Shown here: piece after piece, positions 1-64,000 of the stretch | Layout: each line of letters starts with the position of its first letter | How positions within the stretch are numbered: position 1 is the stretch's first letter | From: Methanooceanicella nereidis | GTDB lineage: Archaea; Halobacteriota; Methanocellia; Methanocellales; Methanocellaceae | DNA length: 64,000 nt | Assembly: GCF_021023085.1 (NCBI RefSeq) | Contig: NZ_PGCK01000007.1 | Coordinates: 124,001-188,000 of the forward strand | Direction of reading: 5' to 3' | Notes under the pieces: model-generated | What the model was told of the DNA's origin: nothing | The model's input: only the letters and a program-made list of their open reading frames with translations | Databases searched by the model: none | Program-made: the position numbers and the translations under genes

Positions 1-1
1 G

Positions 2-463
2 ACGATAGAGCACCTGCTATCTTTGCCTCTGACGGATGGCGAAATATTCCTGGGGAAAGTTTTCGCGGCAGTGATATCCGGATTACTTTCTCTGGCTTTT
101 ATATTCTCAATAATAGTGGGATATACGTTTTTTGCGGACGGAAGCAGGATCGTGTGGGATAGCGGGCTTCTGACACCATCGCTGATATTAGTCGTGTTCC
201 TCCTTGCCCCCATGGTCGTAGTATTGTCCGTGTTCCTGATAGTCGCTGTGTCAGGCTTCGTTTCCAGCACGAACGAGGCATATATGTCTAGCTTCGTCGT
301 CCTCGGAGTTTTACTCGGCCTGATATTCGCAAAGGCCTATCTCCCTGTAGAGCCGTTGATCTTCAATTTGCTTTTACTGGCCGTACTTTTAACGGCGATC
401 TTTTTAGCCTATTTTATCAGTGTAAAGACATTCAACCGGGAAAGGCTGATATCAAGGGCTTGA
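2..463 (+). CDS. ABC-2 type transporter permease, C-terminal part (5' end cut by window edge)
   Basis: The reading frame is open from the left edge, so the first visible residues (TIEHLLSLPLTDGEI) are internal and the gene starts outside the window. That stretch followed by FLGK is the usual cytoplasmic motif of ABC-2 export permeases (E-x-G-T-hydrophobic-LLS-P-L-x-x-x-E-hydrophobic-x-x-GK). Four hydrophobic segments follow, at about visible residues 20-45, 63-93, 102-120 and 127-149, and the protein ends in a short basic tail. It would form the membrane half of an exporter with an ATPase presumably encoded upstream. Substrate unknown. Followed by 210 bp of AT-rich spacer before pdxS. Confidence 0.75.
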   Translation, partial: TIEHLLSLPLTDGEIFLGKVFAAVISGLLSLAFIFSIIVGYTFFADGSRIVWDSGLLTPSLILVVFLLAPMVVVLSVFLIVAVSGFVSSTNEAYMSSFVVLGVLLGLIFAKAYLPVEPLIFNLLLLAVLLTAIFLAYFISVKTFNRERLISRA

Positions 464-674
464 AATAGGGCACCGACGCTGACAGGCGCTAATTTTTTTT
501 GAAATTTCATCAGCGGATAAGTTTTTCATAGCTTTATCGGTAAGCTTATTTGTTCAAACATAAAAGTATATATCAATTATATGCAATCTCAATTTGAGTT
601 TTTGAACGGAACTCGTAGTATTTAAATATTTAAAATCAGTTAATTAACGCAAATAAATTTATGAAGGTACTATC

Positions 675-1571
675 ATGAAGTTAGAAGAGTTACGTCACGG
701 CACCACCCTGTTAAAGAGAGGATTCGCCAAAATGCAGAAAGGCGGAGTGATAATGGATGTGGTGAACCCGGAACAGGCTAAGATCGCGGAGGATGCGGGA
801 GCCGTAGCCGTAATGGCATTACAGGCCGTCCCTGCCGACATAAGAAAAGCCGGCGGCGTAGCAAGAATGGCGGACCCGGCCATCGTCGAGGATATAATCA
901 ACGCGGTCACAATACCTGTCATGGCAAAAGCCCGAATAGGGCATTTTGTCGAGGCAGAGATACTGGAAGCATTAGGCGTCGACATGGTTGACGAATCAGA
1001 GGTATTAACGCCCGCCGATGAAAAATACCACATCGAAAAGACAAAATTCACAGTACCGTTCGTTTGCGGTGCCAGGGACCTCGGAGAGGCCTTAAGAAGG
1101 ATCGCCGAAGGCGCAGCCATGATAAGGACTAAGGGAGAGGCAGGCACCGGGGACGTATCCGAGGCAGTCAAGCACATGAAGATGATACAGGGCCAGATAC
1201 GCGAGCTTAAGGGCAAGACGCATGAGGAGCTTGTCAGGTACGCCAGGACAATTGAAGCGCCTGCAGACCTTCTTATCGAGACCGCAGAGCTACAGAGGAT
1301 CCCCGTCGTGAACTTCGCAGCTGGCGGTGTCGCGACGCCGGCCGACGCGGCATTGATGATGAGGCTCGGTGCCGACGGAGTATTTGTCGGGTCGGGCATA
1401 TTCAAGTCAGAAAACCCGGAGAAAATGGCGAAGGCGATCGTAGAGGCCGTAAACAATTACGACAACCCCGCGAAGCTTGCCGAGATATCAAAGGGTATCG
1501 GCACCCCGATGAAAGGCATAGGCGTCAGCACCATGCCAAAGGAAGAGATCATCCAGACACGCGGATGGTGA
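675..1571 (+). CDS. pdxS: Pyridoxal 5'-phosphate synthase, synthase subunit PdxS
   Basis: Makes PLP (vitamin B6) from ribose 5-phosphate, glyceraldehyde 3-phosphate and ammonia in the deoxyxylulose-independent pathway. The ammonia comes from the glutaminase PdxT, which is not encoded beside it here. The full 298-residue TIM-barrel length is present. [18 protein letters not shown] carries the first Schiff-base lysine, [11 protein letters not shown] the second, and the phosphate-binding loops are [12 protein letters not shown] and FVGSGIFKS. The ATG start is preceded by GAAGGTAC. The upstream spacer (464-674) is AT-rich with a TATA-like TATTTAAATATT. Very conserved family; the identification is secure. 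Confidence 0.97.
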
Positions 1572-1584
1572 TCCCCGATCGACC

Positions 1585-2013
1585 TTAAGGCAGGCTCGCC
1601 TGCCAATCTTTTAATATTATTTTTATCTCTTTTAGGCATTCATCAAAATTGAAAGCCCTGATCTCGTAATCCCTGCCGACAATAAAATGCATCAGGCCCG
1701 TGATCTTCATATTCTCAATGTCTTTACCGGATGGCTCGCTGCTATGGTATATATGAGAATGGTACACGCCTGTTATTTCCTTTCCCTGCGAATCTATCGT
1801 TTTCCAGACGTGATATAGTCTTTCGGGGTCTATCATGAACTCGTGCCCCGACCCGAGCTTATTTATCATAGGGATCGCTTCTTCGATATCAATAACGTCA
1901 TCGCGAGTCTTTCCTACAAGTATCCCGCACGCCTCCTCTGGTCGTCTTTCTTTACAATCACCTAATATCTCGTCTATGATGAAGCAAGGTATTTCAATAT
2001 ATTTGATTTTCAT
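1585..2013 (-). CDS. Mov34/MPN/PAD-1 (JAMM) family metalloprotease-like protein
   Basis: A 142-residue protein with the JAMM zinc-protease signature. An upstream glutamate lies in RRPEEACGILVG, followed by VYHSHIYHSSEPSGKD, which fits HxHx7-10Sx2D (roughly residues 82-97). Stand-alone prokaryotic JAMM proteins remove ubiquitin-like modifiers (SAMPs in archaea) or process sulfur-carrier proteins (CysO-type systems). The substrate here is inferred only from family. It is convergent with pdxS (13 bp between stop codons) and has no other linked gene. ATG start 22 bases after a run of A/T; no strong ribosome binding site is visible. Confidence 0.85.
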   Translation of the reverse strand: MKIKYIEIPCFIIDEILGDCKERRPEEACGILVGKTRDDVIDIEEAIPMINKLGSGHEFMIDPERLYHVWKTIDSQGKEITGVYHSHIYHSSEPSGKDIENMKITGLMHFIVGRDYEIRAFNFDECLKEIKIILKDWQASLP

Positions 2014-2141
2014 GTCCTAAAATAATTATCGAGGCATCTATATTTTACTATGACTATTGTAAAAAAGAGCAAAGAGGTTAAATTTGAGCAAATATAATTC
2101 AATCTGCCAGTAATAGAAAACATCAAAAATCAATAAAGAGG

Positions 2142-2765
2142 TTGATAAACCTGACATCAAAGACAATCAGGCTAACGTTCATTACGTTAACCATCATAGC
2201 GTTCATCCTGTCAGCAGGATGCGTGGGTTACTTAAAGAACCCGATCAAATCGACGCCAACCCCGGCGCCGACGGTAACGGCCACACCATCCCCGGAACCC
2301 ACAAAAAAGCCGGTCAATGAAACGGTAGAGCGCCATTACCAGTATATCGAGAAATTTTATGCCGGCATAGAAAAATTTAACCGCGGCATAGACTTCATAT
2401 ATAAAAGCCAGTCTTATGCAAACGACATGGACTGGAATAATGCAAGTTCCTATGCGTTAAAAGCCCGCGACAGCATGGAGGATGCTAAGGTCTTGTTTAA
2501 GGATATGGAGCAATATGCATTGAACGACAACGAGCTAAGGTTAAGCCAAAAGTGGTACGAGACAGCTGACCATAGTTCGGTTTGCTATGGATATCATAGC
2601 GATGCTTATATTGAGCATGAATTCCAGGATTCGAAGGAGACTCCTAACTACATAAAATTCAACTATTACGTAGAACAGGCAAACCACTACAATTCGCTTG
2701 CACAGCAAAGCAGGATGCAGGCAGAAGAGCTGCAGAGCGGTGTCAATACCACCATATACGTATAA
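2142..2765 (+). CDS. Predicted lipoprotein, helical, unknown function
   Basis: A 207-residue secreted protein. The N-terminal hydrophobic segment ends in a lipobox, LSAGC, with the acylated cysteine at about residue 27. A Thr/Pro-rich linker (residues ~36-58, repeated TPTP/TPSP) follows, typical of proteins tethered outside archaeal membranes. The rest is charged and helical, rich in Tyr, with no recognised domain. The start is uncertain: the listed TTG is the first codon of the frame and overlaps the purine-rich AGAGGTTGAT, which itself resembles a ribosome binding site. The lipobox fixes the reading frame and the approximate start. No operon partner. Confidence 0.7.
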   Translation: MINLTSKTIRLTFITLTIIAFILSAGCVGYLKNPIKSTPTPAPTVTATPSPEPTKKPVNETVERHYQYIEKFYAGIEKFNRGIDFIYKSQSYANDMDWNNASSYALKARDSMEDAKVLFKDMEQYALNDNELRLSQKWYETADHSSVCYGYHSDAYIEHEFQDSKETPNYIKFNYYVEQANHYNSLAQQSRMQAEELQSGVNTTIYV

Positions 2766-2842
2766 AGACACTGCTTAATTCTTTTTTATGATTTTTAGGG
2801 GTAAAAGTATCCCGGTCATATCCGATTTGAATAAAATTTATT

Positions 2843-2925
2843 GCTTATTTGGAAAGGATATATGGCATTTAAAGTTCCCGCCTGATTATGGCTGATCAGG
2901 TGCGAATCAACCCATCCAAATAAGC
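2843..2925. other. Nested inverted repeats in the lipoprotein-nucS spacer (possible structured RNA)
   Basis: Two perfect 11-base arms, GCTTATTTGGA (2843-2853) and TCCAAATAAGC (2915-2925), enclose a 61-base interval. Inside is a second perfect hairpin, CCTGAT/ATCAGG (2881-2886 and 2895-2900). The element lies between two convergent genes (stops at 2765 and 3029). It could be a bidirectional terminator structure, a small RNA or a remnant of a mobile repeat. It does not fold as a canonical tRNA: no D-arm or anticodon arm is evident. Confidence 0.35.
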
Positions 2926-3028
2926 GGTTTGACTTAATACCGTATTATAAATTTATAGTTTTCGGAAATAGATTTTTAAACGGTCAATAGTTTATTTAAT
3001 TAACTTAACAATTTATATAGATGTATTT

Positions 3029-3781
3029 TTAAAATATGTCCAGTGATGCCTGTTTTTTATCTTTCAGCTCGAATTCCCATTCAACCTTCCTGTACTCGAG
3101 TCCTTTTTGCTCAATGAGCGTTTTTGCGAGTTCCGATACTCGCGGTGCGCAGAGTATCCCTCTCATTTTTATCTCTCCGTTCTTCTTTCTAAAGTCAGTC
3201 AGGTATGCCTCTAACTGGTACACTGCCGACGGAGTTATCGATGACCTTTTTACCTCTATCACCACGGTGGTGCCTTCCCTGTCCTCGCATAGCAGGTCTA
3301 TGAATCCCGAGTTGGTGACCTTTTCGCGACTTACGACCCTCAGACCTTCCTCTATTACTGACGGATCCTCGACTATCTTATTGACAATGTCCGACTCCTC
3401 ACCGATGATATTTAATTCCGCACCGTCATCAAGCTGGAATACGCTTAGAGAATGAATATGCAAAAAATGCACGTGCATATGCTCCTGTGGGCTGGTTCTT
3501 TTCGCCTCTATCGTCAGGCCGTCATCCAGCGCATATCTTATCTTCGTGCCCGGCGGCTGCCAGTTTAACGGCTCCCTTTTTTGATTGTTATGGACCATGA
3601 TGGTGCCGTCCGCTTTTATTATTAACAGGCGGTCCCCATAATCTAAAAAAGATTTCGCACGCCCGGAATACTCTACCTTACAGTTACCTACTAACGTGAC
3701 CATCAATTTTTTAACGCCTGACCGGGATTCTTCCAGCATGGTAAAAGCTTCTTCCGCCCCGGGATTGATAAGATATTTCAT
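3029..3781 (-). CDS. nucS: Endonuclease NucS (EndoMS), mismatch/branched-DNA nuclease
   Basis: A 250-residue NucS, the archaeal/actinobacterial endonuclease that cuts mismatched or branched DNA together with the sliding clamp. The N-terminal beta-sandwich DNA-binding domain covers about residues 1-120. The C-terminal RecB-like nuclease domain shows GFIDLLCEDREG and VVIEVKRSSIT (catalytic Asp, Glu and Lys). The extreme C-terminus, QASLDIF, fits a PCNA-interacting peptide. Length is standard. ATG start. Monocistronic: convergent with the lipoprotein gene and separated from the next minus-strand gene by 181 bp of AT-rich spacer. Confidence 0.93.
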   Translation of the reverse strand: MKYLINPGAEEAFTMLEESRSGVKKLMVTLVGNCKVEYSGRAKSFLDYGDRLLIIKADGTIMVHNNQKREPLNWQPPGTKIRYALDDGLTIEAKRTSPQEHMHVHFLHIHSLSVFQLDDGAELNIIGEESDIVNKIVEDPSVIEEGLRVVSREKVTNSGFIDLLCEDREGTTVVIEVKRSSITPSAVYQLEAYLTDFRKKNGEIKMRGILCAPRVSELAKTLIEQKGLEYRKVEWEFELKDKKQASLDIF

Positions 3782-3962
3782 TGCTTCTGATACAATACCT
3801 AAAAGTAAATAAATTGAACGAAATGGATTGCAATATTATGTAAAAAAGGTATATGTATTTTTGTGTTTCTGTTTTTTTCATGAGGTCAGCATCTACCAGC
3901 CATCCGAAAAGAAACAACACCAAAAAATCAAAAAAAGCCTAAGAATAAAAAAGAAATGATCT

Positions 3963-4256
3963 TCACTCAAGAGTTTCCATTATCCTGGGACACCAGATCG
4001 TCTTTCCTGCCGGGCATCCTTTCTCGGAGCCGATATTCTGGCATTTAATACAGTCTCCCATCTCTTTGGCGACGTTCTGGTAAAGCTTTCCGTAATCTTC
4101 AACGCTGTAATCTTTCATCTCATTATCGATAAGATCCTGTCCTATCGTCGATAAAGCTTCCTTGAAACCCTCTACATATCCTTTCAAATATTCTTCGCTC
4201 TTTCCCTTTTTTTCTATCGTATCGATCTTTTCCTTGATCTCAGTCATCATTATCAC
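3963..4256 (-). CDS. Small Cys-containing protein, unknown, downstream of deoxyhypusine synthase
   Basis: About 95 residues. The N-terminal two thirds are charged and helical (many Glu/Lys). The C-terminus carries four cysteines in DCIKCQ and, after a Gly-rich stretch, GCPAG and WCPR, arranged like a small metal or Fe-S site. The gene starts 9 bp after the deoxyhypusine synthase stop, so the two are almost surely co-transcribed. Several start codons are close together (ATG ATA ATG ATG); the ATG preceded by TATCGGGTGATA is favoured. I do not recognise the family; no function is claimed. Confidence 0.7.
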   Translation of the reverse strand: MIMMTEIKEKIDTIEKKGKSEEYLKGYVEGFKEALSTIGQDLIDNEMKDYSVEDYGKLYQNVAKEMGDCIKCQNIGSEKGCPAGKTIWCPRIMETLE

Positions 4257-4265
4257 CCGATATAA

Positions 4266-5261
4266 CTACATTTTATTTTTCCTTTCTTTCAATGTCGCCA
4301 GCATGATCGGCAGTGCGATCGTCGCGTCACAGTAAACCTGGACGGCTTTGGCGTTATCTCCTACTTTGCCCCAGCTTCTGGCCTCGTCGAGAGTCGCTCC
4401 CGATAGCCCTCCTGTCTCAGCGCGGTCCATCGTCACCTGTATCACATAGTCGAAACCGCCCCTGGGCGTTACGAGCATGCTCTGCAGCACATAGTTCTTC
4501 GGCACGCCTCCGCCTATGAGCAGCGCTCCCGTCCTCTTTGCCCCATAGCAGGTATCCATGAATTCCCTCATATCCGCGAAGGCATCCACAGTAAGCTTAT
4601 TCATTTGCTTATATAGCCATGCCTGCAGGCCTAATACGGAATCCTGTATGGCAGGACAGTATATCGGGACTCCCATGTCATATGCGCTCCTCAGGATGGA
4701 ATGTTTATCATCGAGGTTTTTACCGATCTCGGATAACAATTCCCTTATCGAATATACTTTTGACGGGTCCATGCTCCCGTATATGCCCTGCATCTTTTCC
4801 TCGAGGACACCGAAGCAACCCTCGTCCAAAAATACGTCATAGATACGGTTAATATGCTTGTTTTTCAGCTCTATGTCATCCGCCGTGTCGGAGCCCTTTT
4901 CATGGTAACCGCCTACTGCCTCGATAGCATCATGGACCATGTTAGCTCCCGTCGTGACAAGAATGTCTATGTGTCCATCACGTATCATATCAGAAACAAT
5001 ATTTCTCATTCCCGCGGGCACCATGGCGCCTGAAAGCCCGAAAAATTTAGTGACGCCGTCATCCTGCATCTCTTCAAGTATGTCACAGGCCATTGCGAGC
5101 CTGCCCGCGCCGAAAGCACATCCGTTCATCTCTTTCACGAGATCGTTCACTGTCATGGTTCCGCGAATATTGGCATGTTGAATTCTATTCTCGTACATCT
5201 CTGGTCTCTCAACTAATATGCACAGGGTATTATCAAGTTTGTCTATAACGTCCTCCAACAA
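4266..5261 (-). CDS. dhs: Deoxyhypusine synthase
   Basis: Catalyses the first, NAD-dependent step of hypusine formation on translation factor aIF5A, transferring the aminobutyl group of spermidine to a lysine. Hallmarks are KFFGLSGAMVPAGMR and LVTTGANMVHD (NAD site), GGGVPKNY and, near the C-terminus, ARSWGKVGDNAKAVQVY, where the lysine of SWGK is the enzyme-intermediate lysine. At 331 residues it is near normal length. The TTG start at 5261 has a GGAG inside its second codon rather than before it; the ATG at 5201 (MYENRIQ) is an alternative. Divergent from the ABC ATPase gene with 51 bp between them. Confidence 0.95.
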   Translation of the reverse strand: MLEDVIDKLDNTLCILVERPEMYENRIQHANIRGTMTVNDLVKEMNGCAFGAGRLAMACDILEEMQDDGVTKFFGLSGAMVPAGMRNIVSDMIRDGHIDILVTTGANMVHDAIEAVGGYHEKGSDTADDIELKNKHINRIYDVFLDEGCFGVLEEKMQGIYGSMDPSKVYSIRELLSEIGKNLDDKHSILRSAYDMGVPIYCPAIQDSVLGLQAWLYKQMNKLTVDAFADMREFMDTCYGAKRTGALLIGGGVPKNYVLQSMLVTPRGGFDYVIQVTMDRAETGGLSGATLDEARSWGKVGDNAKAVQVYCDATIALPIMLATLKERKNKM

Positions 5262-5312
5262 GTTATTGTATATTTATGTAGTTATTAGTAATCTACAGGA
5301 TAAAGTGATAGC

Positions 5313-6215
5313 GTGGTGGAAGCTCACGGGCTGGTCAAATATTTCGGGAGCGTAAAAGCTCTGGATAATTTTGAGATGTCGGTCAGAAAGAACACTGTTC
5401 ATGGTCTTGTAGGGCCTAACGGTAGCGGAAAAAGCACGATCATCAGGATACTTTCCGCGGATCTAAAGCCTGATTCTGGAGACGTGACCATACTCGGTGT
5501 TCCCGTGTCCAGTGTCCGGGAGATCCGGTCTATGGTAAGCCTGGTGCCTGAACTTTCTGCCATACCTGACAGGCAATCACCCAAAAAGATATTTGAAAAG
5601 GCCGGAAGGTCGGCCCGCTTACACAGGGAAGAGATCCAGTATAGAATATCCGTTCTATCCGAGATTTTAGAGCTTGACAGCTTACTTGACAGGAATGCCG
5701 GAGAATTATCACTGGGCATGAGGAGACGCCTTTGTCTGGGCTTATCCCTTATTAAAGATTCCAGCGTATTGCTGATGGACGGCTCTCTGGCAGAGCTGGA
5801 CCCCGGGTTTTGCGTGAAGTTCATGGAGGTCATACGGGAACAGAACGACAAGACCGTCGTCCTTACTGCGAATAACATGAGCGTCATTGACCGGGTATGC
5901 GACGGCGTAACGATCATACGCGACGGGACCACTCTTTTGAATGAGAGCGTGATGTCGATAAGGCATAAAATAGGCAAGCCCGCAGTCACGATAAAAGTAA
6001 GCCCGATCAACAGGGCTAAGCTTGAAGCAGCGCTTCGCCAGCAAATGTACGTGAACAATTTATATACGGGCGAAGATTCCATTATTGTTGAAGTGGACGA
6101 TATAATTCATATCCCTGTCGTGATCCGCCATGCTGCGGCGCATACGGAAATATACGAGGCAAGGCAGACCATGACAGGCATTGAAGACCTGTATCATACC
6201 TTCATAGGGTCTTAA
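5313..6215 (+). CDS. Degenerate ABC transporter ATP-binding protein (catalytic residues substituted)
   Basis: A 300-residue ABC ATPase of the type that pairs with ABC-2 permeases (LVKYFGSVKALDN start, C-terminal ~80-residue accessory domain). The Walker A GPNGSGKST (residues 34-42) is intact. The residues that power hydrolysis are not: the Q-loop has Glu80 (VPE), the signature is LSLGM instead of LSGGQ/M, Walker B ends LLMDG so the catalytic Glu is Gly147, and the H-switch is Asn177 (TANNM). It should still bind nucleotide but probably hydrolyses it poorly. GTG start. No permease gene is adjacent; the GNAT gene follows after 11-26 bp. Confidence 0.88.
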   Translation: MVEAHGLVKYFGSVKALDNFEMSVRKNTVHGLVGPNGSGKSTIIRILSADLKPDSGDVTILGVPVSSVREIRSMVSLVPELSAIPDRQSPKKIFEKAGRSARLHREEIQYRISVLSEILELDSLLDRNAGELSLGMRRRLCLGLSLIKDSSVLLMDGSLAELDPGFCVKFMEVIREQNDKTVVLTANNMSVIDRVCDGVTIIRDGTTLLNESVMSIRHKIGKPAVTIKVSPINRAKLEAALRQQMYVNNLYTGEDSIIVEVDDIIHIPVVIRHAAAHTEIYEARQTMTGIEDLYHTFIGS

Positions 6216-6241
6216 CCGGACCTTCATTGGTGTGTCGATGC

Positions 6242-7207
6242 ATGGAAGATAATTTATCAAACGAGTATAGCGGCAAGGATACAAAGATAAGGTACGCCAG
6301 GCTGGATGACGCGTCTGCCATATGTAACATACACAGGTCACATATCGACAGCTGGTACCGGCTATTTGACGGAAAAAGGTACGAGACCGGTTACGAATCG
6401 ATGACTTTGAGCGAAAGATGCGGCACCGGCGGCCCATGGATGAGTGTCGAGACCTGCTCCATCCATTTAAATAATCTTATCCTGCGGAGACATTATCCCA
6501 TAGTTTTCGAGCATCGCGGCTCGCTGCTCGGAGAGATGGAGCTTTTTATAAGCCGTGAGGGCAGCACATTTGGAAAAAACGCACATATCGGACTTCTATA
6601 TGTTAAAAAGGGCCATACGAGAAAAGGCATAGGAAGAGCCCTGGTCGATAAGGCTATAGATATCGCCAGGGAGAACGCATGCGATACCGTGACCGTGTCA
6701 TCGGGAATGAGCACGGAAGGGTTCTATGAAAGCTGCGGCTTTAAGAAGACTTCGGCGCTAGGAGAGGTCAGGATAAAGACCCGTGATCATGACGTAGACA
6801 TAAGGTCATTGAAAGCCCCGGTAAACATCCAGTCATTCGTATGGGGTAAAGAGATGCGTCCGGGCAGGTATCAGAGTTCCGCGTACCACATCTTTGAAAT
6901 GCATGACAATATCGCCTTACCGGTATATGCGAATATTTCCCGGCAAAATATATATTACGAGGTCAATGGGAAAAGTTCGGCCGTATCCTGTTTAACCTAT
7001 GACACTACGCCTCCGAAGACTATATTTTTCGGGTGGACCGATGGGGCCACACTTGCGGAAATGTTATTATCGTCCCTGACGATTTTACATAAAAGGGGCG
7101 TGGAAACGGCACATACGATAATGACCATGGAAGAGCATGAGTCAATATCGGATAAGATCGAATCTGATGTTACCGGCCTTCGCAGCATGATGCTGTACCG
7201 GCTTTAA
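6242..7207 (+). CDS. GNAT family N-acetyltransferase with C-terminal extension
   Basis: About 321 residues. The acetyl-CoA binding core is in the first half: HIGLLYVKKGHTRKGIGRAL is the beta4 strand plus the R/Q-x-x-G-x-G/A loop, followed by SGMSTEGFYESCGFKK (beta5/alpha4). The C-terminal ~150 residues match nothing I recognise and may be a second, degenerate GNAT-like fold. The frame is open upstream to a TTG at 6227, but the ATG at 6242 with GGTG ten bases upstream is the better start. It sits between the degenerate ABC ATPase and thiL, all on the plus strand with tiny gaps, so the three are likely co-transcribed. Substrate unknown. Confidence 0.82.
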   Translation: MEDNLSNEYSGKDTKIRYARLDDASAICNIHRSHIDSWYRLFDGKRYETGYESMTLSERCGTGGPWMSVETCSIHLNNLILRRHYPIVFEHRGSLLGEMELFISREGSTFGKNAHIGLLYVKKGHTRKGIGRALVDKAIDIARENACDTVTVSSGMSTEGFYESCGFKKTSALGEVRIKTRDHDVDIRSLKAPVNIQSFVWGKEMRPGRYQSSAYHIFEMHDNIALPVYANISRQNIYYEVNGKSSAVSCLTYDTTPPKTIFFGWTDGATLAEMLLSSLTILHKRGVETAHTIMTMEEHESISDKIESDVTGLRSMMLYRL

Positions 7208-7220
7208 AGGATGATCTATC

Positions 7221-8189
7221 ATGAAAGTGAATGAGATAGGCGAAATTGGGCTGATCAATCGTTTTTCTAAGATCCTGCGTTCCGAATACCTTGGCGATGA
7301 CTGTGCCGTCCTTGACCTCGGCGAAGATTATCTGGTGGTCACGATAGACATGCTCCACCGTATCACGGATTTCCCTTATGAGATGACGCCGTATGATATT
7401 GGCTGGATGAGCGTGGCTGTAAGCCTGAGCGACGTGGCGTCCATGGGCGCGAAGCCGACAGGAGTAGTCGCCGCCGTAGGGCTTCCCGGGGATACCGAAG
7501 TCGAATTCGCGGAAGGTATCATTTCAGGCATGAGCGAATGTGCAAGATCTTACGGTACGGAGATAATCGGCGGCGATACCGACCAGCATGCAGAGCTCAC
7601 TATCGTAACTACGGCACTGGGCAGAGTGGATAAAGATAAGGTAAAACTACGCTCAAAGGCAAAGGTAGGCGACCTGCTTTGCGTCACGGGATACGTGGGC
7701 ACTCCAGCAGCGGGATATAAGGTAATAATAGAGGAAAGAGCAGTTCCTGAAGACGATAAAAAATTACTGTCAAAATATTTCTTCAAGCCGATGCCGCGTG
7801 TGGAGGAGGGCATTAAACTTTCAAAGTACCCGTTCGTCACGTCCATGATAGATATGAGCGACGGCCTGGGCAAATCAATATACGAGCTATCGACAGCGAG
7901 CGACGTGGGCTTTTTAGTGGATGCGGATAGCCTGCCTTTAAGGCCAGAGACAATAAGGCTGGCGAAAGATCGTAAAGAGTTACTGGAAATGGCTATATGC
8001 TTCGGCGGTGAGTTCGAGCTATTATTTACCGTCAGCCCCGATAAAATAGATGATATAAGCGATGTAGCGTTTACCATTATCGGAAAGGTGGTCGAAGAAG
8101 GGCTTACTCTGGATGATAAGGGTAAAAGAAGCGAGATCGTCTGTAAGGGATACGAGCACCTGAGGAAAAAAAGAAACGACGTCCATTAA
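7221..8189 (+). CDS. thiL: Thiamine-monophosphate kinase
   Basis: Phosphorylates thiamine monophosphate to the cofactor thiamine diphosphate using ATP. It belongs to the PurM/ThiL fold. Family motifs are GDDCAVLDLG near residue 25, VTIDMLHRITDF (the usual TDML segment), GWMSVAVSLSDVASMGAKP, IIGGDTDQ, and SMIDMSDGLGKSIYEL (Mg-ATP binding). Length (322) is normal. ATG start with GGATGAT ten bases upstream, 13 bp after the acetyltransferase stop. Identification is firm; the link to its two upstream neighbours is only positional. Confidence 0.95.
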   Translation: MKVNEIGEIGLINRFSKILRSEYLGDDCAVLDLGEDYLVVTIDMLHRITDFPYEMTPYDIGWMSVAVSLSDVASMGAKPTGVVAAVGLPGDTEVEFAEGIISGMSECARSYGTEIIGGDTDQHAELTIVTTALGRVDKDKVKLRSKAKVGDLLCVTGYVGTPAAGYKVIIEERAVPEDDKKLLSKYFFKPMPRVEEGIKLSKYPFVTSMIDMSDGLGKSIYELSTASDVGFLVDADSLPLRPETIRLAKDRKELLEMAICFGGEFELLFTVSPDKIDDISDVAFTIIGKVVEEGLTLDDKGKRSEIVCKGYEHLRKKRNDVH

Positions 8190-8282
8190 AAGACCCTCCC
8201 GGAACATGGCGGAGATCAAATGGGTGTGCATCGGTGCTATTTTAAATAATCTTAAATATTTTAAATTCACATATATTTAATT

Positions 8283-8780
8283 ATGGACTTTACTCTTGTT
8301 ATTAAAACCCGAAGAAGCATAAGAAATTTTCAAGTCAATGAGATACCTGAAAATGACATCAAAGAGATACTGGAATGCGCAAGGCTTGCCCCGACCGCAA
8401 GGAATGTGCAGCCATGGCTCATAGGGACTGTCACGGATAAGGGGATCTTAGCCGGGATCGCGGACGCGACCGACCACGGGAAATTCATAAAGGATGCCGC
8501 AGCCTGTTTTGCTGTGTTTTGCGTTAAAAGCGAAAAATATTATCTTGAAGACGGCTGCGCGGCCACTATGAACATTATACATGCTGCAGCTGCAAAGGGC
8601 TTAGGTACATGCTGGGTGGCAGGCGATAAAAAGCCCTATGGTGAGACTATAAGAAAATTATTGAACGTTCCTGATGATTATACGCTCGTATCGCTTGTAG
8701 CGGCAGGGTACGCCGCCGATCATCCGAGGCCGTTGAAAAAGACAATGGAAGAAGTGACTTTTAGAAATAAATATGTTTAA
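8283..8780 (+). CDS. Nitroreductase family protein (FMN-dependent)
   Basis: A 165-residue, single-domain member of the nitroreductase superfamily. RRSIRNF (residues ~11-17) and RLAPTARNVQPW form the FMN-phosphate and isoalloxazine binding regions, and AAAKGLGTCWVAG is the conserved C-terminal FMN segment. Short members are typical in archaea and often have unknown physiological substrates. A TATA-like stretch and very AT-rich sequence run right up to the ATG with no ribosome binding site, so the transcript may be leaderless. The next gene is convergent, with 16 bp between stops. Confidence 0.88.
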   Translation: MDFTLVIKTRRSIRNFQVNEIPENDIKEILECARLAPTARNVQPWLIGTVTDKGILAGIADATDHGKFIKDAAACFAVFCVKSEKYYLEDGCAATMNIIHAAAAKGLGTCWVAGDKKPYGETIRKLLNVPDDYTLVSLVAAGYAADHPRPLKKTMEEVTFRNKYV

Positions 8781-8796
8781 AAAGAAACGGAATTAT

Positions 8797-9120
8797 CTAT
8801 TCCGTTTCATTTTTTGCCACGAGCTTTCCTATTACGTATATTGTTCCGCCGCAGAGAATGACTCCAACGACCGCCGATAATATATATCCGATTATCGCGC
8901 CTACGGTCGTATCATTGTCTGCGAACCCGTAATCCGGCAGGGGCGCATAATTCCAGAACGATGAAAGTTCTTCCAGGCCGGAAGGTAAGTATCCTATCTT
9001 TTCTTCCAGTTCCTCGCTTCCCCATTCCCCGAAAGTTTCACCGGTCGCTATTAAGCCCAGCGGCACTAAGATGATCAATATCGCCAGCGCAATTATAAGG
9101 TTTCTTAAAGTCTTATCCAT
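8797..9120 (-). CDS. PDGLE-domain membrane protein of a nickel/cobalt ECF transporter
   Basis: A 107-residue protein with one transmembrane helix at each end (about residues 7-26 and 75-99). The middle segment, SEELEEKIGYLPSGLEEL, fits the PDGLE domain that replaces or fuses to CbiN/NikN in nickel and cobalt ECF transporters. It starts 9 bp after the cbiM stop, so the two form one operon. It is expected to sit in the membrane as the small accessory subunit of the substrate-binding component. Metal specificity (Ni rather than Co) is inferred from the nearby NikR gene. Confidence 0.85.
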   Translation of the reverse strand: MDKTLRNLIIALAILIILVPLGLIATGETFGEWGSEELEEKIGYLPSGLEELSSFWNYAPLPDYGFADNDTTVGAIIGYILSAVVGVILCGGTIYVIGKLVAKNETE

Positions 9121-9129
9121 ATTATCGCC

Positions 9130-9852
9130 TCATGCCGATACCGGGGGTTTATCGGTCTTAAATCTCTTCGTTCTCTTCTTTTTCTCCATCAGCAGCGATG
9201 GGTCAGTCTTCTGTATATACGCCAGTATCACGGCGGTAATGATCGCCTCGACAAAGCTGAAGAATATTATATGCTCTGCTAACATTGCTGGCATGGTTAT
9301 CTCAAGGCCGTATGGCATATACAGGGGATTGCCGCTGGCATCCTGATGGAGCATCGGCTGTATCCCGAACATGAATCCCGTAGCTCCGGCTGCTATGGTA
9401 AGCGACACATATGCTGCTATCGCCGCAGCGGCTATTCTTTTCTTTGAGGTCACCTCTGATTTTCCGCTAATGAACTTATAAATGTAATACGCGATAAACG
9501 GCATCAGGAAGGCCATATTTAAACAGTTCGCGCCGATCGCGGTTATTCCCCCGTCGCCGAATACAAGTGCCTGGATGATCAGTGCGACTGAAATCGAAAC
9601 AACGGCCGCCCACGGTCCCAGCACTATGCCTATTATTGCCGCCCCTACCGCGTGTCCCTGGCTTCCTCCCGGTATCGGTATGTTGAACATCATTATCACG
9701 AACGAGAACGCTGCCGCTAATGCAAGGAGAGGCACCTGTTTTGACCTCAGGTCATTCTTGAGCCTGTAACCTGCATAAGCCCAGATAGGTATCATTATCA
9801 AAAAAGCTGCTATATATGTGTATGGCCCTAAATAGCCGTCTGGAATATGCAT
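9130..9852 (-). CDS. cbiM: Energy-coupling factor nickel/cobalt transporter S component CbiM/NikM
   Basis: The substrate-specific integral membrane subunit. It begins MHIPDGYLGP, and the N-terminal Met-His pair is part of the metal site, so the start matters. The frame is open to a GTG at 9861, but that GTG lies inside the ribosome binding site AGGTGAT (9856-9862). The ATG at 9852 gives the proper N-terminus and 240 residues. About seven hydrophobic segments are seen. GGSQGHAVGAAIIG (residues ~63-76) holds a further conserved His. Operon with the PDGLE gene downstream; the ATPase, permease and regulator genes lie 290 bp upstream on the same strand. Confidence 0.93.
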   Translation of the reverse strand: MHIPDGYLGPYTYIAAFLIMIPIWAYAGYRLKNDLRSKQVPLLALAAAFSFVIMMFNIPIPGGSQGHAVGAAIIGIVLGPWAAVVSISVALIIQALVFGDGGITAIGANCLNMAFLMPFIAYYIYKFISGKSEVTSKKRIAAAAIAAYVSLTIAAGATGFMFGIQPMLHQDASGNPLYMPYGLEITMPAMLAEHIIFFSFVEAIITAVILAYIQKTDPSLLMEKKKRTKRFKTDKPPVSA

Positions 9853-9855
9853 TAA

Positions 9856-9862
9856 TATCACC
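9856..9862 (-). promoter_or_regulatory. Ribosome binding site that fixes the cbiM start
   Basis: AGGTGAT read on the minus strand, complementary to the 3' end of archaeal 16S rRNA, three bases before the ATG at 9852. It overlaps the upstream in-frame GTG and so argues against that codon as start. Confidence 0.7.
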
Positions 9863-9915
9863 TAAATCTATTCTAGTAACTAAAGTTATAAAAATATATC
9901 GATTAGTAACACTAA

Positions 9916-9943
9916 CTATGAACATTAAAATTTATATTATTAC
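9916..9943 (-). promoter_or_regulatory. Possible NikR site upstream of cbiM
   Basis: Reads CTATGA-N16-TATTAC on the plus strand. The right half shares the 10-mer ATATTATTAC with the stronger site in front of nikR (12383-12410), and the spacing is the same. The left half is a poor match. It lies about 64 bp before the cbiM start, just upstream of a TATA-like TATATTTTTATAAC (minus strand). Low confidence on its own. Confidence 0.35.
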
Positions 9944-10151
9944 ATTTTTTAAACATTTAGATCCGATCTTAATTTAGATAAATTAAAATTATTACCTATG
10001 CACTTTGTTTTTATTATTGGCTTATTCATTGTTTTTTATGATGTAAAAATATCCGGGTAAATTATATTTGGCATGATATGTTATAAATATCACTAAAAGT
10101 AACATAAATAAAAAATATTGTAACACAAATTACTTAAAAATATTTTATATT

Positions 10152-10982
10152 TTATGTTAAATGATCATGTTCATGCTCATTGCTATGGCCATGATAGTGC
10201 TGGTGCTTTATAGCGCCATGGCGATGCATATGTTTATGGATAAGGTTTGTATTTAGCAGGATGTCCAGATCGTTTATGACGACAGAAGTCTCGTTGTCTG
10301 TCCTGACCATATGATCTTCTCCCATCACGATCGCCCTGTTACTTATCTGCTCGACTATGTCCAGGTCATGAGTTGCGGTTATGATGGTCTTTCCGGCATC
10401 ACCGAGTTCCTGTAAGAGCTCTATGAGCCAGAGCTGTGTTCTGGGGTCCAGGCCGCCCGTAGGCTCATCGAGAAGAAGCACGTCGGGATTGGTCGCAAGT
10501 ACGGATGCGATACTTACCTTTTTCTTTTCGCCTCCGCTTAATGTGTGCGGCGCCCTTTCTTTCAGTTTTTCAATACCGACAAATGACATGACGTCATCTA
10601 CACGGGACATAATCTCATCCTTTGGCATATCAAGCTGTAATGGCCCGAAGGCTATCTCATCATATACTGTCGAGGAAAATAGCTGTATGTCGGAGTTCTG
10701 GAACACAAAACCCACTTTCTTCCTGAAGAAAGTGCAAAAATCGTCTTCGGCAAGGGTGTCGAAAGTGTCTTCAGTGACCTCATTCCCGAACGCAAAAAAT
10801 TCTCCCGATGTAGGATATATTAAACCGTTCAATATCGCTAAAAGGGTGGACTTTCCGCTGCCGTTAGCCCCCATGATGACTACGCGCTCGCCCTTACCTA
10901 TGCTCAGGTCAATATTTTTAAGCGCATCTATGTTTCCCGCATATGAATACGAAACATTCTTTAGCTCAAATATCGGCTGCAT
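10152..10982 (-). CDS. cbiO: Nickel/cobalt ECF transporter ATP-binding protein (CbiO/NikO) with His-rich tail
   Basis: A 276-residue ABC ATPase. Walker A is GANGSGKST at about residue 38, the Q-loop is GFVFQNSDIQLFS, the signature is LSGGEKKK, Walker B is VLLLDEPTGGLDP and the H-switch is TATHD: all catalytic residues are present. The last ~28 residues contain about a dozen histidines in HxH and HxHxH patterns, a likely nickel-binding or storage tail. It follows the cbiQ stop by 9 bp. With CbiQ it energises CbiM. The stop is followed by a very AT-rich 290-bp spacer that carries the cbiM promoter. Confidence 0.94.
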   Translation of the reverse strand: MQPIFELKNVSYSYAGNIDALKNIDLSIGKGERVVIMGANGSGKSTLLAILNGLIYPTSGEFFAFGNEVTEDTFDTLAEDDFCTFFRKKVGFVFQNSDIQLFSSTVYDEIAFGPLQLDMPKDEIMSRVDDVMSFVGIEKLKERAPHTLSGGEKKKVSIASVLATNPDVLLLDEPTGGLDPRTQLWLIELLQELGDAGKTIITATHDLDIVEQISNRAIVMGEDHMVRTDNETSVVINDLDILLNTNLIHKHMHRHGAIKHQHYHGHSNEHEHDHLT

Positions 10983-10991
10983 GATAAAACC

Positions 10992-11930
10992 TTAAATATG
11001 TATTATATTACTCGAGATCAACACCAGCGCCACGCTAAAGGTGATACAGAAGAACCCCGCAACATAGTCGCGCGGCATCATATTATACTCCTGCAATATC
11101 TTGATCTCGCCGTTAAAACCCCTCGAGATCATTGCCTGGTGGACTTTTTCGCTCATATTGATGGATCTGATAAGCGTGTATCCTATGCGCTCCCCAACCC
11201 ATTTTTGCTCTTCTATCGTGCTTCGTTTTTTTATCGTCCTGCTTTTCTTCGCTATGTGCATGTCCCTGATGATATCCATGAACAGGAAAATGTACCTATA
11301 GCACATGTCTAGCGTAATGACATATATCTTCGGGACCTTTAAGGACCTCAGCGACTTGAAAAGCACCTGCCGGGGCGTAGTTAAAAATAACAGGACGACA
11401 GCTGATACACATGCCGCGACCCTTAAAGTGAACGTGACAGCAAGGATCGTGCCCTGGGATGTGACCGATAATGTTTCCGGTAGTCCGATCGGACCCAGAT
11501 ACGCATCTTTTCCACGATACATAATATCCAGGATACTATCCCCCGGAGTGAAAAGATTGAATATCATCGGCAATACTATCAATCCCGTGAATATGGGGAT
11601 GAACAGCCATACCCGTTTAATGAAATATGTTATCTTTATCTTGCTTAAATATGCGAATACCAGGGTTAATGAATATACCAGGAATAACAGGTATAAGTCC
11701 CTCACGACACTTACGGCAAAGACGATCGAAAAGATCGATATAAGCTTAACGCGAGGATCAAGACCTTGCAGTAACCCGTTTCTTTTTGTAAAGCCCTCTG
11801 AAACGATGGTTTCCTGAAAAAATGAAAATATGCCGTCAACGGTTTTTCTAATGAAGTTTTTCTTTTTTGTTGTCGCTCCTGAAAATGTTTCGGGAACCTC
11901 TTCGACCTCTTTCATCCATCCAGGGATCAT
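10992..11930 (-). CDS. cbiQ: Nickel/cobalt ECF transporter transmembrane protein CbiQ/NikQ
   Basis: The T component that couples ATP hydrolysis to the substrate subunit. It is 312 residues, with LQGLDPRVKLI at the start of the family domain, about five hydrophobic helices, and the coupling motifs near residues 195-235 (SLRSLKVPK and the Arg-rich cytoplasmic helix). An unusual ~45-residue hydrophilic N-terminal extension precedes the family domain. The ATG at 11930 is 9 bp after the nikR stop. Gene order nikR-cbiQ-cbiO on the minus strand indicates one transcript. Confidence 0.92.
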   Translation of the reverse strand: MIPGWMKEVEEVPETFSGATTKKKNFIRKTVDGIFSFFQETIVSEGFTKRNGLLQGLDPRVKLISIFSIVFAVSVVRDLYLLFLVYSLTLVFAYLSKIKITYFIKRVWLFIPIFTGLIVLPMIFNLFTPGDSILDIMYRGKDAYLGPIGLPETLSVTSQGTILAVTFTLRVAACVSAVVLLFLTTPRQVLFKSLRSLKVPKIYVITLDMCYRYIFLFMDIIRDMHIAKKSRTIKKRSTIEEQKWVGERIGYTLIRSINMSEKVHQAMISRGFNGEIKILQEYNMMPRDYVAGFFCITFSVALVLISSNIIHI

Positions 11931-11939
11931 CGGATCGCC

Positions 11940-12362
11940 TTATAGCTCGGTATTGGGTGATATCGTGGTCAGTTTGACGTGCTTGACGCCTTTAAGGGAC
12001 ATCATCCTTTCAGCGATCTCTTTTACCTGCTTTCCGTTCCCGCGGAGCATGATGATCTCAAGGCAGTTATCATGGTCAAGATGCACATGGACCGAAGACT
12101 GTATCATGTTCATGTAATCGTGCTGTAGGTCGGTAAGATTGTTGACGAGGCCTCTCTGGTCGTGGTCATAGATCAGGGTTATGATACCTATTCTGTCTCC
12201 TTCTACCTCATTCATCCACTCGTAGTGTAAAATATAATTCCTGATGGCGTCCCTTATACCCTCAGACCTTGAAGAATACCCTCTCTTTGCTATTATCTCG
12301 TCAAACCTGTCAAGCAGATTATCGGGAAGTGACACGCCGATACGCATTAGTTCCTGTTCCAT
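11940..12362 (-). CDS. nikR: Nickel-responsive transcriptional regulator NikR
   Basis: A 140-residue ribbon-helix-helix plus ACT-type regulator. [18 protein letters not shown] is the DNA-binding ribbon and helix (residues ~7-24), with [13 protein letters not shown] following. The high-affinity nickel ligands are intact: the His of LQHDY, the two His of VHVH eleven and thirteen residues on, and the Cys six residues after that (LDHDNC). It represses nickel uptake when nickel is plentiful. AGGAGC lies just before the ATG. It is first in the operon with cbiQ and cbiO, and its own promoter holds a matching inverted repeat, so autoregulation is likely. Confidence 0.96.
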
Positions 12363-12382
12363 GTTAAGCTCCTGTATAATTT

Positions 12383-12410
12383 GTAATATTAATTATAGCA
12401 ATATTATTAC
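12383..12410 (-). promoter_or_regulatory. Probable NikR operator
   Basis: A perfect inverted repeat GTAATA-N16-TATTAC, 21 bp before the nikR ATG. The 6-16-6 geometry is the one established for the Escherichia coli NikR operator (GTATGA-N16-TCATAC). It lies between a TATA-like TTTATAAAT (around 12440) and the ribosome binding site, so binding would block the nikR-cbiQ-cbiO transcript. The half-site sequence is specific to this organism. Confidence 0.7.
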
Positions 12411-12555
12411 TTTTGATGTTAAAAAGTTTTTGATGACCTATTTATAAAATTAAAATGCAACTAATGTTGTGCGAATACTATATTTTATGTCTATTTTTAT
12501 ATAAAATCTTGGATTTAAACTGATCACGTTTTTCTTAACACATTTAATAATATTT

Positions 12556-13677
12556 TTATGGTATTATCTCGCAACTGTTGAACTTAACAAATTCGAAATC
12601 CTGCTCCTCGATCCTGCCTTTATCTATTAAGTCCTTGACCTCAGGTAGCGTTTCTCTCAGTGCGTTTAATAAATATTTTATCGTAGAGCAAACTTCGAAA
12701 AATCCCTTTTCTCCCCATTTCATAGTAACATTAGAATACAGGCATCTTCCCCCGCAGATGTCAAGCACGTCACAGTTTTTACAGGGTCCGGCGATATATG
12801 TCGGATCTAACTTATACGGATCGCTTGAAAATATGTTTCCCGCATAAAAATCTTTAAGGCCCGACATGACGGGACATGGTGAAATATTGCCATCCGTCTG
12901 GATATTAAATTCAGCCCATCCTGCGCCGCATCTTAACAATGAGGACTCTCCGGTGAGCATTGACCTCATCACCCCCAGGAACGGGTAAATCTTCAATACT
13001 CGGCCTTCCTTTCTCATGGTATCGACCCACTGGCCGATAAGTGCCTGAATTCCAGGATTATAGCTCTGTGTTGCCCATTTAGAAAATTCCCTGCGCTTAT
13101 AGTCGTTATACCAGAAAAGAGCGTTAAGCTGCCAGTGTACGCTGTCGAATGACAGTTCCGGCGAATTTAGCAGATGGTTGACCTGTCCGTATATATCGGT
13201 CTGCTCCATCACGGTCATTCTTGCGATCATTTCCCCGCGGTAGCCATTTTCCCTGATCTGCCTGATATTATCCCTTATCTTTGCATAGACACCCATTCCC
13301 CTGTAATAATCGGTAAGGGATTCATCACCGTCTATGGATATGGAGATGGTCGGCAGCCTGTTAATATATTCCGGCTCGAGTCTATCGAGCATCATACCGT
13401 TAGTGTGTAATAGAAACCTTTTCGCATGAAGAACATCCATGAGCTCTTTCATCTTATCTATCTCTAGAAGAGGTTCTCCGCCATAGAAGATGACAGTAGC
13501 CTCAGGGTCCTTTTCGATGAATTTTTTTAAGGCTTCCGTATCATAGTTTATCCTTTCCGGGATAAAATAATCAATGTCAAGGCCATCGTTATGATCGTTA
13601 AAATCATCATAGCATTCCCCGTAACAATACCTGCATTTAAGGTCGCAACCGGTGGTAAGCGTAATAAAAAAATTCAC
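12556..13677 (-). CDS. Radical SAM/SPASM protein, putative peptide-modifying (AF1577-like)
   Basis: A 373-residue radical SAM enzyme. CDLKCRYCYGEC (residues ~11-22) holds the CxxxCxxC cluster motif, YGGEPLLE is the SAM-binding GGEP motif, and SISIDGD lies on a core strand. The C-terminus is a SPASM/auxiliary cluster region: CGAGWAEF, CPV, CKNCDVLDICGGRC and a final Cys near VCSTI. It closely resembles an archaeal family named after AF1577 and annotated as putative peptide-modifying; that assignment is from memory of the family. GTG start with GAGAGG upstream. The HExxH protease gene lies 103 bp upstream on the same strand. Confidence 0.85.
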   Translation of the reverse strand: MNFFITLTTGCDLKCRYCYGECYDDFNDHNDGLDIDYFIPERINYDTEALKKFIEKDPEATVIFYGGEPLLEIDKMKELMDVLHAKRFLLHTNGMMLDRLEPEYINRLPTISISIDGDESLTDYYRGMGVYAKIRDNIRQIRENGYRGEMIARMTVMEQTDIYGQVNHLLNSPELSFDSVHWQLNALFWYNDYKRREFSKWATQSYNPGIQALIGQWVDTMRKEGRVLKIYPFLGVMRSMLTGESSLLRCGAGWAEFNIQTDGNISPCPVMSGLKDFYAGNIFSSDPYKLDPTYIAGPCKNCDVLDICGGRCLYSNVTMKWGEKGFFEVCSTIKYLLNALRETLPEVKDLIDKGRIEEQDFEFVKFNSCEIIP

Positions 13678-13780
13678 GATGCACTGCCTCTCGCTTGAAA
13701 ATTGACATCAAATATATGTATCTTATATTTAAAGATATCGGGTATTAGTGAACTCATGGATAAAATATTGGCCTGTATGC

Positions 13781-14332
13781 CTATCGCATATGATCCTTTT
13801 TTGACCTGCTGGCTATCCTCTGGTTTATCGTATCCTCGGCCCACTTGATATAATCTCGCTTTCCATTATCCCGCATTATCAGTGCGCCCTTACATGTCTC
13901 ATGTATCATCATCTGCCCTTCTTCCCGTGAATAATGTTTTTTTAACAGGTCAACTTTCAGGGCATTCCCGATATATGAGCCGTCCCTTGAATTCCAAAAG
14001 TCCGTGACAAGCGCAGGGCTCCTGGCAAATAGGTACAGGTCGCAGGCTCGCTCGCCACCCGGGATCGTGATCGCTCCTGCATAATGGTTTTTATCCTGGA
14101 GATAATGCGTGATCTCATGCCCTATGATGTATATGCTGCTGTTCTTTGTCAGCCTTACCGTACCGCTCTGAGGGTCATAGTATGCGCTCTTTGAAGCTTT
14201 ACCGAACTTGATATTTTCCACTTCCGGGAAAAAGCCGTCTACTACGAACTCTATCCTTCGCTTTAGCTCCGGCGCCTTAATGAACGCATTCTCTATCTCT
14301 TTCGAATAATCAATAAACGCCAGGGCTTCCAC
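13781..14332 (-). CDS. HExxH zinc metalloprotease-like protein
   Basis: About 183 residues, no signal peptide. IIGHEITHYLQDKNH gives the zinc motif H72-E73-x-x-H76, and E94 in PGGERACDLY is well placed as a third, gluzincin-type ligand. The rest is not a family I recognise. The start is uncertain: the GTG at 14332 overlaps AGGTGG, which looks like a ribosome binding site itself, so translation may begin a few codons later. It is followed on the same strand by the SPASM radical SAM gene, which makes a peptide-processing partnership possible but unproven. A repeat cluster lies upstream. Confidence 0.72.
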   Translation of the reverse strand: MEALAFIDYSKEIENAFIKAPELKRRIEFVVDGFFPEVENIKFGKASKSAYYDPQSGTVRLTKNSSIYIIGHEITHYLQDKNHYAGAITIPGGERACDLYLFARSPALVTDFWNSRDGSYIGNALKVDLLKKHYSREEGQMMIHETCKGALIMRDNGKRDYIKWAEDTINQRIASRSKKDHMR

Positions 14333-14541
14333 CTATTTTTGATTATTCCTTATCCATATTATTTTTTGGGTATACAGAAAAATTTTTAGATCTGCCAGTT
14401 GACTGCTCAGGTATTACCGGGAGAATATTGAACAAACTTATTAATTTAAATATCAAGTGCGGTTGTTTAAAAATAAAGACTCTCTCATACTATCAATAAT
14501 ATCGGGATGTATCCTATTCATAATTTAATTAGGTCTTTTCT

Positions 14542-14860
14542 ACCACGAAGTGCACGAAGGCGGGTAAGGTGCACAAATTTTGTTAACCACGAAGCGCACG
14601 AAGGCGAATAAGGAACACTAGACTGTTAACCACGAAGCGCACGAAGGCGAATAAGGAACACTAGACTGTTAACCACGAAGCGCACGAAGGCGAGTAAGAT
14701 ACACTAATTTTTTTAGTATATGATCATCTTCTAAAAAAGTCTTTTGTGTTCCTTGTTCGCCTTTGTGCGCTTTGTGGTGAGAGTTAGTGGTCCTTGTTCG
14801 CCTTTGTGCGCTTTGTGGTTGGAAGTCGTGTCCTTGTTCGCCTTTGTGCGCTTCGTGGTG
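14542..14860. repeat. Intergenic repeat cluster 1 (four direct units facing three inverted units)
   Basis: Four direct copies of ACCACGAAGCGCACGAAGG plus a variable tail start at 14542, 14585, 14628 and 14671, an exact 43-bp period. After an AT-rich core (about 14705-14750, containing AGTATATGATCATCTTCTA) three copies in the opposite orientation start at 14751, 14792 and 14832. The two halves could fold into a long hairpin. The 637-bp spacer 14333-14969 holds only this cluster and AT-rich sequence, with no believable gene. Same family as 25876-26100 and 33986-34213. Confidence 0.9.
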
Positions 14861-14969
14861 AAAAAACTTCTTGTTATCTTTAACCCATTAGGACTTTCAA
14901 AAAACTCATGGAGATGAGGAATATGTTGATTTTGCAATATATTTTAAAACGATGTCCGGGATATTTTTA

Positions 14970-15899
14970 TCAGGCCGCATTTATCGGAAGTCTTTTGGAC
15001 AGCCATTTTGCGACGATGTCCTGACCCTTCTCAATGATGTCATAATGTCCCGATGATTCTACGAGCGATATCTCCTTAACATAAGTCTTAAAGCTAGTCA
15101 GTATATCATAGGCGCCTTTTACGTCAAAGAACGGGTCATGTGTCGAAAATATCATCAACACCGGGATATTTACCTTTTTAGCCATCTGTTTTTCCATGCC
15201 CACGCCGCAAGCTTTGAAGAATGATTTTCCATAGGTTATGTCCTTATTCAGGGCACCCGAATCTTCCAGGGAACCGATGATGTTCTTATCGGCAGGGATA
15301 TGGTACCTGTTACAAAGCTGCCTGTACTCATCTCCCGAAAGGAATTTATAGCGTCTGGAAGTGCCGCTTATCATACGAATAATATCTTTGAAAGTCGATG
15401 ACAGAATATGGGGACGCCTGATCTTACTTATGCTTTTTTTGATCCTCGTCGAATACTCGGAGATTATTAAGCCTTTTACTTTATCAGGATTTTCAGAAAC
15501 ATAATAAAGCGATAGTATGCCGCCGAAGTTATGCCCGTACAGGTATATGGCCGCCCTGTCATATTTTGACCTTACATCGTCGATAATAAGATCAAGGTCT
15601 TTTATCAACCTGTCAGGCTCCATACTTTCCATGGAGCCTGTAGACCGGCCATGGCCTCGAAGGTCGAACGCATAGAATGTAGTGCCTCTGTCCATCAGTT
15701 TCTTAATGGGTATCCTGTTACCGTACGGATCGGATCCGCTGTGCAACCCGATACCATGTAAAAATATGATGACGGAAGTCACTTCCATACCGGGGGGTGA
15801 CCACTCCCTGAAAAATAGTTTTTCACCATCTTCGGCTTCAATAAAGCCATGCCTGCAGACAGGCATGAACATCTCAGCGCGGCTTGCTTCGGTATGCAT
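14970..15899 (-). CDS. Alpha/beta hydrolase fold protein (monoacylglycerol lipase-like) with Asn at the nucleophile position
   Basis: A 309-residue protein with the serine aminopeptidase S33 / monoacylglycerol lipase layout. FLHGIGLHSG is the oxyanion loop region, AFDLRGHGRSTGS the strand-4 region, and the elbow is LYGHNFGGILS. The usual GHSxG serine is Asn124 (codon AAC). The acid (Asp255 in STHDPFFD) and histidine (His285 in SSGHYD) are in place. It is therefore probably not a normal serine hydrolase. It begins 26 bp after the atwA stop on the same strand and may be the last gene of that operon. ATG start. Confidence 0.87.
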   Translation of the reverse strand: MHTEASRAEMFMPVCRHGFIEAEDGEKLFFREWSPPGMEVTSVIIFLHGIGLHSGSDPYGNRIPIKKLMDRGTTFYAFDLRGHGRSTGSMESMEPDRLIKDLDLIIDDVRSKYDRAAIYLYGHNFGGILSLYYVSENPDKVKGLIISEYSTRIKKSISKIRRPHILSSTFKDIIRMISGTSRRYKFLSGDEYRQLCNRYHIPADKNIIGSLEDSGALNKDITYGKSFFKACGVGMEKQMAKKVNIPVLMIFSTHDPFFDVKGAYDILTSFKTYVKEISLVESSGHYDIIEKGQDIVAKWLSKRLPINAA

Positions 15900-15925
15900 A
15901 ATGTCACTATTCTTTTTTTATCATC

Positions 15926-17539
15926 CTATGCTTTTTGCTTGATCTCTTCCGTCTTTTCGGCAGGTTTATCGGTCACATCAGGCAGTACTTTTTCAGGGTC
16001 GCCGATTGACACTATTTTACCCGATTTCATATATGCGACTCTATCACATATCATCTTTACGAATTCCATATCGTGAGAGACGATAACGAACGTCTCGTTA
16101 ATATCTTCTCTCGCCGAAAGTATTGAGCTTACCACGAATCTTTTCGTTATCGGGTCCATCGTGCCCGTAGGCTCGTCGAGCACGATCACTAGCGGCTCTT
16201 TTATCATAGCCTGTGCCAGTGCTACCCTGTGCCGTTCACCCTCGGACAGCTCTTCCGGGAATTTATTTAATATCTCCTGCCCTCTCTTCTCGTTAAAGCC
16301 CACTATCTGCAGTGTTTGTACCGCCTTCATCTCCGCAAGCTCGGCTGGAAATTCCAGGCCTATTGACTCTGTCATGTTCTCTATTATGCTCCTGTGCGGA
16401 TACAGGTCATATTCCTGGTGGAGCAGCCCTATATATGGTTTCGCCCTGCCTCTTGCATAGTAACCGGGCTCGCACATATTGATCCAGTCGTCGCCGATCT
16501 TCATCTCGACGATGCCGTCAGTAGGCTCAAGATTTCCGGTAAGGATATTCATCAGCGAGGTCTTTCCTGCGCCGCTTGTGCCGACGATGCCGAAAATCTC
16601 TCCTTCCTTAATGTCGAACGTCACTCCGTTCACTGCATTGATGACGCCTCTGTCAACGGAAAAGTATTTTTTCGTGAGATCCTTTACGCTAATTATCGTG
16701 TCGCCTGCCTCTATCTGCTTTTTCTCAAGTACGTCGGCCTTACCCATGAACTCCTTGATTATTTCGGCTGGCGGGCCCACCCTTTTAATCTTCCCTTCCT
16801 CGAGGAATATTACCTTTGATGCCATCTCCTCTATCACGTCGAAGAAATGCGACGTTATAAGCACTGTTATGCCAAAGTCTTTTGATAGGGCCCTGATGTT
16901 ATGATGTATGCTCCCTGCGGTCTTAGGGTCAAGTGTACCGGTAGGCTCGTCCGCAAGTAACAGCATAGGCTCCTTTGCAAGCTGCCTTGCAAGCACTACC
17001 CTTTGTTTCTCCCCGCCCGAGAGGTCTCTCGCTATATGCATCATACGATGAGATAGCCTGACCTGGTCTATCAGCTCAGCGGCTCTCTGTATCTTCTCGC
17101 CCTTATAGTCGATGTCGTCCAGAGCCTTTAACACATTCTCTATAACTCTGTAATCGCCATATATGCCGAAAGTCCTCTGTATCATGATAGCTATGCGTCT
17201 CGCTATCTTTGATCTGACTTCCTGGCCGCTATCGTCGAGTATGTCAAACGAATCCGGCTGTAGCGTGCCGTCGCAGCGAGGGCATATCTTACCCGCATTT
17301 CCGGGAGGTTCTATCCTTCCGCATTTATCGCACATCGAAACGTGGAATATGACCTGTCCGGTGGCAGGTATGGAAGTGTCTATGCCTCTAAGGACGTTCA
17401 GCAGGACGGTCTTTCCTGAACCGCTTCTGCCGATTATGCCTATGACGTCTCCTTCCTCGATCTCGAGATTGACGTTATCCAGAGCTATATCACCGTCATA
17501 GTCTACGGTAAGGTTCTTGACTTCGACTAACAGGGCCAT
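15926..17539 (-). CDS. atwA: Methyl-coenzyme M reductase system component A2 (AtwA)
   Basis: A 537-residue protein with two ABC ATPase domains. Component A2 is the ATP-dependent activator that helps bring nickel in the F430 cofactor of methyl-CoM reductase to the active Ni(I) state. Domain 1 has Walker A GRSGSGKT (~37), an inserted zinc-ribbon-like segment (CDKCG and CPRCDG, ~70-92), LSGGEKQR and [12 protein letters not shown]. Domain 2 has GTSGAGKTS (~320), LSEGERHR and [12 protein letters not shown]. No transmembrane segment: it is a soluble ABC protein. It starts 4 bp after the mrp stop in a minus-strand operon with Fe-S carrier genes. Confidence 0.93.
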
Positions 17540-17543
17540 ATTA

Positions 17544-18419
17544 TCAACCTTCTATGGATCTTACGATATTTTCCGCTATCTCATTGGTATTTTTGATGAT
17601 CAGGGAAGGCTCTTCGTTTGTTAAGATATCCGTACCCCTGTTTTTCACATCCATCGGGATACTGCCAAGGGAACCTATGCCATACTTACCTGCAAGGTCC
17701 TTTACGGTATCCTCGCCGAACGGATAGATCCTCTTGCCGCAATCAGGGCATTCGATGTAAGCCATGTTCTCGACTATTCCGAGGATCTTCGTTTCGAGCA
17801 TCTTTGCCATGTTGATTATCTTACTGACATCAAGTACCGAGAGATTAGATGAAGTACTGACTATTACAAGCCCGTTCAGGGGAATAGTCTGCATAATGCT
17901 CAGGGGCTCGTCGCCCGTACCGGGCGGCAGGTCTATTAACATAAAGTCCAGCTCGCCCCATTGAACGTCCGCTAAGAACTGGTTGATTATTGAACTGCGC
18001 ATCGGGCCTCTCCATATGACCGGAGAATCGCTTGACGATATTAGTGATTCGACAGACACCACTTTTATCCCGTGAACAGCTTCTATCGGTATCAGCCCGT
18101 TAACGTCCGCGCCCATCCTTATACCTTCTACGTTCAGCAGATGCGGCATATTGGGGCCGCTGATATCCGCGTCAAGCACTCCTACCCTGTAGCCTTTTTT
18201 AGCCAGGCTGAGCGCTATTCCGGCAGTCACTGTGCTTTTTCCCACACCGCCTTTACCGCTTACGATCGCGATACGATATTTTATAGCGCTAAGGTTTTTC
18301 GCTATTCTTATCTTTTGTTCCTGCTGTTCGAGGTTTACCTTATCTTTGCATGTGTCGCATGCATCAGAACCCTTGCTTGCACATGTATCACATGCCGTTT
18401 TCCCTGATGTTTCCGCCAT
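17544..18419 (-). CDS. mrp: Mrp/NBP35-type iron-sulfur cluster carrier ATPase
   Basis: A 291-residue P-loop NTPase that binds and delivers Fe-S clusters in the cytoplasm. The N-terminus is Cys-rich (CDTCASKG, CDTCKDK), a metal-binding extension. IVSGKGGVGKSTVTAG is the deviant Walker A (KGGVGKS), VLDADISGPNMPH and LIDLPPGTGDEPLS are switch motifs, and ENMAYIECPDCGKRIYPFG carries the cluster-binding CxxC. The frame extends to a TTG at 18425, but the ATG at 18419 with GGAG nine bases upstream is preferred. Between the NifX-like gene and atwA with gaps of a few bases; co-transcription is almost certain. Confidence 0.94.
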   Translation of the reverse strand: MAETSGKTACDTCASKGSDACDTCKDKVNLEQQEQKIRIAKNLSAIKYRIAIVSGKGGVGKSTVTAGIALSLAKKGYRVGVLDADISGPNMPHLLNVEGIRMGADVNGLIPIEAVHGIKVVSVESLISSSDSPVIWRGPMRSSIINQFLADVQWGELDFMLIDLPPGTGDEPLSIMQTIPLNGLVIVSTSSNLSVLDVSKIINMAKMLETKILGIVENMAYIECPDCGKRIYPFGEDTVKDLAGKYGIGSLGSIPMDVKNRGTDILTNEEPSLIIKNTNEIAENIVRSIEG

Positions 18420-18432
18420 TATCAATACTCCT

Positions 18433-18831
18433 TTAATGTGAACAGTTACAGGTGCCCCTGTCAGATAATTCGTCCAGCATGCCCTCAGTGAGGTCCTCTA
18501 TAGCGTCTCTAACCGTGCCGATAGCCCCGCCATATACTTTTATGCCGTTGCCGGTAAGCGACATTAACGGCCTGCCCCCGATCCCCGAGACAAGAACAAT
18601 ATCAACGTTGTTCGCTTTTAATAAGTTTGCAGGTGCGGCGCAATTATGGGCGCCTTCATGAGAAATATTCTCTATGCTTGTCACGCCTTCTATAATGCCC
18701 TCAGTAATGTCGATCAAGGTAAAGTGTTCACATGACCCGAAATGTGCGCTGATCTCCGAGTCTATTCCATGTGGTGTCATTGAAGGTACTGCTATTCTTG
18801 TCATACTAGTCATTCCTGTCTTCTTTTTCAT
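18433..18831 (-). CDS. NifX/NafY-family (dinitrogenase iron-molybdenum cofactor) protein
   Basis: About 123-132 residues of the NifX/NifB-C-terminal/MTH1175 family that binds metal clusters. RIAVPSM at the start, the Gly-rich HFGSCEHF, NCAAPANLLKANNVDIVLVSGIGG and GNGIKVYGGA are family landmarks. The C-terminus ends CNCSH. Three ATG codons are possible (18831, 18813, 18804). The first overlaps the end of the DUF134 gene by 26 bases, while the last starts just past its stop and gives MTRIAVP, the usual N-terminus. Part of the DUF134-NifX-mrp-atwA operon; probably shuttles or protects a metallocluster. Confidence 0.88.
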   Translation of the reverse strand: MKKKTGMTSMTRIAVPSMTPHGIDSEISAHFGSCEHFTLIDITEGIIEGVTSIENISHEGAHNCAAPANLLKANNVDIVLVSGIGGRPLMSLTGNGIKVYGGAIGTVRDAIEDLTEGMLDELSDRGTCNCSH

Positions 18832-19315
18832 TTACATCCAGATCTTTCGGGCAACAATAAGATTCATCTATGATCCTTTTTCCCTTGCCGTCACCGCATT
18901 TACGGTATATCTGGATAGATGAGCAATGCGGGCATCTCTCAGGCCTTTGAGATCTGTCCGGAACATTCCACGTTTTCGAGCAATTCTCGCAAACGAACTC
19001 TACTACACAATCGCCACTTTTTACGTAGTCTCCTCCGGAGATCTTGATGGCCTTACCGTTGACAAGGGCATCCGCAACTTTTTTCCGGGCTTTTTGCAGG
19101 TCGGTCCAGAAGGTCTTTCGCGATATGCCCATCTTGTCAGCGGCTTCATTTTGGTCTACTTGAAGGAGGTCACAAAGTCGTATAGCCTCTAGCTCTTCTA
19201 TGGATAAGTTAATAATATCGAGGTTGCAAAGCGGTATCTCTCTTGGCTTATAATATGTGGCTTTGGGTAAGCAAGAGACCCTTCTTTTAACTTTATTGAC
19301 CATCAAATTACACAT
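18806..19315 (-). CDS. DUF134 (UPF0251) family DNA-binding regulator
   Basis: A 169-residue protein. It has the characteristic KRRVSCLPKATYYKPR N-terminus, then LSIEELEAIRLCDLLQVDQNEAAD and MGISRKTFWTDLQKAR, a sigma-70 region 4-like helix-turn-helix. The C-terminus adds a zinc-ribbon-like pair (CENCSKTW and CPHCSS). Members of this family often sit beside NifX-type and Mrp genes in anaerobes and are presumed regulators of metallocluster genes. First gene of the operon. TATATAAAAAATAG lies 25-35 bp before the ATG, which fits a short-leader or leaderless transcript. Confidence 0.88.
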   Translation of the reverse strand: MCNLMVNKVKRRVSCLPKATYYKPREIPLCNLDIINLSIEELEAIRLCDLLQVDQNEAADKMGISRKTFWTDLQKARKKVADALVNGKAIKISGGDYVKSGDCVVEFVCENCSKTWNVPDRSQRPERCPHCSSIQIYRKCGDGKGKRIIDESYCCPKDLDVNEKEDRND

Positions 19316-19517
19316 ATGCGATGTAATAGATAAACTTTTCTATTTTTTATATAGTTACTTATTGTTTTATATCTGCAAAATAACGTGATGAATAAGGATA
19401 ATTACTTATTTTCATTCGTTATTGAAAAATTTTCATTAATAAGATGTGCAATTTAAAACTGAAAAAATATCCGGCAATATTAAAAATAAATTGGATAATG
19501 GATTGAGATCATGATCT

Positions 19518-20663
19518 TCATAATCTCTTTAGCATTATCGACATTATTCCCGCTCTGGAACCCTTCTCGGGCCCGAACCCGAACGGGGCCATTCCCATGT
19601 CGGGGGATCCGAACATCTCCTTATTGACCCTGTCCGTTATCTCCTCGAATATCCTCTTATATGCGACACAATGCGGGTCGACGCTCTTAATTTCGCCGTC
19701 AGCCGGAGTCATTGCGTTATAGGGGCATCCGCCTCTGCAATAATTGATGTGGGCACATTCCTTACATTCCCTGTCGACAAGCTCTTTAAACTGATGCATT
19801 GTCTTCCATGCTTCGGAACGGGCAAGGTCTTCCATGCCCGGGCGATCATAGACATTGCCCATAACATATTTCGGCATTCCTACAAACCTATAGCACGGGT
19901 ATATGCTTCCGTCAGGCCCCACCGCAAAAGTATCTCCCATACAATCAACAAAGGTGCATACTGTGCCATGGCCTGTGAAGACACACTTGCACAGGTGGTC
20001 GATGTTCATGACCTCGAAACTGCCGAAATTTTCCAGGTATTTATCAAGCAGATAGACAAGCAGTTCTCCATATTCTTTCGGGTCCAGGGCCCATTTTTCA
20101 GGCTCATCGCTGCGTAAAGACGGCAGTGCCGGATGCAATTTTAGTGTCCAGCCGTTCTCCATGAAGAAATCGACGATCTCATCCCTGTGTTTAACCGATT
20201 CGGAGGTGAACGTGCAAATGAACTTTACTCCAAGGCCGTTCTCTGTGGCGATCTTATAGCCTTTCATCGTTTTATCGTAATACCCTTTTCCTCTCTGGAC
20301 GTCGTTTATCTTTTTAGGCCCGTCAAGGCTCGAGCCAATGGGAATATCATACTCCGCCAAAATTTTGGCCAGTTCCAGCGTCATCTTCCAGAGATTTGTC
20401 TGAAGCGCAAAAGCCACTTTCCGATGGCTTAAGCCCTCAGCCAGCAACGGTAAAGCTTTCCTGTAAAAATCCGCTCCGGCGAGAAGCGGCTCTCCGCCGT
20501 GAAATGTAAAAGTCACCGGATCGTCGCGGAAACCCTTGAGCCATTCGACCACTTCTTTGACGGTCTCTATACTCATTTTTGGAGAGTTTTCATCGGAACT
20601 CCAGCAATAGTTACACTTTGAAGGACAGCCTAATGTAGGGATAAGCATTACGTGAAAAGGCAT
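19518..20663 (-). CDS. Radical SAM/SPASM protein, putative peptide-modifying (Mhun_1560-like)
   Basis: A 381-residue radical SAM enzyme. GCPSKCNYCWSS holds CxxxCxxC (residues ~12-20), FHGGEPLLAG is the GGEP motif, and GSSLDGPK lies on the core sheet. A SPASM region follows (C in VCTFVDCMG, YPCYRF, CKECAHINYCRGGCPYNA, HCVAY), giving two auxiliary clusters. A Gly/Met/Phe-rich tail of ~25 residues follows. It resembles a methanogen family annotated as peptide-modifying (Mhun_1560); substrate unknown. ATG start with AAGGAG and a good TATA (CTTTATAAAAA, ~20740). Downstream of the larC-like gene on the same strand but with its own promoter. Confidence 0.85.
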   Translation of the reverse strand: MPFHVMLIPTLGCPSKCNYCWSSDENSPKMSIETVKEVVEWLKGFRDDPVTFTFHGGEPLLAGADFYRKALPLLAEGLSHRKVAFALQTNLWKMTLELAKILAEYDIPIGSSLDGPKKINDVQRGKGYYDKTMKGYKIATENGLGVKFICTFTSESVKHRDEIVDFFMENGWTLKLHPALPSLRSDEPEKWALDPKEYGELLVYLLDKYLENFGSFEVMNIDHLCKCVFTGHGTVCTFVDCMGDTFAVGPDGSIYPCYRFVGMPKYVMGNVYDRPGMEDLARSEAWKTMHQFKELVDRECKECAHINYCRGGCPYNAMTPADGEIKSVDPHCVAYKRIFEEITDRVNKEMFGSPDMGMAPFGFGPEKGSRAGIMSIMLKRL

Positions 20664-20692
20664 TTTTATACCACTCCTTAATTTTTAACCTC

Positions 20693-20708
20693 TTACTGAT
20701 ATTAGTAA
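20693..20708. promoter_or_regulatory. Near-palindrome in the radical SAM leader
   Basis: TTACTGATATTAGTAA, arms TTACT/AGTAA with a nearly symmetric centre. It lies between the TATA box (~20740) and the ribosome binding site of the minus-strand radical SAM gene, a usual place for an archaeal repressor site. No regulator is known. Confidence 0.3.
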
Positions 20709-20787
20709 TTTCCTGTAGCTTCTGTCATATGTTTTTTTATAAAGATAAAATGAAGATCATGCTATATCGCCCGATCTTTAAACGATC

Positions 20788-21300
20788 TTATCGATCTATA
20801 CTAATGTGGATGTTTTCGCTTTCAAGTACTTTACCAAAAGCTTCCGCCTCGATCATGGACTTAAGCTTTGACAGGGCAATATGTTTGCTCTTTTCAGAAA
20901 GCTCCATCGCCAGGGACTTGATATCCTCATATTCCGCTTTTAATGATATGACACGATCATTTTTCTTAAGATATTTTACCCTGACTTTTGCCTCGATGAC
21001 GTCCTTTCCGTCCGATACGCTTATCACTTTTGTTTCGCTTTCATATGGAAGCATCCTGTGCCTGGACTCGAATATGCGGACGCCTATCGTACCGAACTCT
21101 ATGGCGAGCAGGTCGCAGACCGCTTCAAGCCTGTCCTCTTCGACATCGACGAATACGATATACTGCATCCTGTTCTTTTTAGTAAAAGCGTTAACAACGA
21201 AAACGTTGTTAGCGCCGGCGCTCATCGTCCTGTCAATGACGTAGGGCACTATCTCTCCCGATACGTCGTCTACTGCTGCCATCACCAACATTTTTATCAT
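20788..21300 (-). CDS. Stand-alone LarC C-terminal domain-like protein (nickel insertion family)
   Basis: A 170-residue protein that matches the C-terminal half of LarC, the enzyme that inserts nickel into the pyridinium-dithiocarboxylate pincer cofactor of lactate racemase. AAVDDVSGEIVPYVIDR, NAFTKKNRMQYIV, FGTIGVRIFES and KAEYEDIKSLA align with the LarC2 signature (VDD-x-x-GE, KK-R, T-x-x-GVR, K-x-EYED). The N-terminal LarC1 half is absent here. It starts 6 bp after the stop of the 592-residue unknown gene, so both act from one transcript. ATG start. A role in nickel or cofactor chemistry is inferred from homology only. Confidence 0.82.
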   Translation of the reverse strand: MIKMLVMAAVDDVSGEIVPYVIDRTMSAGANNVFVVNAFTKKNRMQYIVFVDVEEDRLEAVCDLLAIEFGTIGVRIFESRHRMLPYESETKVISVSDGKDVIEAKVRVKYLKKNDRVISLKAEYEDIKSLAMELSEKSKHIALSKLKSMIEAEAFGKVLESENIHISIDR

Positions 21301-21306
21301 CCATGT

Positions 21307-23085
21307 CTAAAGCTCGGACATTATCCTGGCGGATCTCCTGCCTACTTCTATCGCCCTCTTTTTACCTCCAGGTATGGCCGACGACACGTAAGCGCCCGCT
21401 ATCGCTTTCTTCGCCGCTTCTTCGGGAGACAGCTTACCCATGGCCGTTGCGACCGCTACAGGCACTATGATATTTATGATCGAATGTCCTGACAGCTGGA
21501 GCTCTACTACCGGGACAGAGGCCAGAGGTAATACCTCAAGTATCTCTTTCTTCTTATTCAGGACCGCGTCAGGTATCACTTTATGCGACAGGCCTTCGAA
21601 CACTATCTTTTGCCCGTTCACCGTGACCTCGACGTTCGCATCTGTGTCGAAACCGCAATACTTATTGAGGAAGTCGCTGGGCTTTCTGCGGGCACAGCCT
21701 TTATACTCGGTGATCTTGATGCTGACTTCCTTACCGGTCATCCCGCTGAACACCGCGCCGCAGGCAGCCTCGACGTTCTTGACCTTTTCATCATCGAGCT
21801 CTCTGATTATATCCTGAAGGTCCTTACCCTCTTTTAACCTATCATAAGTGAACTTAGCTCTTCTGTATACTGCACCGGCCCTTGCGCCGTCCGTGGCCAG
21901 TATCATCGCTTTTGTGACGGGGCCTCTTCTTACCTGCTCCGATTTTCTGGCGATAGTATTGGTGGCTACTTTTGCGAATTCCGGCTCCAGCCAGAATTTA
22001 TCTTTTATTTCCCTTATCCTGTCGGCAGCCTTTTCAATGTCGCCGTGCGAGCTTATCAGCACTTTCATGGCAAGTACGGCATCTGCCGCCATATGGCCAA
22101 GAGGTGGCTGTAACGGCCCGCCAGAAAACCCTGCGCCAATTACAAGTGACTCTTCGAACGCGGACAGCATCTCCTCGAAGGCTATCATGCCTACGACCGA
22201 AGGTCCGCCTATGTCCTTTAATATGACTCCGAGGTCACCGACAAGCCTTGCAGTATCATATTCCTCGCCCGTGCCCCTTATATGAAGCGTTTTCGGGAGC
22301 CCTGCGGCTTCGACCGCGCCCAGACCGGCAATATATGCGCTGTTATACACTCCCATTTCGCCGTATTTTTCACCTACCTCCGAGTCCGGGTGGACTATTT
22401 CAAGCACCGCCGCAGCGCCAATTATTGCCGCGATTATCGGGCTGGGGGGCATACCTACATTTGCATATGCTTTTAGCATCCCCTTTGTCCCGGCCTTCGC
22501 TCCGTTCATGGCGAGCTCCGGGAATCCCACGTCCTCTCCGAGAGCGCCGTGACCGTACAGGGGGCCTCCGCCCACTCCCATGGGTAACAGGCTTCCGTCT
22601 ATCCTGGATACCTTATTATCGAATATGTCATCGTAAAGCGCTTTCACCGCCGCATATCCTGATATACGGTTATTTGATTTCGGCGTCGGGATGGCTATCA
22701 CTCCGCATCGGTCCACTCCGGCGATTATTCTAGCCATCGCCCCGAGTTTCCTGTTCCCTGCGGGCACTCCCGCCTGCGCGTTTGAGCCTGCAAAATAGCA
22801 CATTGCCGCAGCGATAAGCGCAGCGTTCGCAGTATCAGCTCCTGCAAGCTTTGCCGAGTCTATCGCCTTACGCAGGACATCATCTATTGGAAGGCTTTGC
22901 ACATTATGGTCCGTGAGCCTTATGTCTGTGCCTCTTACAACATCCTCAACTATGCTGTTAGCGACACACACTGCCGCTATGTTCAACATTCCATGACCTT
23001 TGGTCAGGGCTTCTATCCGGTCGTTGGTCATCATATCGATGTCGGATGTCGAAGCCATGATGGCTGCAAGGATTTCTTTTTCCAT
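21307..23085 (-). CDS. Large conserved-looking cytoplasmic protein of unknown function, coupled to LarC-like gene
   Basis: About 592 residues (600 if the TTG at 23109 is used; the ATG at 23085 preceded by GTGATC is preferred). I do not recognise the family. It is rich in Gly and Ala with conserved-looking loops: AGVPAGNRKLGAMAR, PTPKSNNRISGYAAV, MGVGGGPLYGHGALGED, GAGFSGGPLQPPLGHM and, in the C-terminal third, EYKGCARRKPSDF. No signal peptide, no convincing membrane helix, no P-loop. The Asn/Arg/Gly-rich loops suggest an enzyme. It is six bases upstream of the LarC-like gene, so the pair probably works together. Palindromes lie in the promoter region. Confidence 0.7.
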   Translation of the reverse strand: MEKEILAAIMASTSDIDMMTNDRIEALTKGHGMLNIAAVCVANSIVEDVVRGTDIRLTDHNVQSLPIDDVLRKAIDSAKLAGADTANAALIAAAMCYFAGSNAQAGVPAGNRKLGAMARIIAGVDRCGVIAIPTPKSNNRISGYAAVKALYDDIFDNKVSRIDGSLLPMGVGGGPLYGHGALGEDVGFPELAMNGAKAGTKGMLKAYANVGMPPSPIIAAIIGAAAVLEIVHPDSEVGEKYGEMGVYNSAYIAGLGAVEAAGLPKTLHIRGTGEEYDTARLVGDLGVILKDIGGPSVVGMIAFEEMLSAFEESLVIGAGFSGGPLQPPLGHMAADAVLAMKVLISSHGDIEKAADRIREIKDKFWLEPEFAKVATNTIARKSEQVRRGPVTKAMILATDGARAGAVYRRAKFTYDRLKEGKDLQDIIRELDDEKVKNVEAACGAVFSGMTGKEVSIKITEYKGCARRKPSDFLNKYCGFDTDANVEVTVNGQKIVFEGLSHKVIPDAVLNKKKEILEVLPLASVPVVELQLSGHSIINIIVPVAVATAMGKLSPEEAAKKAIAGAYVSSAIPGGKKRAIEVGRRSARIMSEL

Positions 23086-23207
23086 AATGATCACGATCTT
23101 ATGTTTCAAAACCGGTGCTTAAATAGTTTCATAAAAGTGTTCAAAAGTTATTTTATATAATATTAAAAATTCATTTCATTATTATTTATAAATAATTAAC
23201 AAATTTA

Positions 23208-23273
23208 AAAGCAGGATTTTTACCGTAAATTATTAATTATTTACCTGCTTTACCTTATAATTTATAAGGTAAA
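23208..23273. other. Nested and tandem palindromes between the surface-protein gene and the LarC-like operon
   Basis: Three symmetric elements occur together. AAAGCAGG (23208-23215) pairs with CCTGCTTT (23244-23251). Inside lies the near-perfect palindrome GTAAATTATTAATTATTTAC (23225-23244). A perfect 25-bp palindrome, TTTACCTTATAA-T-TTATAAGGTAAA, spans 23249-23273 and is followed by TTTTT on the plus strand. They may terminate the minus-strand surface-protein gene (stop at 23319) or act as operators for the operon starting at 23085. Confidence 0.5.
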
Positions 23274-23318
23274 TTTTTCAATATTTACAAAAAAATTAGA
23301 ATTATTTAAGTAAGAAAT

Positions 23319-23891
23319 TTACTTTTTACTCCTTGCCATAAAGATACTTCCGACTACAAGAAGCGGCAATATCAGCAATGAAGGACATATGGACTTATTA
23401 TTCGGCTCTGCTGCCGGCGTTGGCGTAACTTGAGACCCATAGGGTATCTCGAACTCTGCCAGGACCGTATCGCTCACGCCCTTATATATGACAAAACCGG
23501 TGACCTTGATATCCCCGGGGACCGCGACCTCGACAAATCTTTCGGATGACGTTTTTCCGGGGCCTATCAGGTCCATCGTAATATCTTCAGCACGGTATCT
23601 TTTTCCATTCTCATCGATGAACGCCATCTCGAACCATCCCGTGCTCGCTATCTGTCCTATATTCTCATAGTTATAAACGAGTTTAGGCCACTTGCTGTTT
23701 TCAGGGTCTTCTGTGTACTTGCCCGTCATGGACAGGTCTGTTATCGTGACCTGGACTATATTCAGCTTCATGGTCTTATTCAATGTGACCTCTTTATTGA
23801 TCGGTATCGTCACATCCGCGGCCAAAGCCGGCGCCATGAACAGTAATGCAATAAGCAAGACAGCTAAAATATTAACTATCAGAGTTCGCAT
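23319..23891 (-). CDS. Secreted surface protein with C-terminal membrane anchor
   Basis: 190 residues. A signal peptide (residues ~1-24, ending in APALAAD) is followed by a beta-rich domain of about 120 residues that looks like the DUF4352 immunoglobulin-like fold (KLNIVQVTITDLSM, WFEMAFIDENGKRYR, ERFVEVAVPGD). A short Thr/Pro linker (TPTPAAEP) and a C-terminal hydrophobic helix ending ARSKK follow. It should be exposed on the outside and anchored at its C-terminus. Function unknown. ATG start; single gene, with the palindrome cluster just after its stop. Confidence 0.78.
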   Translation of the reverse strand: MRTLIVNILAVLLIALLFMAPALAADVTIPINKEVTLNKTMKLNIVQVTITDLSMTGKYTEDPENSKWPKLVYNYENIGQIASTGWFEMAFIDENGKRYRAEDITMDLIGPGKTSSERFVEVAVPGDIKVTGFVIYKGVSDTVLAEFEIPYGSQVTPTPAAEPNNKSICPSLLILPLLVVGSIFMARSKK

Positions 23892-23959
23892 GCTCGATAA
23901 ATCGCACTATAACTATATCAGGATTACGAAGAAAGAAATTAAGGGATTTTTTAATTTAT

Positions 23960-24634
23960 TCAGGCCTTGATCCATCCCTTTTTCACAAAGTACTCATATT
24001 CGCTGGCCCACTCCTCTTTAAAGTTCATGACAGCGTACTTGAAGACATCGATGAACGCCTTTTGCCTGGCCTTTTGCTCCGGGAACTGCCTTCCGGTCTT
24101 GATCGCGTCAATAAGGTCTACGCCCATATCGCGGGACTTTTTACAGGCCTCTTCCATATTCCCTGGTATCTGCGGCATGGCGACGCTGACGCAGCCTATC
24201 GTAAACGCTCCGGACATGTTCATGAAATCGTTCATGAACTCCGCAGTGCTGTCCCCGCCCGAGCTTGCGGTCGTGACCACTGACATGCCATATTTTCCCT
24301 CAAGAAGCAGGCAATGCCTGCAGTCGCCCGTGCGATCCATAAAAGCCTTTAATTGCGCGGTCACGCTGTTGAAGTATACCGGGCTGGCCATTATTATTCC
24401 GTCTGCGTCCAGTATCTTTTCATATACCTTATCAAAATCATCCTTTTGCGGGCATTCGCCCGTTTTATAGCAATGACAGCATCCCGTACAAAAATTGATC
24501 TTCCTCTTAGTGATGTCTATGATCTCTGTCTCTGCCCCGGCACTCTCTGCGCCTTCCAGCGCGCTTTCCAGTAATTTTAACGTAAAGCTGTTCCTGCCCC
24601 TGGGGCTTCCCTGAATACCAATGACCTTCATCAA
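23960..24634 (-). CDS. Iron-sulfur flavoprotein / NADPH-dependent FMN reductase family protein
   Basis: About 224 residues. GIQGSPRGRNSFT is the FMN-phosphate loop of flavodoxin-like reductases. FCTGCCHCYKTGEC is the compact CxxCxxCx4-7C motif of archaeal iron-sulfur flavoproteins (Isf) that bind a [4Fe-4S] cluster. MASPVYFNSVTAQLKAFMDR completes the flavin site. It probably moves electrons between ferredoxin-like donors and an unknown acceptor. The C-terminus (YFVKKGWIKA) matches that of the paralogue at 46186-46854. Two adjacent ATGs. No operon partner; the SDR gene upstream is 65 bp away on the same strand. Confidence 0.88.
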   Translation of the reverse strand: MMKVIGIQGSPRGRNSFTLKLLESALEGAESAGAETEIIDITKRKINFCTGCCHCYKTGECPQKDDFDKVYEKILDADGIIMASPVYFNSVTAQLKAFMDRTGDCRHCLLLEGKYGMSVVTTASSGGDSTAEFMNDFMNMSGAFTIGCVSVAMPQIPGNMEEACKKSRDMGVDLIDAIKTGRQFPEQKARQKAFIDVFKYAVMNFKEEWASEYEYFVKKGWIKA

Positions 24635-24698
24635 AGGGATATTTATCGATTAATGGATAAAGGGTTTATGGATATATAATCGCGTTTTTTGCGATGAT

Positions 24699-25463
24699 CT
24701 ATCGTTTTTTGCTCCTTTCGGTCATTTTCGTAAAAAACCTGCCTACGGCTACCGGGAACCTGTATGCGAGGAAAAGATATGCGGCGGTCTGGAAATTTGC
24801 TGCGACTACCGGCTTTTTCGACCTGATCTTTTTTGCCAGATCTGTGCCTATATCCGCAGGGTTCGCCATTGCCTCCTTCGGTATTCCCAGGGGAGAGGCC
24901 GACTTCGTGTCCGTTATAGGCGGATGCATCAGATCGACGCAGATGCCGTATTTTTCAAACTCCAGCGCCAGCGTCCTCGTCATAGCCTCAATGGCGCCTT
25001 TCGTGGACGCATAGCCATATATGCCTGAGAATCCGGTTATGCCCACACCTGAGCTCATGTTGTGTATTATACCGCTCTTCCTGGCTTTCATATGCGGAAG
25101 AACTGCCTCTATCATACGGATATACCCGAAGTAATTTACTTCAAACTCTTTCTTTGTTTCCTCCACGGACTTTTCTTCAAATGGCTTGAAGACGGCGATG
25201 CATGCATTATTGACGAGTATGTCTATCCTTCCCCATTTTCCCATTACTGCGTCAACAGCTTCTTTTACTTCCTTGTCCGATGTTACGTCACATTTCCGGA
25301 ACAGCAGGCTGTCACTATGATCCGACATAAGCTGGGACAGGTTCTCGGCAAAAAGATCAAAGACCGCTACATTATACCCATCCTTCAATAATGATGATGC
25401 CATATGGAACCCTATGCCGTTATTCCCGCCGGTGATGATCACTACCTCATTGCCACTGCTCAT
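24699..25463 (-). CDS. Short-chain dehydrogenase/reductase (SDR)
   Basis: A 254-residue Rossmann oxidoreductase. ITGGNNGIGFHMA is the TGxxxGIG nucleotide loop (residues ~10-22), VNNAC is the NNAG-type strand, the catalytic Ser is in NMSSGVGITG, and YGYASTKGAIEA is the YxxxK pair. The ~20 C-terminal residues are hydrophobic and basic, possibly a membrane-associating tail (FLAYRFPVAVGRFFTKM), as in 3-ketosphinganine reductase-like SDRs. Substrate not deducible. ATG start. The small helical gene at 25508-25732 ends 44 bp upstream and may share the transcript. Confidence 0.9.
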   Translation of the reverse strand: MSSGNEVVIITGGNNGIGFHMASSLLKDGYNVAVFDLFAENLSQLMSDHSDSLLFRKCDVTSDKEVKEAVDAVMGKWGRIDILVNNACIAVFKPFEEKSVEETKKEFEVNYFGYIRMIEAVLPHMKARKSGIIHNMSSGVGITGFSGIYGYASTKGAIEAMTRTLALEFEKYGICVDLMHPPITDTKSASPLGIPKEAMANPADIGTDLAKKIRSKKPVVAANFQTAAYLFLAYRFPVAVGRFFTKMTERSKKR

Positions 25464-25507
25464 ATGTTTTCCGCCATGTATCGGTATTAAAGAAAATGTC
25501 CGTAGCC

Positions 25508-25732
25508 TTATAACTTATTGTTCCTTTCCAGTTCCCTTATTCTCATCTCCATCTCGATGAGTATGTTCATCATAGCGGCCTCCGTATTATTGGGATGGTT
25601 CACGAGCGTCTCCTCGCGCCTGCCGGCAAGCTCATAGAGCAGATAATCAAATATCTCCCTGCGGCCTTTATCCAGCGTCATGCGATACCCTTCCCATTTG
25701 GATGCGGCTTTCATTAGCTTAAGTCCCGGCAT
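25508..25732 (-). CDS. Small helical protein, unknown
   Basis: 74 residues from the ATG at 25732, which has GAGGTGA five bases before it. A GTG three codons earlier overlaps that site and is less likely. Highly charged and predicted helical with a coiled-coil-like end (EMEMRIRELERNNK). No domain recognised. It lies upstream of the SDR gene on the same strand. A repeat cluster separates it from the DUF3006 gene. Confidence 0.6.
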   Translation of the reverse strand: MPGLKLMKAASKWEGYRMTLDKGRREIFDYLLYELAGRREETLVNHPNNTEAAMMNILIEMEMRIRELERNNKL

Positions 25733-25875
25733 ATTTTTCACCTCAAGCTTTACACTGGCAGGCGGGTAAATAAATGCGAAGAATAAGCGATTTGAAAATA
25801 ATTAGATGGGAAAGCAGTTTAAGGCTCTTGATAATGCTTTAATAAGTCTTCCTTTATTGTCTTACATTACTTTTT

Positions 25876-26100
25876 AATCATGAAGCGCACGAAGGCGAAC
25901 AAGGAACACGAAACTGCTAACCACGAAGCGCACGAAGGCGAACAAGGAACACGAAACTGCTAACCACGAAGCGCACGAAGGCGAACAAGGAACACAAAGG
26001 ACCTTTTTTAGAAGATGATCATATACTTAAAAAATTTGTGAACCTTATTCGCCTTCGTGCGCTTTGTGGTTGGAAGCCGTGTCCTTGGTTGCCATTGTGT
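25876..26100. repeat. Intergenic repeat cluster 2 (opposite orientation to clusters 1 and 3)
   Basis: Three direct units of (AACC)ACGAAGCGCACGAAGG start near 25876, 25919 and 25962 (43-bp period). They are followed by the AT-rich core GAAGATGATCATATACTTAA (26010-26029) and inverted units from about 26044. The core is the reverse complement of the core in cluster 1, so the whole element is inserted in the opposite direction. It occupies most of the 410-bp spacer 25742-26150; nothing else is seen there. Confidence 0.9.
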
Positions 26101-26150
26101 TCTAATTAGTAGAGCTTTAATGTCCTGATATAATACGTCCGGATAAATTT

Positions 26151-26414
26151 TTAGTCTTCTTTTTTTAGGTATGGATATCTCTCTTTAGGATATTTTTTAC
26201 TTTTTAGCTTGTCGAGGAGCTTCGAGACTCTCTCTTTAGCCTCCTCTGTGCTTTCTATGTCTATTGAAATGTCGATGTCTACGATGTCGCCTTCTTTACA
26301 GCCTTCCGGCATGATGGCCATTGGCAGGTCGAAGGATATACGCTCGTCTTCCCTTAATAAAAGGACCGCGAATTCGCATTCTATCCGGTCTATGGTAGCT
26401 TTCATTCTAAACAA
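26151..26414 (-). CDS. DUF3006 family protein
   Basis: 87 residues. KATIDRIECEFAVLLLREDE, LPMAIMPEGCKEGDIVDID and a charged helix ending in Lys-rich sequence match the DUF3006 pattern (IDRiE-x-AVLL, LPeG-x-x-GD). Genes of this family are commonly found beside ComEC-like metallo-beta-lactamase proteins, and here one lies divergently 130 bp away. Cytoplasmic, probably a small beta-barrel domain. The first codons contain ATG and a second ATG three codons on; either could be used. Confidence 0.8.
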   Translation of the reverse strand: MFRMKATIDRIECEFAVLLLREDERISFDLPMAIMPEGCKEGDIVDIDISIDIESTEEAKERVSKLLDKLKSKKYPKERYPYLKKED

Positions 26415-26544
26415 CTTTATTATGTTCCCATATATTTGAATTATTCCAAAAGGACTTCCGGATTATTTTGCATATATTTGGAATTTATTTTATACCAATA
26501 AAAATATTTATTCGCGTTTTTATAAATTAATAGTCGGTATATTC

Positions 26545-28026
26545 ATGAGCGTGACGAAAAAATCGCCTGTCCGTAAATATCATTGCTTCAGGCAGTTGAT
26601 CATGGTGTTCATCACCCTGGTCCTGTTAGCTACTTTATGTTTTAATATTTTAGGCGCGGCCCAAGATAACGCCAATGTCTACATAAGCTCAGTATGTTTT
26701 AACGCTCCCGGGAACGATATTACGAACCTTAACGGCGAATGGGTAAGGATCGTTAATACGGGTAAAGAACCCATACCGATGGAAGGCTGGAAACTGTCCG
26801 ACCAGGGAGAAAAGCATGTATACGCTTTTCCACCGTTTACGATAGGCCCTGAGACCACTATAACGGTCTATACGGGAAAAGGTCAGGATAGTGATCGCGA
26901 GCTATTCATGGGCTTTAGCGAGCCTGTCTGGAACAATGACGGCGATATCGCTACTCTGAAGGATAATTCTGGCAGCATCATCTCCCGTTATGATGATATT
27001 TCCGGCCTGCCTGCCGTGAGCCCGCTGTCTATACAGGCCACTCCGGCGGCATCACCTGCTGCAATAGATATGCAGGCTCCGCTATCGGAATTGTCAGTCC
27101 ATTTCATCGATGTCGGGCAGAGCGAATCGATATTACTTATTTCGGGCGACTGGACAATGCTTATAGACGGCGGCACAATCGACCAGGGTGAAAAAGTATC
27201 TGGCTATCTAAAAAGCCATGGCGTAAAAGATATTGACGTCCTTGTGGCCACTCACCCTCATTCGGACCATATCGGCGGCCTCATACAGGTGATGAATGAG
27301 TTTCCCGTAAAAATGGTACTCGATAGCGGACAGATACATACGACAAGGACATATGAGCAATTCCTGACACTCATAGACCAAAAGGACATTCCTTATGTAC
27401 AGGCTGAAAGAGGCCAAAAGTACATATTCGGGCAAAACCTGGAAGTCGAGGTCCTGAACCCGCCGTCGACATATATTGCCGATGACCTTAACGAGAATTC
27501 CGTAGTGCTAAAAGTGACGTTCGGGAACGTTAAGTTCTTGTTCACCGGGGATGCGGGCTTCGACGCTGAAAAGAACATGGCGGCATCCGGTGTCAGCCTC
27601 GATAGCGACGTTTTAAAGGTCGCGCATCATGGAAGCGCTTATGCTACCGGCGAGGCATTCCTTTCTAAAGTAACGCCTGCCGTCAGCGTCATCGAGGTCG
27701 GCGAGAATAATTATGGCCATCCCTCGCAGGAGACTCTTGACAGGCTGAATGCGGCAGGATCCAATGTGTACAGGACAGATCTTAATGGCGACATCGTCAT
27801 CACGACGGACGGCACGACCTATAAGGTCACTGATGAGTCCGGCGCTTCAACGATTTTCAGCACTGTTCCGGGAGAGCCTTCTCCTGTAACGCCTTCGCCT
27901 CTGACAGAGCGCATTCCGGGACTTGATAGGCTGGTATACATTATCGTGTTAGCGGCCTTGATAATACTGGCCATACTGGTCATCTACTGGATACTGCCCA
28001 AAAAGAGACGTAAGAGAAGAAAATGA
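26545..28026 (+). CDS. Secreted ComEC-like metallo-beta-lactamase with lamin-tail domain
   Basis: 493 residues, exported and membrane bound. An N-terminal hydrophobic signal (~16-38) is followed by a lamin-tail domain (~45-150: NGEWVRIVNTG, PMEGWKLSDQG). The metallo-beta-lactamase domain spans ~185-430, with HFIDVGQSESILL, THPHSDHIGG (HxHxDH), LFTGDAG and VAHHGS. A Pro/Thr linker, a C-terminal helix and KKRRKRRK follow. The catalytic half is like the ComEC/Rec2 C-terminal hydrolase, suggesting an extracellular nuclease or phosphodiesterase; the lamin tail may bind DNA. ATG start after an AT-rich promoter. Divergent from the DUF3006 gene, its usual genomic companion. Confidence 0.88.
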   Translation: MSVTKKSPVRKYHCFRQLIMVFITLVLLATLCFNILGAAQDNANVYISSVCFNAPGNDITNLNGEWVRIVNTGKEPIPMEGWKLSDQGEKHVYAFPPFTIGPETTITVYTGKGQDSDRELFMGFSEPVWNNDGDIATLKDNSGSIISRYDDISGLPAVSPLSIQATPAASPAAIDMQAPLSELSVHFIDVGQSESILLISGDWTMLIDGGTIDQGEKVSGYLKSHGVKDIDVLVATHPHSDHIGGLIQVMNEFPVKMVLDSGQIHTTRTYEQFLTLIDQKDIPYVQAERGQKYIFGQNLEVEVLNPPSTYIADDLNENSVVLKVTFGNVKFLFTGDAGFDAEKNMAASGVSLDSDVLKVAHHGSAYATGEAFLSKVTPAVSVIEVGENNYGHPSQETLDRLNAAGSNVYRTDLNGDIVITTDGTTYKVTDESGASTIFSTVPGEPSPVTPSPLTERIPGLDRLVYIIVLAALIILAILVIYWILPKKRRKRRK

Positions 28027-28128
28027 TCTTTAATATCTGATCCTATTTTTTATGGCCTTTCACCATAATATTAAAATAAGTCGTTCTCTATTATCTTTTA
28101 ATTTATTAATAGAGGAAGGCCTGCTCAC

Positions 28129-29418
28129 ATGTTCGACCAGTCGCTTATCGAAGGACTAGTGTCTCAAAATAATTATTACAGGGACCAGAAAGAGGTACGG
28201 GAATTGCGAAATAAGGCGATCCGGATGTCCCACAAGCATCATTTTGAGAACAATGCTTTTTACAGAAAGTTCTGTAAAGCAAAAGGGATCACAGAAGAAG
28301 TTTCGCCAAAAGATTTTCATGACCTGCTCGTACCTGACGGCGTCTTTAAGTCCTATGAGCTGGAAAATCCTGAGAAAGAGCCTTTAAAGTTCAAGAAATG
28401 GGTCGACGGCATTGCCTCTATAAAAACCGATTTTATCCCTAAAAAGACAAATAGCCTTGAAGAGATGCTGGAAGAGTACGACAGGAACGGGATGTTCCTC
28501 GGATATAGCAGCGGAACTTCGGGAAAACTGACATTCCTCCCCAGGGATGGATTTACCAGGTCAATGATAGTAAGGTCGTACGTCGAAGCCGTTGACGCTA
28601 CGGTCAAGATCAATAAGGGAAAGGACCATTTTGTGCTCGGTATACCCGGAAAGACTTTCCTTCAGGTCGGGTTCAACGGGCGTACTACGGCAGAGGACCT
28701 TTCCCCCGGTAATATTTTTTTTGCGATGAAAGAGCTAAAGTCGGACATCGTTAGGATAAGGATGAGAGGCCCCCGAAGTCCGAAAGAATATGCGATGAAC
28801 GAATTGATAAAAAGGATGATGCCGGGAATGGAAAATAATGCGGTGAGCGGTCTTGCCGGCGAGCTTTTAAAGAGAAAAAACGAACGCGTAATATTCATGG
28901 CACCGCCATTCCTGATAGTCAATACGGCTAGATACGTCCTCGATAACGGCCTTGACGCAAAATTATCCCAGGACAGCATACTGGCGTCTACAGGAGGATT
29001 CAAGGGCAGAAAGGTCACGAGCAGGGACGATATGAACAGGCTCATTAAAGAGGCCTTTGGCGTGGATGAGAACCGCTATATTGACCTCTATGGCATGACC
29101 GAGTCCAATTCCATCATGGTCGAATGTATGGAAGGGAATAACAAACACATTCCACCATGGATGGAAGTCGTACTATTTGACGATCATATGGAGCCCATAG
29201 AGCCGAAGGGTAAAGTTACCGGCTATTATGGTTTCCTGGAAGCTTCCAGCAGGTCTTTCCCCGGGTTCATAATGACAGGGGATAAGATAACGGTGGACTA
29301 TGACGGATGCAGCGCATGTGATAAGAAGACTCCAGTGGTCTCCGGTATCGGAAGGGCGCCGTTGACGGAAGGCAGAGGGTGTGCAGGGGTCCTGTCAAAG
29401 ACGGTGGGTGGCGCATAA
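28129..29418 (+). CDS. luxE: LuxE-like acyl-protein synthetase
   Basis: A 429-residue member of the ANL-superfamily branch that includes LuxE, which activates fatty acids as acyl-AMP and passes them to a reductase. FLGYSSGTSGKLTFLPRD (~123-140) is the phosphate-binding loop, DLYGMTESNSIMVE the A5-type motif, and MTGDKITVD the adenylate-binding Asp region. A short C-terminal domain (about 50 residues with two Cys in GCSACDKK) follows. The stop TAA shares its last A with the LuxC ATG, so the two are translationally coupled. ATG start. Fatty-acid or aryl-acid substrate cannot be told from sequence. Confidence 0.88.
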   Translation: MFDQSLIEGLVSQNNYYRDQKEVRELRNKAIRMSHKHHFENNAFYRKFCKAKGITEEVSPKDFHDLLVPDGVFKSYELENPEKEPLKFKKWVDGIASIKTDFIPKKTNSLEEMLEEYDRNGMFLGYSSGTSGKLTFLPRDGFTRSMIVRSYVEAVDATVKINKGKDHFVLGIPGKTFLQVGFNGRTTAEDLSPGNIFFAMKELKSDIVRIRMRGPRSPKEYAMNELIKRMMPGMENNAVSGLAGELLKRKNERVIFMAPPFLIVNTARYVLDNGLDAKLSQDSILASTGGFKGRKVTSRDDMNRLIKEAFGVDENRYIDLYGMTESNSIMVECMEGNNKHIPPWMEVVLFDDHMEPIEPKGKVTGYYGFLEASSRSFPGFIMTGDKITVDYDGCSACDKKTPVVSGIGRAPLTEGRGCAGVLSKTVGGA

Positions 29419-30983
29419 TGGTAAAAGAGTTCAAAGGTTACTATCTCCCCGGTTCTCTCGAAGATGTTGAAAAGAGCCTGGAAATCGAGGAAAGAAAGCT
29501 CGAGGACGCCGTGATACTTGTCCCAAGGGTAAATCCCGAACAAATAAAGAAAATTGTTAGCGGGTTGAAAGAAAACCGGGAAAAAATATCCGCTATGTCC
29601 GCTGAGGAGATAGCTGATATCTACGATAATGTATCTCAAAAATGGAAGAATAACGACTACGATAAAAAGAAGGCCGCTCTGCAGTATTTGCCCGAGCTTA
29701 CAGGCCTTTCGCCGGAACTGATAGAATATTTCCAGTTCAGGTCGATATATAAGATCAATAACAAGACCATAAAATTCCTGTCAGATCTCAAGCTTAATGA
29801 GGATATTTTTAAGGATTTTGTGAACATTAAGCCGACAGACACTTATTTACGGGCATATGCCGGCATGTTCGATAAGCTTAATCTTAAAAAATATGCGGAG
29901 AATAAAAAGGACATAAGGCTAGTGACTTACATCACTCCCTCAAATGTCCCCGGCTTTATCGAAAGCCTCGGGATATTCCTCGGCAATATCGTTAAAGCGT
30001 CAGTGCTAATAAAAACTCCTACCGTGCAGCCATTGTTCGCCCCGCTGTTCGCGGAATCGGTCTCGGAGGCCAGCCCCATCCTTGGTGAGACGATAACTGT
30101 CATTCCCTGGAAAGGCGGCGATGAAAAGATCGAAGACACTATCTTTAGAAATTCCGACGTAGTGAGCGTGGTCTCGGGCACAGATACCGCATTGTCCGTA
30201 AAGCAAAGGATAGACCGGCTAAATAAAGAGGGGTATAACATTAAAGGCTGCTACCACGGCGGAAAATTCGGCGTTGACCTGATCGCCGGGGAGATGGCCA
30301 CGAGGGAAGTCGCAGGGCTGGCTGCTATAGACGGCATAGGATATGAAGGGTATATGTGTGCTTCACCCGCCTTCGGTTTCTTTGTTGAGAAAGGGGGGAA
30401 GAACTCTCCGGAAAAGTTCGCGGAGATGATGGCGGAGGAAGGCGGAAAGATCGCTAAGGCCATACCTCAGAGAAATTATTTTAAAAAGCTTCGCGACAGG
30501 AAGATGGCGGAATTGATCGCCAGCGACGTCGATGGCTGTAAAATATTCACTTCGCCGGAACAGGATTTCGCGGTCCTGTATGAGCCAGTGCCGACATTAA
30601 AGTCAATAGGCCAGAACAGGCTGATACGTGTCATGCCGGTGGATCGTATTGAGGATATCATACCCAGGTTCATGCCATGGAAAGAATATTTGCAGACTGC
30701 CGGAATAGCCATACCCGACGATCGTTTACTTAAGATCGCCGATAAGATGGGTAAAGTGGGTTTCTCGAATCTCCGGATCGTCGGCACAGTACCTCTGCCC
30801 AGGCTGGGAGAAGCATGGGATGGTAATTTCCCGGTATATGAGTTCTATATTCCTGATTCCGTACACTGGGTATCCATTAATGCCGGGAACATGGAAAAAG
30901 AGATCACAGAGCTTCACAGGTTGAAAGAAAAACTGGTCGATAACGGTGTTTTCGGACTGGATGATCTTGTAAGCATGAATTAA
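29418..30983 (+). CDS. luxC: LuxC-like acyl-CoA/acyl-protein reductase
   Basis: 522 residues from the ATG at 29418, which overlaps the luxE stop (TAATG) and has GGTGGGTGG upstream. The frame is open 39 bases earlier but that part is luxE coding sequence. It belongs to the aldehyde-dehydrogenase-fold LuxC family that reduces activated acyl groups to aldehydes with NADPH: TYITPSNVPGFIESLG, LIKTPTVQPLFAPLFAES, VSVVSGTDTALS, and the catalytic Cys314 in GYMCASPAFGFF. LuxE plus LuxC form the fatty-acid reductase of luminous bacteria; here there is no LuxA/LuxB, so the aldehyde has another fate. Confidence 0.9.
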   Translation: MVKEFKGYYLPGSLEDVEKSLEIEERKLEDAVILVPRVNPEQIKKIVSGLKENREKISAMSAEEIADIYDNVSQKWKNNDYDKKKAALQYLPELTGLSPELIEYFQFRSIYKINNKTIKFLSDLKLNEDIFKDFVNIKPTDTYLRAYAGMFDKLNLKKYAENKKDIRLVTYITPSNVPGFIESLGIFLGNIVKASVLIKTPTVQPLFAPLFAESVSEASPILGETITVIPWKGGDEKIEDTIFRNSDVVSVVSGTDTALSVKQRIDRLNKEGYNIKGCYHGGKFGVDLIAGEMATREVAGLAAIDGIGYEGYMCASPAFGFFVEKGGKNSPEKFAEMMAEEGGKIAKAIPQRNYFKKLRDRKMAELIASDVDGCKIFTSPEQDFAVLYEPVPTLKSIGQNRLIRVMPVDRIEDIIPRFMPWKEYLQTAGIAIPDDRLLKIADKMGKVGFSNLRIVGTVPLPRLGEAWDGNFPVYEFYIPDSVHWVSINAGNMEKEITELHRLKEKLVDNGVFGLDDLVSMN

Positions 30984-31336
30984 TAAAAATTATTTTTAAT
31001 TTGTTTTAATCTTTTTTGCTAATCTTAAGCATATTATTTTTACATTAAATTTATTTTTTTATATAAAATTAAACATCATATTAAATTCTAATAAATTTTG
31101 ATGTTTAATATATTAATTAACTTGCATATAAAAAATTATTGATACATTATTTTCTATTTTTAATACAAAGTTTAACACAAATTTAATCAATATAATTGTA
31201 AAAGACTTTTATCTAATTGTTAAAAAATATATTTATTATTATAATGTCAAATTATCAAAAAATTAATTTTGAATGAAAAATTTTATGATGTATTATTATT
31301 AATTTACATATTGGAATATATCGGGGGGTATATTCA
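30984..31336. other. AT-rich spacer after luxC with an 11-bp stem
   Basis: No gene is seen. ATTAAACATCA (31068-31078) and TGATGTTTAAT (31099-31109) form a perfect 11-bp stem with a 20-base loop, 85 bp after the luxC stop, a possible transcript end. The remainder is more than 80 percent A+T and includes the promoter of the HEAT-repeat gene. Confidence 0.5.
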
Positions 31337-31702
31337 ATGAGCTTGCTAGATCTACTAAAAATATTCGAAGAACCAGACATACAAAAAATGGAAAATGAAA
31401 ACGATGTGGAGGGACTATTAAATCTCATAAAGACCAAAAGAATAAGTCCCTTAAGAGTAAAGATCACCCAGGCCTTAATAAATATAGGGGAACCTGCGGT
31501 AGATCCTTTGATCAATGCCCTCGACGATAAAAAGTGGGAAGTCCGGGCATATGCAGCCGAAGTTCTCGGCCAGATCGGAAGTAAAAAGGCACTTGACGCA
31601 TTAAACAAAAAACTTGAAGATGATAATTATATCGTCAGCGAGACAGCGCGCGAAAGCATATGGCATATAAATAAATGTGCTACAGTGGTGGATATTTTTT
31701 AA
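31337..31702 (+). CDS. HEAT-repeat protein
   Basis: 121 residues with about two clear HEAT/PBS-lyase-type repeats in the centre: RVKITQALINIGEPAVDPLI and VRAYAAEVLGQIGSKKALDAL, each a helix pair with the (A/V)R-x-x-A-x-x-x-LG/IG pattern. Likely a small scaffold or partner-binding protein. The ATG start has a strong GGGGGG ribosome binding site. It is convergent with the next gene, 21 bp between stops. No partner is evident. Confidence 0.78.
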   Translation: MSLLDLLKIFEEPDIQKMENENDVEGLLNLIKTKRISPLRVKITQALINIGEPAVDPLINALDDKKWEVRAYAAEVLGQIGSKKALDALNKKLEDDNYIVSETARESIWHINKCATVVDIF

Positions 31703-31723
31703 TATCCCCATTTCATGCATTTA

Positions 31724-32155
31724 TTAATCTATTTTTATTATCATGTTCTTGATCAACTGGTTTGAGTAATCGTTGAAGAGTATAATGCCTTCATGCATTA
31801 ACATTATCGCATTTTCCATGTTGTTATTGCCTTCCAGTTTGATGTCTTTGCTTATCGGGTCAAGATATGTTTTAGGATTGTTGTATTTCCCCATCTTTAT
31901 TTTACCGATCCAGGCCTCGATATTTTCAAATAGCTTACTTAATTCCTCATCTTTAGTCCTTTTATCGCCAAGGAAATTATTTGTGACAAGATAGAGGATA
32001 ATAAAATTCTTGTAAAATTTACGGAACTCGTTAATTGCCTGTGACGGGTTGTTGATTAAATTATCATCAAGGTCGACAGCGTATTTTATCGTATCCGTGT
32101 AATTTGTATATATGAAAGTCCGGAGTATGTCCGGATTATTCGATTCAGTAGACAC
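31724..32155 (-). CDS. Hypothetical protein, helical
   Basis: 143 residues starting at GTG, preceded by GCGGGGG eleven bases upstream. Predominantly helical with many Asn, Asp and Ile; no membrane segment, no recognised motif. It is convergent with the HEAT-repeat gene and divergent from the CNNM gene across a long spacer. Codon use looks like its neighbours', so it is probably a real gene, but no function can be offered. Confidence 0.6.
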   Translation of the reverse strand: MSTESNNPDILRTFIYTNYTDTIKYAVDLDDNLINNPSQAINEFRKFYKNFIILYLVTNNFLGDKRTKDEELSKLFENIEAWIGKIKMGKYNNPKTYLDPISKDIKLEGNNNMENAIMLMHEGIILFNDYSNQLIKNMIIKID

Positions 32156-32678
32156 TCAATACCCCCGCATTTAATAAGCGATTCAGGGGTTATTTATTCT
32201 CTGATGATAAGAATTTTACGTTAGAGCGTGATATATCGAAAAAATTATATTTTAAGTTTTACAAATATTCGGATTAAATATATTAATAGGAAAAATTAGG
32301 TTTATATTGATACCACAATTACTTAATTGATCTTAACATACGGTCTCACAATTCTAATCGACTATCTACCTGAGTGGCTTATTGTATATTATCAATAGAA
32401 ATTATTAGTAAACCCTGCTCATTATGCAAATTCTTTACTGACGGTGGTTTAGAAAATGCTCGCATAATAATAGTTTATAAAACTGATACATACAATATTG
32501 ATCTGATCAAAACCCCTTATTAGATTATTAGGGAAAAAATTTATATAATACGGATATAATTGTTGATGCAACAAACTGATAGGAATAAAGATCATAGTGA
32601 TTAGTGATATCATATTATCTAAAAGCATTTTATCAAAAGCTCTAACGTATTATTGATATCTTGTAGGATGGATATAAT
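32156..32678. other. AT-rich 520-bp spacer upstream of the CNNM/CorC gene
   Basis: No open frame of credible length on either strand. The only symmetry noted is ATTATGC/GCATAAT (32421-32427 and 32462-32468, 34-base loop). TATA-like stretches (TTTATATAAT near 32540) suggest the promoter of the plus-strand gene and a leader of 100 bases or more. Nothing diagnostic of a known riboswitch was recognised. Confidence 0.4.
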
Positions 32679-33959
32679 TTGGATTTTGGTATAACCCTTC
32701 AACTGATATTGTTGGGAATTCTTTTGTTATTGTCAGGGTTCTTTTCATCGTCTGAAACCGCCCTTACGTCAATTAATAAAATTCGTCTCAGGCATATGGT
32801 GGACGAGAAGGTAAAAAACGCGGACCGCATTCAAAAATTACTGGAAGAGCCCGGTAAACTGTTAAGCACCATACTGATAGGCAACAATATAGTCAATATC
32901 AGCGCTTCAGCCCTGGCCACATCCCTTGCCATAGAGTTCTTTGGTGATACGGGCGTAGGCATCGCCATGGGAGTAATGACGCTGCTCGTACTCGTGTTTG
33001 GCGAAATAACTCCTAAAGCGCTTGCGATACAATATTCTGAAAAAATATCGCTGCTGGTGATAAAGCCCGTATCTATCATAGTCTGGGTACTTAGCCCGAT
33101 AGTGGCAATATTCAACTACGGTACGAACGGATTGATCAACCTTCTTGGCGGAAAGAGGGATAAAAACGCTCCGATAATCACTGAAGAAGAGCTCAAGACG
33201 CTGGTAAATGTCAGCCATGAAGAAGGAGTGCTTGAGGTCGATGAAAAAAGCATGATTCAAAATGTCTTCGAATTTGGCGACCTTCATGTAAAAGACGTCA
33301 TGATCCAGAGAACGGATATAGTGGCTATCAATATCAATTCCACATTCGATGAAGTTACCGAGATACTGAAGACTGAACAATACTCGCGTTATCCCATCTA
33401 CAAGCAAAGAATGGATAATATCGTAGGTATCCTGAACGTAAAGGACTTCTTTTTCTCAAAGGAATCAAAGGAGACTTTCGATATTAAAAAATATATGAGG
33501 AAGCCCTACTATACTTTCGAGTTCAAGAAAATATCCGAAGTATTCAGCGATATGAAAAAGTTCAGGGTACACATGGCCGTAGTGCTGGATGAATACGGCG
33601 GCACCGCAGGAATTGTGACGATAGAGGACCTGATTGAAGAGATCGTGGGCGAGATCCAGGATGAGTACGATATTCAGGTGAACGAGATAGAGGAGATAAA
33701 AGAGGGCGAATATCTCGTCGACGGCAGCACCAAGATAGACACTTTCAATGAGATACTGAACGTCAATATCGAGTCGGAATACTATGATTCCATAGGCGGG
33801 TACCTCATCGGCGAGTTCGGAAGGCTGCCTCAGGCTGGAGAAAAGTTAGAAAAGGAAAATATTGTCTTTACGGTCGAAGGCGTCGATAAGAACAGGATCA
33901 AAAAAGTGAGAATAATTCTGGGCGCGGGCTCGGAACCGGTTGCGGCGGAAGCGGAATGA
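32679..33959 (+). CDS. CNNM/CorC-HlyC family transporter-like protein (DUF21-CBS-CorC_HlyC)
   Basis: 426 residues. The DUF21 membrane domain (~1-190) has four hydrophobic segments and GFFSSSETALTSINKIRLRHM and FGEITPKALA. Two CBS domains (~205-335: VMIQRTDIVAIN, YSRYPIYK, HMAVVLDEYGGTAGIVTIED) and a C-terminal CorC_HlyC domain (~350-420: EYLVDGSTKIDTFNE, YDSIGGYLIGEFGRLP) follow. Family members move or sense Mg2+ and related cations, with the CBS pair binding adenine nucleotides. TTG start with GGATGGATAT upstream; the N-terminus MDFGITLQ runs straight into the first helix, which supports it. Confidence 0.9.
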   Translation: MDFGITLQLILLGILLLLSGFFSSSETALTSINKIRLRHMVDEKVKNADRIQKLLEEPGKLLSTILIGNNIVNISASALATSLAIEFFGDTGVGIAMGVMTLLVLVFGEITPKALAIQYSEKISLLVIKPVSIIVWVLSPIVAIFNYGTNGLINLLGGKRDKNAPIITEEELKTLVNVSHEEGVLEVDEKSMIQNVFEFGDLHVKDVMIQRTDIVAININSTFDEVTEILKTEQYSRYPIYKQRMDNIVGILNVKDFFFSKESKETFDIKKYMRKPYYTFEFKKISEVFSDMKKFRVHMAVVLDEYGGTAGIVTIEDLIEEIVGEIQDEYDIQVNEIEEIKEGEYLVDGSTKIDTFNEILNVNIESEYYDSIGGYLIGEFGRLPQAGEKLEKENIVFTVEGVDKNRIKKVRIILGAGSEPVAAEAE

Positions 33960-33985
33960 TCCTGTAATAATTTAACTGAGGAACA

Positions 33986-34213
33986 GAGCACGAAGTGCTC
34001 GAAGGTCCACTATTTTTCACCACGAAGCGCACGAAGGCGAATAAGGTTCACAAAATTTTTTTAAGTATATGCTATTCTTATAAAAAAGTCCTTTGTGTAC
34101 CCTTGTGTTCCTTTGTGCGCTTTGTGGTGAGAGTTAGTGTTCCTTATTCTCCTTTGTGCGCTTTGTGGTGAGAGTTAGTGTACCCTTGTGTTCCTTTGTG
34201 CGCTATGTGGTGA
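33986..34213. repeat. Intergenic repeat cluster 3
   Basis: One degenerate and one good direct unit (GAGCACGAAGTGCTC at 33986-34000, itself a perfect hairpin; ACCACGAAGCGCACGAAGG from 34019). The AT-rich core around 34050-34090 is TTTTTTTAAGTATATG followed by a diverged right half. Three inverted units (TTCCTTTGTGCGCTTTGTGGTG-like) end near 34131, 34170 and 34213. It fills the 343-bp spacer between two convergent genes, where it may also serve as a bidirectional terminator. Same family and orientation as cluster 1. Confidence 0.88.
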
Positions 34214-34302
34214 ATATAAGAGTTTTTACATATGTAATACTAGATCCAATACAAATCCTATTATCAAGGATATCTGATCATCACATATCCCGGTTTGATA
34301 TA

Positions 34303-35148
34303 TCATGCCAGCGAATGTTTCGAGTATGTGCTTTCCTGCCCGGATACCTGTTCGATGACTCCCGGCTCAGGTGGGCGGATATCATATTTTTCAAACTCTT
34401 TCCATACGCGTGACGTAACGTCCGACATGTAATCAAACTCTTTCCTGAGGTCATGCACGTATGCCTTAGCCCTTATACGCTTATAGAACGGGAAATCCTG
34501 TAAAAGAATGACATACGGATGGTCTTTATTGATAAAGAAATATTTTGACGTGATCACGGCTTCTTCGAAGATCTTCATAGCAAGCTGATAATCGGAGCGG
34601 GAATCGACGAATATGTCTATGATGACGAGCATCTCTATGTCCCCGGCGTTCGCGCTGGCGATTGCGTCCTGGAATATCAAGTAGTTCGGCAGCGTGACTT
34701 TATCCCCGAAGGGTGTGATCATCTTCGTAGCTCTCAAGCCGATGTCTGTGACCTCGCCGTAATAGTCCTTATATCTGATTTTATCTCCGATGTTGAATGG
34801 TTTTTCTATAGTGATGACAATGCCGCCGATTATACTGGCAAAGACGTCCTTAAGCCCAAAACCAAGAGCCGCACCCAGCAATCCTGAGAATGCAAGTATT
34901 TCGCTCGATGAAAGTTCAAATGTCATACCGAAAATTATCATTAACGAAACGGTCCATACGACGAACTTTAACAGCGGTATGATCATCTTGATAGTGATCC
35001 TGTAGTATCCGAGCTTTTCTGAGAAACGGGAGAATGTAAAGGTAATAAGCCTGGTTATCAAGTAAGCTAGGATAATTACGACTATGGCAAAAATTATCTT
35101 ATCATAAGAGATCTGGGATAAGAGCTTTTGAAGCAGGTCTTCTTCCAT
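34303..35148 (-). CDS. mscS: MscS-family mechanosensitive channel
   Basis: 281 residues. Three N-terminal helices (~17-38, 55-77, 83-110) are followed by the pore-lining TM3/beta-domain signature LGAALGFGLKDVFASIIGGI, then the Sm-like beta domain (FNIGDKIRYKDYYGEV, RATKMITPFGDKVTLPN) and an alpha/beta C-terminal domain. Such channels open under membrane tension and release osmolytes. The ATG directly follows the stop of the ATPase gene upstream (35149), so the channel is translationally coupled to it. Convergent with the CNNM gene across repeat cluster 3. Confidence 0.93.
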   Translation of the reverse strand: MEEDLLQKLLSQISYDKIIFAIVVIILAYLITRLITFTFSRFSEKLGYYRITIKMIIPLLKFVVWTVSLMIIFGMTFELSSSEILAFSGLLGAALGFGLKDVFASIIGGIVITIEKPFNIGDKIRYKDYYGEVTDIGLRATKMITPFGDKVTLPNYLIFQDAIASANAGDIEMLVIIDIFVDSRSDYQLAMKIFEEAVITSKYFFINKDHPYVILLQDFPFYKRIRAKAYVHDLRKEFDYMSDVTSRVWKEFEKYDIRPPEPGVIEQVSGQESTYSKHSLA

Positions 35149-36192
35149 TTAGATCACCTGCCTGCTTTTTCTGAGATAAGCTACGATACTGTAAAGTGCT
35201 TCCGACGTTATGGAATATGTATCTTTATCCTGCGTAATAAGCCCCTGTGTCATCAGCCTGTACAGGATCTTATCTATGTCCTCTCTGCTCCCTGCTATAC
35301 CTTTCAGGTCTTCTCTGCTTACAGTCTTCATTGATAATATTATGCTTAATATGAACGACTCAGAATAATCTATGTCAATATTGAATATCGGCTCTTCGAT
35401 CTTACTTGACTTAATTGTCGTCGCTTCCAGGCTCCTGTTCCATATGACCACGGCTGTGCCCGGATTCCCGAAAGAGACGTTGTATGTTTTTTTGAATACG
35501 ACATCTTCAGGTGCGACGATTTCTTTTTTACGGTATAAGCCCTCAAAATTTTTATAGTTGATCTCAGGTATGGGCATATCTATAGTAAAAGGCCCGATCT
35601 TAACATTTTTCATATAAAAATGAATGAGGGGTTTATTTCGAGCTTCCACATCTTCTATGAACTTGACCTCGTCAGGCTGGTATCTGGACATGATCAGCTG
35701 TTTTATCATATCCTGCGAGAACTTTGGCACTTTTATTACCACGGGGAAGTAATGGTCCAGCTGGTATATCTCGTTAAGATAGTTCCATGAAAAAATGTTC
35801 CACGTAGTTATGAATATTTTATCGGGATCAACAACACGGTCTAAAAAATATTCCAGTACGTCGAATCCGCCGATCTTTCTCATATAAAGGTACTGGCAAT
35901 CATCGATCAATACTATCGGCTCAGAATTGTCAAGTGCTGACAGCTCTTCTTTATTTTTAACGATCTTCGTTAACGATATTTTTGTTATTTTTTTAATAGA
36001 AAGCCTTTCTATTTCGTTTATAAGAGTCGTCTTACCTGCATATGGCTCGGATATTATTGCTATGTTCGTCTTTCTTCCGGTCTCGAGCGTATTTAAGGCT
36101 TTCCATATTTTATCTATCTCATCGCTAAAACCGATGATCTGCTGTTCCATTTTTATCTCTGGTTCTTTTTTATCCGCAGGCATATCAGACAA
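35149..36192 (-). CDS. P-loop ATPase with C-terminal winged-helix-like region, coupled to MscS
   Basis: 347 residues. IAIISEPYAGKTTLINEIE is a Walker A (~47-65), PIVLIDDCQYLYMR a Walker B, and ITTWNIFSWNYLNEI resembles a sensor-1 region; the layout is that of AAA/STAND-type ATPases. The last ~75 residues (SMKTVSREDLKGIAGSREDI, LMTQGLITQDKDTYSI) look like a winged helix. No membrane segment. The gene ends exactly where mscS begins and is its probable regulator or clamp. I know no described MscS-ATPase pair of this kind. The start ATG at 36192 is followed by a second Met at codon 4. Confidence 0.8.
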   Translation of the reverse strand: MSDMPADKKEPEIKMEQQIIGFSDEIDKIWKALNTLETGRKTNIAIISEPYAGKTTLINEIERLSIKKITKISLTKIVKNKEELSALDNSEPIVLIDDCQYLYMRKIGGFDVLEYFLDRVVDPDKIFITTWNIFSWNYLNEIYQLDHYFPVVIKVPKFSQDMIKQLIMSRYQPDEVKFIEDVEARNKPLIHFYMKNVKIGPFTIDMPIPEINYKNFEGLYRKKEIVAPEDVVFKKTYNVSFGNPGTAVVIWNRSLEATTIKSSKIEEPIFNIDIDYSESFILSIILSMKTVSREDLKGIAGSREDIDKILYRLMTQGLITQDKDTYSITSEALYSIVAYLRKSRQVI

Positions 36193-36272
36193 CTTCTAAA
36201 TTCTGTCGAAACGTTCGAGATCGTATTGATGATATTGTACATAATATTGAAATCATGGCTTAAATAATTATT

Positions 36273-36671
36273 TTAAACATTATTTAGACTTCGTAACCTG
36301 CATAATCCTTCGCATAGTTCTGGCTTTAATAATTTACCGGGACCATATTTTTGCAGAATAGAACCTATTAGCTCTTCACTGTTCAGATCTTTATCGGGAT
36401 CATATCTTATGGATATCTTATCATCAGCCGTTACCGGGGTTTTATTAATGTCTCTGCGATAGATCGCTTTAATTCCGGTTATCCTATGACCGTTTAAATT
36501 AAGTGGAGTGCCATCATCATCTTTAGAACCGATAGGCTCGCACAAATAATATTCTTCTATCCTGCCTTTTTGTCTTGTCTTATATGTTGAGATAGCAATA
36601 TCTCCGTATCTTGCTTCAAGCATGATGATACCAGCGTAATATGATCTTTGAACGTAAATTGAACTATCCAT
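36273..36671 (-). CDS. Hypothetical protein
   Basis: 132 residues, acidic and basic residues mixed, predicted alpha/beta, no membrane segment. One Cys in YLCEPIG and two near the C-terminus (LCEGLCRLR). A central stretch GHRITGIKAIYRRDI and KISIRYDPDKDLNSEEL is well formed but matches no family I know. The ATG is preceded by AGGTTAAC. It is 80 bp upstream of the MscS-associated ATPase on the same strand and could be in its transcript. No function claimed. Confidence 0.6.
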   Translation of the reverse strand: MDSSIYVQRSYYAGIIMLEARYGDIAISTYKTRQKGRIEEYYLCEPIGSKDDDGTPLNLNGHRITGIKAIYRRDINKTPVTADDKISIRYDPDKDLNSEELIGSILQKYGPGKLLKPELCEGLCRLRSLNNV

Positions 36672-36817
36672 TTTTGTATGTTAACCTAAATATTTTATTC
36701 AGGAAAGATCAATTAGATTTATAGTTAAAATCATTACTATCTATTTTACCCATCACTATATAGTATACTGTAAAAATGTTATTCTATTCTTCTTTTTATT
36801 AGTTTTATGGTGATCAA

Positions 36818-37006
36818 ATGTTAGCGATCCAATCCCCGATAATAAAAAATGATCCCTGTTTATTACGTGTAAGTAACGTGACATCGGCGTTAAGCTTCTA
36901 TCGCTCTGCCTGTAAGAGGGTTATCGATGAAAAATATTTGCTGGAAAATGAGATGTCATTGTCGGAATGCAATAATAAAGGGCTTACATGCGTTCTTGAA
37001 TACTAA
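36818..37006 (+). CDS. Small hypothetical protein
   Basis: 62 residues. Supported mainly by a good ribosome binding site, GGTGATC (36809-36815), directly before the ATG. The sequence has three Cys and no membrane helix or known motif. Low-complexity features are absent. It may be a real small gene or a decayed fragment; the next 150 bp to the HD-domain gene hold nothing convincing. Confidence 0.4.
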   Translation: MLAIQSPIIKNDPCLLRVSNVTSALSFYRSACKRVIDEKYLLENEMSLSECNNKGLTCVLEY

Positions 37007-37159
37007 GATATGCCCTCAGGAAAGATACTGTTTACAGAGTATATAGATCTGAACGATGATATTAACATGATGCCGTTAATATAGGAAGTCTAATTTTTAA
37101 TCACTGTAAAAAACTAAAAACCTATATTTTATATCAGGCATATCTTAAATGGATATCTG

Positions 37160-37750
37160 ATGGATGAACGTTTAAAAAAGCAGATCGATTTCATCGTAGA
37201 GATAGATAAGCTCAAAAACGTATTCCGGCAATCCTATCTAATAAACGACTCCAGGAAAGAGAACTCAGTAGAGCATTCCTGGCACCTTGCATTGATGGTC
37301 GTAATATTGTCCGAATACGCTGATATGAAAAATATTGATATTTTAAGGGCAGTAAAAATGAGCCTTATACATGATATCGTCGAGATAGATGCCGGCGACT
37401 CTTTTGCCTATGGCGAAACCTCCTGGAAAGAAAAAATCGAAAGAGAACGATCCGCTGCTAAAAGGCTTTTTAATATCCTGCCCTCGGATCAGGCAATAGA
37501 ATTAAAAATACTCTGGGAAGAATTTGAAAATATGTCTACGCCGGAGGCAAAGTTCGCAGCTTCTCTGGACCGGCTACAACCGTTGCTCCAGAATTATTTT
37601 ACTCAAGGAAAGACCTGGCGGGAGCATGGCGTTACCAGGGATAAAGTGATAAAAAGAAATGTACCGCTAAAGGATTTTTCAGCGGAGTTATGGGAACTTG
37701 CGGTTTTTCTTATAGATGATTCAGTTAAAAAAGGATATCTGAATAAATAA
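37160..37750 (+). CDS. HD-domain phosphohydrolase (YfbR-like 5'-nucleotidase)
   Basis: A 196-residue HD protein. ENSVEHSWHLALM supplies the first metal His and LIHDIVEIDAGDSF the HD pair plus downstream Asp, both in the first 80 residues, and the later Asp is in FAASLDRLQPLLQN. This is the pattern of the YfbR/YGK1 family, which removes phosphate from deoxyribonucleoside 5'-monophosphates and salvages nucleosides. Length matches. ATG start without a clear ribosome binding site. It is convergent with the Clp1-like gene (23 bp between stops). Confidence 0.88.
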   Translation: MDERLKKQIDFIVEIDKLKNVFRQSYLINDSRKENSVEHSWHLALMVVILSEYADMKNIDILRAVKMSLIHDIVEIDAGDSFAYGETSWKEKIERERSAAKRLFNILPSDQAIELKILWEEFENMSTPEAKFAASLDRLQPLLQNYFTQGKTWREHGVTRDKVIKRNVPLKDFSAELWELAVFLIDDSVKKGYLNK

Positions 37751-37773
37751 AATTAAATTATGCTTCTATAGTC

Positions 37774-38763
37774 TCAATATCGCTCTGGCTTTAAAGTACC
37801 TTTATCCTTGAAATTATTCAAGTTCAATTTATGGGTGCCAAACTGGGCTATTACGAACTTATCCGTGCTTGAGTAAATAGAAATTTTCTTATTTATAATA
37901 TCGATATCCTTTATTAATCCAAGGCCCAGGAATTCTCCCGAAGTGCCTATTAATCCAATGATCAATCCTGCGAAATCATCCGGATGATAAATGTTCAACG
38001 ATCTTACTTCTAAACTTTTCTTAAGTGCTGCAATATTCTCGATCTTTTCTTCCGCAATGACCAGCGCATCGGTATCATTTTTCTCCGCGTGGATGATCTT
38101 ATCTTTGTTCACCGTAATATATGATCTGTCCACTATAGTGCCATTATTTAATATCGTTCGCTGGAATGATATATCCTTAAAATAATGCTCCGATAAAGAA
38201 TATCCTTTAAAATGTTCCCTAAACGCTCTTTGCCTCAAGTAAGCCCTTTCAGATCTGGTTTTTTGCCTTGTCTCATTCGAGACCGGATAGCGCAATACCT
38301 TTATTCCAATTCTTTTATAACTATCCAGGTATTTAAGCTCATTATCATATTCCAGTGCGATCAAAAGATCGGGCATCACGGCATTTATCTTCTCGGTCTT
38401 CAGTGCTATGCCATAACTTCCTGTCGCCAGCCCGGTAGTGTTTATCATAACCGGTAAATCTCTTACCTTTCTCATCATCTTTGCAACTCCGGTCACCATT
38501 TGTAATAAATGTCCGGATGGAGACGTAGAACCACAAAAATAGCCGTCTATCATGGAATACTTATCGTTATCTCTTTCCCCCAGCGATACCACCGAAGGCG
38601 GACCGATGTCACTCTGCCCTATATCGGAGTCTATGACCGATATGCTTACTGATTCTGAAACTTTTTTTATGAGCGTGGATTTTCCCGTATCGTTTTTACC
38701 TATTACAATACATGTTTTATGTGTTTTAATGGTTTTTACCAGATCATTTATATCATACGGCAT
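37774..38763 (-). CDS. Clp1/Nol9-family polynucleotide 5'-hydroxyl kinase
   Basis: 329 residues. IGKNDTGKSTLIKKV is the Walker A (~21-35), and VIDSDIGQSDIGPPSVVSLG is the highly characteristic DxDxGQxxxxPP segment of Clp1/Nol9/Grc3 kinases. TTGLATGSYGIALK is another family landmark. Archaeal members phosphorylate the 5'-OH of RNA and DNA, probably in tRNA or rRNA processing. The C-terminal ~100 residues form the usual beta-rich domain. ATG start, 35 bp downstream of the debranching-enzyme stop on the same strand. Confidence 0.9.
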   Translation of the reverse strand: MPYDINDLVKTIKTHKTCIVIGKNDTGKSTLIKKVSESVSISVIDSDIGQSDIGPPSVVSLGERDNDKYSMIDGYFCGSTSPSGHLLQMVTGVAKMMRKVRDLPVMINTTGLATGSYGIALKTEKINAVMPDLLIALEYDNELKYLDSYKRIGIKVLRYPVSNETRQKTRSERAYLRQRAFREHFKGYSLSEHYFKDISFQRTILNNGTIVDRSYITVNKDKIIHAEKNDTDALVIAEEKIENIAALKKSLEVRSLNIYHPDDFAGLIIGLIGTSGEFLGLGLIKDIDIINKKISIYSSTDKFVIAQFGTHKLNLNNFKDKGTLKPERY

Positions 38764-38798
38764 ATCCTATCACGAGAGTCGGGCACCATTCTTACCTG

Positions 38799-40928
38799 CT
38801 AATAATATACATGTATGTCAAGTTCTCCTTTCTTACCAATGACATTGACAAAAGTGCTATCATTCACTTTTTTAAATTCGAGATCGGTCATGGCTTTACC
38901 GACCTTCAAGTTATTTATCTTTACATGATCGAGCCATACCGGTAATTCAGGCTTTATCATCGAAAGGCTATTATTCAAGGCATCCGGTACGAGCCCTAAA
39001 GAAGATATCAGCATATATGGTATCGATCCCGAAGACCATGCTTGCGGGCTGCACGCTACCGGATATTTTGTCGGTATACTGTATTTTTCTCTCTCATACC
39101 CGCCAAATAGCTCGGGAAGCCTGTATCTAGGCTGAAAACTTGCGGCCTCAAAAAGGCCGTTGAATAGAGTAAGTGCCTCATTTTTAAAACCATACTTACT
39201 AAGGCCCATTGCGATTATTGAATTATCATGAGGCCAGATCGTTCCATTATGATACCCCAGAGGATTATATCGTTTTTCATGGCTGGACATCGTCCTTATG
39301 CCCCAACCTGAAAACATATCTTCCTGAAAGATCCTGTTTACTATCCTTTCTGCTTTTCTGCCCTCTACGATGCCACACCATAAACATTGTGCCGGATTTG
39401 ATGCTGTCACTTCGCAAATGCCTTCCTTATCTATGGCAAGGGCATAATAATCGTTCTCTTTTACCCAAAAACTGCGATTAAAATCCTTTTTTAGTTTTTC
39501 AGCATCTTTCTCGAGCCTTATCGCATCATGCTTTCTGCCGATCTGTTTAAATAGTTTTGATATGCGCTTTTTTGCAAGATACATATATCCTTGAAGTTCA
39601 ACCGTGGCTATAGGCGCTTTTGCGATCGTCCCGTCCTTTCTGCTAATTGAATCAAAAGAGTCTTTCCAGCTTTGATTGTAAAGCCCTTTTTCCGATCTAC
39701 AATAATATGAGGCGAATCCCAGGTCCTTCATGTCAGAGTACTTATCCATCCATGTTATGGCTGATTCGATCGTTTCGATCAGCTCATATAATATCCCTGT
39801 ATCTCCTGTCCAATTGATATATTCCGATAATAGTATCAAATATAGCGGTGTGGAATCCGCGCTGCCATAATAGGGAGTATTCGGTATCCTGTTAAGTCTT
39901 GATTTTTCTCCTCTCCGCAATTCATGTAAGATCTTACCGGGTTCTTCGTCTCTCCAGTCGTCGAGACATTTTCCTCTATATAGAGCAAGCAATCTTAGTG
40001 TGCTTTTTGCTATATTAAATTCGTATGGCATGGATTGTATGGCCGATATGATACTATCTCGTCCAAAAAGCGTATCATACCAGGGGATGCCCCCCGAATA
40101 AAAGACCTGCCCTTCAATACTCATATTCAGCAACCTGAGGTCTGCCATGCACCTTTTAAAAACACTATTGAATATCTGGTTATCTGTCTGGAAATCCTTA
40201 CATAAGGATCTCATATTATGATAAGATTCTCGTATATTATCGATCCTTTTTTTTACTAAGTCATCGTTGATGATGTTTTCATCATTACCGCTCCCATCAT
40301 TCACATTAATTATAAAGGATATTTCATCTTCTTTACCGGGAGGGATAAAAAGCCTGTACTCCGGTGAACATTCTATGACGGAGTCAGGCTCTTTTAAGAA
40401 TGATATTATTGTTTTCCGTATTATACCGTCCTTTCCGGAATATGCTAATCTGAGTTCTCCGTTTTTGCACTCATATGGCAACATATGACCATCCGGGCCT
40501 TTTTCAATACCCCTTACAGTAAAAATATCCTTAAAATCGGATTCAAAATGAAGCTGAACGCTTAAAGTTACTTCGAATTCATTATAGTTTTTTATCGTTA
40601 TCTTTTCGTTCAAGAATCCCGGTATATTTCTTTCCCGACGTATAGTGATGGTGTTTTCCGGGATCTCTGCATCATTATTATCGATCAGATAGTGGTTTGT
40701 GGCCATTATTGTAGAAGCATAGTCTTTTTCATCACTGGATAGTATATTAGTTAGCTGTTGATCGTTCACTTTTAAAGTAAAACCGCTTAAAAAACGGCAA
40801 TCATGATAATAAAGGCCATACCCCTGGTCTTTATCTACCGGGATGTCACCATTCGGTAAAGTTATTAAAGTCAGGTCGTTCTCACGTATTACAAGAGAAT
40901 TTGAAATATCATAAGATCGATTTCCCAT
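38799..40928 (-). CDS. Glycogen debranching-type enzyme (amylo-alpha-1,6-glucosidase family)
   Basis: 709 residues. The N-terminal domain (~1-220: LVIRENDLTLITLPNGD, GLYYHDCRFLSGFTL) is the beta-sandwich found in bacterial and archaeal glycogen debranching enzymes. The rest is an (alpha/alpha)6 barrel: GGIPWYDTLFGRDSIISA, GEILHELRRGE-like KILHELRRGEKSR, YYGSADSTPLYLILLSEY, NGTIWPHDNSIIAMGL and ELFGGYER. It should act on alpha-1,6 linkages of stored glucan in the cytoplasm. Catalytic acids were not assigned. ATG start; no glycogen synthase gene nearby. Confidence 0.9.
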   Translation of the reverse strand: MGNRSYDISNSLVIRENDLTLITLPNGDIPVDKDQGYGLYYHDCRFLSGFTLKVNDQQLTNILSSDEKDYASTIMATNHYLIDNNDAEIPENTITIRRERNIPGFLNEKITIKNYNEFEVTLSVQLHFESDFKDIFTVRGIEKGPDGHMLPYECKNGELRLAYSGKDGIIRKTIISFLKEPDSVIECSPEYRLFIPPGKEDEISFIINVNDGSGNDENIINDDLVKKRIDNIRESYHNMRSLCKDFQTDNQIFNSVFKRCMADLRLLNMSIEGQVFYSGGIPWYDTLFGRDSIISAIQSMPYEFNIAKSTLRLLALYRGKCLDDWRDEEPGKILHELRRGEKSRLNRIPNTPYYGSADSTPLYLILLSEYINWTGDTGILYELIETIESAITWMDKYSDMKDLGFASYYCRSEKGLYNQSWKDSFDSISRKDGTIAKAPIATVELQGYMYLAKKRISKLFKQIGRKHDAIRLEKDAEKLKKDFNRSFWVKENDYYALAIDKEGICEVTASNPAQCLWCGIVEGRKAERIVNRIFQEDMFSGWGIRTMSSHEKRYNPLGYHNGTIWPHDNSIIAMGLSKYGFKNEALTLFNGLFEAASFQPRYRLPELFGGYEREKYSIPTKYPVACSPQAWSSGSIPYMLISSLGLVPDALNNSLSMIKPELPVWLDHVKINNLKVGKAMTDLEFKKVNDSTFVNVIGKKGELDIHVYY

Positions 40929-41022
40929 TATCTATCATTCTTTGTTTATACGGATATTATTCTCGGGAAATTTTTTTGCGGTAATAGGCAGATTTTTCCA
41001 GGTCAGGTTTAATCATATCATT

Positions 41023-43719
41023 TTATTTTTTTTCTTTTCCCAGAAAATTGCGTATCGCCTTATCTATCTCTACCACGAATATTACCGTGAGCGTGACCGG
41101 TATGATCATTGCCCAATCATTCATGTCCGGTGGTACCGTATTAAAAATGAACTGTAGCGGCTCCCAGTATAATACGGATATCTGAGCTATTATCGACGCG
41201 ATAACACTGAAGAAAAGGAACTTATTGTTCAACGGGTTCATCAGGAACGCCGATGTAGTCTCAGATCTCATGTTGAAGACGTTGAAAAGCTGGAATAATA
41301 CAAGGGTCGTAAATGCCATTGTCCTGGCCTTATCGATACTGGCACCTGTATTAAGTTGCCATAAAAATACACCTAAAGTCCCTATGGCAAGCACTATCCC
41401 AATAACTAGCAGCCTTTCTATCATCAGTTTTGATATCACAGGTTCATTTTTTTTTCGGGGCGGCTCGATCTCGATACCTTTTTCAGCCGGCTCAAAAGCC
41501 ATGGCTACATCCTGAAGTCCGTTAGTGACCAGGTTTGTCCATATTATCTGGCTCGGGAGGAGCGGTAAAGGAAGTCTCAGTACCAGGCTCAATAATATTA
41601 ATATCACCTGGCCCATTCCGCTGGATAACAGGAATAAAGTGACCTTCCTGATATTCGCAAAAACCACTCGCCCTTCTTTCACGGCCGCAAAAATACTGGC
41701 AAAATTGTCGTCGGATATTATCATTTCCGAAGTCTCTTTAGCCGCATCAGTGCCTGTCTTTCCCATCGCTACCCCGATGTGTGCCGCTTTTAACGCAGGG
41801 GTATCGTTGACTCCGTCGCCAGTGACCGCGACCACTTCCCCCCTTTTTATCAGTTGTTGTACTATCCTTAATTTATGCAGAGGGGAAACTCGAGAGAACA
41901 CGGATACTGTTTCAAGCCTATCGAATAATTCCTCGTCCTGCATTTTCTCAAGCTGGTCGCCTGTTATGGCGTCATATTTTTCCCCATCGATGATCTCCAG
42001 TTTTTTAGCGATCGTGATTGCCGTGACCTTGTGATCGCCAGTCACCATAATTACCCTTATGCCCGATCTTTTTGCCTGTTTTATCGCTTCATATACTTCT
42101 TCGCGCGGCGGGTCATACATTCCTTGAAGACCGAGGAATACAGCGCCTTCTTCGAGATCTTTAGGCTCTATGTCTTTAACTTCTCTCGGGAAGGTCTTAA
42201 AGGCCATAGCCAGTATCCTCAACCCCCGGTAACCAAGTTCGGAATTGATCTCCTGGATATCTTCTTCGTTAAAATCCTTATGAGCGCCATCCTGATCCAT
42301 CATTCTATTACACATTTTTAATATTCTGTCCGGGGCGCCTTTTATAAATGCTATGTTCTCATCTTTTTTTTCCTGTTTATGAAGGCTTGCCATGTAAAGC
42401 CTTTCAGATTCAAAAGGTATTTCGTCCAGTTTTGTATAGTCCAATAGTACTTTACCCTCTTCAAGACCGCCTTTCATTGCCGATGTTATAAGGCAGATCT
42501 CTGTCGGGTCTCCCCTATGCTTATAATTGCCTGTGCTCTCTTCAAGTTCCAGCATCGATTCATTTGCTAGTAAACCTGCCATAAGGCACATCATCAGCGC
42601 TTTGTTATCTTTGATGTCTTCTGTTTTACCGTCTTCAGGTACGATCTCACCTATTGGCACGTATCCAGTGCCTGTGACATCATAGAAACGGTCTCCTGAA
42701 AAAATTTTAGTGACTGTCATCTCGTTTTTTGTCATCGTCCCGGTTTTATCCGAAGCTATGACCGTGGTGCTTCCGAGTGTCTCTACAGCAGGAAGTTTTC
42801 TAATGATCGCATTCCTTTGCGCCATCTTTCCGACCCCGATGGCTAGAGTGATAGTGACTACTACCGGTAGCCCTTCAGGTATGGCTCCGACGGCCAGGGC
42901 GATACCGGTAAGTAACATGTCGTATAGGCTTTCACCTATCCATACACCCAATGCTATTGATATTATTGAAATGACAACGATCGCTAAGCCTATCTTTTTA
43001 CTCATATTGTCAAGCTGGATCTGAAGAGGCGTCGGAGCGGCTTTAATGATCCCTACTTCGTGGGAAATTTTACCCAGTTGTGTGTTCTGGCCTGTCGCGA
43101 TCACTATGCCTTTACCTCTGCCGGATAATACCAGGGTTCCCAAAAAAGCCTTATTTTTAGCTTCTCCCGGGCCTGTTTCTTTTTTGTCAACAGGTTCTGA
43201 AATTTTTTTTACTCCCAGGGATTCTCCGGTCAATGCAGCCTCATCTATCTCCAGCCGTATAGTCTCGAACAGCCGTATATCTGCCGGGACTTTTGTTCCC
43301 GAAGCCAGCAGCACGATATCCCCCGGGACCAGAGTCTCACTGTCCACCTCCTCAACGATCCCATTACGTATTACCTGTGCTTTGGGAGATGTCAATGTCT
43401 TTAAAGCCCTTATCGCGTTCTCGGCCTTATATTCCTGAATAAAGCCTATGATAGCGTTAAGGATCACAACGGCCAGTATTACGCCAGTATCCACCCAGTC
43501 CTTCAGTATGGTCGTGATAATTGCCGCTATGATAAGTATATAGATAAGAGGGTCCGTGAACTGATGAAGTACCATTCCCGGTATATTAAGGCCTTTCTCT
43601 TTTTCAAGCGCGTTAAACCCGTATTTTTCTAGCCGGGCTTTTACTTCTTCATTAGTGAGCCCTTTATCGCTTGATCTTAATGCCTCGAATAATTCCTCTT
43701 TAGTCTTGTTATAATACAT
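41023..43719 (-). CDS. Calcium-transporting-type P-type ATPase (P2)
   Basis: 898 residues with full P2-ATPase architecture. An N-terminal cation-ATPase domain (TKEELFEALRSSDKGLTNEE), actuator TGESLGVKK, membrane PEGLPVVVTI, phosphorylation motif SDKTGTMT, nucleotide-binding KGAPD, hinge MVTGDHKVTA and TGDGVNDTPALK, and a C-terminal four-helix cation-transport domain are all present. All catalytic motifs are intact. It most resembles SERCA/PMR1-like Ca2+ or Mn2+ pumps of archaea and bacteria; ion not provable from sequence. ATG start. Single gene. Confidence 0.94.
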   Translation of the reverse strand: MYYNKTKEELFEALRSSDKGLTNEEVKARLEKYGFNALEKEKGLNIPGMVLHQFTDPLIYILIIAAIITTILKDWVDTGVILAVVILNAIIGFIQEYKAENAIRALKTLTSPKAQVIRNGIVEEVDSETLVPGDIVLLASGTKVPADIRLFETIRLEIDEAALTGESLGVKKISEPVDKKETGPGEAKNKAFLGTLVLSGRGKGIVIATGQNTQLGKISHEVGIIKAAPTPLQIQLDNMSKKIGLAIVVISIISIALGVWIGESLYDMLLTGIALAVGAIPEGLPVVVTITLAIGVGKMAQRNAIIRKLPAVETLGSTTVIASDKTGTMTKNEMTVTKIFSGDRFYDVTGTGYVPIGEIVPEDGKTEDIKDNKALMMCLMAGLLANESMLELEESTGNYKHRGDPTEICLITSAMKGGLEEGKVLLDYTKLDEIPFESERLYMASLHKQEKKDENIAFIKGAPDRILKMCNRMMDQDGAHKDFNEEDIQEINSELGYRGLRILAMAFKTFPREVKDIEPKDLEEGAVFLGLQGMYDPPREEVYEAIKQAKRSGIRVIMVTGDHKVTAITIAKKLEIIDGEKYDAITGDQLEKMQDEELFDRLETVSVFSRVSPLHKLRIVQQLIKRGEVVAVTGDGVNDTPALKAAHIGVAMGKTGTDAAKETSEMIISDDNFASIFAAVKEGRVVFANIRKVTLFLLSSGMGQVILILLSLVLRLPLPLLPSQIIWTNLVTNGLQDVAMAFEPAEKGIEIEPPRKKNEPVISKLMIERLLVIGIVLAIGTLGVFLWQLNTGASIDKARTMAFTTLVLFQLFNVFNMRSETTSAFLMNPLNNKFLFFSVIASIIAQISVLYWEPLQFIFNTVPPDMNDWAMIIPVTLTVIFVVEIDKAIRNFLGKEKK

Positions 43720-43827
43720 TTATATCTTCAATATGATTGACTAGAAATATTAAATAATATGCTCATATTATTTAGCGATTTGAAAACTTTAGTATTAATA
43801 TTAAAACAGACCAGGAATATGTTGTCG

Positions 43828-44376
43828 TCAATTATGTCTTTTGGAATATTTTGGTATATTTTTTAATAGTTCTATTACTTCTTGTTCAGATGTTACGCTA
43901 AATACCCTGTCTTCAGGCATATCCTCATATCTTATTGTCCTGTCTATTTTTCTACCGGACAATTCGCCGCTCCATCCTTCCACTTTATAGGCTATTATCA
44001 GTCTCTTTAATATCCATGCGAAAGATATCTCAGACAATGTCCCGGCTCCGCCTCCGATGGCTACGACCGCATCACCGTTAGCCACGATAGCGTTCCTGGT
44101 GTGGTCAAGGCCAGTAGCTATCGCAATATCAATATGCTTATTAGCTTTCCCGGGGTCATATCCGGGAAGGATGCCGATGATATCTCCTTCTTTATAATTT
44201 GCCGAGCTTTTCGCGCCTTTTGAGACAGCCTCCATCACTCCGCCGAGCCCTCCGGATAATACACGGTATCCGTTATCGACAAGCGATCTTCCCAGCCTTT
44301 CTGCCAAAATATAATTTTGCGAACCTTCTGGAAGATAGCCGTCACCTATCACGGAAATAATATGCCTTCGCGTCAA
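43828..44376 (-). CDS. TIGR00725/LOG-family Rossmann protein
   Basis: 182 residues. ISVIGDGYLPEGSQNYILAE, GYRVLSGGLGGVMEAVSKGA and VVAIGGGAGTLSEISFAW are hallmarks of the lysine-decarboxylase-like/LOG fold (nucleotide-binding GGxxGxM and PGGxGTxxE, here GGGAGTLSE). Some members cleave nucleoside 5'-monophosphates; others bind molybdenum cofactor. The TTG start is supported by GAGGGGT six bases upstream and by the lack of an in-frame ATG nearby. Monocistronic; 213 bp of AT-rich spacer to the divergent gene. Confidence 0.88.
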   Translation of the reverse strand: MTRRHIISVIGDGYLPEGSQNYILAERLGRSLVDNGYRVLSGGLGGVMEAVSKGAKSSANYKEGDIIGILPGYDPGKANKHIDIAIATGLDHTRNAIVANGDAVVAIGGGAGTLSEISFAWILKRLIIAYKVEGWSGELSGRKIDRTIRYEDMPEDRVFSVTSEQEVIELLKNIPKYSKRHN

Positions 44377-44589
44377 TTTTACCCCTCAATGATATTTTGG
44401 TATCATTCTATATACAACTTAGGAAAAATCCAGCACTAAACTAAGTAAATATTTTTCATTTTTTTACACTTACAAAATGTTAAAAATAATTATTTTGATA
44501 TTAAGCGATTCACCAACAAGCATTTATTAGTCAGGGTTGTTAGCTGTGTGTACATTGGGGGTTTTAAAATTCTATGGAGGTAAGCACCA

Positions 44590-45117
44590 ATGTTCGATCT
44601 ATTTAGCAGATCAAAAAACAGCGATAAACGCGAACCAGTAAATGGAGGTGTAGCGGACACACAGCTCATCGAGACAGAGGACTCTTTCAGCCTGTACGAA
44701 GGTACTGATTTTAAACGAAAAGTGTATGCTCTAAGATCCGCTATCATCGAAGCTATAAATAAACTGGATAAACGAATGTCCATAGACAATGCAAAAAACC
44801 TCTCAGACCTGACTGCAAAGGCCATTTACTATAAGGATCTGCGGGCTATCACCCTGATAGACGTTGTATTATCCGAAATAAAGAAAGTCATGGATGATAA
44901 GATGGCTTCCCTCAAAGAACCGGAAGACCCGTTCGAAGATATGGAAATGACCGGGAACTATATGCGTTCGTGCATGGCGCTTGTACCGGTGAACTCGATG
45001 TTATGCACTATTAAGGAGATCCTGAAAAGCGCCATTCAGGAAGCTGATAATGACATCAGCCATAGAGTAAATGATATACAGAGATTCGTAAAAGATTATG
45101 AAAACAGCGTATCATGA
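44590..45117 (+). CDS. Hypothetical helical protein
   Basis: 175 residues, almost entirely helical after an Asn/Asp-rich start (MFDLFSRSKNSDKRE). No membrane segment, no signal peptide. YALRSAIIEAINKLDKRMS and MCTIKEILKSAIQEADN-type helices suggest a helical bundle. The ATG has a textbook GGAGGT eight bases upstream, so expression is likely strong. I do not recognise the family. It opens a group of small helical-repeat genes (TPR at 45201, HEAT at 45602 and 47706), though each has its own spacing. Confidence 0.7.
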   Translation: MFDLFSRSKNSDKREPVNGGVADTQLIETEDSFSLYEGTDFKRKVYALRSAIIEAINKLDKRMSIDNAKNLSDLTAKAIYYKDLRAITLIDVVLSEIKKVMDDKMASLKEPEDPFEDMEMTGNYMRSCMALVPVNSMLCTIKEILKSAIQEADNDISHRVNDIQRFVKDYENSVS

Positions 45118-45200
45118 TCTTTTTATTTTTCTCTTTCGATTGACGTTACAACTACCGATATCATTTTTATATTACCGTCGCATTACTTCATAATGTTATT

Positions 45201-45590
45201 ATGCCTGGAAACGAAGAGGATAATAGATCGGAAAGCGAAAAGCAGCCCATCATAATACCGCAGGCTGAGCCAGGATGCAGCCATGAGAACCGGATATCCA
45301 TAAACATGGACATAAGTGAGCTTACTATCGACGATATCGATCTTAAGAACGGTATCCATCTTTACCATAATGGCTTGATAGACGAAGCAATGGCCGCGTT
45401 AAAAAAATATCTGTCAAAATTTCCCGATAACACCGAAGCTCATCTTATCCTTGGCGATATCTATGAGCGTAAAATGATGTATGATGAGGCCGTCATCGAA
45501 TATTCCGAGGTCTTAAGGCTTAACGAGAAAGATGATATGACACGCTTTAAGCTTGAAAATGCATTAAAACAAAGATCGATGAGAAAATAA
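45201..45590 (+). CDS. TPR-repeat protein
   Basis: 129 residues. A ~45-residue polar N-terminus is followed by two tetratricopeptide repeats: GIHLYHNGLIDEAMAALKKY and ILGDIYERKMMYDEAVIEYS, with the usual Gly/Ala/Tyr/Pro spacing and NTEAHL between them. Likely a protein-interaction module in the cytoplasm. ATG start with no strong ribosome binding site. Convergent with the HEAT-repeat gene (11 bp between stops). Confidence 0.78.
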   Translation: MPGNEEDNRSESEKQPIIIPQAEPGCSHENRISINMDISELTIDDIDLKNGIHLYHNGLIDEAMAALKKYLSKFPDNTEAHLILGDIYERKMMYDEAVIEYSEVLRLNEKDDMTRFKLENALKQRSMRK

Positions 45591-45601
45591 CATGATATCT
45601 T

Positions 45602-46114
45602 TCATTTTTTCTCTATCCTTATCTGCCCGGCCAGTATCTTTTTCACCTTATCCCTGATGATGTCATCTTCATCATTCTCGGCTTCCAGTAACGGCCTGAT
45701 AATATCATAGTTGTTTTTCTTTTGATAAAGGTTCCCTAATGCAAACTCTGCGCGATCCGCGACTTCCTGATCATCGTCTTTCAATCTTTCTACCAGCATT
45801 TGCACTACTTTAATATCCTCTATCATGTTCAAAAGCCAGGTCCCAAGCGCCATTGCGGCCTCTTTTCTTACCATTCTGTCTTTATCGTTCAATGAATGGG
45901 CGATATATTTGACAACACATTTTTTCCCCGTATTAAATCCAAGTACTGAAAGAGAATGTATCGCACTTTGCCTGACTACCGGGTCATTATCAGAAAGGGT
46001 CTCTATTAGCGGCTCTATTGCTGCCTTATCGCCGATATTCTTTAGCTGAAGTGCCGCAAATGAACGTATGTCCTTATCATCATCCTTTAGTTGTCTAATA
46101 AGGTCTGAAATCAT
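45602..46114 (-). CDS. HEAT-repeat protein
   Basis: 170 residues built of about five HEAT/PBS-lyase-type repeats across its whole length: IRSFAALQLKNIGDKAAIEPL, VVRQSAIHSLSVLGF, MVRKEAAMALGTWL, EVADRAEFALGNLYQ and IIRDKVKKILAG. The phasing is about 30-35 residues. Such proteins serve as adaptors or as subunits of cofactor lyases; no lyase partner is near. ATG start. Followed by the iron-sulfur flavoprotein gene upstream on the same strand (71 bp). Confidence 0.85.
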   Translation of the reverse strand: MISDLIRQLKDDDKDIRSFAALQLKNIGDKAAIEPLIETLSDNDPVVRQSAIHSLSVLGFNTGKKCVVKYIAHSLNDKDRMVRKEAAMALGTWLLNMIEDIKVVQMLVERLKDDDQEVADRAEFALGNLYQKKNNYDIIRPLLEAENDEDDIIRDKVKKILAGQIRIEKK

Positions 46115-46185
46115 GTTCTTACGTTCCGGTATTTCGGAAAAATTCAGGAATTAAATGAAATAAAAAAGGTAACGTAAATTTATCT

Positions 46186-46854
46186 TTACCTGCTCCATCC
46201 TTTCTGTACCCAGTGCTCGTAGTTACTGGCCCATCTTTCTCTATTTGCGCTGACCGTGTACCAAAAGCTTTCCTTAAAGAGATTATGTATCTTTTCCTGT
46301 TCCGGATATCTGCGCTTTTCTTTTATGGCTTCGACAAGGTCTTTCCCTAGCTCATAAGCCTTTTCAGAGGCCACGTTTATCGATGCGGGGTCTTTTCCTA
46401 CGGCTGCACCGGCAGCGCCTATAGCGGTCGCGCCGCATTTTATAAGGAACTCATTCAAGTAATCTAATACGATGTCTTCGTTACCGCCGCCAGTAGTGCA
46501 CAGCGCAAATCCGTATTTTCCTTCCAGCAATTGTAAATGTACGGCATCTACCATCCTGTCCATGAACACTTTCATCTGGCCGGTGACGTTATCTATATAA
46601 TTGGGACTGCTGAGGACAAGCCCTTCGGCGGCCATGATCTTATCCATGACCTCCTGGAAATCGTCGGTCTGGGCGCATTCCCCCTTTCTGTGGCAAGTTG
46701 CGCAGCCGAGGCAATATTCGATGTTCAGCTTTGTTATATCGATCATCTCTGTCTCAGCGCCTGCTTCCTGCGCGCCTTTCATAGCGGATTCTACAAGTTT
46801 GCGCGTCGAGCTGTTCTTTCCCCGGGGGCTTGAAAGGATACCAATGACTTTCAT
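46186..46854 (-). CDS. Iron-sulfur flavoprotein / FMN reductase family protein
   Basis: 222 residues, paralogue of 23960-24634. GILSSPRGKNSST is the FMN-phosphate loop, YCLGCATCHRKGEC the compact CxxCxxCx4-7C motif expected to bind [4Fe-4S], SSPNYIDNVTGQMKVFMDR the second flavin segment, and the C-terminus HWVQKGWSR mirrors the paralogue. Presumed cytoplasmic electron carrier linked to ferredoxin metabolism. ATG start. No operon partner. Confidence 0.88.
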   Translation of the reverse strand: MKVIGILSSPRGKNSSTRKLVESAMKGAQEAGAETEMIDITKLNIEYCLGCATCHRKGECAQTDDFQEVMDKIMAAEGLVLSSPNYIDNVTGQMKVFMDRMVDAVHLQLLEGKYGFALCTTGGGNEDIVLDYLNEFLIKCGATAIGAAGAAVGKDPASINVASEKAYELGKDLVEAIKEKRRYPEQEKIHNLFKESFWYTVSANRERWASNYEHWVQKGWSR

Positions 46855-46954
46855 AAATAGAATGTCTATCTGTTTTGTTTAAATAGTTTATTTAAAATAT
46901 AAAAAAGCCTAAAATATAATATTTGTCAGGCTGATCGGTTGGTATATTGTACGG

Positions 46955-47545
46955 TCAACGTTTTCTGCAATATAATACGCCCTTTCCTACAGGCACTATC
47001 ATCGCATCTACATTTTCATCGCTCAGGACATTGTCGATGAACGGCTTTAGAACATCCCCGTGACTTATTGCGTTATCTGCAAGGAATAGTCCTCGGCTGA
47101 CCATTTTGGGTATTATCGCTTCATAATATTCCGCATAATACTCTTTTTCGCAGTCGACGAAGCAGAACGAAATATCTTTTATGCCATTTAAAAATTCCTT
47201 TGCATCGCCATTTATCAGTTCGACGATATCATCTACTTTTGCAGCCCTGAATGTTTCTTTTGCCATGATCGCTTTTTCTTCAAGTATCTCAAATGTGATG
47301 ATGTTCCCGCCTGTTTCTCTGCATGCCAGCGCCATCCACAATGTTGAGTATCCTGCGCTGGTACCGATCTCTATGGCGGTCCCTGCCGGCGCATTAGATA
47401 ACGATAATGCTAAAAATTTTCCTGTTTCAGCCGGTATCTGTCTTAATCTCTTTAAATGAGGCGTCCCGTCTTTACGATCCATCTCATCTATCCTGCTTAA
47501 AACTTCCATTCTTTCTTTTATCTCTGTGGGCATATCGTTGAACAT
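46955..47545 (-). CDS. Class I SAM-dependent O-methyltransferase
   Basis: 196 residues of the catechol/caffeoyl-CoA O-methyltransferase type. AIEIGTSAGYSTLWMALA is the SAM-binding motif I, NIITFEILEEKAIMAKETF motif II, DISFCFVDCEKEYYAEY the metal-binding Asp region (here FVDCEKE rather than FIDADK), and SRGLFLADNAISHG the second metal residue region. The Asp-to-Cys/Glu changes in the metal loop leave substrate uncertain. ATG start, single gene. Confidence 0.87.
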   Translation of the reverse strand: MFNDMPTEIKERMEVLSRIDEMDRKDGTPHLKRLRQIPAETGKFLALSLSNAPAGTAIEIGTSAGYSTLWMALACRETGGNIITFEILEEKAIMAKETFRAAKVDDIVELINGDAKEFLNGIKDISFCFVDCEKEYYAEYYEAIIPKMVSRGLFLADNAISHGDVLKPFIDNVLSDENVDAMIVPVGKGVLYCRKR

Positions 47546-47705
47546 TATGGTTCTTTTAAAAAGTCATGTGTAAAATATTATTTGGTAAGACCATCAGCAT
47601 TATACTTCATTTGAAAATAAAGGGATCAGTTACCTGTCATAGGGATTATGTATCAATATTAAAAAAGATTATAAATATTTGTGATAAGAAAGTAATGGTA
47701 TTATA

Positions 47706-48320
47706 ATGGAATTGAGCGATAAAAGCGTTAATCTCGAAGCTATAGCAAAAAAGGCTCATGATAATGAAGATTTTTTTAAAGAGATCCTTGACGGTACTTT
47801 ATCTAAAAATGATACTATTCGATATAATTGTTTTAAGACGTTATTATTCCTAAGCGAAGAGATGCCTGAATTTTTATACCCTGAATGGGATCGTTTTTCC
47901 GGTATGCTTTCATCGGATAATACATATCATAAGCTTGAAGCAGTCCATATTTTAGCGAACCTTACAAAGTATGACCCAAATGACCGGTTTGGAGATGATT
48001 TTGAGAAATTTTACGGGCTTCTGGAAGATAAAAGCATGGTCACTTCAGCACATGTCGCAGGGGACTCGGGAAAGATAGCCCGGTCAAGGCCGGATCTCAG
48101 GGAAAGGATAACAGGTAAATTATTGGACATTGATAGCACTCATCATAAAAAAGAACGAATAGAGCTCATAAAAAGTTACATTATAGATTCATTCAGCGAA
48201 TATTATGATGTTGCCGATAATAAGAATGATATAATTAGTTTCGTTAAGGGACAGTTAAACAGCAGCAGCCCGAAAACGAGAAAGAACGCCGATAAGTTCC
48301 TTAAAAAATGGGATAAATAG
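47706..48320 (+). CDS. HEAT/ARM-like helical repeat protein
   Basis: 204 residues, all helical, with weak HEAT/ARM periodicity: TIRYNCFKTLLFLSEEMPEF, YHKLEAVHILANLTKYD, and TSAHVAGDSGKIARSRPDL are successive helix pairs. The C-terminal SSSPKTRKNADKFLKKWDK is a strong final repeat. Closely related proteins in methanogens are annotated only as HEAT-repeat domain proteins. ATG start shortly after an AT-rich promoter. It is followed 28-40 bp later by the MGMT-like gene on the same strand, possibly one transcript. Confidence 0.75.
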   Translation: MELSDKSVNLEAIAKKAHDNEDFFKEILDGTLSKNDTIRYNCFKTLLFLSEEMPEFLYPEWDRFSGMLSSDNTYHKLEAVHILANLTKYDPNDRFGDDFEKFYGLLEDKSMVTSAHVAGDSGKIARSRPDLRERITGKLLDIDSTHHKKERIELIKSYIIDSFSEYYDVADNKNDIISFVKGQLNSSSPKTRKNADKFLKKWDK

Positions 48321-48360
48321 TTTTTTGATTTTTGGATAATATATTGATATGGGTATCTGT

Positions 48361-48837
48361 ATGGCCAAAGCTAAAAAGTCGTGGAAAGAAAAGCTTAACG
48401 ATGATAAGGATCTGCCTAAGGTTATCGAGATAGACGAAAATATGAGTAAAAGATGGGGCACCGGAACATGTGTCATCCCTGCCCCTCGAGAAGTTGACGA
48501 AATAATGAAAAAAGTCCCTAAAGGAAAGCTAATCACGATAAACGAGATAAGAGAGGCACTGGCTAAGAAACACGGCGCAAATATCGCGTGTCCCCTGACG
48601 ACAGGTATCTTTGCCTGGGTGGCAGCAGGAGCAGCCGGGGAGGACTCTGCGGAAGGTAAAAAGAACATTACGCCTTACTGGAGGACACTTAAGACCGGCG
48701 GAGTCATCAATGAAAAGTATCCCGGAGGAGTCGAGGAGCAGGTCAGGCTTCTCGAAAAAGAAGGACATAAAATAATTCAAAAGGGTAAAAAGTACACTGT
48801 GGAAGATCATGAAAAAGCTCTGGTAAAAATTAAATGA
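48361..48837 (+). CDS. MGMT/alkyltransferase-like DNA-binding domain protein
   Basis: 158 residues from the ATG at 48361 (MAKAKKSW); an ATG four codons earlier is also possible. KWRTGTCVIPAPREVDEIM-type sequence, GKLITINEIREALAKKHGA (winged helix), ACPLTTGIFAWVAAGAAGED and PYWRTLKTGGVINEKYPGG follow the pattern of the MGMT-like DNA-binding family found in many archaea and bacteria. The PCHR active-site of true O6-methylguanine methyltransferases is replaced by ACPLTTG, so a repair transfer of the alkyl group to that Cys is uncertain. Function probably nucleic-acid related. Confidence 0.82.
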   Translation: MAKAKKSWKEKLNDDKDLPKVIEIDENMSKRWGTGTCVIPAPREVDEIMKKVPKGKLITINEIREALAKKHGANIACPLTTGIFAWVAAGAAGEDSAEGKKNITPYWRTLKTGGVINEKYPGGVEEQVRLLEKEGHKIIQKGKKYTVEDHEKALVKIK

Positions 48838-48949
48838 TCTATTTTTTGCATAACAATTATTCTGTATTAGTGAAGGTCTTTTTCAGTCATACCTATTTTA
48901 AGGTAAAACATCTTCGCGAGCTTTTTAATATAAAATATGCAAAAAGCGG

Positions 48950-49507
48950 CTAAAATTGTATACCTTTTTTAGATACAAATTTTTCCGGTGCTTTCCTGTC
49001 CACCATCTCATTGACAAAATCAGCTCTCTCTATAAGTTCATCAGGAGCGTACCTGCCGGTCAAAACGATGTCAGTCTCATCTGGAATATCATTTAATAAG
49101 TTTAATACATCGTTCACGCTGATCAAGCCCATATGAACGGCAAGAGACACCTCATCAAGTACAAGCAGGTCAGGTTTATCCTTAAGAATCTCACCGGCAA
49201 ACTCTAAGCCTTTTCTGGCCATCTCTTTATCGGCTTCATCTATCTCTCTTACTTCTAAGCTGATCCCGCCTTCGCTGATCTTTTTTCGCGCCTTATTCGG
49301 GCTTATCCATCCCGGCATTCCAAACTGGTATATCTCATAATATGGCTTGAGCTTCTCCTTGATCCTGTACTCGCCCGTATCTTTCCACCATTTCATGAAC
49401 TGGATAATTACGACTTTATGATCATGTCCTACGGATCTGAGTGCAAGACCAAGAGCGCTTGTGGTTTTCCCTGCACCTGTCCCATAGTATAGATAGATAT
49501 GTCCCAT
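48950..49507 (-). CDS. cobO: Cob(I)alamin adenosyltransferase (CobA/CobO/BtuR type)
   Basis: 185 residues. YYGTGAGKTTSALGLALRSVG is the P-loop, VIIQFMKWWKDTGEY a substrate-contact segment, LLVLDEVSLAVHMGLI the Walker B, and VLTGRYAPDELIERAD the family C-terminal motif. It transfers the adenosyl group from ATP to cob(I)alamin to make adenosylcobalamin. The ATG begins 4 bp after the stop of the adenosylcobalamin-dependent ribonucleotide reductase, so enzyme and coenzyme supply are on one transcript. Confidence 0.95.
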   Translation of the reverse strand: MGHIYLYYGTGAGKTTSALGLALRSVGHDHKVVIIQFMKWWKDTGEYRIKEKLKPYYEIYQFGMPGWISPNKARKKISEGGISLEVREIDEADKEMARKGLEFAGEILKDKPDLLVLDEVSLAVHMGLISVNDVLNLLNDIPDETDIVLTGRYAPDELIERADFVNEMVDRKAPEKFVSKKGIQF

Positions 49508-49511
49508 ATAT

Positions 49512-51617
49512 TCACCCGCAGGTCTGGCAGGTCACTGTGGGCTTCCCGCCCGCATATTCCTCGGATGCTGTGACCACTCGTTTTGCTTCTTCCTTATCCA
49601 GTCCCAGGTTAAGTACTTGCTCTCCTTTGCTTCCATATCGGTATACGGTCACGCCTTTACATTTCAGCTTATAGGCCATCATGTATATTTTTTCGATGTC
49701 TTCTGGCGTAGAGTTTTGCGGCAGATTTACAGTCTTAGAGACCGCATTCTCAGTATGTTTCTGGAATGCAGCCTGCATTTTGACATGCCATTGCGGTGAA
49801 ATATCATGGGCCGTGACAAAGATCCTTCTAACGTCCTCAGGGATCTCCTTTATGTTTTGTATGGTCCCGTATTTCGCGATCTTTTCCATCAGCACTACGC
49901 TATAGAAACCCCTGTCCTTGGCTATTCTTTCAAAGAGGGGATTGATCTCGAACAGCCTTGCGCCGCCCAGAACATGCCTCATGAAGGCGACTGCGAATAG
50001 CGGCTCAATACCTGATGAACACCCGGCTATGATGCTTATAGTCCCGGTCGGCGCTATTGTAGTGACAGTAGCGTTTCTTCTTCCCTCGGACTTATCGCTC
50101 CATATGCTGCCAGAAAAATTAGGAAATATCCCGCGCTGCATTGCCAGTTCTTCTGATGCATTAACCGCTTCTTTTTCAAAAAATGCTGCTATCTTTTCAC
50201 CCAGGTCAAGAGCATCATTAGAATCATAGGGGATGTTCATCCTAATAAGAAGATCCGCGAATCCCATGACACCAAGTCCTATTTTTCTATTTAATCTTGT
50301 TATGATGTCGATCTCTTCCAGAGGATATGGATTTACATCTATTACATTGTCAAGAAAATGGACACTATTATGTATGGCATCCCGTATCTTTTCCCAGTTA
50401 AGCTCTCCTGTCCGCGTTATCATCCTTGAAAGGTTTATGCTGCCAAGGTTACATGATTCGTACGGGAGTAATGGCTGTTCTCCGCAAGGATTCGTAGCTT
50501 CGATCTTTCCTGCGCGCGGAGTCGGATTATGCCTGTTGATCTCGTCTATGAAGACGACTCCCGGGTCACCGCTCTGCCAGGCATTCTCCATCATTTTATC
50601 CCATACTTCACTGGCGTTGAGTTTTTTGACAATTTTACCTGTCCGGGGGTTTATGAGATCATAATCTTCTCCTTTTTCCACGGCATTCATGAATTTGTCC
50701 GTTGCCGCTACTGAAATGTTAAAATTGGTGAGTATATTTTGTTTTGATTTAGATGTGATAAATTCTAAAATGTCCGGATGATCAACCCTGAGCACGGCCA
50801 TCATCGCGCCCCGTCTTTTACCTCCTGATTTAATTACATCCGTTGCCGTATCGAATATTCTCATGAAACTTACAGGGCCTGACGCAACGCCTTTTGTCGA
50901 CCTGACAATATCTCCCGACGGCCTTAGCCTTGAAAAATCGAAGCCTACGCCTCCGCCTGTCTGCTCTATAAGAGCCATATTTTTCAAGGTAGTGAATATG
51001 CCTTCCAGGGAATCTTCCACGGGAAGGACATAGCATGCGGACATCGCGAAATTCGTACCTGTGCCTGCATTAAAAAGTGTCGGAGAGTTCGGTAGAAATT
51101 CAAGCTTGCTCATCGACCTGAAGAAAGACTCTTCAGCGCGTTTGACGTCACTGCCATATTTTCTGTCTGCAGATGCTATGGCACTGGCGACACGCCTGAA
51201 CATTTGGGCAGGAGTTTCAATGTTCTCTCCTTTATCGTTTTTTAGTAAGTATCTCTTCCTGAGCACTTCCAGTGAATTAACTGTAAGCTTCGGCTCTTCA
51301 TCGATGCCAAGCTCTTTTTTAATTCCTCTTATCTCTTCCTTTTTCTTTCTATAATCGTCATATTCGTCCGCCACTGTCTTGAAGCCCTTTTCCTTCAAGA
51401 CTTCAACAACGATGGTCTGGATATCTTCTATGGGCGGGATCATACCTTTGAACTTTTCGTTAAGCAGAATTACAACCTCATCAGATATTTTCAGTGCATC
51501 TGCTTTAGTGCCGGAATCTGTGGCTACAAGTGCCTTATGGATAGCGTCGGTTATTCTATCCTGATTAAAATCAACAATTGTTCCGTCTCGTTTTTTAACC
51601 TTGACGATACGATCCAT
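49512..51617 (-). CDS. nrdJ: Ribonucleotide reductase, adenosylcobalamin-dependent (class II)
   Basis: 701 residues. An N-terminal ATP-cone-like domain (KKRDGTIVDFNQDRITDAIHK) is followed by the reductase barrel: SKLEFLPNSPTLFNAGT, ACYVLPVEDSLEGIF, EQTGGGVGFDFSRLRP, ATNPCGEQPLLPYESCNLGS (the NPCxExxL active-site loop), and GTISIIAGCSSGIEPLF. The C-terminus TVTCQTCG keeps the redox Cys pair. It makes deoxyribonucleotides without oxygen, using AdoCbl as radical source, which fits an anaerobe. ATG start. Coupled to cobO. Confidence 0.95.
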   Translation of the reverse strand: MDRIVKVKKRDGTIVDFNQDRITDAIHKALVATDSGTKADALKISDEVVILLNEKFKGMIPPIEDIQTIVVEVLKEKGFKTVADEYDDYRKKKEEIRGIKKELGIDEEPKLTVNSLEVLRKRYLLKNDKGENIETPAQMFRRVASAIASADRKYGSDVKRAEESFFRSMSKLEFLPNSPTLFNAGTGTNFAMSACYVLPVEDSLEGIFTTLKNMALIEQTGGGVGFDFSRLRPSGDIVRSTKGVASGPVSFMRIFDTATDVIKSGGKRRGAMMAVLRVDHPDILEFITSKSKQNILTNFNISVAATDKFMNAVEKGEDYDLINPRTGKIVKKLNASEVWDKMMENAWQSGDPGVVFIDEINRHNPTPRAGKIEATNPCGEQPLLPYESCNLGSINLSRMITRTGELNWEKIRDAIHNSVHFLDNVIDVNPYPLEEIDIITRLNRKIGLGVMGFADLLIRMNIPYDSNDALDLGEKIAAFFEKEAVNASEELAMQRGIFPNFSGSIWSDKSEGRRNATVTTIAPTGTISIIAGCSSGIEPLFAVAFMRHVLGGARLFEINPLFERIAKDRGFYSVVLMEKIAKYGTIQNIKEIPEDVRRIFVTAHDISPQWHVKMQAAFQKHTENAVSKTVNLPQNSTPEDIEKIYMMAYKLKCKGVTVYRYGSKGEQVLNLGLDKEEAKRVVTASEEYAGGKPTVTCQTCG

Positions 51618-51729
51618 ATGACTACATATATTTTTTAGGTTTATAATAATATTATATGTTATTTTACAAATGCCAGATTTGAACCTGCTTATTATATTCG
51701 GATCGATACAAATTTCATTTTAACAAATG

Positions 51730-51737
51730 TTTATATA
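51730..51737 (+). promoter_or_regulatory. TATA box of the tetR gene
   Basis: TTTATATA, preceded by AAATG. The first operator copy begins 14 bp downstream (51744). The same arrangement, AAACG-TTTATATA, recurs at 52753 before the efflux operon. Confidence 0.65.
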
Positions 51738-51743
51738 TTGTAA

Positions 51744-51778
51744 AATAAACATTGGTTAGTTAATAACCAGCTGTTATA
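51744..51778 (+). promoter_or_regulatory. Two TetR operator copies at the tetR promoter
   Basis: Two 17-bp sites with an 18-bp period: AATAAA-CATTG-GTTAGT (51744-51760) and AATAAC-CAGCT-GTTATA (51762-51778). Both fit AATAAC-N5-GTTATT, the consensus of the three sites at 52768-52820. They cover the expected transcription start, which predicts autorepression. Confidence 0.7.
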
Positions 51779-51808
51779 ATCTTATTACAGGTCATCACGG
51801 GGAAAACG

Positions 51809-52537
51809 ATGTCGATCACGGACAGAAAGGAACGGGAAAAAGAGCAGAGAAGGAATGCCATTATCGATGCTGCGGAGAAGATGTTCTTCTCCAGGGGATA
51901 TGATAACGTCTCCATGGATGACATAGCCAGAGCAGTTGAACTCAATAAGGCTACACTCTACCTTTATTTTAAGAACAAGGAAGCATTATTTTTCGCTGTC
52001 GTGCTGCGTGGTGCCAGGATACTTAACTCTCTTGTAAAGGAAAACATAAAAACATGTAAGACCGGTTATGAAAAACTCTGGGAAACAGGGCACGCATACT
52101 TTACGTTCTTTAAAAAGTATCCCGACTATAACCAGGTCCAGAATTATTTCTATTCCGGAAGATTTGACCTGTCAAACGTAATGGATATGCAGGTAGATGC
52201 TATCGATGGTGGAAAACGTTATGCCTTACATGAGTATACTGTTTTCGATTTCCCGAAAATAACTGACGTCGAGGATGCGAAAGAGATCATAATGCTGCAT
52301 CATGAAATATTTGTCATCATGTGCAATTCTATAAAAGAAGGCATTGATGAAGGTATGTTCAGGCCGGATCTGGATCCGGCAGAAGCTGCCATTATATTCA
52401 CAATGGTCCTTGAGAGCGTACCCAATATGCGCCCGGACCTAAAGTCAGTGCTTGACAGCAGGGGAATAGATCGATCTAAATTCTCAAAAGATATCGGGGA
52501 CTTCATCGGTAATATGCTCAAGATAAAAAATACTTGA
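51809..52537 (+). CDS. TetR/AcrR-family transcriptional repressor
   Basis: 242 residues. The N-terminal HTH (~14-60: RRNAIIDAAEKMFFSRGYDN, MDDIARAVELNKATLYLYF, NKEALFF) is canonical TetR. The C-terminal ligand-binding domain is helical with many aromatic residues (YFTFFKKYPDYNQVQNYFY), suggesting a hydrophobic ligand. It stands directly upstream of an efflux operon in the same direction. Its own promoter and that of the efflux operon share arrayed 17-bp sites, so it very probably represses both and is relieved by a transported compound. ATG start after GGGGAAAACG. Confidence 0.92.
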   Translation: MSITDRKEREKEQRRNAIIDAAEKMFFSRGYDNVSMDDIARAVELNKATLYLYFKNKEALFFAVVLRGARILNSLVKENIKTCKTGYEKLWETGHAYFTFFKKYPDYNQVQNYFYSGRFDLSNVMDMQVDAIDGGKRYALHEYTVFDFPKITDVEDAKEIIMLHHEIFVIMCNSIKEGIDEGMFRPDLDPAEAAIIFTMVLESVPNMRPDLKSVLDSRGIDRSKFSKDIGDFIGNMLKIKNT

Positions 52538-52752
52538 ACAGACGACATTAAAGATATTCTCATTAATGTTGATCGAATACTGGTACTGACATTTTTAATC
52601 GATCCATATACCGGGCATTTTATGGGGAGTATAAACCTTACAATAAAAAGCGGATAATGTAGACAACTTATCCTATATGCAATATCATTAAGGTTATTTT
52701 TCTAAATCCATAGTATCTTGGTTATCTATCGATATTTTTACAAAACCAAACG

Positions 52753-52760
52753 TTTATATA
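52753..52760 (+). promoter_or_regulatory. TATA box of the efflux operon
   Basis: TTTATATA in the context AAACGTTTATATATTT, closely matching the tetR promoter at 51730. The first operator starts 15 bp downstream. Confidence 0.65.
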
Positions 52761-52767
52761 TTTAAAA

Positions 52768-52820
52768 AATAACTATTAGTTATTAAATAACTATTAGTTA
52801 CAAATTAACTACTGGTTATT
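52768..52820 (+). promoter_or_regulatory. Three arrayed TetR operators before the efflux operon
   Basis: Three 17-bp sites at an exact 18-bp period. 52768-52784 (AATAACTA-T-TAGTTATT) is a perfect palindrome. 52786-52802 (AATAACTATTAGTTACA) and 52804-52820 (ATTAACTACTGGTTATT) are close copies. They lie just after the TATA box and over the likely transcription start. The rest of the 402-bp spacer 52538-52939 holds only AT-rich sequence upstream and a ~120-base leader downstream with a 31-codon frame. Confidence 0.75.
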
Positions 52821-52853
52821 TTTATTGACGGGTGATCATATAGGCGATATACA

Positions 52854-52949
52854 ATGAAGCCTGTTAACGATCCCCGAAAAGAATGGATATTGCCAGTGAA
52901 TCCTCAAATCGCTGACATTAATTGTAAGGTCAAAGTGGGATGTCTATGA
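52854..52949 (+). CDS. Possible 31-residue leader peptide
   Basis: Runs from ATG at 52854 to TGA at 52949 in the leader of the efflux operon. Its stop overlaps the second Met codon of the flavoprotein gene (ATGA at 52946). Residues begin MKPVNDPRKEW and end KVGCL. AGGCGAT lies 5-11 bases upstream. It could couple translation of the operon or be chance. Confidence 0.25.
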   Translation: MKPVNDPRKEWILPVNPQIADINCKVKVGCL

Positions 52950-53692
52950 AAGTACTTGCTATAAATTCCTGCCCTCAAAAGGATAAGGGTAACACCGCTC
53001 GTTTCCTGGGTCCGTTTCTGGATGGTATGAGAGATGCCGGGGCTGTGGTAGACCTCGTTTATGGCAGAGACCTGATGATATTTCCGTGCTGCGGGAATCT
53101 CAATTGCACTATCAAAACGTCTGTAAAATGTATCCAGTTTGACGATATGGAGTGGTTAAGGCCTAAAATGTGCCAGGCAGATATTCTTGTTTTAGCATCC
53201 CCTCGGTACTGCGATGGTGCCGTAATGCCTGATGGTTTCACCGGGCCTATGAGGGCGCTTTTAGATAAACTAAAAACCCATGAGCAGCCCTGCATAGAGT
53301 TACTGGAAGGCAGTCCCGGACGTATTCCTCGTGAAAATGTTAATCTTAAAAAGATCGTTCTGGTATCGAACCAGGGCTTTTTGGAAATAGATGATCTGGA
53401 TCCCGTATTAACACATGTCAAAGCTTTTTGCATTAATTCCTATCCAGAGCTTTCCGGTACCATATTTCAACCTTACTATGTCTTTTTAAGATGTGGCTTT
53501 GAAGAAGGCACTAGTATACTGGACATACCGGGATCGGCCAGGAATGCCGGCTTCCTGCTCATGCAGGAGATCAAAATGTCAGTAAAGGAAGATAAAATCG
53601 TTAGCCGGGAGCTTAAGCAAGGGGACAATTCCATTCGAACCTCTGTTGTAGGCGAGGAGAGTTTCAACGATAGACAAAAAAGGAGAGGATAA
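52940..53692 (+). CDS. Flavodoxin-fold NAD(P)H-dependent FMN reductase-like protein
   Basis: 250 residues. VLAINSCPQKDKGNTARFLG is the FMN-phosphate loop and LVLASPRYCDGAVMPDGFTG the SP-Y segment of flavodoxin-like reductases. Cysteines occur in PCCGNLNCTIKTSVKCIQ, where iron-sulfur flavoproteins carry their cluster motif, but the spacing (CCx4Cx7C) differs from the compact motif seen in the two paralogues here. The polar C-terminal tail is unusual. First gene of the TetR-controlled operon; the MFS gene begins 2 bp after its stop. Two ATGs (52940 and 52946) are possible starts. Confidence 0.8.
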   Translation: MSMKVLAINSCPQKDKGNTARFLGPFLDGMRDAGAVVDLVYGRDLMIFPCCGNLNCTIKTSVKCIQFDDMEWLRPKMCQADILVLASPRYCDGAVMPDGFTGPMRALLDKLKTHEQPCIELLEGSPGRIPRENVNLKKIVLVSNQGFLEIDDLDPVLTHVKAFCINSYPELSGTIFQPYYVFLRCGFEEGTSILDIPGSARNAGFLLMQEIKMSVKEDKIVSRELKQGDNSIRTSVVGEESFNDRQKRRG

Positions 53693-53693
53693 G

Positions 53694-55118
53694 ATGCAGC
53701 AGTCAGTTCAGATGCAGGAAATTTCTCAGGATACGGTCTATAAGAACAGGTATGTTATTCTGGCTGTGATCCTGATAGGTGTATTGATGGCAGTGCTTGA
53801 CGGTTTCATGATAAGCATAGCACTTCCTACGATCACAATGTTCTTCAACGTTAACGTGGCCCAATCTCAATGGGTCATAACAGGCTATCTGATATCAATG
53901 ACCTGTCTATTCATCGTTTTCGGAAGGGTCTCAGAGTATACCGGTAAGGTAAAATTGTTCATGACGGGGTTCGCTATCTTTACCTTATCCTCCCTGGCTT
54001 GCGGGCTCGCTTCCAGTATTGACCAGTTGATAGCATTCCGTATTATACAGGGTATAGGCGCATCAATGGTCGCAGGCATCAGCGGTGCCATGATCTACCA
54101 CGCTTTCCCCCAAAATGAGATCGGCAGAGCTATGGGATATTATATGGCAACTGTGGCAATAGGCAGCTTAATTGCCCCGGCGCTTGGCGGATTCCTGGTC
54201 GATTCCATGGGCTGGCAGTATATATTCTTTATAAATATACCAATCGGCGTTCTCCTGCTGGCACTTGCTTTTAAATATCTTAAATTACCGGAGATGATTT
54301 CAAAGAGCCTGGAGATCGACTGGATAGGTATGGGAACTCTTATTGTTACAGTGGTCTCGCTGATGTTACTTTGCAGCGAATTCGCGAGCAGCATTAGAAT
54401 AACCACGTCGTCGATCATTTATAGTGTAATATTCGCGGCAGCATTGATCATATTCACATTCCAGGAATCGAGGTGTAAAAAACCGCTGCTCGAACTCTCA
54501 ATATTCAGGAATAAAAGATTCACACTTCCAATATTAAGCATGATGTGCGTGGTCGCAGTTTTTAACATTGGCGCAGTTATCTGGCCGTTCTACTTCCAGG
54601 GCGTCATGGGCTATACTCCGTCTCAGGTAGGATTGTTGTTCATGGTGACCCCTCTAGTAATGATGTTTGCCGGACCTGTATCCGGAAAGCTGTATGATAA
54701 ATACCAGTGGAAGTATACGGCAGGGACAGGGGCGTTCATAGCCGCAATAGCATTCCTTTTGCTTGGTTATGCATTCATGGCGATCGACCTTACTTTTATC
54801 ATTCCGGCTTTCATAATCTGGGGCATAGGATATAGTCTCTTCACAAGCCCGAACAACGCCGAGGTCTTAAGCTCCCTTCCAAGGGAAAAAACCGCCATAG
54901 CATCCAGCGTCTCGTCCACTGCACGTAACCTTGGATCCACTCTCGGCATATCCCTGGCCAGTATTCTTCTAATGTTTTGGCTAGGTATGGCTGGCTATAA
55001 CGGAGTTGTATTATCGGCAGGACAGTCACTGCTCGCGAACTCTATAAGTGTGATCATGATCGCCGGCGGGGTGCTTTGCATATTAGGAGCGGTAACTTCC
55101 GTGTTAAGGAATATTTGA
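53694..55118 (+). CDS. MFS multidrug exporter, DHA2 (14-helix, EmrB/QacA-like)
   Basis: 474 residues with about 14 hydrophobic helices. LDGFMISIALPTI in helix 1, QWVITGYLISM in helix 2, FGRVSEYTGKVKLF (the MFS loop 2-3 motif), RIIQGIGASM in helix 4, and GFLVDSMGWQYIFFINIPIGV in helix 6 are hallmarks of the DHA2 drug:H+ antiporter family. It should pump a toxic amphipathic compound out of the cell. The ATG follows the flavoprotein stop by one base; the McrD-like gene starts 16 bp downstream. Controlled by the upstream TetR through the operator array. Confidence 0.95.
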   Translation: MQQSVQMQEISQDTVYKNRYVILAVILIGVLMAVLDGFMISIALPTITMFFNVNVAQSQWVITGYLISMTCLFIVFGRVSEYTGKVKLFMTGFAIFTLSSLACGLASSIDQLIAFRIIQGIGASMVAGISGAMIYHAFPQNEIGRAMGYYMATVAIGSLIAPALGGFLVDSMGWQYIFFINIPIGVLLLALAFKYLKLPEMISKSLEIDWIGMGTLIVTVVSLMLLCSEFASSIRITTSSIIYSVIFAAALIIFTFQESRCKKPLLELSIFRNKRFTLPILSMMCVVAVFNIGAVIWPFYFQGVMGYTPSQVGLLFMVTPLVMMFAGPVSGKLYDKYQWKYTAGTGAFIAAIAFLLLGYAFMAIDLTFIIPAFIIWGIGYSLFTSPNNAEVLSSLPREKTAIASSVSSTARNLGSTLGISLASILLMFWLGMAGYNGVVLSAGQSLLANSISVIMIAGGVLCILGAVTSVLRNI

Positions 55119-55134
55119 AGGAAGGTGATAATAA

Positions 55135-55650
55135 ATGACGAAGTTCAGAAGACCAATATCGAATATAATGGATGAAAATAAACTGATGCAGATCGAGATA
55201 TTTCCGCAAAGGCTGCTAAATCTTGATACTGCCCAGAAACTGTTGAACGAGCTAAATGTTATCGACGGCATAAACCGGATGGTCGTGTACGGCCCGGGTA
55301 TGCCAAAAGACGATCCTGCTGATCTGCTGGATGGCAAATATTGCGTTCGTGAAAAGAAATATATCTGCATCATGGGTGAAATGGTCGAGCTTACTGTCCA
55401 GGTCGGAAGAATATGGATCGAGGTCCGGGATGGAAGTGTCGTTGAAAAAATACGGGAAGCATGTGTAAAAACCCTTCCATTTCCCTTTGAACTATATGAG
55501 GGCCTTTATTTGCGGACTCAGAAGACTATCACTGATTACGTAAGAAAAGGCGGGGAAGTCGATGACATAGACCTGGGGATGTTCGATCCCGGTAAATGTG
55601 TGCCATGTTGCGAGACATTGCCAGGTAGAAAAGAAAATGATCTGGTATGA
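55135..55650 (+). CDS. mcrD: McrD-family protein in an efflux operon
   Basis: 171 residues of the methyl-coenzyme M reductase operon protein D family. QIEIFPQRLLNLDTAQKLLN, IDGINRMVVYGPGMP, ELTVQVGRIWIEV, PFPFELYEGLYLRTQKTITD and LGMFDPGKC all match the family pattern. McrD normally lies inside the mcr operon and binds methyl-CoM reductase, with a role in assembly or activation. Here no mcr gene is near; it is the last gene of the TetR-controlled flavoprotein-MFS operon, with its own strong ribosome binding site GAAGGTGAT. The C-terminal CVPCCET is an added Cys cluster. Probably a paralogue with a stress-related role. Confidence 0.87.
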   Translation: MTKFRRPISNIMDENKLMQIEIFPQRLLNLDTAQKLLNELNVIDGINRMVVYGPGMPKDDPADLLDGKYCVREKKYICIMGEMVELTVQVGRIWIEVRDGSVVEKIREACVKTLPFPFELYEGLYLRTQKTITDYVRKGGEVDDIDLGMFDPGKCVPCCETLPGRKENDLV

Positions 55651-55881
55651 TCATAATAGGCCGATAGATGCCGGTATAGGATTAAGGGTAAATTAATGTT
55701 AAATAAGTGAAGATGTCGGCATTGAGAGATCCTTGCAACATTGAAATGAAAAGGGTTCCTGTCAAATGCTTCAGTCAAGATTATATCAAACCGTTGCATA
55801 TGATCTGTTAAACCAATGAATTAATGGAATAGACTACAAAAATAAAAATAGAGGACTCTCTTAGCCGAACATCTTTGTTTT

Positions 55882-56382
55882 TTATATCATCTTTTCTGTT
55901 ATCATGTCCCACATGCCGTCCATGACACCTGCATGGATCATCCCGTTATAGACTGTTATTACGGCTACGTGGTGGGTAATATTGTTCGTTACTGCCTGGC
56001 CGCTCCTGTCACCATATCCGCCATTAAGGCAGTCGAATTCTACTGTAACGTTGTAAGGGCTGTTTTCACCGTCGGTCTTAATGACCTTCAAAGTATCCAT
56101 GATCCCATCGAATTTAAATGTCGCTTCTGTTTCTACAAAGTTGAGTGCCAGCCCTTCAGCCTGTTCGGCAGTGTGAGGCAGTATGCCTGCAGGGATAGAT
56201 GGTTCATGCTCACCGTTAATATCCGGCATACCTGCCGGTGGTATAGAAGGCTCATGCTCGCCATTGATGTCCGGCATTCCATTGGTCGTGTTTGTCTGGT
56301 TGTTTCCCGCATCGGTTACACAACCGGTGACCAGCAGTGATAATACGCTTACCACTATTAATAAGAGTGAAACATTTTTCAT
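55882..56382 (-). CDS. Predicted lipoprotein with internal 14-residue repeat
   Basis: 166 residues. A signal peptide ends in LLVTGC (lipid-modified Cys21). Residues ~35-64 contain the 14-mer GMPDINGEHEPSIP twice, separated by one or two residues, a recent tandem duplication at the DNA level. The C-terminal ~90 residues (LNFVETEATFKFDGIMDTLKV, YNVTVEFDCLNGGYGDRSGQ) look like a small alpha/beta domain repeated in other archaeal lipoproteins, of unknown function. Exposed outside the membrane. ATG start; TATA-like CCTTATATC about 25-30 bp upstream. Confidence 0.75.
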   Translation of the reverse strand: MKNVSLLLIVVSVLSLLVTGCVTDAGNNQTNTTNGMPDINGEHEPSIPPAGMPDINGEHEPSIPAGILPHTAEQAEGLALNFVETEATFKFDGIMDTLKVIKTDGENSPYNVTVEFDCLNGGYGDRSGQAVTNNITHHVAVITVYNGMIHAGVMDGMWDMITEKMI

Positions 56383-56685
56383 GATACCATATGGAACTGC
56401 ATAAAGATATAAGGATTGCTTTAGATACGAATAGAATTGTAGCTATGGTACGCCGAAAATGATATTTTCGGATTGCATTGAGTGTATTTTCATCATTCAA
56501 AATTATATACTGGTTGTCTTGTGCCCTTTTGTAATCTGGCATTTGAATTATTTTGACGATATTCTCGTTCATTTGATAGCTTCTCTGAATATTCATCCTT
56601 ATTAACGTTTGAAAAGTATGCAAATAAAATAACAATATTTTTACAAGATTTATAAACTGAAATATTGTATAGATTTTGTGATAGT
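56383..56685. other. Spacer between divergent lipoprotein and small membrane protein genes
   Basis: AT-rich; holds the two divergent promoters. CCGAAAAT-GAT-ATTTTCGG (56453-56471) is a perfect inverted repeat 70 bp before the lipoprotein start, upstream of its TATA box, and could be a regulator site. No gene seen. Confidence 0.4.
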
Positions 56686-56817
56686 ATGTTAGGAACGGTC
56701 ATAAATCTACTAAAGCTTACAGTAAAGCTGGTATTTGCAGTTATGAATTTAATTGCAATAGTAGCCCTTATCTGGAATGTATTGTTCGGGAAGAAGAAGG
56801 TTCCGGAATCTGAATAG
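56686..56817 (+). CDS. Small membrane protein, 43 residues
   Basis: ATG to TAG at 56815. The translation is one amphipathic start (MLGTVINLLKLTVK) followed by a hydrophobic helix (about residues 13-34) and a Lys-rich tail (FGKKKVPESE). The positive-inside tail and even hydrophobicity suggest a genuine single-pass membrane peptide. It ends 10 bp before the HAD phosphatase gene, so the two may be co-transcribed. No ribosome binding site is obvious, so it is not certain. Confidence 0.5.
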   Translation: MLGTVINLLKLTVKLVFAVMNLIAIVALIWNVLFGKKKVPESE

Positions 56818-56827
56818 TTAATGTGTT

Positions 56828-57772
56828 ATGTCAGGAAATGAAAAAGACCTCTTACCTTCCTGGAATGAGGGGCAAGTTAAGCGTGCTATGATTGATTTTG
56901 TCTCCCGGGTGACGAAAAAGGGAGGCCCTTATTTTGTACCTGCTGAGGATCGTATAGCTACTTTTGATAATGACGGCACTCTGTGGATAGAAAAGCCGTT
57001 TTATGTCCAGTTGTTCTTTGCGATCGACCGCATAAGGTCGCTTGCTCAGCAGCACCCGGAATGGCGTGAAAAACAGCCTTATAAGGCAATACTGGAGAAT
57101 GATAAGGCTGCCCTGGCAAATATATCTAAGAAAGAGATCGCTGAGATGCTTCTCGAAGTACATGCTGGTTCGGGGCAGGAAGAGTTCATCCGTATCGCAA
57201 GAGAGTGGCTTGCAAACGCCCGGCATCCGCGTTTTAATACTCTTTTTACTGAACTGGTTTATCAGCCGATGCTTGAATTGATAGACTATTTGAGGGCGAA
57301 TGGATTTAAAGTTTTCATAGTTTCCGGAGGCGGTATCGACTTCATCAGAGCTTTCTCCGAAGAGACATATGGCATACCCTGCGAGAATGTAGTAGGCAGC
57401 AGCCTGGAATACGAATATGCTAAGATAGATGGTGACTGGCGGTTGACAAGGCTTGCTAAATTGAATAAATATGATGATGCCGAAGGTAAGCCGGAGAGTA
57501 TTGCGCTGCATATCGGGAGAAGACCGATATTTGTAGGCGGTAATTCAGATGGGGACCTTGCTATGATGAGATATGCGGCTACAGGGAAAAAGCCGTTCTT
57601 GAATGTGCTTTTGCATCATGACGATGCTCATAGGGAGTGGTCATATGATGTAGAGTCACCGGTTGGGAAGTTAAGCGAGGGGCTGGATGAAGCTGAAGAA
57701 AGGGGGTGGACGGTAGTTAGTATGAAAAATGACTGGGATAAAGTATTTCAGCTTAAGTTTAATAAAATTTAG
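56828..57772 (+). CDS. HAD-superfamily phosphatase (phosphoserine phosphatase-like)
   Basis: 314 residues. IATFDNDGTLWIEKP is motif I (DxDGT with nucleophile Asp ~48), VFIVSGGGIDFIRAF motif II, and FVGGNSDGDLAMM motif III/IV. A helical cap domain of ~90 residues sits between motifs I and II, giving the C1-type layout of phosphoserine phosphatase relatives. Many such proteins, with the FDNDGTLW variant, are of unknown substrate. ATG start after the 43-residue membrane protein gene. No signal peptide: cytoplasmic. Confidence 0.88.
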   Translation: MSGNEKDLLPSWNEGQVKRAMIDFVSRVTKKGGPYFVPAEDRIATFDNDGTLWIEKPFYVQLFFAIDRIRSLAQQHPEWREKQPYKAILENDKAALANISKKEIAEMLLEVHAGSGQEEFIRIAREWLANARHPRFNTLFTELVYQPMLELIDYLRANGFKVFIVSGGGIDFIRAFSEETYGIPCENVVGSSLEYEYAKIDGDWRLTRLAKLNKYDDAEGKPESIALHIGRRPIFVGGNSDGDLAMMRYAATGKKPFLNVLLHHDDAHREWSYDVESPVGKLSEGLDEAEERGWTVVSMKNDWDKVFQLKFNKI

Positions 57773-57904
57773 AATGGATAATAGTAACCTGGTTAGAGTA
57801 TTAAAAAATTTCCCCGGCTTTCATTATTTTATTATGGAAAAAAATTAAAGATACAATAATTAGAACATGACTGGAAATTTTATAATTTACTATCTAGCAA
57901 TTAA

Positions 57905-57934
57905 AACTTGTTATAATTTATTTTGTAACAAGTT
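57905..57934. other. Inverted repeat in the phosphatase-TVP38 spacer
   Basis: AACTTGTTA (57905-57913) and TAACAAGTT (57926-57934), perfect 9-bp arms, 12-base spacer, 71 bp before the TVP38-like start. Either a terminator of the phosphatase gene or an operator. Confidence 0.35.
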
Positions 57935-58005
57935 ACAGGCATTAAAAACATTTCTACTATCTCAAATTACATAGATTATTATATTGATAGTGTTAACAAA
58001 GATAC

Positions 58006-58695
58006 GTGAACTACCGGTCACTATATAACCGTAAAGCAGCCTTTATGATTTCCTGGGCCTTAACACTTCTTATCATCATACTATTTTTAGGTCCAGAAAA
58101 GATCATCTCATCATATGACTACATTACTCCCCGAAACATTTCTGATCTGACATCCTCATTAGGAATGCTGTCCGCACTGGCATACATCTTGTTTTATGTC
58201 GTCCGGCCATTCCTGCTCCTGCCCGTAACGCCGTTCACTATAGCCGGCGGTTTTCTTTTCGGTACCGTATACGGGCTCATACTGACAATAATCGGCAGAT
58301 GTATCATCAGCGCCACTATATCGTTTTGTCTGTCCCGTTATCTTTTCAGGGATTATGTAAAAAACAAGATAAGAACAAAGTATGCCGGATGGGATAGCAG
58401 ACTGGAAAAAAACGGTATATTATATGTGGCCATAATGAGGGCGACCCCGGTGCTTCACTTCGATGCTGTCGGATATATCGCCGGAGCGTCAAGTATGAGC
58501 TTTAAAAAGTATATTATTGGCAGTTTCATAGGCGACCTTCCCAGTATCATTTTTTTGACTTTTTTAGGCAGCAGTCTCACAGAATTCGGTTCCTCACAAT
58601 TCTATTTAAGTATCGTCATAACAATAGTAGTAGCAGTCGGCTTCTGGATATATATGGCACATAAACTAGAAAAACCTGACTATGAATACTTATGA
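58006..58695 (+). CDS. TVP38/TMEM64 family (DedA-like) membrane protein
   Basis: 229 residues, about six hydrophobic segments. FVVRPFLLLPVTPFTIAGG-type sequence followed by FLFGTVYGLILTIIGR is the VTT/SNARE-associated domain core, and RATPVLHFDAVGYIAGASSM plus IGSFIGDLPSIIFLTFLGSSL is the C-terminal reentrant region of the family. Members work in lipid flipping or membrane homeostasis. The GTG start has little ribosome-binding-site support; the first helix begins at about residue 12, so the start is close. Confidence 0.88.
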   Translation: MNYRSLYNRKAAFMISWALTLLIIILFLGPEKIISSYDYITPRNISDLTSSLGMLSALAYILFYVVRPFLLLPVTPFTIAGGFLFGTVYGLILTIIGRCIISATISFCLSRYLFRDYVKNKIRTKYAGWDSRLEKNGILYVAIMRATPVLHFDAVGYIAGASSMSFKKYIIGSFIGDLPSIIFLTFLGSSLTEFGSSQFYLSIVITIVVAVGFWIYMAHKLEKPDYEYL

Positions 58696-59056
58696 AAGAT
58701 TTGCTAGTAAACATAAAGACGTATTTTTCCTTAAAATATCCAAAGTTATGGAAAGTAAAAAATGGGCGCTTATGAGTTTATCTCAAGTATGACCGATGAT
58801 ATCAACACAGGGATCTTTTTTATAGATATCTGATTTACTTTTTTAAGCAATGCGATCATAAAAAATGACTATGCTGTTTGCTGAACCGGGGTCGAATCAT
58901 GACATACCTAAATTATTCGTATAGCATGGTCTAAGGTTCTGTATATATAAATATAAGGTAAATTTACTGTGATTAATAGAATAGGCATTTCAAGTTTTCA
59001 ATATTTAGAAATTTTTGATTTTGTAATAAAATAAATTAATACCCGGGTTCATTTTA
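58696..59056. other. AT-rich spacer without recognised genes
   Basis: Separates the convergent TVP38-like and secreted-protein genes. No frame with coding character and no RNA gene was recognised. Confidence 0.4.
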
Positions 59057-59092
59057 TAAAAAAATTGAGGGAGTCGCCATGTCGACGACTCT
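59057..59092 (-). terminator. Hairpin plus T-run after the phospholipase C-like gene
   Basis: On the minus strand the stop codon is immediately followed by a hairpin with arms GAGTCG/CGACTC (59071-59076 and 59086-59091) and then a run of seven T residues (59058-59065 region). Good shape for transcription termination. Confidence 0.6.
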
Positions 59093-60901
59093 CTATCCAC
59101 TCCCCGAGAACCCAAATGTCGCCTTATTGATATCTATCGTACCCACCTTTTTGAAGTGTGACTCCACGAAATCTTTATCCCAGAACTGATTATCATCAGA
59201 TCCATAACTGTGCCAGTAACGGCCTGTAACTTCCATCATCGTCGGGTTCGATATGTCTCCTGTATACATTGTCACTCTGCTGATCAGGTATTCATCGTCT
59301 CCGACGAATGAGCTTCCCGGCCCGCTCATCACAAGATAATACGTAGTGAACGAGACTTTCAGGCGATTATCTGTGACATATTGCGCAACATCCGGTGTTA
59401 TCTCCAGGTAGAGAATATCGTTGCTTTTAAAAGCGGTAGTTGTAGACGGCGGTGATGTTGGCTTCTTTGTCGGGGTAGGTGTCGGCTTTAATGTAGGTTT
59501 AGGCGTCGGTGTCGGTGTCGGGTCAGCCGCTTTTATCTTAACGCTCCCTGACTTGATCTTGTACCCGCCGAGGTCGTAATACATGTATACGATGTCATTC
59601 CCGTTTGCCGGTATATCGACGGTTATCTTCCTCATATCCTGTCCGGCGCTGTTAGGCGTTATTTCATAATCCTTATCGTTAACGACAATATGTACGCCAT
59701 TCCTTATGACAGGACTAGTCGGCCATTCTTTTGTCGCAATATGGTCGATATGGCCTTCAAGTGTATATGATCCCGGCTGAGATGTATATGTGACACTGTC
59801 GATAGTTACCGTATACCTGGGCAGGAACGCGTCCAGGACAGCGGCATCAGCCCTTATCGCGGTCGGTATCAATACCTGCTGCTGTGAGTCAAGTACTTTC
59901 CAGTCCATGCCAAGCACAGGTGTCTTCCATAATCCGAGCCTTGAAGAGATCTTCTGGGTGGCCATCAGCGTTTCCTTTCCGTCTACTGTGCGCTTGTAAT
60001 ATCCAGTATATCCCGGGTCGATCTTCAGAACAGGCGAAGCGTATAGCTCGTTGTCGTTGGTCGTAGTTGTCTTGCCGTATAATGGCAGCGTGTCTTCCGA
60101 GAAGAAATTATTGTGAGTGAAACTTGCCATGTCCCTGAATAATTTTTGCAGGGTCTGACTGCTGTCTGTGTACGTGCAAGAATACTCCAGCGACTTTACC
60201 GGGCTCCTGTAAGCGTTGTCGTCTACAGAGTCGCTATGCGTGAAGCGCTCATAAAGGTCATATCTGACATGTCCGTCGTTCCTGACATGCGCCGGTACTG
60301 TCATATCAGCGAACATATGCATGGTCTCGCCTAGGGCCCTCCATGCGTTCCCATAATTTTCGTTATTAGGGTCGCTGCTTTCAAGCGCTCTGGTATAATA
60401 GGTCTTCGCCATCTGGTAATTATACGGGTTGTCAGGCGCGCTGAAAGCCCATGTATAAGCGTCCATCTGTGGGTTTCCGTAGGACATGATGTTCCAGTCG
60501 ACTATCTGGTCTGTCAAATATCTCGGTTCCCTTTCCGGGTCATAGAAATGCCTCAGTCCCATCGGGGCTTCCGGCTCGTCCGCGGAATAACCTGCGTCTA
60601 TTATCCATTCCTGCACTGTCTTTTGTTTCTTTATGGCTGTGGTCCTTGCAGGGTTTGTTTTTATTGAATCGTCTTTACCGTCCTCGATGTCCCACGCGAT
60701 ACCGGTGCATGCCGATCCTGAAAGAGAAGCGGATTTAAGGTATTTGTCCTTAGGCATTATGTATTGCTCAAAATATTCGATCGAATGGGCGTTGATCGCC
60801 TGATGCGCATCTACGTTATTGTATGCTGAAGCGTTTTGCGGTATTATGAGCACAATGATAAGTAACAGGGCTACAGGTATCATATACTGTCTATTTTCCA
60901 T
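59093..60901 (-). CDS. Secreted phospholipase C-like protein with C-terminal extension
   Basis: 602 residues. Signal peptide (~1-26, cleavage after NASA). Residues ~30-240 resemble the zinc-dependent phospholipase C/S1-P1 helical fold: AHQAINAHSIEYF near the mature N-terminus, RHFYDPE, and WRALGETMHMFADMTVPAHV, where the His and Asp residues match zinc ligands. A beta-rich region (~370-460), a Thr/Pro/Lys linker (repeated TPTPKP, ~462-495) and a ~105-residue C-terminal domain follow. Probably acts outside the cell on lipids or another phosphoester. The ATG has AGGAGGG upstream, inside the end of the overlapping lipoprotein gene (22-bp overlap). Confidence 0.75.
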   Translation of the reverse strand: MENRQYMIPVALLLIIVLIIPQNASAYNNVDAHQAINAHSIEYFEQYIMPKDKYLKSASLSGSACTGIAWDIEDGKDDSIKTNPARTTAIKKQKTVQEWIIDAGYSADEPEAPMGLRHFYDPEREPRYLTDQIVDWNIMSYGNPQMDAYTWAFSAPDNPYNYQMAKTYYTRALESSDPNNENYGNAWRALGETMHMFADMTVPAHVRNDGHVRYDLYERFTHSDSVDDNAYRSPVKSLEYSCTYTDSSQTLQKLFRDMASFTHNNFFSEDTLPLYGKTTTTNDNELYASPVLKIDPGYTGYYKRTVDGKETLMATQKISSRLGLWKTPVLGMDWKVLDSQQQVLIPTAIRADAAVLDAFLPRYTVTIDSVTYTSQPGSYTLEGHIDHIATKEWPTSPVIRNGVHIVVNDKDYEITPNSAGQDMRKITVDIPANGNDIVYMYYDLGGYKIKSGSVKIKAADPTPTPTPKPTLKPTPTPTKKPTSPPSTTTAFKSNDILYLEITPDVAQYVTDNRLKVSFTTYYLVMSGPGSSFVGDDEYLISRVTMYTGDISNPTMMEVTGRYWHSYGSDDNQFWDKDFVESHFKKVGTIDINKATFGFSGSG

Positions 60902-61329
60902 TCTCCGCCCTCCTTTGTGGTCGAGAAATAATAAGTTTCACCGTCTATTGTTGTCTCGTACAAGATCTCATTCGAGTATTGCTTCACTATTCTTGCATTT
61001 CTAATGGCTTCTGCAAGCTTTTTCGCTCCGTCAGCGGACATCTCGTTTAAGCTGTATCTTTTCTTTGCCTCGTTTGTAAGGCATAATTCAAAGGCGGCTT
61101 GATCGCCGGTGTCGAGCGCGTCAGCTGATGTGCTTAAAGTCGATGAGCTTTTTTGAATATCGCCCGATGAAGGTCCAGGATCACTTTGGTAATAATTGCT
61201 GTAAGTGTTTCCTGAAGGCCTGCTATTATCATCAGGAGTCGGAGTCGTTTCGCAACAGGCACAGCAGCCGCTGACGGCTAATGCCAGTGCCAGTGTAAAG
61301 ATCAATATGGCTCTTTGAGATAGATGCAT
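60880..61329 (-). CDS. Predicted lipoprotein, coupled to the phospholipase C-like gene
   Basis: 149 residues. Signal peptide with lipobox VSGC (Cys22), immediately followed by three more cysteines (CCACCETT), then a Ser/Pro/Asn-rich linker (~30-62). The C-terminal ~85 residues (AFELCLTNEAKKRYS, DGETYYFSTTKEGGEWKIDSI) are like small DUF4878/NTF2-like domains of lipoproteins. Its end overlaps the next gene by 22 bases, so the two are translated together. ATG start after an AT-rich spacer. Likely an accessory factor of the secreted enzyme. Confidence 0.75.
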   Translation of the reverse strand: MHLSQRAILIFTLALALAVSGCCACCETTPTPDDNSRPSGNTYSNYYQSDPGPSSGDIQKSSSTLSTSADALDTGDQAAFELCLTNEAKKRYSLNEMSADGAKKLAEAIRNARIVKQYSNEILYETTIDGETYYFSTTKEGGEWKIDSI

Positions 61330-61727
61330 ATGTTTTAAGCCCCGAAAAATTTTTTTAATATGAAATTGACTGGATTTTTCTTTTGAGTTTTATTTGCTTT
61401 TAATAATAGAAATTTAACCATAATATATCAGATTTTTACCATTTTTCGATATAACAGATTTTTATTGTAATATGGGTTATTTGAAGTTATCCTTTGATAT
61501 TTAGTTATCTTAAAAACCTTACTTTATTATTCTATTTTCGATCTTCAATTTTTTTTAAAAATATCAGAGTCCTGATCGGCCAATGGAGAATCGATCTTTT
61601 AACTGTTTTTAAAAATCATATTGTCATAATAACGTATAGCATCATGTAGTTTATAATGTTAGTTCATATTTTTATTATATCTTTCATTACTGTCTTATTG
61701 TAAATTGTTATATTATGGGAAATGCCA
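61330..61727. other. AT-rich divergent promoter region
   Basis: No gene recognised. Contains the promoters of the minus-strand lipoprotein operon and of the plus-strand ATPase gene; very high A+T with several T-runs. Confidence 0.4.
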
Positions 61728-61768
61728 ATACTCATTTTTGAGTATTCATATTACTCAATAGTGAGTAA
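61728..61768 (+). promoter_or_regulatory. Twin palindromic operator overlapping the ATPase start
   Basis: Two perfect inverted repeats: ATACTCA-TTTT-TGAGTAT (61728-61745) and TTACTCA-ATAG-TGAGTAA (61751-61768). Both are TACTCA-N4-TGAGTA with centres exactly 23 bp apart. The second one reaches the A of the ATG at 61768. Confidence 0.65.
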
Positions 61769-63015
61769 TGATAATGCGCAAATTTAAGTATTTAAAATGC
61801 GCACTATATATCATGCTTCTGGCCGAAGACATAAAAGAGCTTGTTATACTGCAGGAGAAAAAAATCCTGGATCAGGAAATAGGAGTAAAAAGGGATCTAC
61901 TTGATGTCATCGACATTAACGTGCCCCATGCGATTATCATATCTGGGATCCGAAGATGCGGTAAAAGCACGCTGCTCAGACAAATAATGCAAAAGAACGG
62001 CATCTGTAATTATTTTAATCTTGAAGATCCGCGTGCCGCTAATTTCAAACTTAATGATTTTAACAGGCTGGAGCGGGTATTTGGGGAGCTACATCCAGGC
62101 CTTGACTGCTATTATTTTGACGAGATACAGAATATCGACGGCTGGGAGCGTTTTGTCAGGAACGGGCTGGATAACGGGAAAAAATTCGTTATCACCGGTT
62201 CGAACGCATCTTTACTGAGCAGGGAGCTCGGGACAAAACTTACTGGCAGGCATCTAACATATGAATTATTTCCTTTATCTTATGCAGAAACCTTAAGGCT
62301 AAAAGGACTGTCGCCTTCGATATCGACATTTCAGGAATATTTCGAAAACGGGGGATTTCCCCAGTACCTGAAATATGGGCGGCAGGATATGCTACAGCAG
62401 CTTTTAAGCGATATAATAATGAGGGACGTAGTTGTCAGGTATGGGCTGAAAGATGCAAAGATGGTAGAGCGACTTGCGCTATATCTGTTGTCGAACGTAG
62501 GTAAGGAGTTCTCCTACAGGGCTCTTGCAAAAATGTTCGACTTGAGCTCGACGCACAGGATAGCTGCTTATATATCTCATTTTGAGGATAGCTACCTGTT
62601 ATTTACTGTTCCCATGTTCTCTTTTTCGCAAAAGCGACAACATGTGAACCCCAAAAAGATCTATGCTGTCGATACTGGATTGATAAATGCAAATACTTTA
62701 GCGTCAATGAGTGAAAACGGGCGCATGCTGGAAAATGTTGTGTTCATGCAGTTAAGGAGGGCTCACAAGCCGAATTCCATATTCTATCATAAAGGAAAAA
62801 GAGAATGCGATTTCGTTGTTAAGGATAAGGGCAGGGTCTCACAGGCGATACAGGTATGTTATAAGCTTACGCAAGATAACCTTGAAAGGGAATTGAAAGG
62901 GGTCAGGGAAGCGATGGAAGCATACGACCTAAGCAGGGGGACCATAATCACTATGGACCAGGAAGATAGTTTTGAAAATGTTGATATAGTGCCGGCATGG
63001 AAATGGTTAAAATAG
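61768..63015 (+). CDS. AAA_14/DUF4143 ATPase
   Basis: 415 residues from the first ATG; a start at the Met of MLLAEDIKE (about codon 16) is possible because the listed ATG overlaps a palindrome. The AAA domain has ISGIRRCGKSTLLRQI (Walker A), YYFDEIQNIDGWE (Walker B), ITGSNASLLSRE (sensor 1) and LTGRHLTYELFPLSY. The C-terminal DUF4143 domain has a winged helix (GKEFSYRALAKMFDLS) and a PD-(D/E)xK nuclease-like tail (VVFMQLRR, YHKGKRECDFVV, IQVCYKL). This archaeal/bacterial family has no settled function. Stand-alone gene. Confidence 0.9.
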   Translation: MIMRKFKYLKCALYIMLLAEDIKELVILQEKKILDQEIGVKRDLLDVIDINVPHAIIISGIRRCGKSTLLRQIMQKNGICNYFNLEDPRAANFKLNDFNRLERVFGELHPGLDCYYFDEIQNIDGWERFVRNGLDNGKKFVITGSNASLLSRELGTKLTGRHLTYELFPLSYAETLRLKGLSPSISTFQEYFENGGFPQYLKYGRQDMLQQLLSDIIMRDVVVRYGLKDAKMVERLALYLLSNVGKEFSYRALAKMFDLSSTHRIAAYISHFEDSYLLFTVPMFSFSQKRQHVNPKKIYAVDTGLINANTLASMSENGRMLENVVFMQLRRAHKPNSIFYHKGKRECDFVVKDKGRVSQAIQVCYKLTQDNLERELKGVREAMEAYDLSRGTIITMDQEDSFENVDIVPAWKWLK

Positions 63016-63399
63016 TAAAAATCTAATTTTTTGGATGATCAAGAGTTAAAAGTATCCGATGTTCATAGTTTTCTCAATAGATGACAAATAAAATGTTTCT
63101 TATAAAACTAATTCCTGATGTCATATTTTCATATATTACAAAATTATATAGAACTAATATATCCCGATGAATGCCGATTCTAATGTTTTTATATTGATAA
63201 ATGATCATGCCCGGTTTATATTAATAATGACTTTCTTTTCATGTCTCTTAATGTTCTCTTAAATCCTTTTTTTCATTTGATCTTCATTGAGAGTTCCCTT
63301 TTTGCAGGAAATTCTTAAGTTCATACATTCTTTACTTTTCTTATAGATCTGCAGTAAAAAAATAAATCGTTTTTATCAATATGTCCATCAGTTATACTT
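63016..63399. other. AT-rich spacer
   Basis: Between convergent genes. Nothing coding or structural was recognised. Confidence 0.4.
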
Positions 63400-64000
63400 C
63401 TATACGCTCTGCATCATACCGTACTTTGCCCCGGCCAAAGAATTAAATATCCCCACCATCTCGTTGTAGTTCGTCCTCAGCCAGTCATTCTCTGATGTCA
63501 CTTCACTCTTAAGCTGAATAAGCGTACTCTTCGCATTACCCTCATCCATCACAGATATCAAAGTGTCAGTCTCATTGATCAGATTTCCGCTTTCTGTAAG
63601 GTATTCTATGATCACCGGGCGGGCAGAGTTGAAGAAATCGATACCGTCCTGCGGGGTGAACTTAGAATATGGGTCATTGAATGATGCGAAATAGGACATC
63701 TCATTGATCTTTTCGGTTACCGAGACATTGGTCTGGTTCCAGGCATCATACACATCAAGCCAGTCGCCGATCAGTTCAAGTTGTTCTTTTAGGTCGCCGG
63801 CGTTTTTCAGTTGAGTTTCAACGGCACTCTCATTGTCCATGACTCCGGCGTATTCACTGCCATTAGAGTCAAGATATGTCTTATATTGCTGGCTTGCTAG
63901 CTTGAAGTCTTCAAGAGCTGAGATATATGCGTTGACATCGGTAGTGTAGTCATCTACCATCGCATTGTTCAGCGAAGGCGGCGGAAGAAAATTCGCGTTC
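63400..64000 (-). CDS. Helical extracellular-type protein, N-terminus beyond the right edge
   Basis: The frame is open to the right edge (the residues upstream of the internal Met at 63960 read NANFLPPPSLNNA), so the true start lies outside the window. About 200 residues are visible. They are helical and polar, with two coiled-coil-like segments (SALEDFKLASQQYKTYLDSN and LINETDTLISVMDEGN) and no cysteine. Composition suggests a secreted or periplasm-facing protein; no family recognised. Confidence 0.6.
   Translation of the reverse strand, partial: NANFLPPPSLNNAMVDDYTTDVNAYISALEDFKLASQQYKTYLDSNGSEYAGVMDNESAVETQLKNAGDLKEQLELIGDWLDVYDAWNQTNVSVTEKINEMSYFASFNDPYSKFTPQDGIDFFNSARPVIIEYLTESGNLINETDTLISVMDEGNAKSTLIQLKSEVTSENDWLRTNYNEMVGIFNSLAGAKYGMMQSV

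Follow-up and report, generated by a model that had tools for sequence, protein, structure and literature searches.

What reads the evenly spaced palindromes that follow two promoters in Methanooceanicella nereidis, and why are they so regularly placed? The sites lie in a 64,000-nucleotide stretch of contig NZ_PGCK01000007.1 (positions 124,001 to 188,000), which we analysed as a whole and refer to as the window. The host genome (G000) is 3.19 Mb. At the locus, a tetR gene is followed by an operon of FMN reductase-like, DHA2 transporter and mcrD-like genes:

51809 to 52537, + strand: TetR-family repressor gene, 242 aa (Pfam TetR_N); the recognition helix is ELNKATLYLYF, with Ala48.
52940 to 53692, + strand: FMN reductase/flavodoxin-fold gene, the first behind the efflux array (Pfam FMN_red, E 2.6e-9).
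53694 to 55118, + strand: DHA2 (EmrB-type) MFS multidrug efflux transporter gene (TIGR00711, 255.9 bits against a cut-off of 230.2).
55135 to 55650, + strand: second mcrD-like gene, probably the last of the efflux operon (Pfam MCR_D, 3.3e-44; TIGR03260 above cut-off).

The mcrD-like gene stands outside any mcr operon. Each family genome searched has two mcrD copies. In a relative (G001), the extra mcrD comes after the corresponding FMN reductase and array; G003 has an mcrD ≈ 1.7 kb from a TetR gene of the NKAT type. Such a pairing of an inducible McrD with a pump hints that methyl-coenzyme M reductase may be protected or repaired. Within the leader 5' of the efflux genes there is also a short, 31-codon open frame, MKPVNDPRKEWILPVNPQIADINCKVKVGCL (52854 to 52949); its stop overlaps the ATG at 52946, the second candidate start codon of the FMN reductase gene, and the G001 relative has no space for such a frame.

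The two promoters and their cores are as follows:

51730 to 51738, + strand: TATA box of the tetR promoter, TTTATATAT; the first core is 16 bp downstream of the first base of the box.
51746 to 51758, no strand assigned: operator core T1, TAAACATTGGTTA, with one mismatch, in the TAAC half.
51764 to 51776, no strand assigned: operator core T2, TAACCAGCTGTTA, 18 bp past T1 and without a purine before GTTA.
52753 to 52761, + strand: TATA box of the efflux operon, TTTATATAT; the first core is 17 bp downstream of the first base of the box.
52770 to 52782, no strand assigned: operator core E1, TAACTATTAGTTA, perfect.
52788 to 52800, no strand assigned: operator core E2, TAACTATTAGTTA, perfect.
52806 to 52818, no strand assigned: operator core E3, TAACTACTGGTTA, perfect to TAACYN3RGTTA.

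An earlier, sequence-only reading of this DNA had placed two sites after the tetR TATA box and three after the efflux TATA box at exact 18-bp steps, and both the positions and the step were reproduced here. The efflux row reads TAAC-N5-GTTA-N5-TAAC-N5-GTTA-N5-TAAC-N5-GTTA with zero mismatches, its three cores spanning 49 bp in total, and the tetR row reads TAAA-N5-GTTA-N5-TAAC-N5-GTTA. The same reading had all five sites fit AATAAC-N5-GTTATT. As a loose match this holds; the 17-mers at 51744, 51762, 52768, 52786 and 52804 carry 2, 1, 0, 2 and 1 mismatches, respectively, and a perfect fit is limited to a single site. The two TATA boxes, described as lying in near-identical sequence, are embedded in DNA that is similar only (24 of 34 bases match). 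As in palindromic operators of the TetR family, the cores overlap the promoters of the regulator's own gene and of the neighbouring operon, directly after the TATA boxes.

The protein itself is a TetR by sequence and by fold. It has the TetR_N helix-turn-helix (PF00440, E 2.6e-18, 66 bits against a cut-off of 24), and its AlphaFold model (pLDDT 87; residues 130 to 147 are poorly modelled), all-helical with the ligand-binding C-terminal domain of the family, gives the TetR-family proteins KstR2, DarR, FadR and AibR as best PDB matches. A ligand class could not be assigned from these comparisons: all NCBIfam equivalog scores were far below cut-off, and the fold search tied many TetR proteins.

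Sites of this kind might be a chance or low-complexity pattern of AT-rich spacers, and single sites do behave as such. Allowing ≤ 1 mismatch, the whole genome contains 23 of them and the control, a search with the reversed pattern, 17. A lone site therefore carries little meaning. A genome-wide regulon of single sites was dropped, the counts being about control level for all three patterns tried; two lone exact core-like sites, G000:C9:116069 and C6:57095, were likewise set aside as single sites with no TetR within ≈ 4 kb. The arrays, in contrast, exceed chance by far. The four-half-site array (≤ 1 mismatch) has three matches in this genome, at both window promoters only, and none in the control. 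A DNA search that was blind to protein, run on 393 genomes drawn evenly from the phylum with partial coverage, found 45 arrays in 41 genomes against 7 places in the control (totals are hand tallies from tables). For 37 of these arrays, in 35 genomes, a TetR gene of the window's subfamily is no more than 4 kb away; the 8 without one, set against the 7 control places, are about the chance expectation. The consensus, for which scatter at chance frequency had been named as the outcome that would speak against the sequence-only reading, is thus at chance frequency as a single site and well above it as an array. The evenly spaced array is a real, conserved switch design across methane-producing archaea and not a product of chance; that the window sites are a pattern of AT-rich spacers has a practically negligible probability.

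The unit of the array can be read from the relatives, in which only the 13-bp core TAAC-Y-N3-R-GTTA is conserved: T(.99)A(.88)A(.98)C(.94)Y(.99) and its mirror image. Information is 1.0 to 1.9 bits inside this core and ≈ 0.5 bit per position outside, and the outer AAT/ATT flanks are AT-rich, no more. The 17-bp operator proposed at the outset was therefore correctly placed but slightly too long. It could still have been read in the wrong frame, if the true dyad spanned the linker (register TRGTTA-N5-TAACYA). In the window alone this register is appealing, as the linker-centred dyads TAGTTATTAAATAACTA and TGGTTAGTTAATAACCA match the cores in symmetry at both promoters. We dropped it because the linker is 5 or 6 bp in relatives, whereas the N5 within TAAC-N5-GTTA is invariant, and the fall in information outside the 13-bp core also speaks against it. 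A linker-centred dyad is very unlikely: a core constant at 13 bp beside a linker of 5 or 6 bp settles the frame, and the linker-centred dyads are a by-product of even spacing.

Another candidate reader of the sites is an HSR1-like heat-shock regulator of the ArsR type. HSR1 of Archaeoglobus fulgidus is an autoregulator, and its motif, CTAAC-N5-GTTAG, contains the TAAC-N5-GTTA core (PMC9133787); in other genomes, TAAC-N5-GTTA pairs adjoin ArsR-type and CDC48 genes. There is indeed a second class of array, in which TAAC-N5-GTTA cores are separated by a gap of 1 (14-bp step), in 21 places in 18 genomes. Near position 4000 of L193, L194 and L195, arrays of this class, with GTTACTAAC or GTTAGTAAC at the junction, precede an ArsR-type regulator, and a CDC48 AAA ATPase gene stands beside 14-bp-step arrays (Pfam-confirmed in L194). 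From its motif, the class looks like tandem HSR1 sites. These ArsR-side pairs, however, combine the 14-bp step with outer C/G, and no TetR of the subfamily was found in the three loci examined, whereas the window array has an 18-bp step and outer A/T and stands beside a TetR. None of the five window cores has the outer C/G pair of HSR1, which moreover is an ArsR-type protein of a heat-shock operon (PMC9133787), and no ArsR-type gene was found next to the window array. Ownership of the sites by such a regulator is extremely unlikely.

To determine the step, exact core pairs were counted with gaps of 0 to 24 allowed. Gap 5 (step 18) occurred 30 times, gap 6 (step 19) 4 times and gap 23 (step 36) 3 times, and gaps 7, 8, 15 and 18 together gave six (hand tallies); pairs at gap 11, in four places, are one repeat within one genome. 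Since an exact-core pattern is biased to TAAC, we recounted on TetR loci fetched by protein alone, accepting TAAC or TGAC halves. Among the 34 close homologues (E < 1e-30), a core pair was present in 20, at step 18 in 14 and at step 19 in 6, with ≈ 0.05 in shuffled sequence; no array was detected with the TAAC/TGAC pattern in the other 14. Save for the multiples 36 and 38, the remaining steps were near zero, and steps of 16, 17, 20 and 21 bp almost never occur. As expected of a cooperative array with fixed spacing, 18 and 19 prevail among diverged units and in different genera. The step switches between these two values about six times on a tree of 55 TetR proteins, at least four of the switches being forced, and for this reason the pitch was dropped as a lineage marker.

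A constant step does not by itself require contacts. The dimers might bind their cores independently, the 18-bp step being a relic of tandem duplication and the extra sites only raising local occupancy. The E1 and E2 cores are identical, and near-identical tandem units occur in parts of L181 and in L183 (4071 to 4227, G236:C1, Methanosarcina clade), where nine cores stand at exact 18-bp steps, most units are near-identical and several are identical; this array clearly grew by tandem duplication. Duplication followed by few indels could also yield a fixed step. Elsewhere, however, the resemblance of neighbouring units is barely above that of units from separate loci (46% of free positions shared versus 41%, L183 left aside); most arrays are thus not products of recent duplication, and still their step is held at 18 or 19 bp. 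Moreover, the two values interchange several times on the tree, with almost nothing beyond them. Recent duplication as the whole explanation was dropped except for L183 and parts of L181, and independent binding at duplicated sites seems to us unlikely. Most likely, the fixed 18/19-bp pitch reflects contacts between neighbouring dimers, which are probably the simplest reason for a constrained step. An 18-bp step is ≈ 1.7 turns of B-DNA, and neighbouring dimers would thus be rotated by ≈ 100 degrees.

The half-sites vary together with the recognition helix. Numbered on the window TetR protein, Ala48 genes (..NKAT.. or ..SKAA..) have TAAC half-sites, with A 247, G 9, C 6 and T 8 at position 2, and Gly/Ser48 genes have TGAC half-sites, with G 33, A 4 and C 1 at that position. 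None of the 55 genes disagrees with this rule; the protein-fetched loci alone comprise 16 Ala48 and 7 Gly/Ser48 genes (hand count). The tree places two changes behind the match and does not reject one (AU p 0.188), which makes this a weak statistical test of covariation, although one that agrees with structure. By motif and number, the residue of FadRSa that corresponds to methanogen residue 48 is Gly48; this glycine contacts N7 of guanine, and the G48A variant no longer binds (PMC6449355). In DarR, the base contacts are Lys44 and Gly45 (PMC10636190). As far as sequences can tell, the half-site base follows recognition-helix residue 48. L017, the sole array gene with Arg47, has A at half-site position 5 in 7 of 8 cases, and Lys47 genes have C or T; we regard this tracking of position 5 by Arg47 or Lys47 as a lead only.

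The host genome offers an internal comparison. A search of G000 for TRAC-N5-GTYA pairs (≤ 1 mismatch) returned step 18 only at the two window promoters (TAAC) and at C1:340139 (TGAC-type), with 0 in the control, and step 19 only at C3:6679 (TAAC) and C9:70187-70256 (TGAC, four units), with 2 in the control. Each array adjoins a TetR paralogue of its own, at C7:175809 (window), C3:5848, C1:339781 and C9:69801, and these four closest paralogues fill all four combinations of half-site (TAAC or TGAC) and step (18 or 19). They could be taken to form a modular operator code, in which TetR paralogues would polymerise as rows of 2 to 9 dimer units at 18/19-bp pitch and be insulated from each other in one cell by half-site (residue 48) and pitch. 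We put this forward tentatively, as somewhat unlikely in full, and four cases are too few to prove an insulation code.

Three further loci of this genome have palindromes at other steps. Near the gene of a more distant TetR paralogue (L021, G000:C4:214869), TGACAGTATGTCA-like palindromes stand at a 14-bp step. TAAC-N5-GTTA pairs at a 21-bp step (two helical turns) are present at G000:C4:209200-209233 (L191) and G000:C6:128624-128657 (L192), with no TetR of the window's subfamily nearby; one of the two precedes a PadR-type-looking regulator gene, and the other precedes a small membrane protein and then an HTH gene. In the genome G383 (5,751,492 bp), L178 and L179 contain several TetR genes of the subfamily with arrays at 18 and 19 bp, one locus with further TetR pieces, which makes G383 a possible laboratory model.

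Our main reading, with a probability of roughly 0.82, is that the five sites are operators of the TetR encoded at 51809 to 52537, and that dimers bound side by side would block the tetR and efflux promoters until a ligand releases them. Each 13-bp palindromic core would hold one TetR dimer, and the dimers would stack at a centre-to-centre pitch of 18 bp, with two of them on the tetR promoter and three on the efflux promoter. The usual distance from the centre of an archaeal TATA box to the start site is ≈ 26 bp. Where the TATA box is clear (window, L006, L007, L009, L013, L017, L036, L038 and L179), the first core follows the first base of the box by 14 to 17 bp; many arrays in the large Methanosarcina/Methanomicrobiales clade have no evident TATA box upstream. 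Since the array starts just after the TATA box and crosses the expected start, bound dimers should block recruitment or escape of RNA polymerase. They might keep RNA polymerase out while TBP stays partly free, like MDR1 of Archaeoglobus, or alternatively act once TBP and TFB have been recruited, a mode proposed for FadRSa on its own promoter.

Release would be by a ligand, probably a small toxic compound exported by the pump. The weaker two-site array would give partial autoregulation of tetR, and the stronger three-site array tighter control of the operon; the weakness of the tetR sites (the mismatch in T1 and the missing purine in T2) fits mild autoregulation. In relatives, most target genes encode redox flavoproteins or ferredoxins (Methanosarcina, Methanoculleus), LCM-type methyltransferases (L013, L036) or FMN reductase (L006), and from these gene types the theme looks like a response to a compound that is redox-active or toxic. 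The cooperative side-by-side binding of the sequence-only reading gains from the tie of the array to a TetR subfamily, the coverage of both promoters, the half-site that tracks the helix, and the constant step, which favours contacts; cooperativity itself we only infer.

Few archaeal TetR regulators have been characterised so far, and this family spans Methanocella, Methanosarcina and Methanomicrobiales relatives. Because its operators are readable from sequence, target promoters can be predicted ahead of experiment. The rules are testable: Ala48 or Gly48 would pick the TAAC or the TGAC half-site, and paralogues may be kept apart by pitch. Arrays of 2 to 9 sites form a natural series for relating operator number to repression at an archaeal TBP/TFB-dependent promoter. 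In the window, the module joins an efflux pump with a second copy of McrD, which is a chaperone for the enzyme that forms methane.

Finally, we compared the arrays with known systems. The sequence-only reading had taken binding of several dimers side by side to be undescribed in archaea, which does not stand: Ss-LrpB (cited in PMC2995911) and FadRSa (PMC6449355) are precedents. Ss-LrpB is described as occupying, cooperatively, three sites of its own control region (cited in PMC2995911). As proposed for the methanogen TetR, Ss-LrpB and other archaeal Lrp proteins occupy regularly spaced sites at their own promoters with several dimers and in a cooperative manner; they belong to another protein family and their sites are two or three full turns apart on one face, as opposed to ≈ 1.7 turns in the methanogens (PMC2995911). 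FadRSa of Sulfolobus acidocaldarius is, like the window protein, an archaeal TetR with palindromes near promoters and more than one dimer per operator, and it binds as a cooperative dimer of dimers (PMC6449355). Unlike the methanogen arrays, it places at most two dimers, overlapping in a QacR-like manner on different sides of one operator, and forms no tandem row at 18 or 19 bp (PMC6449355).

Among bacterial proteins, QacR and DarR also place two TetR dimers on an operator, and QacR acts near the start site; their palindromes overlap, whereas the methanogen cores are separate (cited in PMC9210681; PMC10636190). The 5- to 6-bp linkers in relatives set the arrays apart from overlapping repeats of the QacR kind, and weaker overlapping contacts may exist at the window operators. 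EthR of Mycobacterium tuberculosis resembles the arrangement proposed for the arrays in multimerising cooperatively on a repeat-containing 55-bp operator of similar length; it differs in binding as an octamer to direct and inverted repeats in a bacterium, and the citing passage describes no family-wide constant pitch (cited in PMC9210681). SCO7222 of Streptomyces has three perfect palindromes in one intergenic region and forms three protein–DNA complexes, and the portion of the report at hand mentions neither a fixed step nor its conservation (PMC3511530). We found no description of a TetR array at a non-integral 18/19-bp pitch in the open-licence literature. Multi-site cooperative repressors are already known in bacteria and archaea, so that the methanogen arrays are ordinary in principle; what is unusual in them is their regularity, copy number, spread and predictive value.

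Follow-up and report, generated by a model that had tools for sequence, protein, structure and literature searches.

Introduction

McrD, which assists the methane-forming enzyme MCR, is usually, but not obligatorily, encoded within the mcr operon. It has been found bound to an MCR assembly intermediate, where it displaces the N-terminus of McrA, and has been proposed to aid the entry of F430 (PMC11301259, PMC12176620). Its conserved core, in M. luminyensis numbering, comprises R20, L22, a helix at positions 26-31, G47, P51, L81, G86, and E91 (PMC11301259). Described McrDs include those of mcrBDCGA operons (structures 8GF5 and 8GF6 from M. acetivorans and 8W33 from M. luminyensis) and the second McrDs of mrt-type MCR-isoenzyme operons.

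Here we describe a second McrD (McrD2) from Methanooceanicella nereidis, encoded within a 64,000-nucleotide stretch of the genome (the window). McrD2 resembles the mcrBDCGA McrDs in family, length, and conserved core, but lies outside the mcr operon, behind a TetR promoter together with a flavoprotein and an exporter. As with the mrt-type proteins, it is the second McrD of its genome; those proteins, however, adjoin a second mcrB/G/A set, whereas Methanocellales have one mcrA only. The locus also resembles TetR-controlled efflux operons in its TetR regulator, its array of operator-like repeats at the pump promoter, and its DHA2-type pump, but differs in including a gene for an MCR accessory protein and in having a co-directional TetR gene with its own promoter rather than a divergent one. 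A literature search, conducted mainly at the level of titles, found no published description of an McrD in an efflux operon.

Results

An McrD homolog closes a TetR-linked efflux operon

The original prediction for this locus was that an McrD relative closes a TetR-linked operon with a flavoprotein and an MFS exporter, and both gene order and family scores bore this out. A TetR-family regulator (51809-52537; 242 aa; PF00440, 66 bits against a cut-off of 24) precedes an operon consisting of an NADPH-dependent FMN reductase-like flavoprotein of the FMN_red type (52940-53692; 250 aa; PF03358, 37.2 bits, cut-off 24), a DHA2/EmrB-type MFS efflux permease (53694-55118; 474 aa; TIGR00711, 255.9 bits, cut-off 230.2), and McrD2 (55135-55650; 171 aa). 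All four genes are on the + strand, and the gaps within the operon are 1 and 16 bp. Fourteen helices are expected for the permease from its membership of the DHA2 family; a simple hydropathy scan gave merged and split peaks. Structure prediction for the flavoprotein was poor (pLDDT 40.3).

McrD2 is a full-length member of PF02505 (MCR_D; 150.6 bits, E-value 3.3e-44, cut-off 25), exceeds the cut-off of 100 for NCBIfam TIGR03260 (124.1 bits), and matches the M. acetivorans McrD structure 8GF5 at 1.9e-30. When aligned with other McrDs, it keeps the conserved core outside loop 5 (R26, L28, TAQKLL, G53, P57, L86, G91, and E96). The conserved GP..G..H of the glycine-rich loop 5 is absent from McrD2 and equally absent from the canonical Methanocella McrD (McrD1), and this region departs from 8GF5, 8W33, and other orders in both copies alike. 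The predicted order of strands and helices is compatible with a ferredoxin-like fold, although the model is weak (mean pLDDT 53.6).

The C-terminal cysteine motif of McrD2 (CVPCCET, positions 55597-55617) had been regarded as a departure from the family, and this turned out to be wrong. A C-terminal CC or CxxC occurs in 7/8 Methanocellales McrDs, in both copies (including the McrD at locus L003, 7691-8209), and in 0/64 McrDs of other families. The canonical McrD encoded elsewhere in the source genome also carries the CC pair, so the pair is not distinctive of McrD2; we rejected the idea that the cysteine cluster marks a new function and regard the pair as a Methanocellales trait of both copies.

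Regularly spaced operator-like repeats at both promoters

An operator array had also been proposed at the operon promoter, and it is real: three exact copies of TAACYANTRGTTA lie at 52770, 52788, and 52806 (52770-52818), spaced by 18 bp and just below a TATA-like box, TTTATATA (52753-52760, + strand), that we read from the sequence. Two degenerate copies, likewise 18 bp apart (51746 and 51764; 51746-51776), follow the TATA-like box of tetR itself (51730-51737), suggesting that the TetR probably regulates its own expression. When the intergenic region ahead of the flavoprotein gene was shuffled 20,000 times with a Markov model, no shuffle contained three TAACYANTRGTTA copies even with one mismatch allowed; since the motif was drawn by eye from these promoters, this test shows repetition and is not an independent prediction. 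The TAACYANTRGTTA pattern is no commoner than chance in the window when up to two mismatches are allowed, and with one mismatch it occurs at control level genome-wide. The evidence for these putative operators is the exact, regularly spaced cluster and not the pattern itself.

McrD2 is a paralog that arose within the Methanocellales

We compared four Methanocellales genomes: the source genome (3.19 Mb in 41 contigs), Methanocella sp. PtaU1.Bin125, and two that we take to be M. paludicola SANAE and M. arvoryzae MRE50. The source genome has two PF02505 matches and one mcrA, and the same combination of two McrDs and a single mcrA was found in all four genomes. The McrD1 gene of the source genome belongs to an mcrBDCGA operon that is complete and adjoins mtr genes on a different contig (C14). 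The possibility that McrD2 is simply a relocated single copy, which would have undone the original prediction, therefore fails, given this separate mcrD, and the single mcrA in 4/4 genomes likewise led us to reject a role for McrD2 in serving a second MCR isoenzyme. With an mcrD present in the intact mcr operon and mcrA present only once, McrD2 is neither a replacement for McrD1 nor the McrD of a second MCR.

A profile built from the four McrD2 sequences scored 326-332 bits on the McrD2s and 253-265 bits on the four McrD1s; across 394 genomes of the phylum, nothing else exceeded 146 bits. The eight Methanocellales sequences grouped as one clade (100/100) in a tree of 56 McrDs, and within it the canonical copies formed a sub-clade (98/98); monophyly of McrD2 was not recovered in the best tree and was not rejected (AU p = 0.18). 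Profile scores and tree topology together indicate that mcrD was duplicated within the Methanocellales lineage. The expectation that McrD2 would form a separate clade co-occurring with the MFS gene was thus upheld in part: the protein is a Methanocellales-only paralog whose monophyly was not rejected, and the co-occurrence with the MFS did not hold.

Across the core that can be aligned in all eight Methanocellales sequences, no fixed residue separates McrD1 from McrD2, and the sole separating position in the alignment is one glutamate within a gapped N-terminal stretch. The NG86 dN/dS ratio was ~0.29 for McrD2 and ~0.19 for McrD1 between M. arvoryzae and Bin125, the one usable pair, other pairs being more diverged or saturated. 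The lack of fixed core differences together with this ratio makes it likely that McrD2 has an McrD1-like function under constraint.

Second McrDs in the other families examined were found inside second mcr operons, except in two genomes of one family (f36, probably Methanoperedenaceae) and in one further genome (G384). The solitary McrDs of the f36 genomes (L087, 6510-7043; L088, 6703-7284) resemble McrD2 in being second McrDs outside the mcr operon, but they fall in a separate part of the tree, and no TetR or pump was seen beside them; their neighbors are heterodisulfide-reductase-like and cyclohydrolase-like genes. The solitary McrD relative in G384 (L085, 6779-7267) is very divergent (103 bits, with an end branch of 2.0).

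The conserved partner of McrD2 is the flavoprotein

In M. paludicola, ABC genes are followed by a TetR gene, a flavoprotein, and McrD2; two operators at 18-bp spacing lie between the TetR and flavoprotein genes, and 18 bp separate the flavoprotein from McrD2. The TetR there is orthologous to that of the source genome (54% identity, with a common insertion), and no families other than TetR, flavoprotein-type, and McrD are common to the two loci across the stretches compared. In Bin125 the flavoprotein and McrD2 are again adjacent and are followed by a PadR gene and then by a TetR-ABC unit that has operators of its own and a different TetR; we found no operators ahead of the flavoprotein-McrD2 pair. 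In M. arvoryzae, McrD2 stands alone, without an adjoining TetR, flavoprotein, or pump and with some neighbors in common with Bin125, and a search of that genome did not find a close flavoprotein homolog. No MFS homolog was found at any of these three loci, and ABC exporter genes lie near two of them (M. paludicola and Bin125).

The flavoprotein-McrD2 pair is accordingly present in three of the four genomes, itself a small number, and the orthologous TetR with its operators in two, which makes the pair the conserved core of the locus and the exporter its variable part. The predicted McrD-MFS linkage is confined to the source genome, and we rejected it as a conserved unit; what relatives retain is the flavoprotein-McrD2 pair (M. 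paludicola and Bin125) and, in M. paludicola, the TetR and operators. Nor did the flavoprotein prove to be a general marker of efflux operons, as outside these loci it mostly stands alone and was clearly linked to a TetR in one case (L121).

These arrangements bear on whether the location of McrD2 is meaningful. McrD2 may be a spare McrD for dosage or back-up whose place in an efflux operon is incidental, the pump and flavoprotein being unrelated to MCR; its solitary occurrence in M. arvoryzae, the change of exporter type between genomes, and the lack of fixed differences from McrD1 fit this explanation, whereas the retention of the flavoprotein-McrD2 pair in three genomes, and of the full TetR-operators-flavoprotein-McrD2 order in two whose flanks otherwise differ, does not. 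We consider an incidental location somewhat unlikely, yet the arrangements in M. arvoryzae and Bin125 keep it alive. It is highly improbable that McrD2 has ceased to act on MCR and now works with the flavoprotein as its partner or accessory. The flavoprotein is its closest genetic partner (18 bp away in M. paludicola, adjacent in Bin125), and McrD2 branches are longer than those of McrD1 in two genomes (0.38 vs 0.24 and 0.29 vs 0.17), but the alignable core carries no fixed residue change and M. arvoryzae has kept its McrD2 without the flavoprotein.

The TetR belongs to a family widespread in methanogens

Related TetRs (E <= 0.001, a threshold that includes remote TetRs) were present in 121 of the 394 genomes. 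Two operator-like sites at 18/19-bp spacing were found at 18 of the 30 best loci (L139-L168); because the motif was drawn from three Methanocellales loci that are among these 30, independent support comes from the remaining 15 or so. Such a pair occurred at 2 of 81 other loci, both of which are McrD2 loci. The usual neighbor of these TetRs in other methanogens is a flavodoxin-plus-4Fe4S protein, and sometimes an LCM-type methyltransferase or ABC genes. At one such locus (L156), for instance, the TetR gene (1156-1881, - strand) and its neighbor (2075-2875, - strand) match our locus in TetR family, operator motif, and spacing, but the neighbor is a flavodoxin-4Fe4S protein and there is no McrD. 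A paralogous unit on contig C3 of the source genome (L098, 5839-10994) comprises a TetR, two operators 19 bp apart, an LCM-type methyltransferase, and ABC exporter genes. Given the usual flavodoxin-type neighbors of this TetR family, McrD2 appears to have joined a flavodoxin-linked TetR regulon that already existed.

Discussion

The presence of a second McrD in an exporter operon suggests help for the methane-forming enzyme under chemical stress. Our leading interpretation, which we hold with about even confidence, is that McrD2 serves as an additional chaperone for MCR assembly and has been recruited into a redox or xenobiotic-response operon under TetR control. A small molecule would release the TetR from its operators; the flavoprotein would reduce or detoxify this molecule, or restore redox balance; and the MFS, or ABC pumps in other genomes, would export it. 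McrD2 would supplement McrD activity by keeping MCR that is apo or poor in cofactor open so that F430 can be inserted, and its supply would be uncoupled from the synthesis of new MCR subunits and placed under the repressor instead. Most economically, McrD2 would work just as McrD does but would be supplied under a repressor rather than together with the MCR subunits. In favor of an extra chaperone are the intact mcr operon and single mcrA, the published binding of McrD to an MCR assembly intermediate, the lack of fixed core differences from McrD1, the occurrence of McrD2 in 4/4 genomes, its linkage to the flavoprotein in 3/4, the TetR and operators in two whose neighbors otherwise differ, and the flavodoxin-type, methyltransferase, or ABC neighbors of this TetR family in other methanogens; against it are the solitary McrD2 of M. 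arvoryzae, the different TetR in Bin125 and the absence of operators ahead of its flavoprotein-McrD2 pair, and the MFS peculiar to the source genome.

A more specific form of this idea, which we regard as distinctly unlikely, is an inducible MCR rescue system of the Methanocellales, in which the TetR would sense a natural MCR-inactivating compound, the flavoprotein and pump would remove it, and McrD2 would reopen or reassemble damaged MCR. It is quite improbable that McrD2 instead handles F430 rather than MCR, binding free or damaged F430 when the flavoprotein and pump are on and so shielding the cofactor or easing the final step of its biosynthesis. According to work cited in PMC11301259 and PMC12176620, the product inhibition of CfbE is relieved by McrD in vitro; however, no feature of the locus points to F430, and the annotated stretch showed no cfb gene.

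If McrD2 is an extra chaperone of this kind, a second McrD placed behind its own repressor and apart from the mcr operon means that the inducer of this operon would show when a methanogen needs more McrD. Should the operon answer to MCR inhibitors, it would also bear on the tolerance of methanogens to methane-mitigation compounds.
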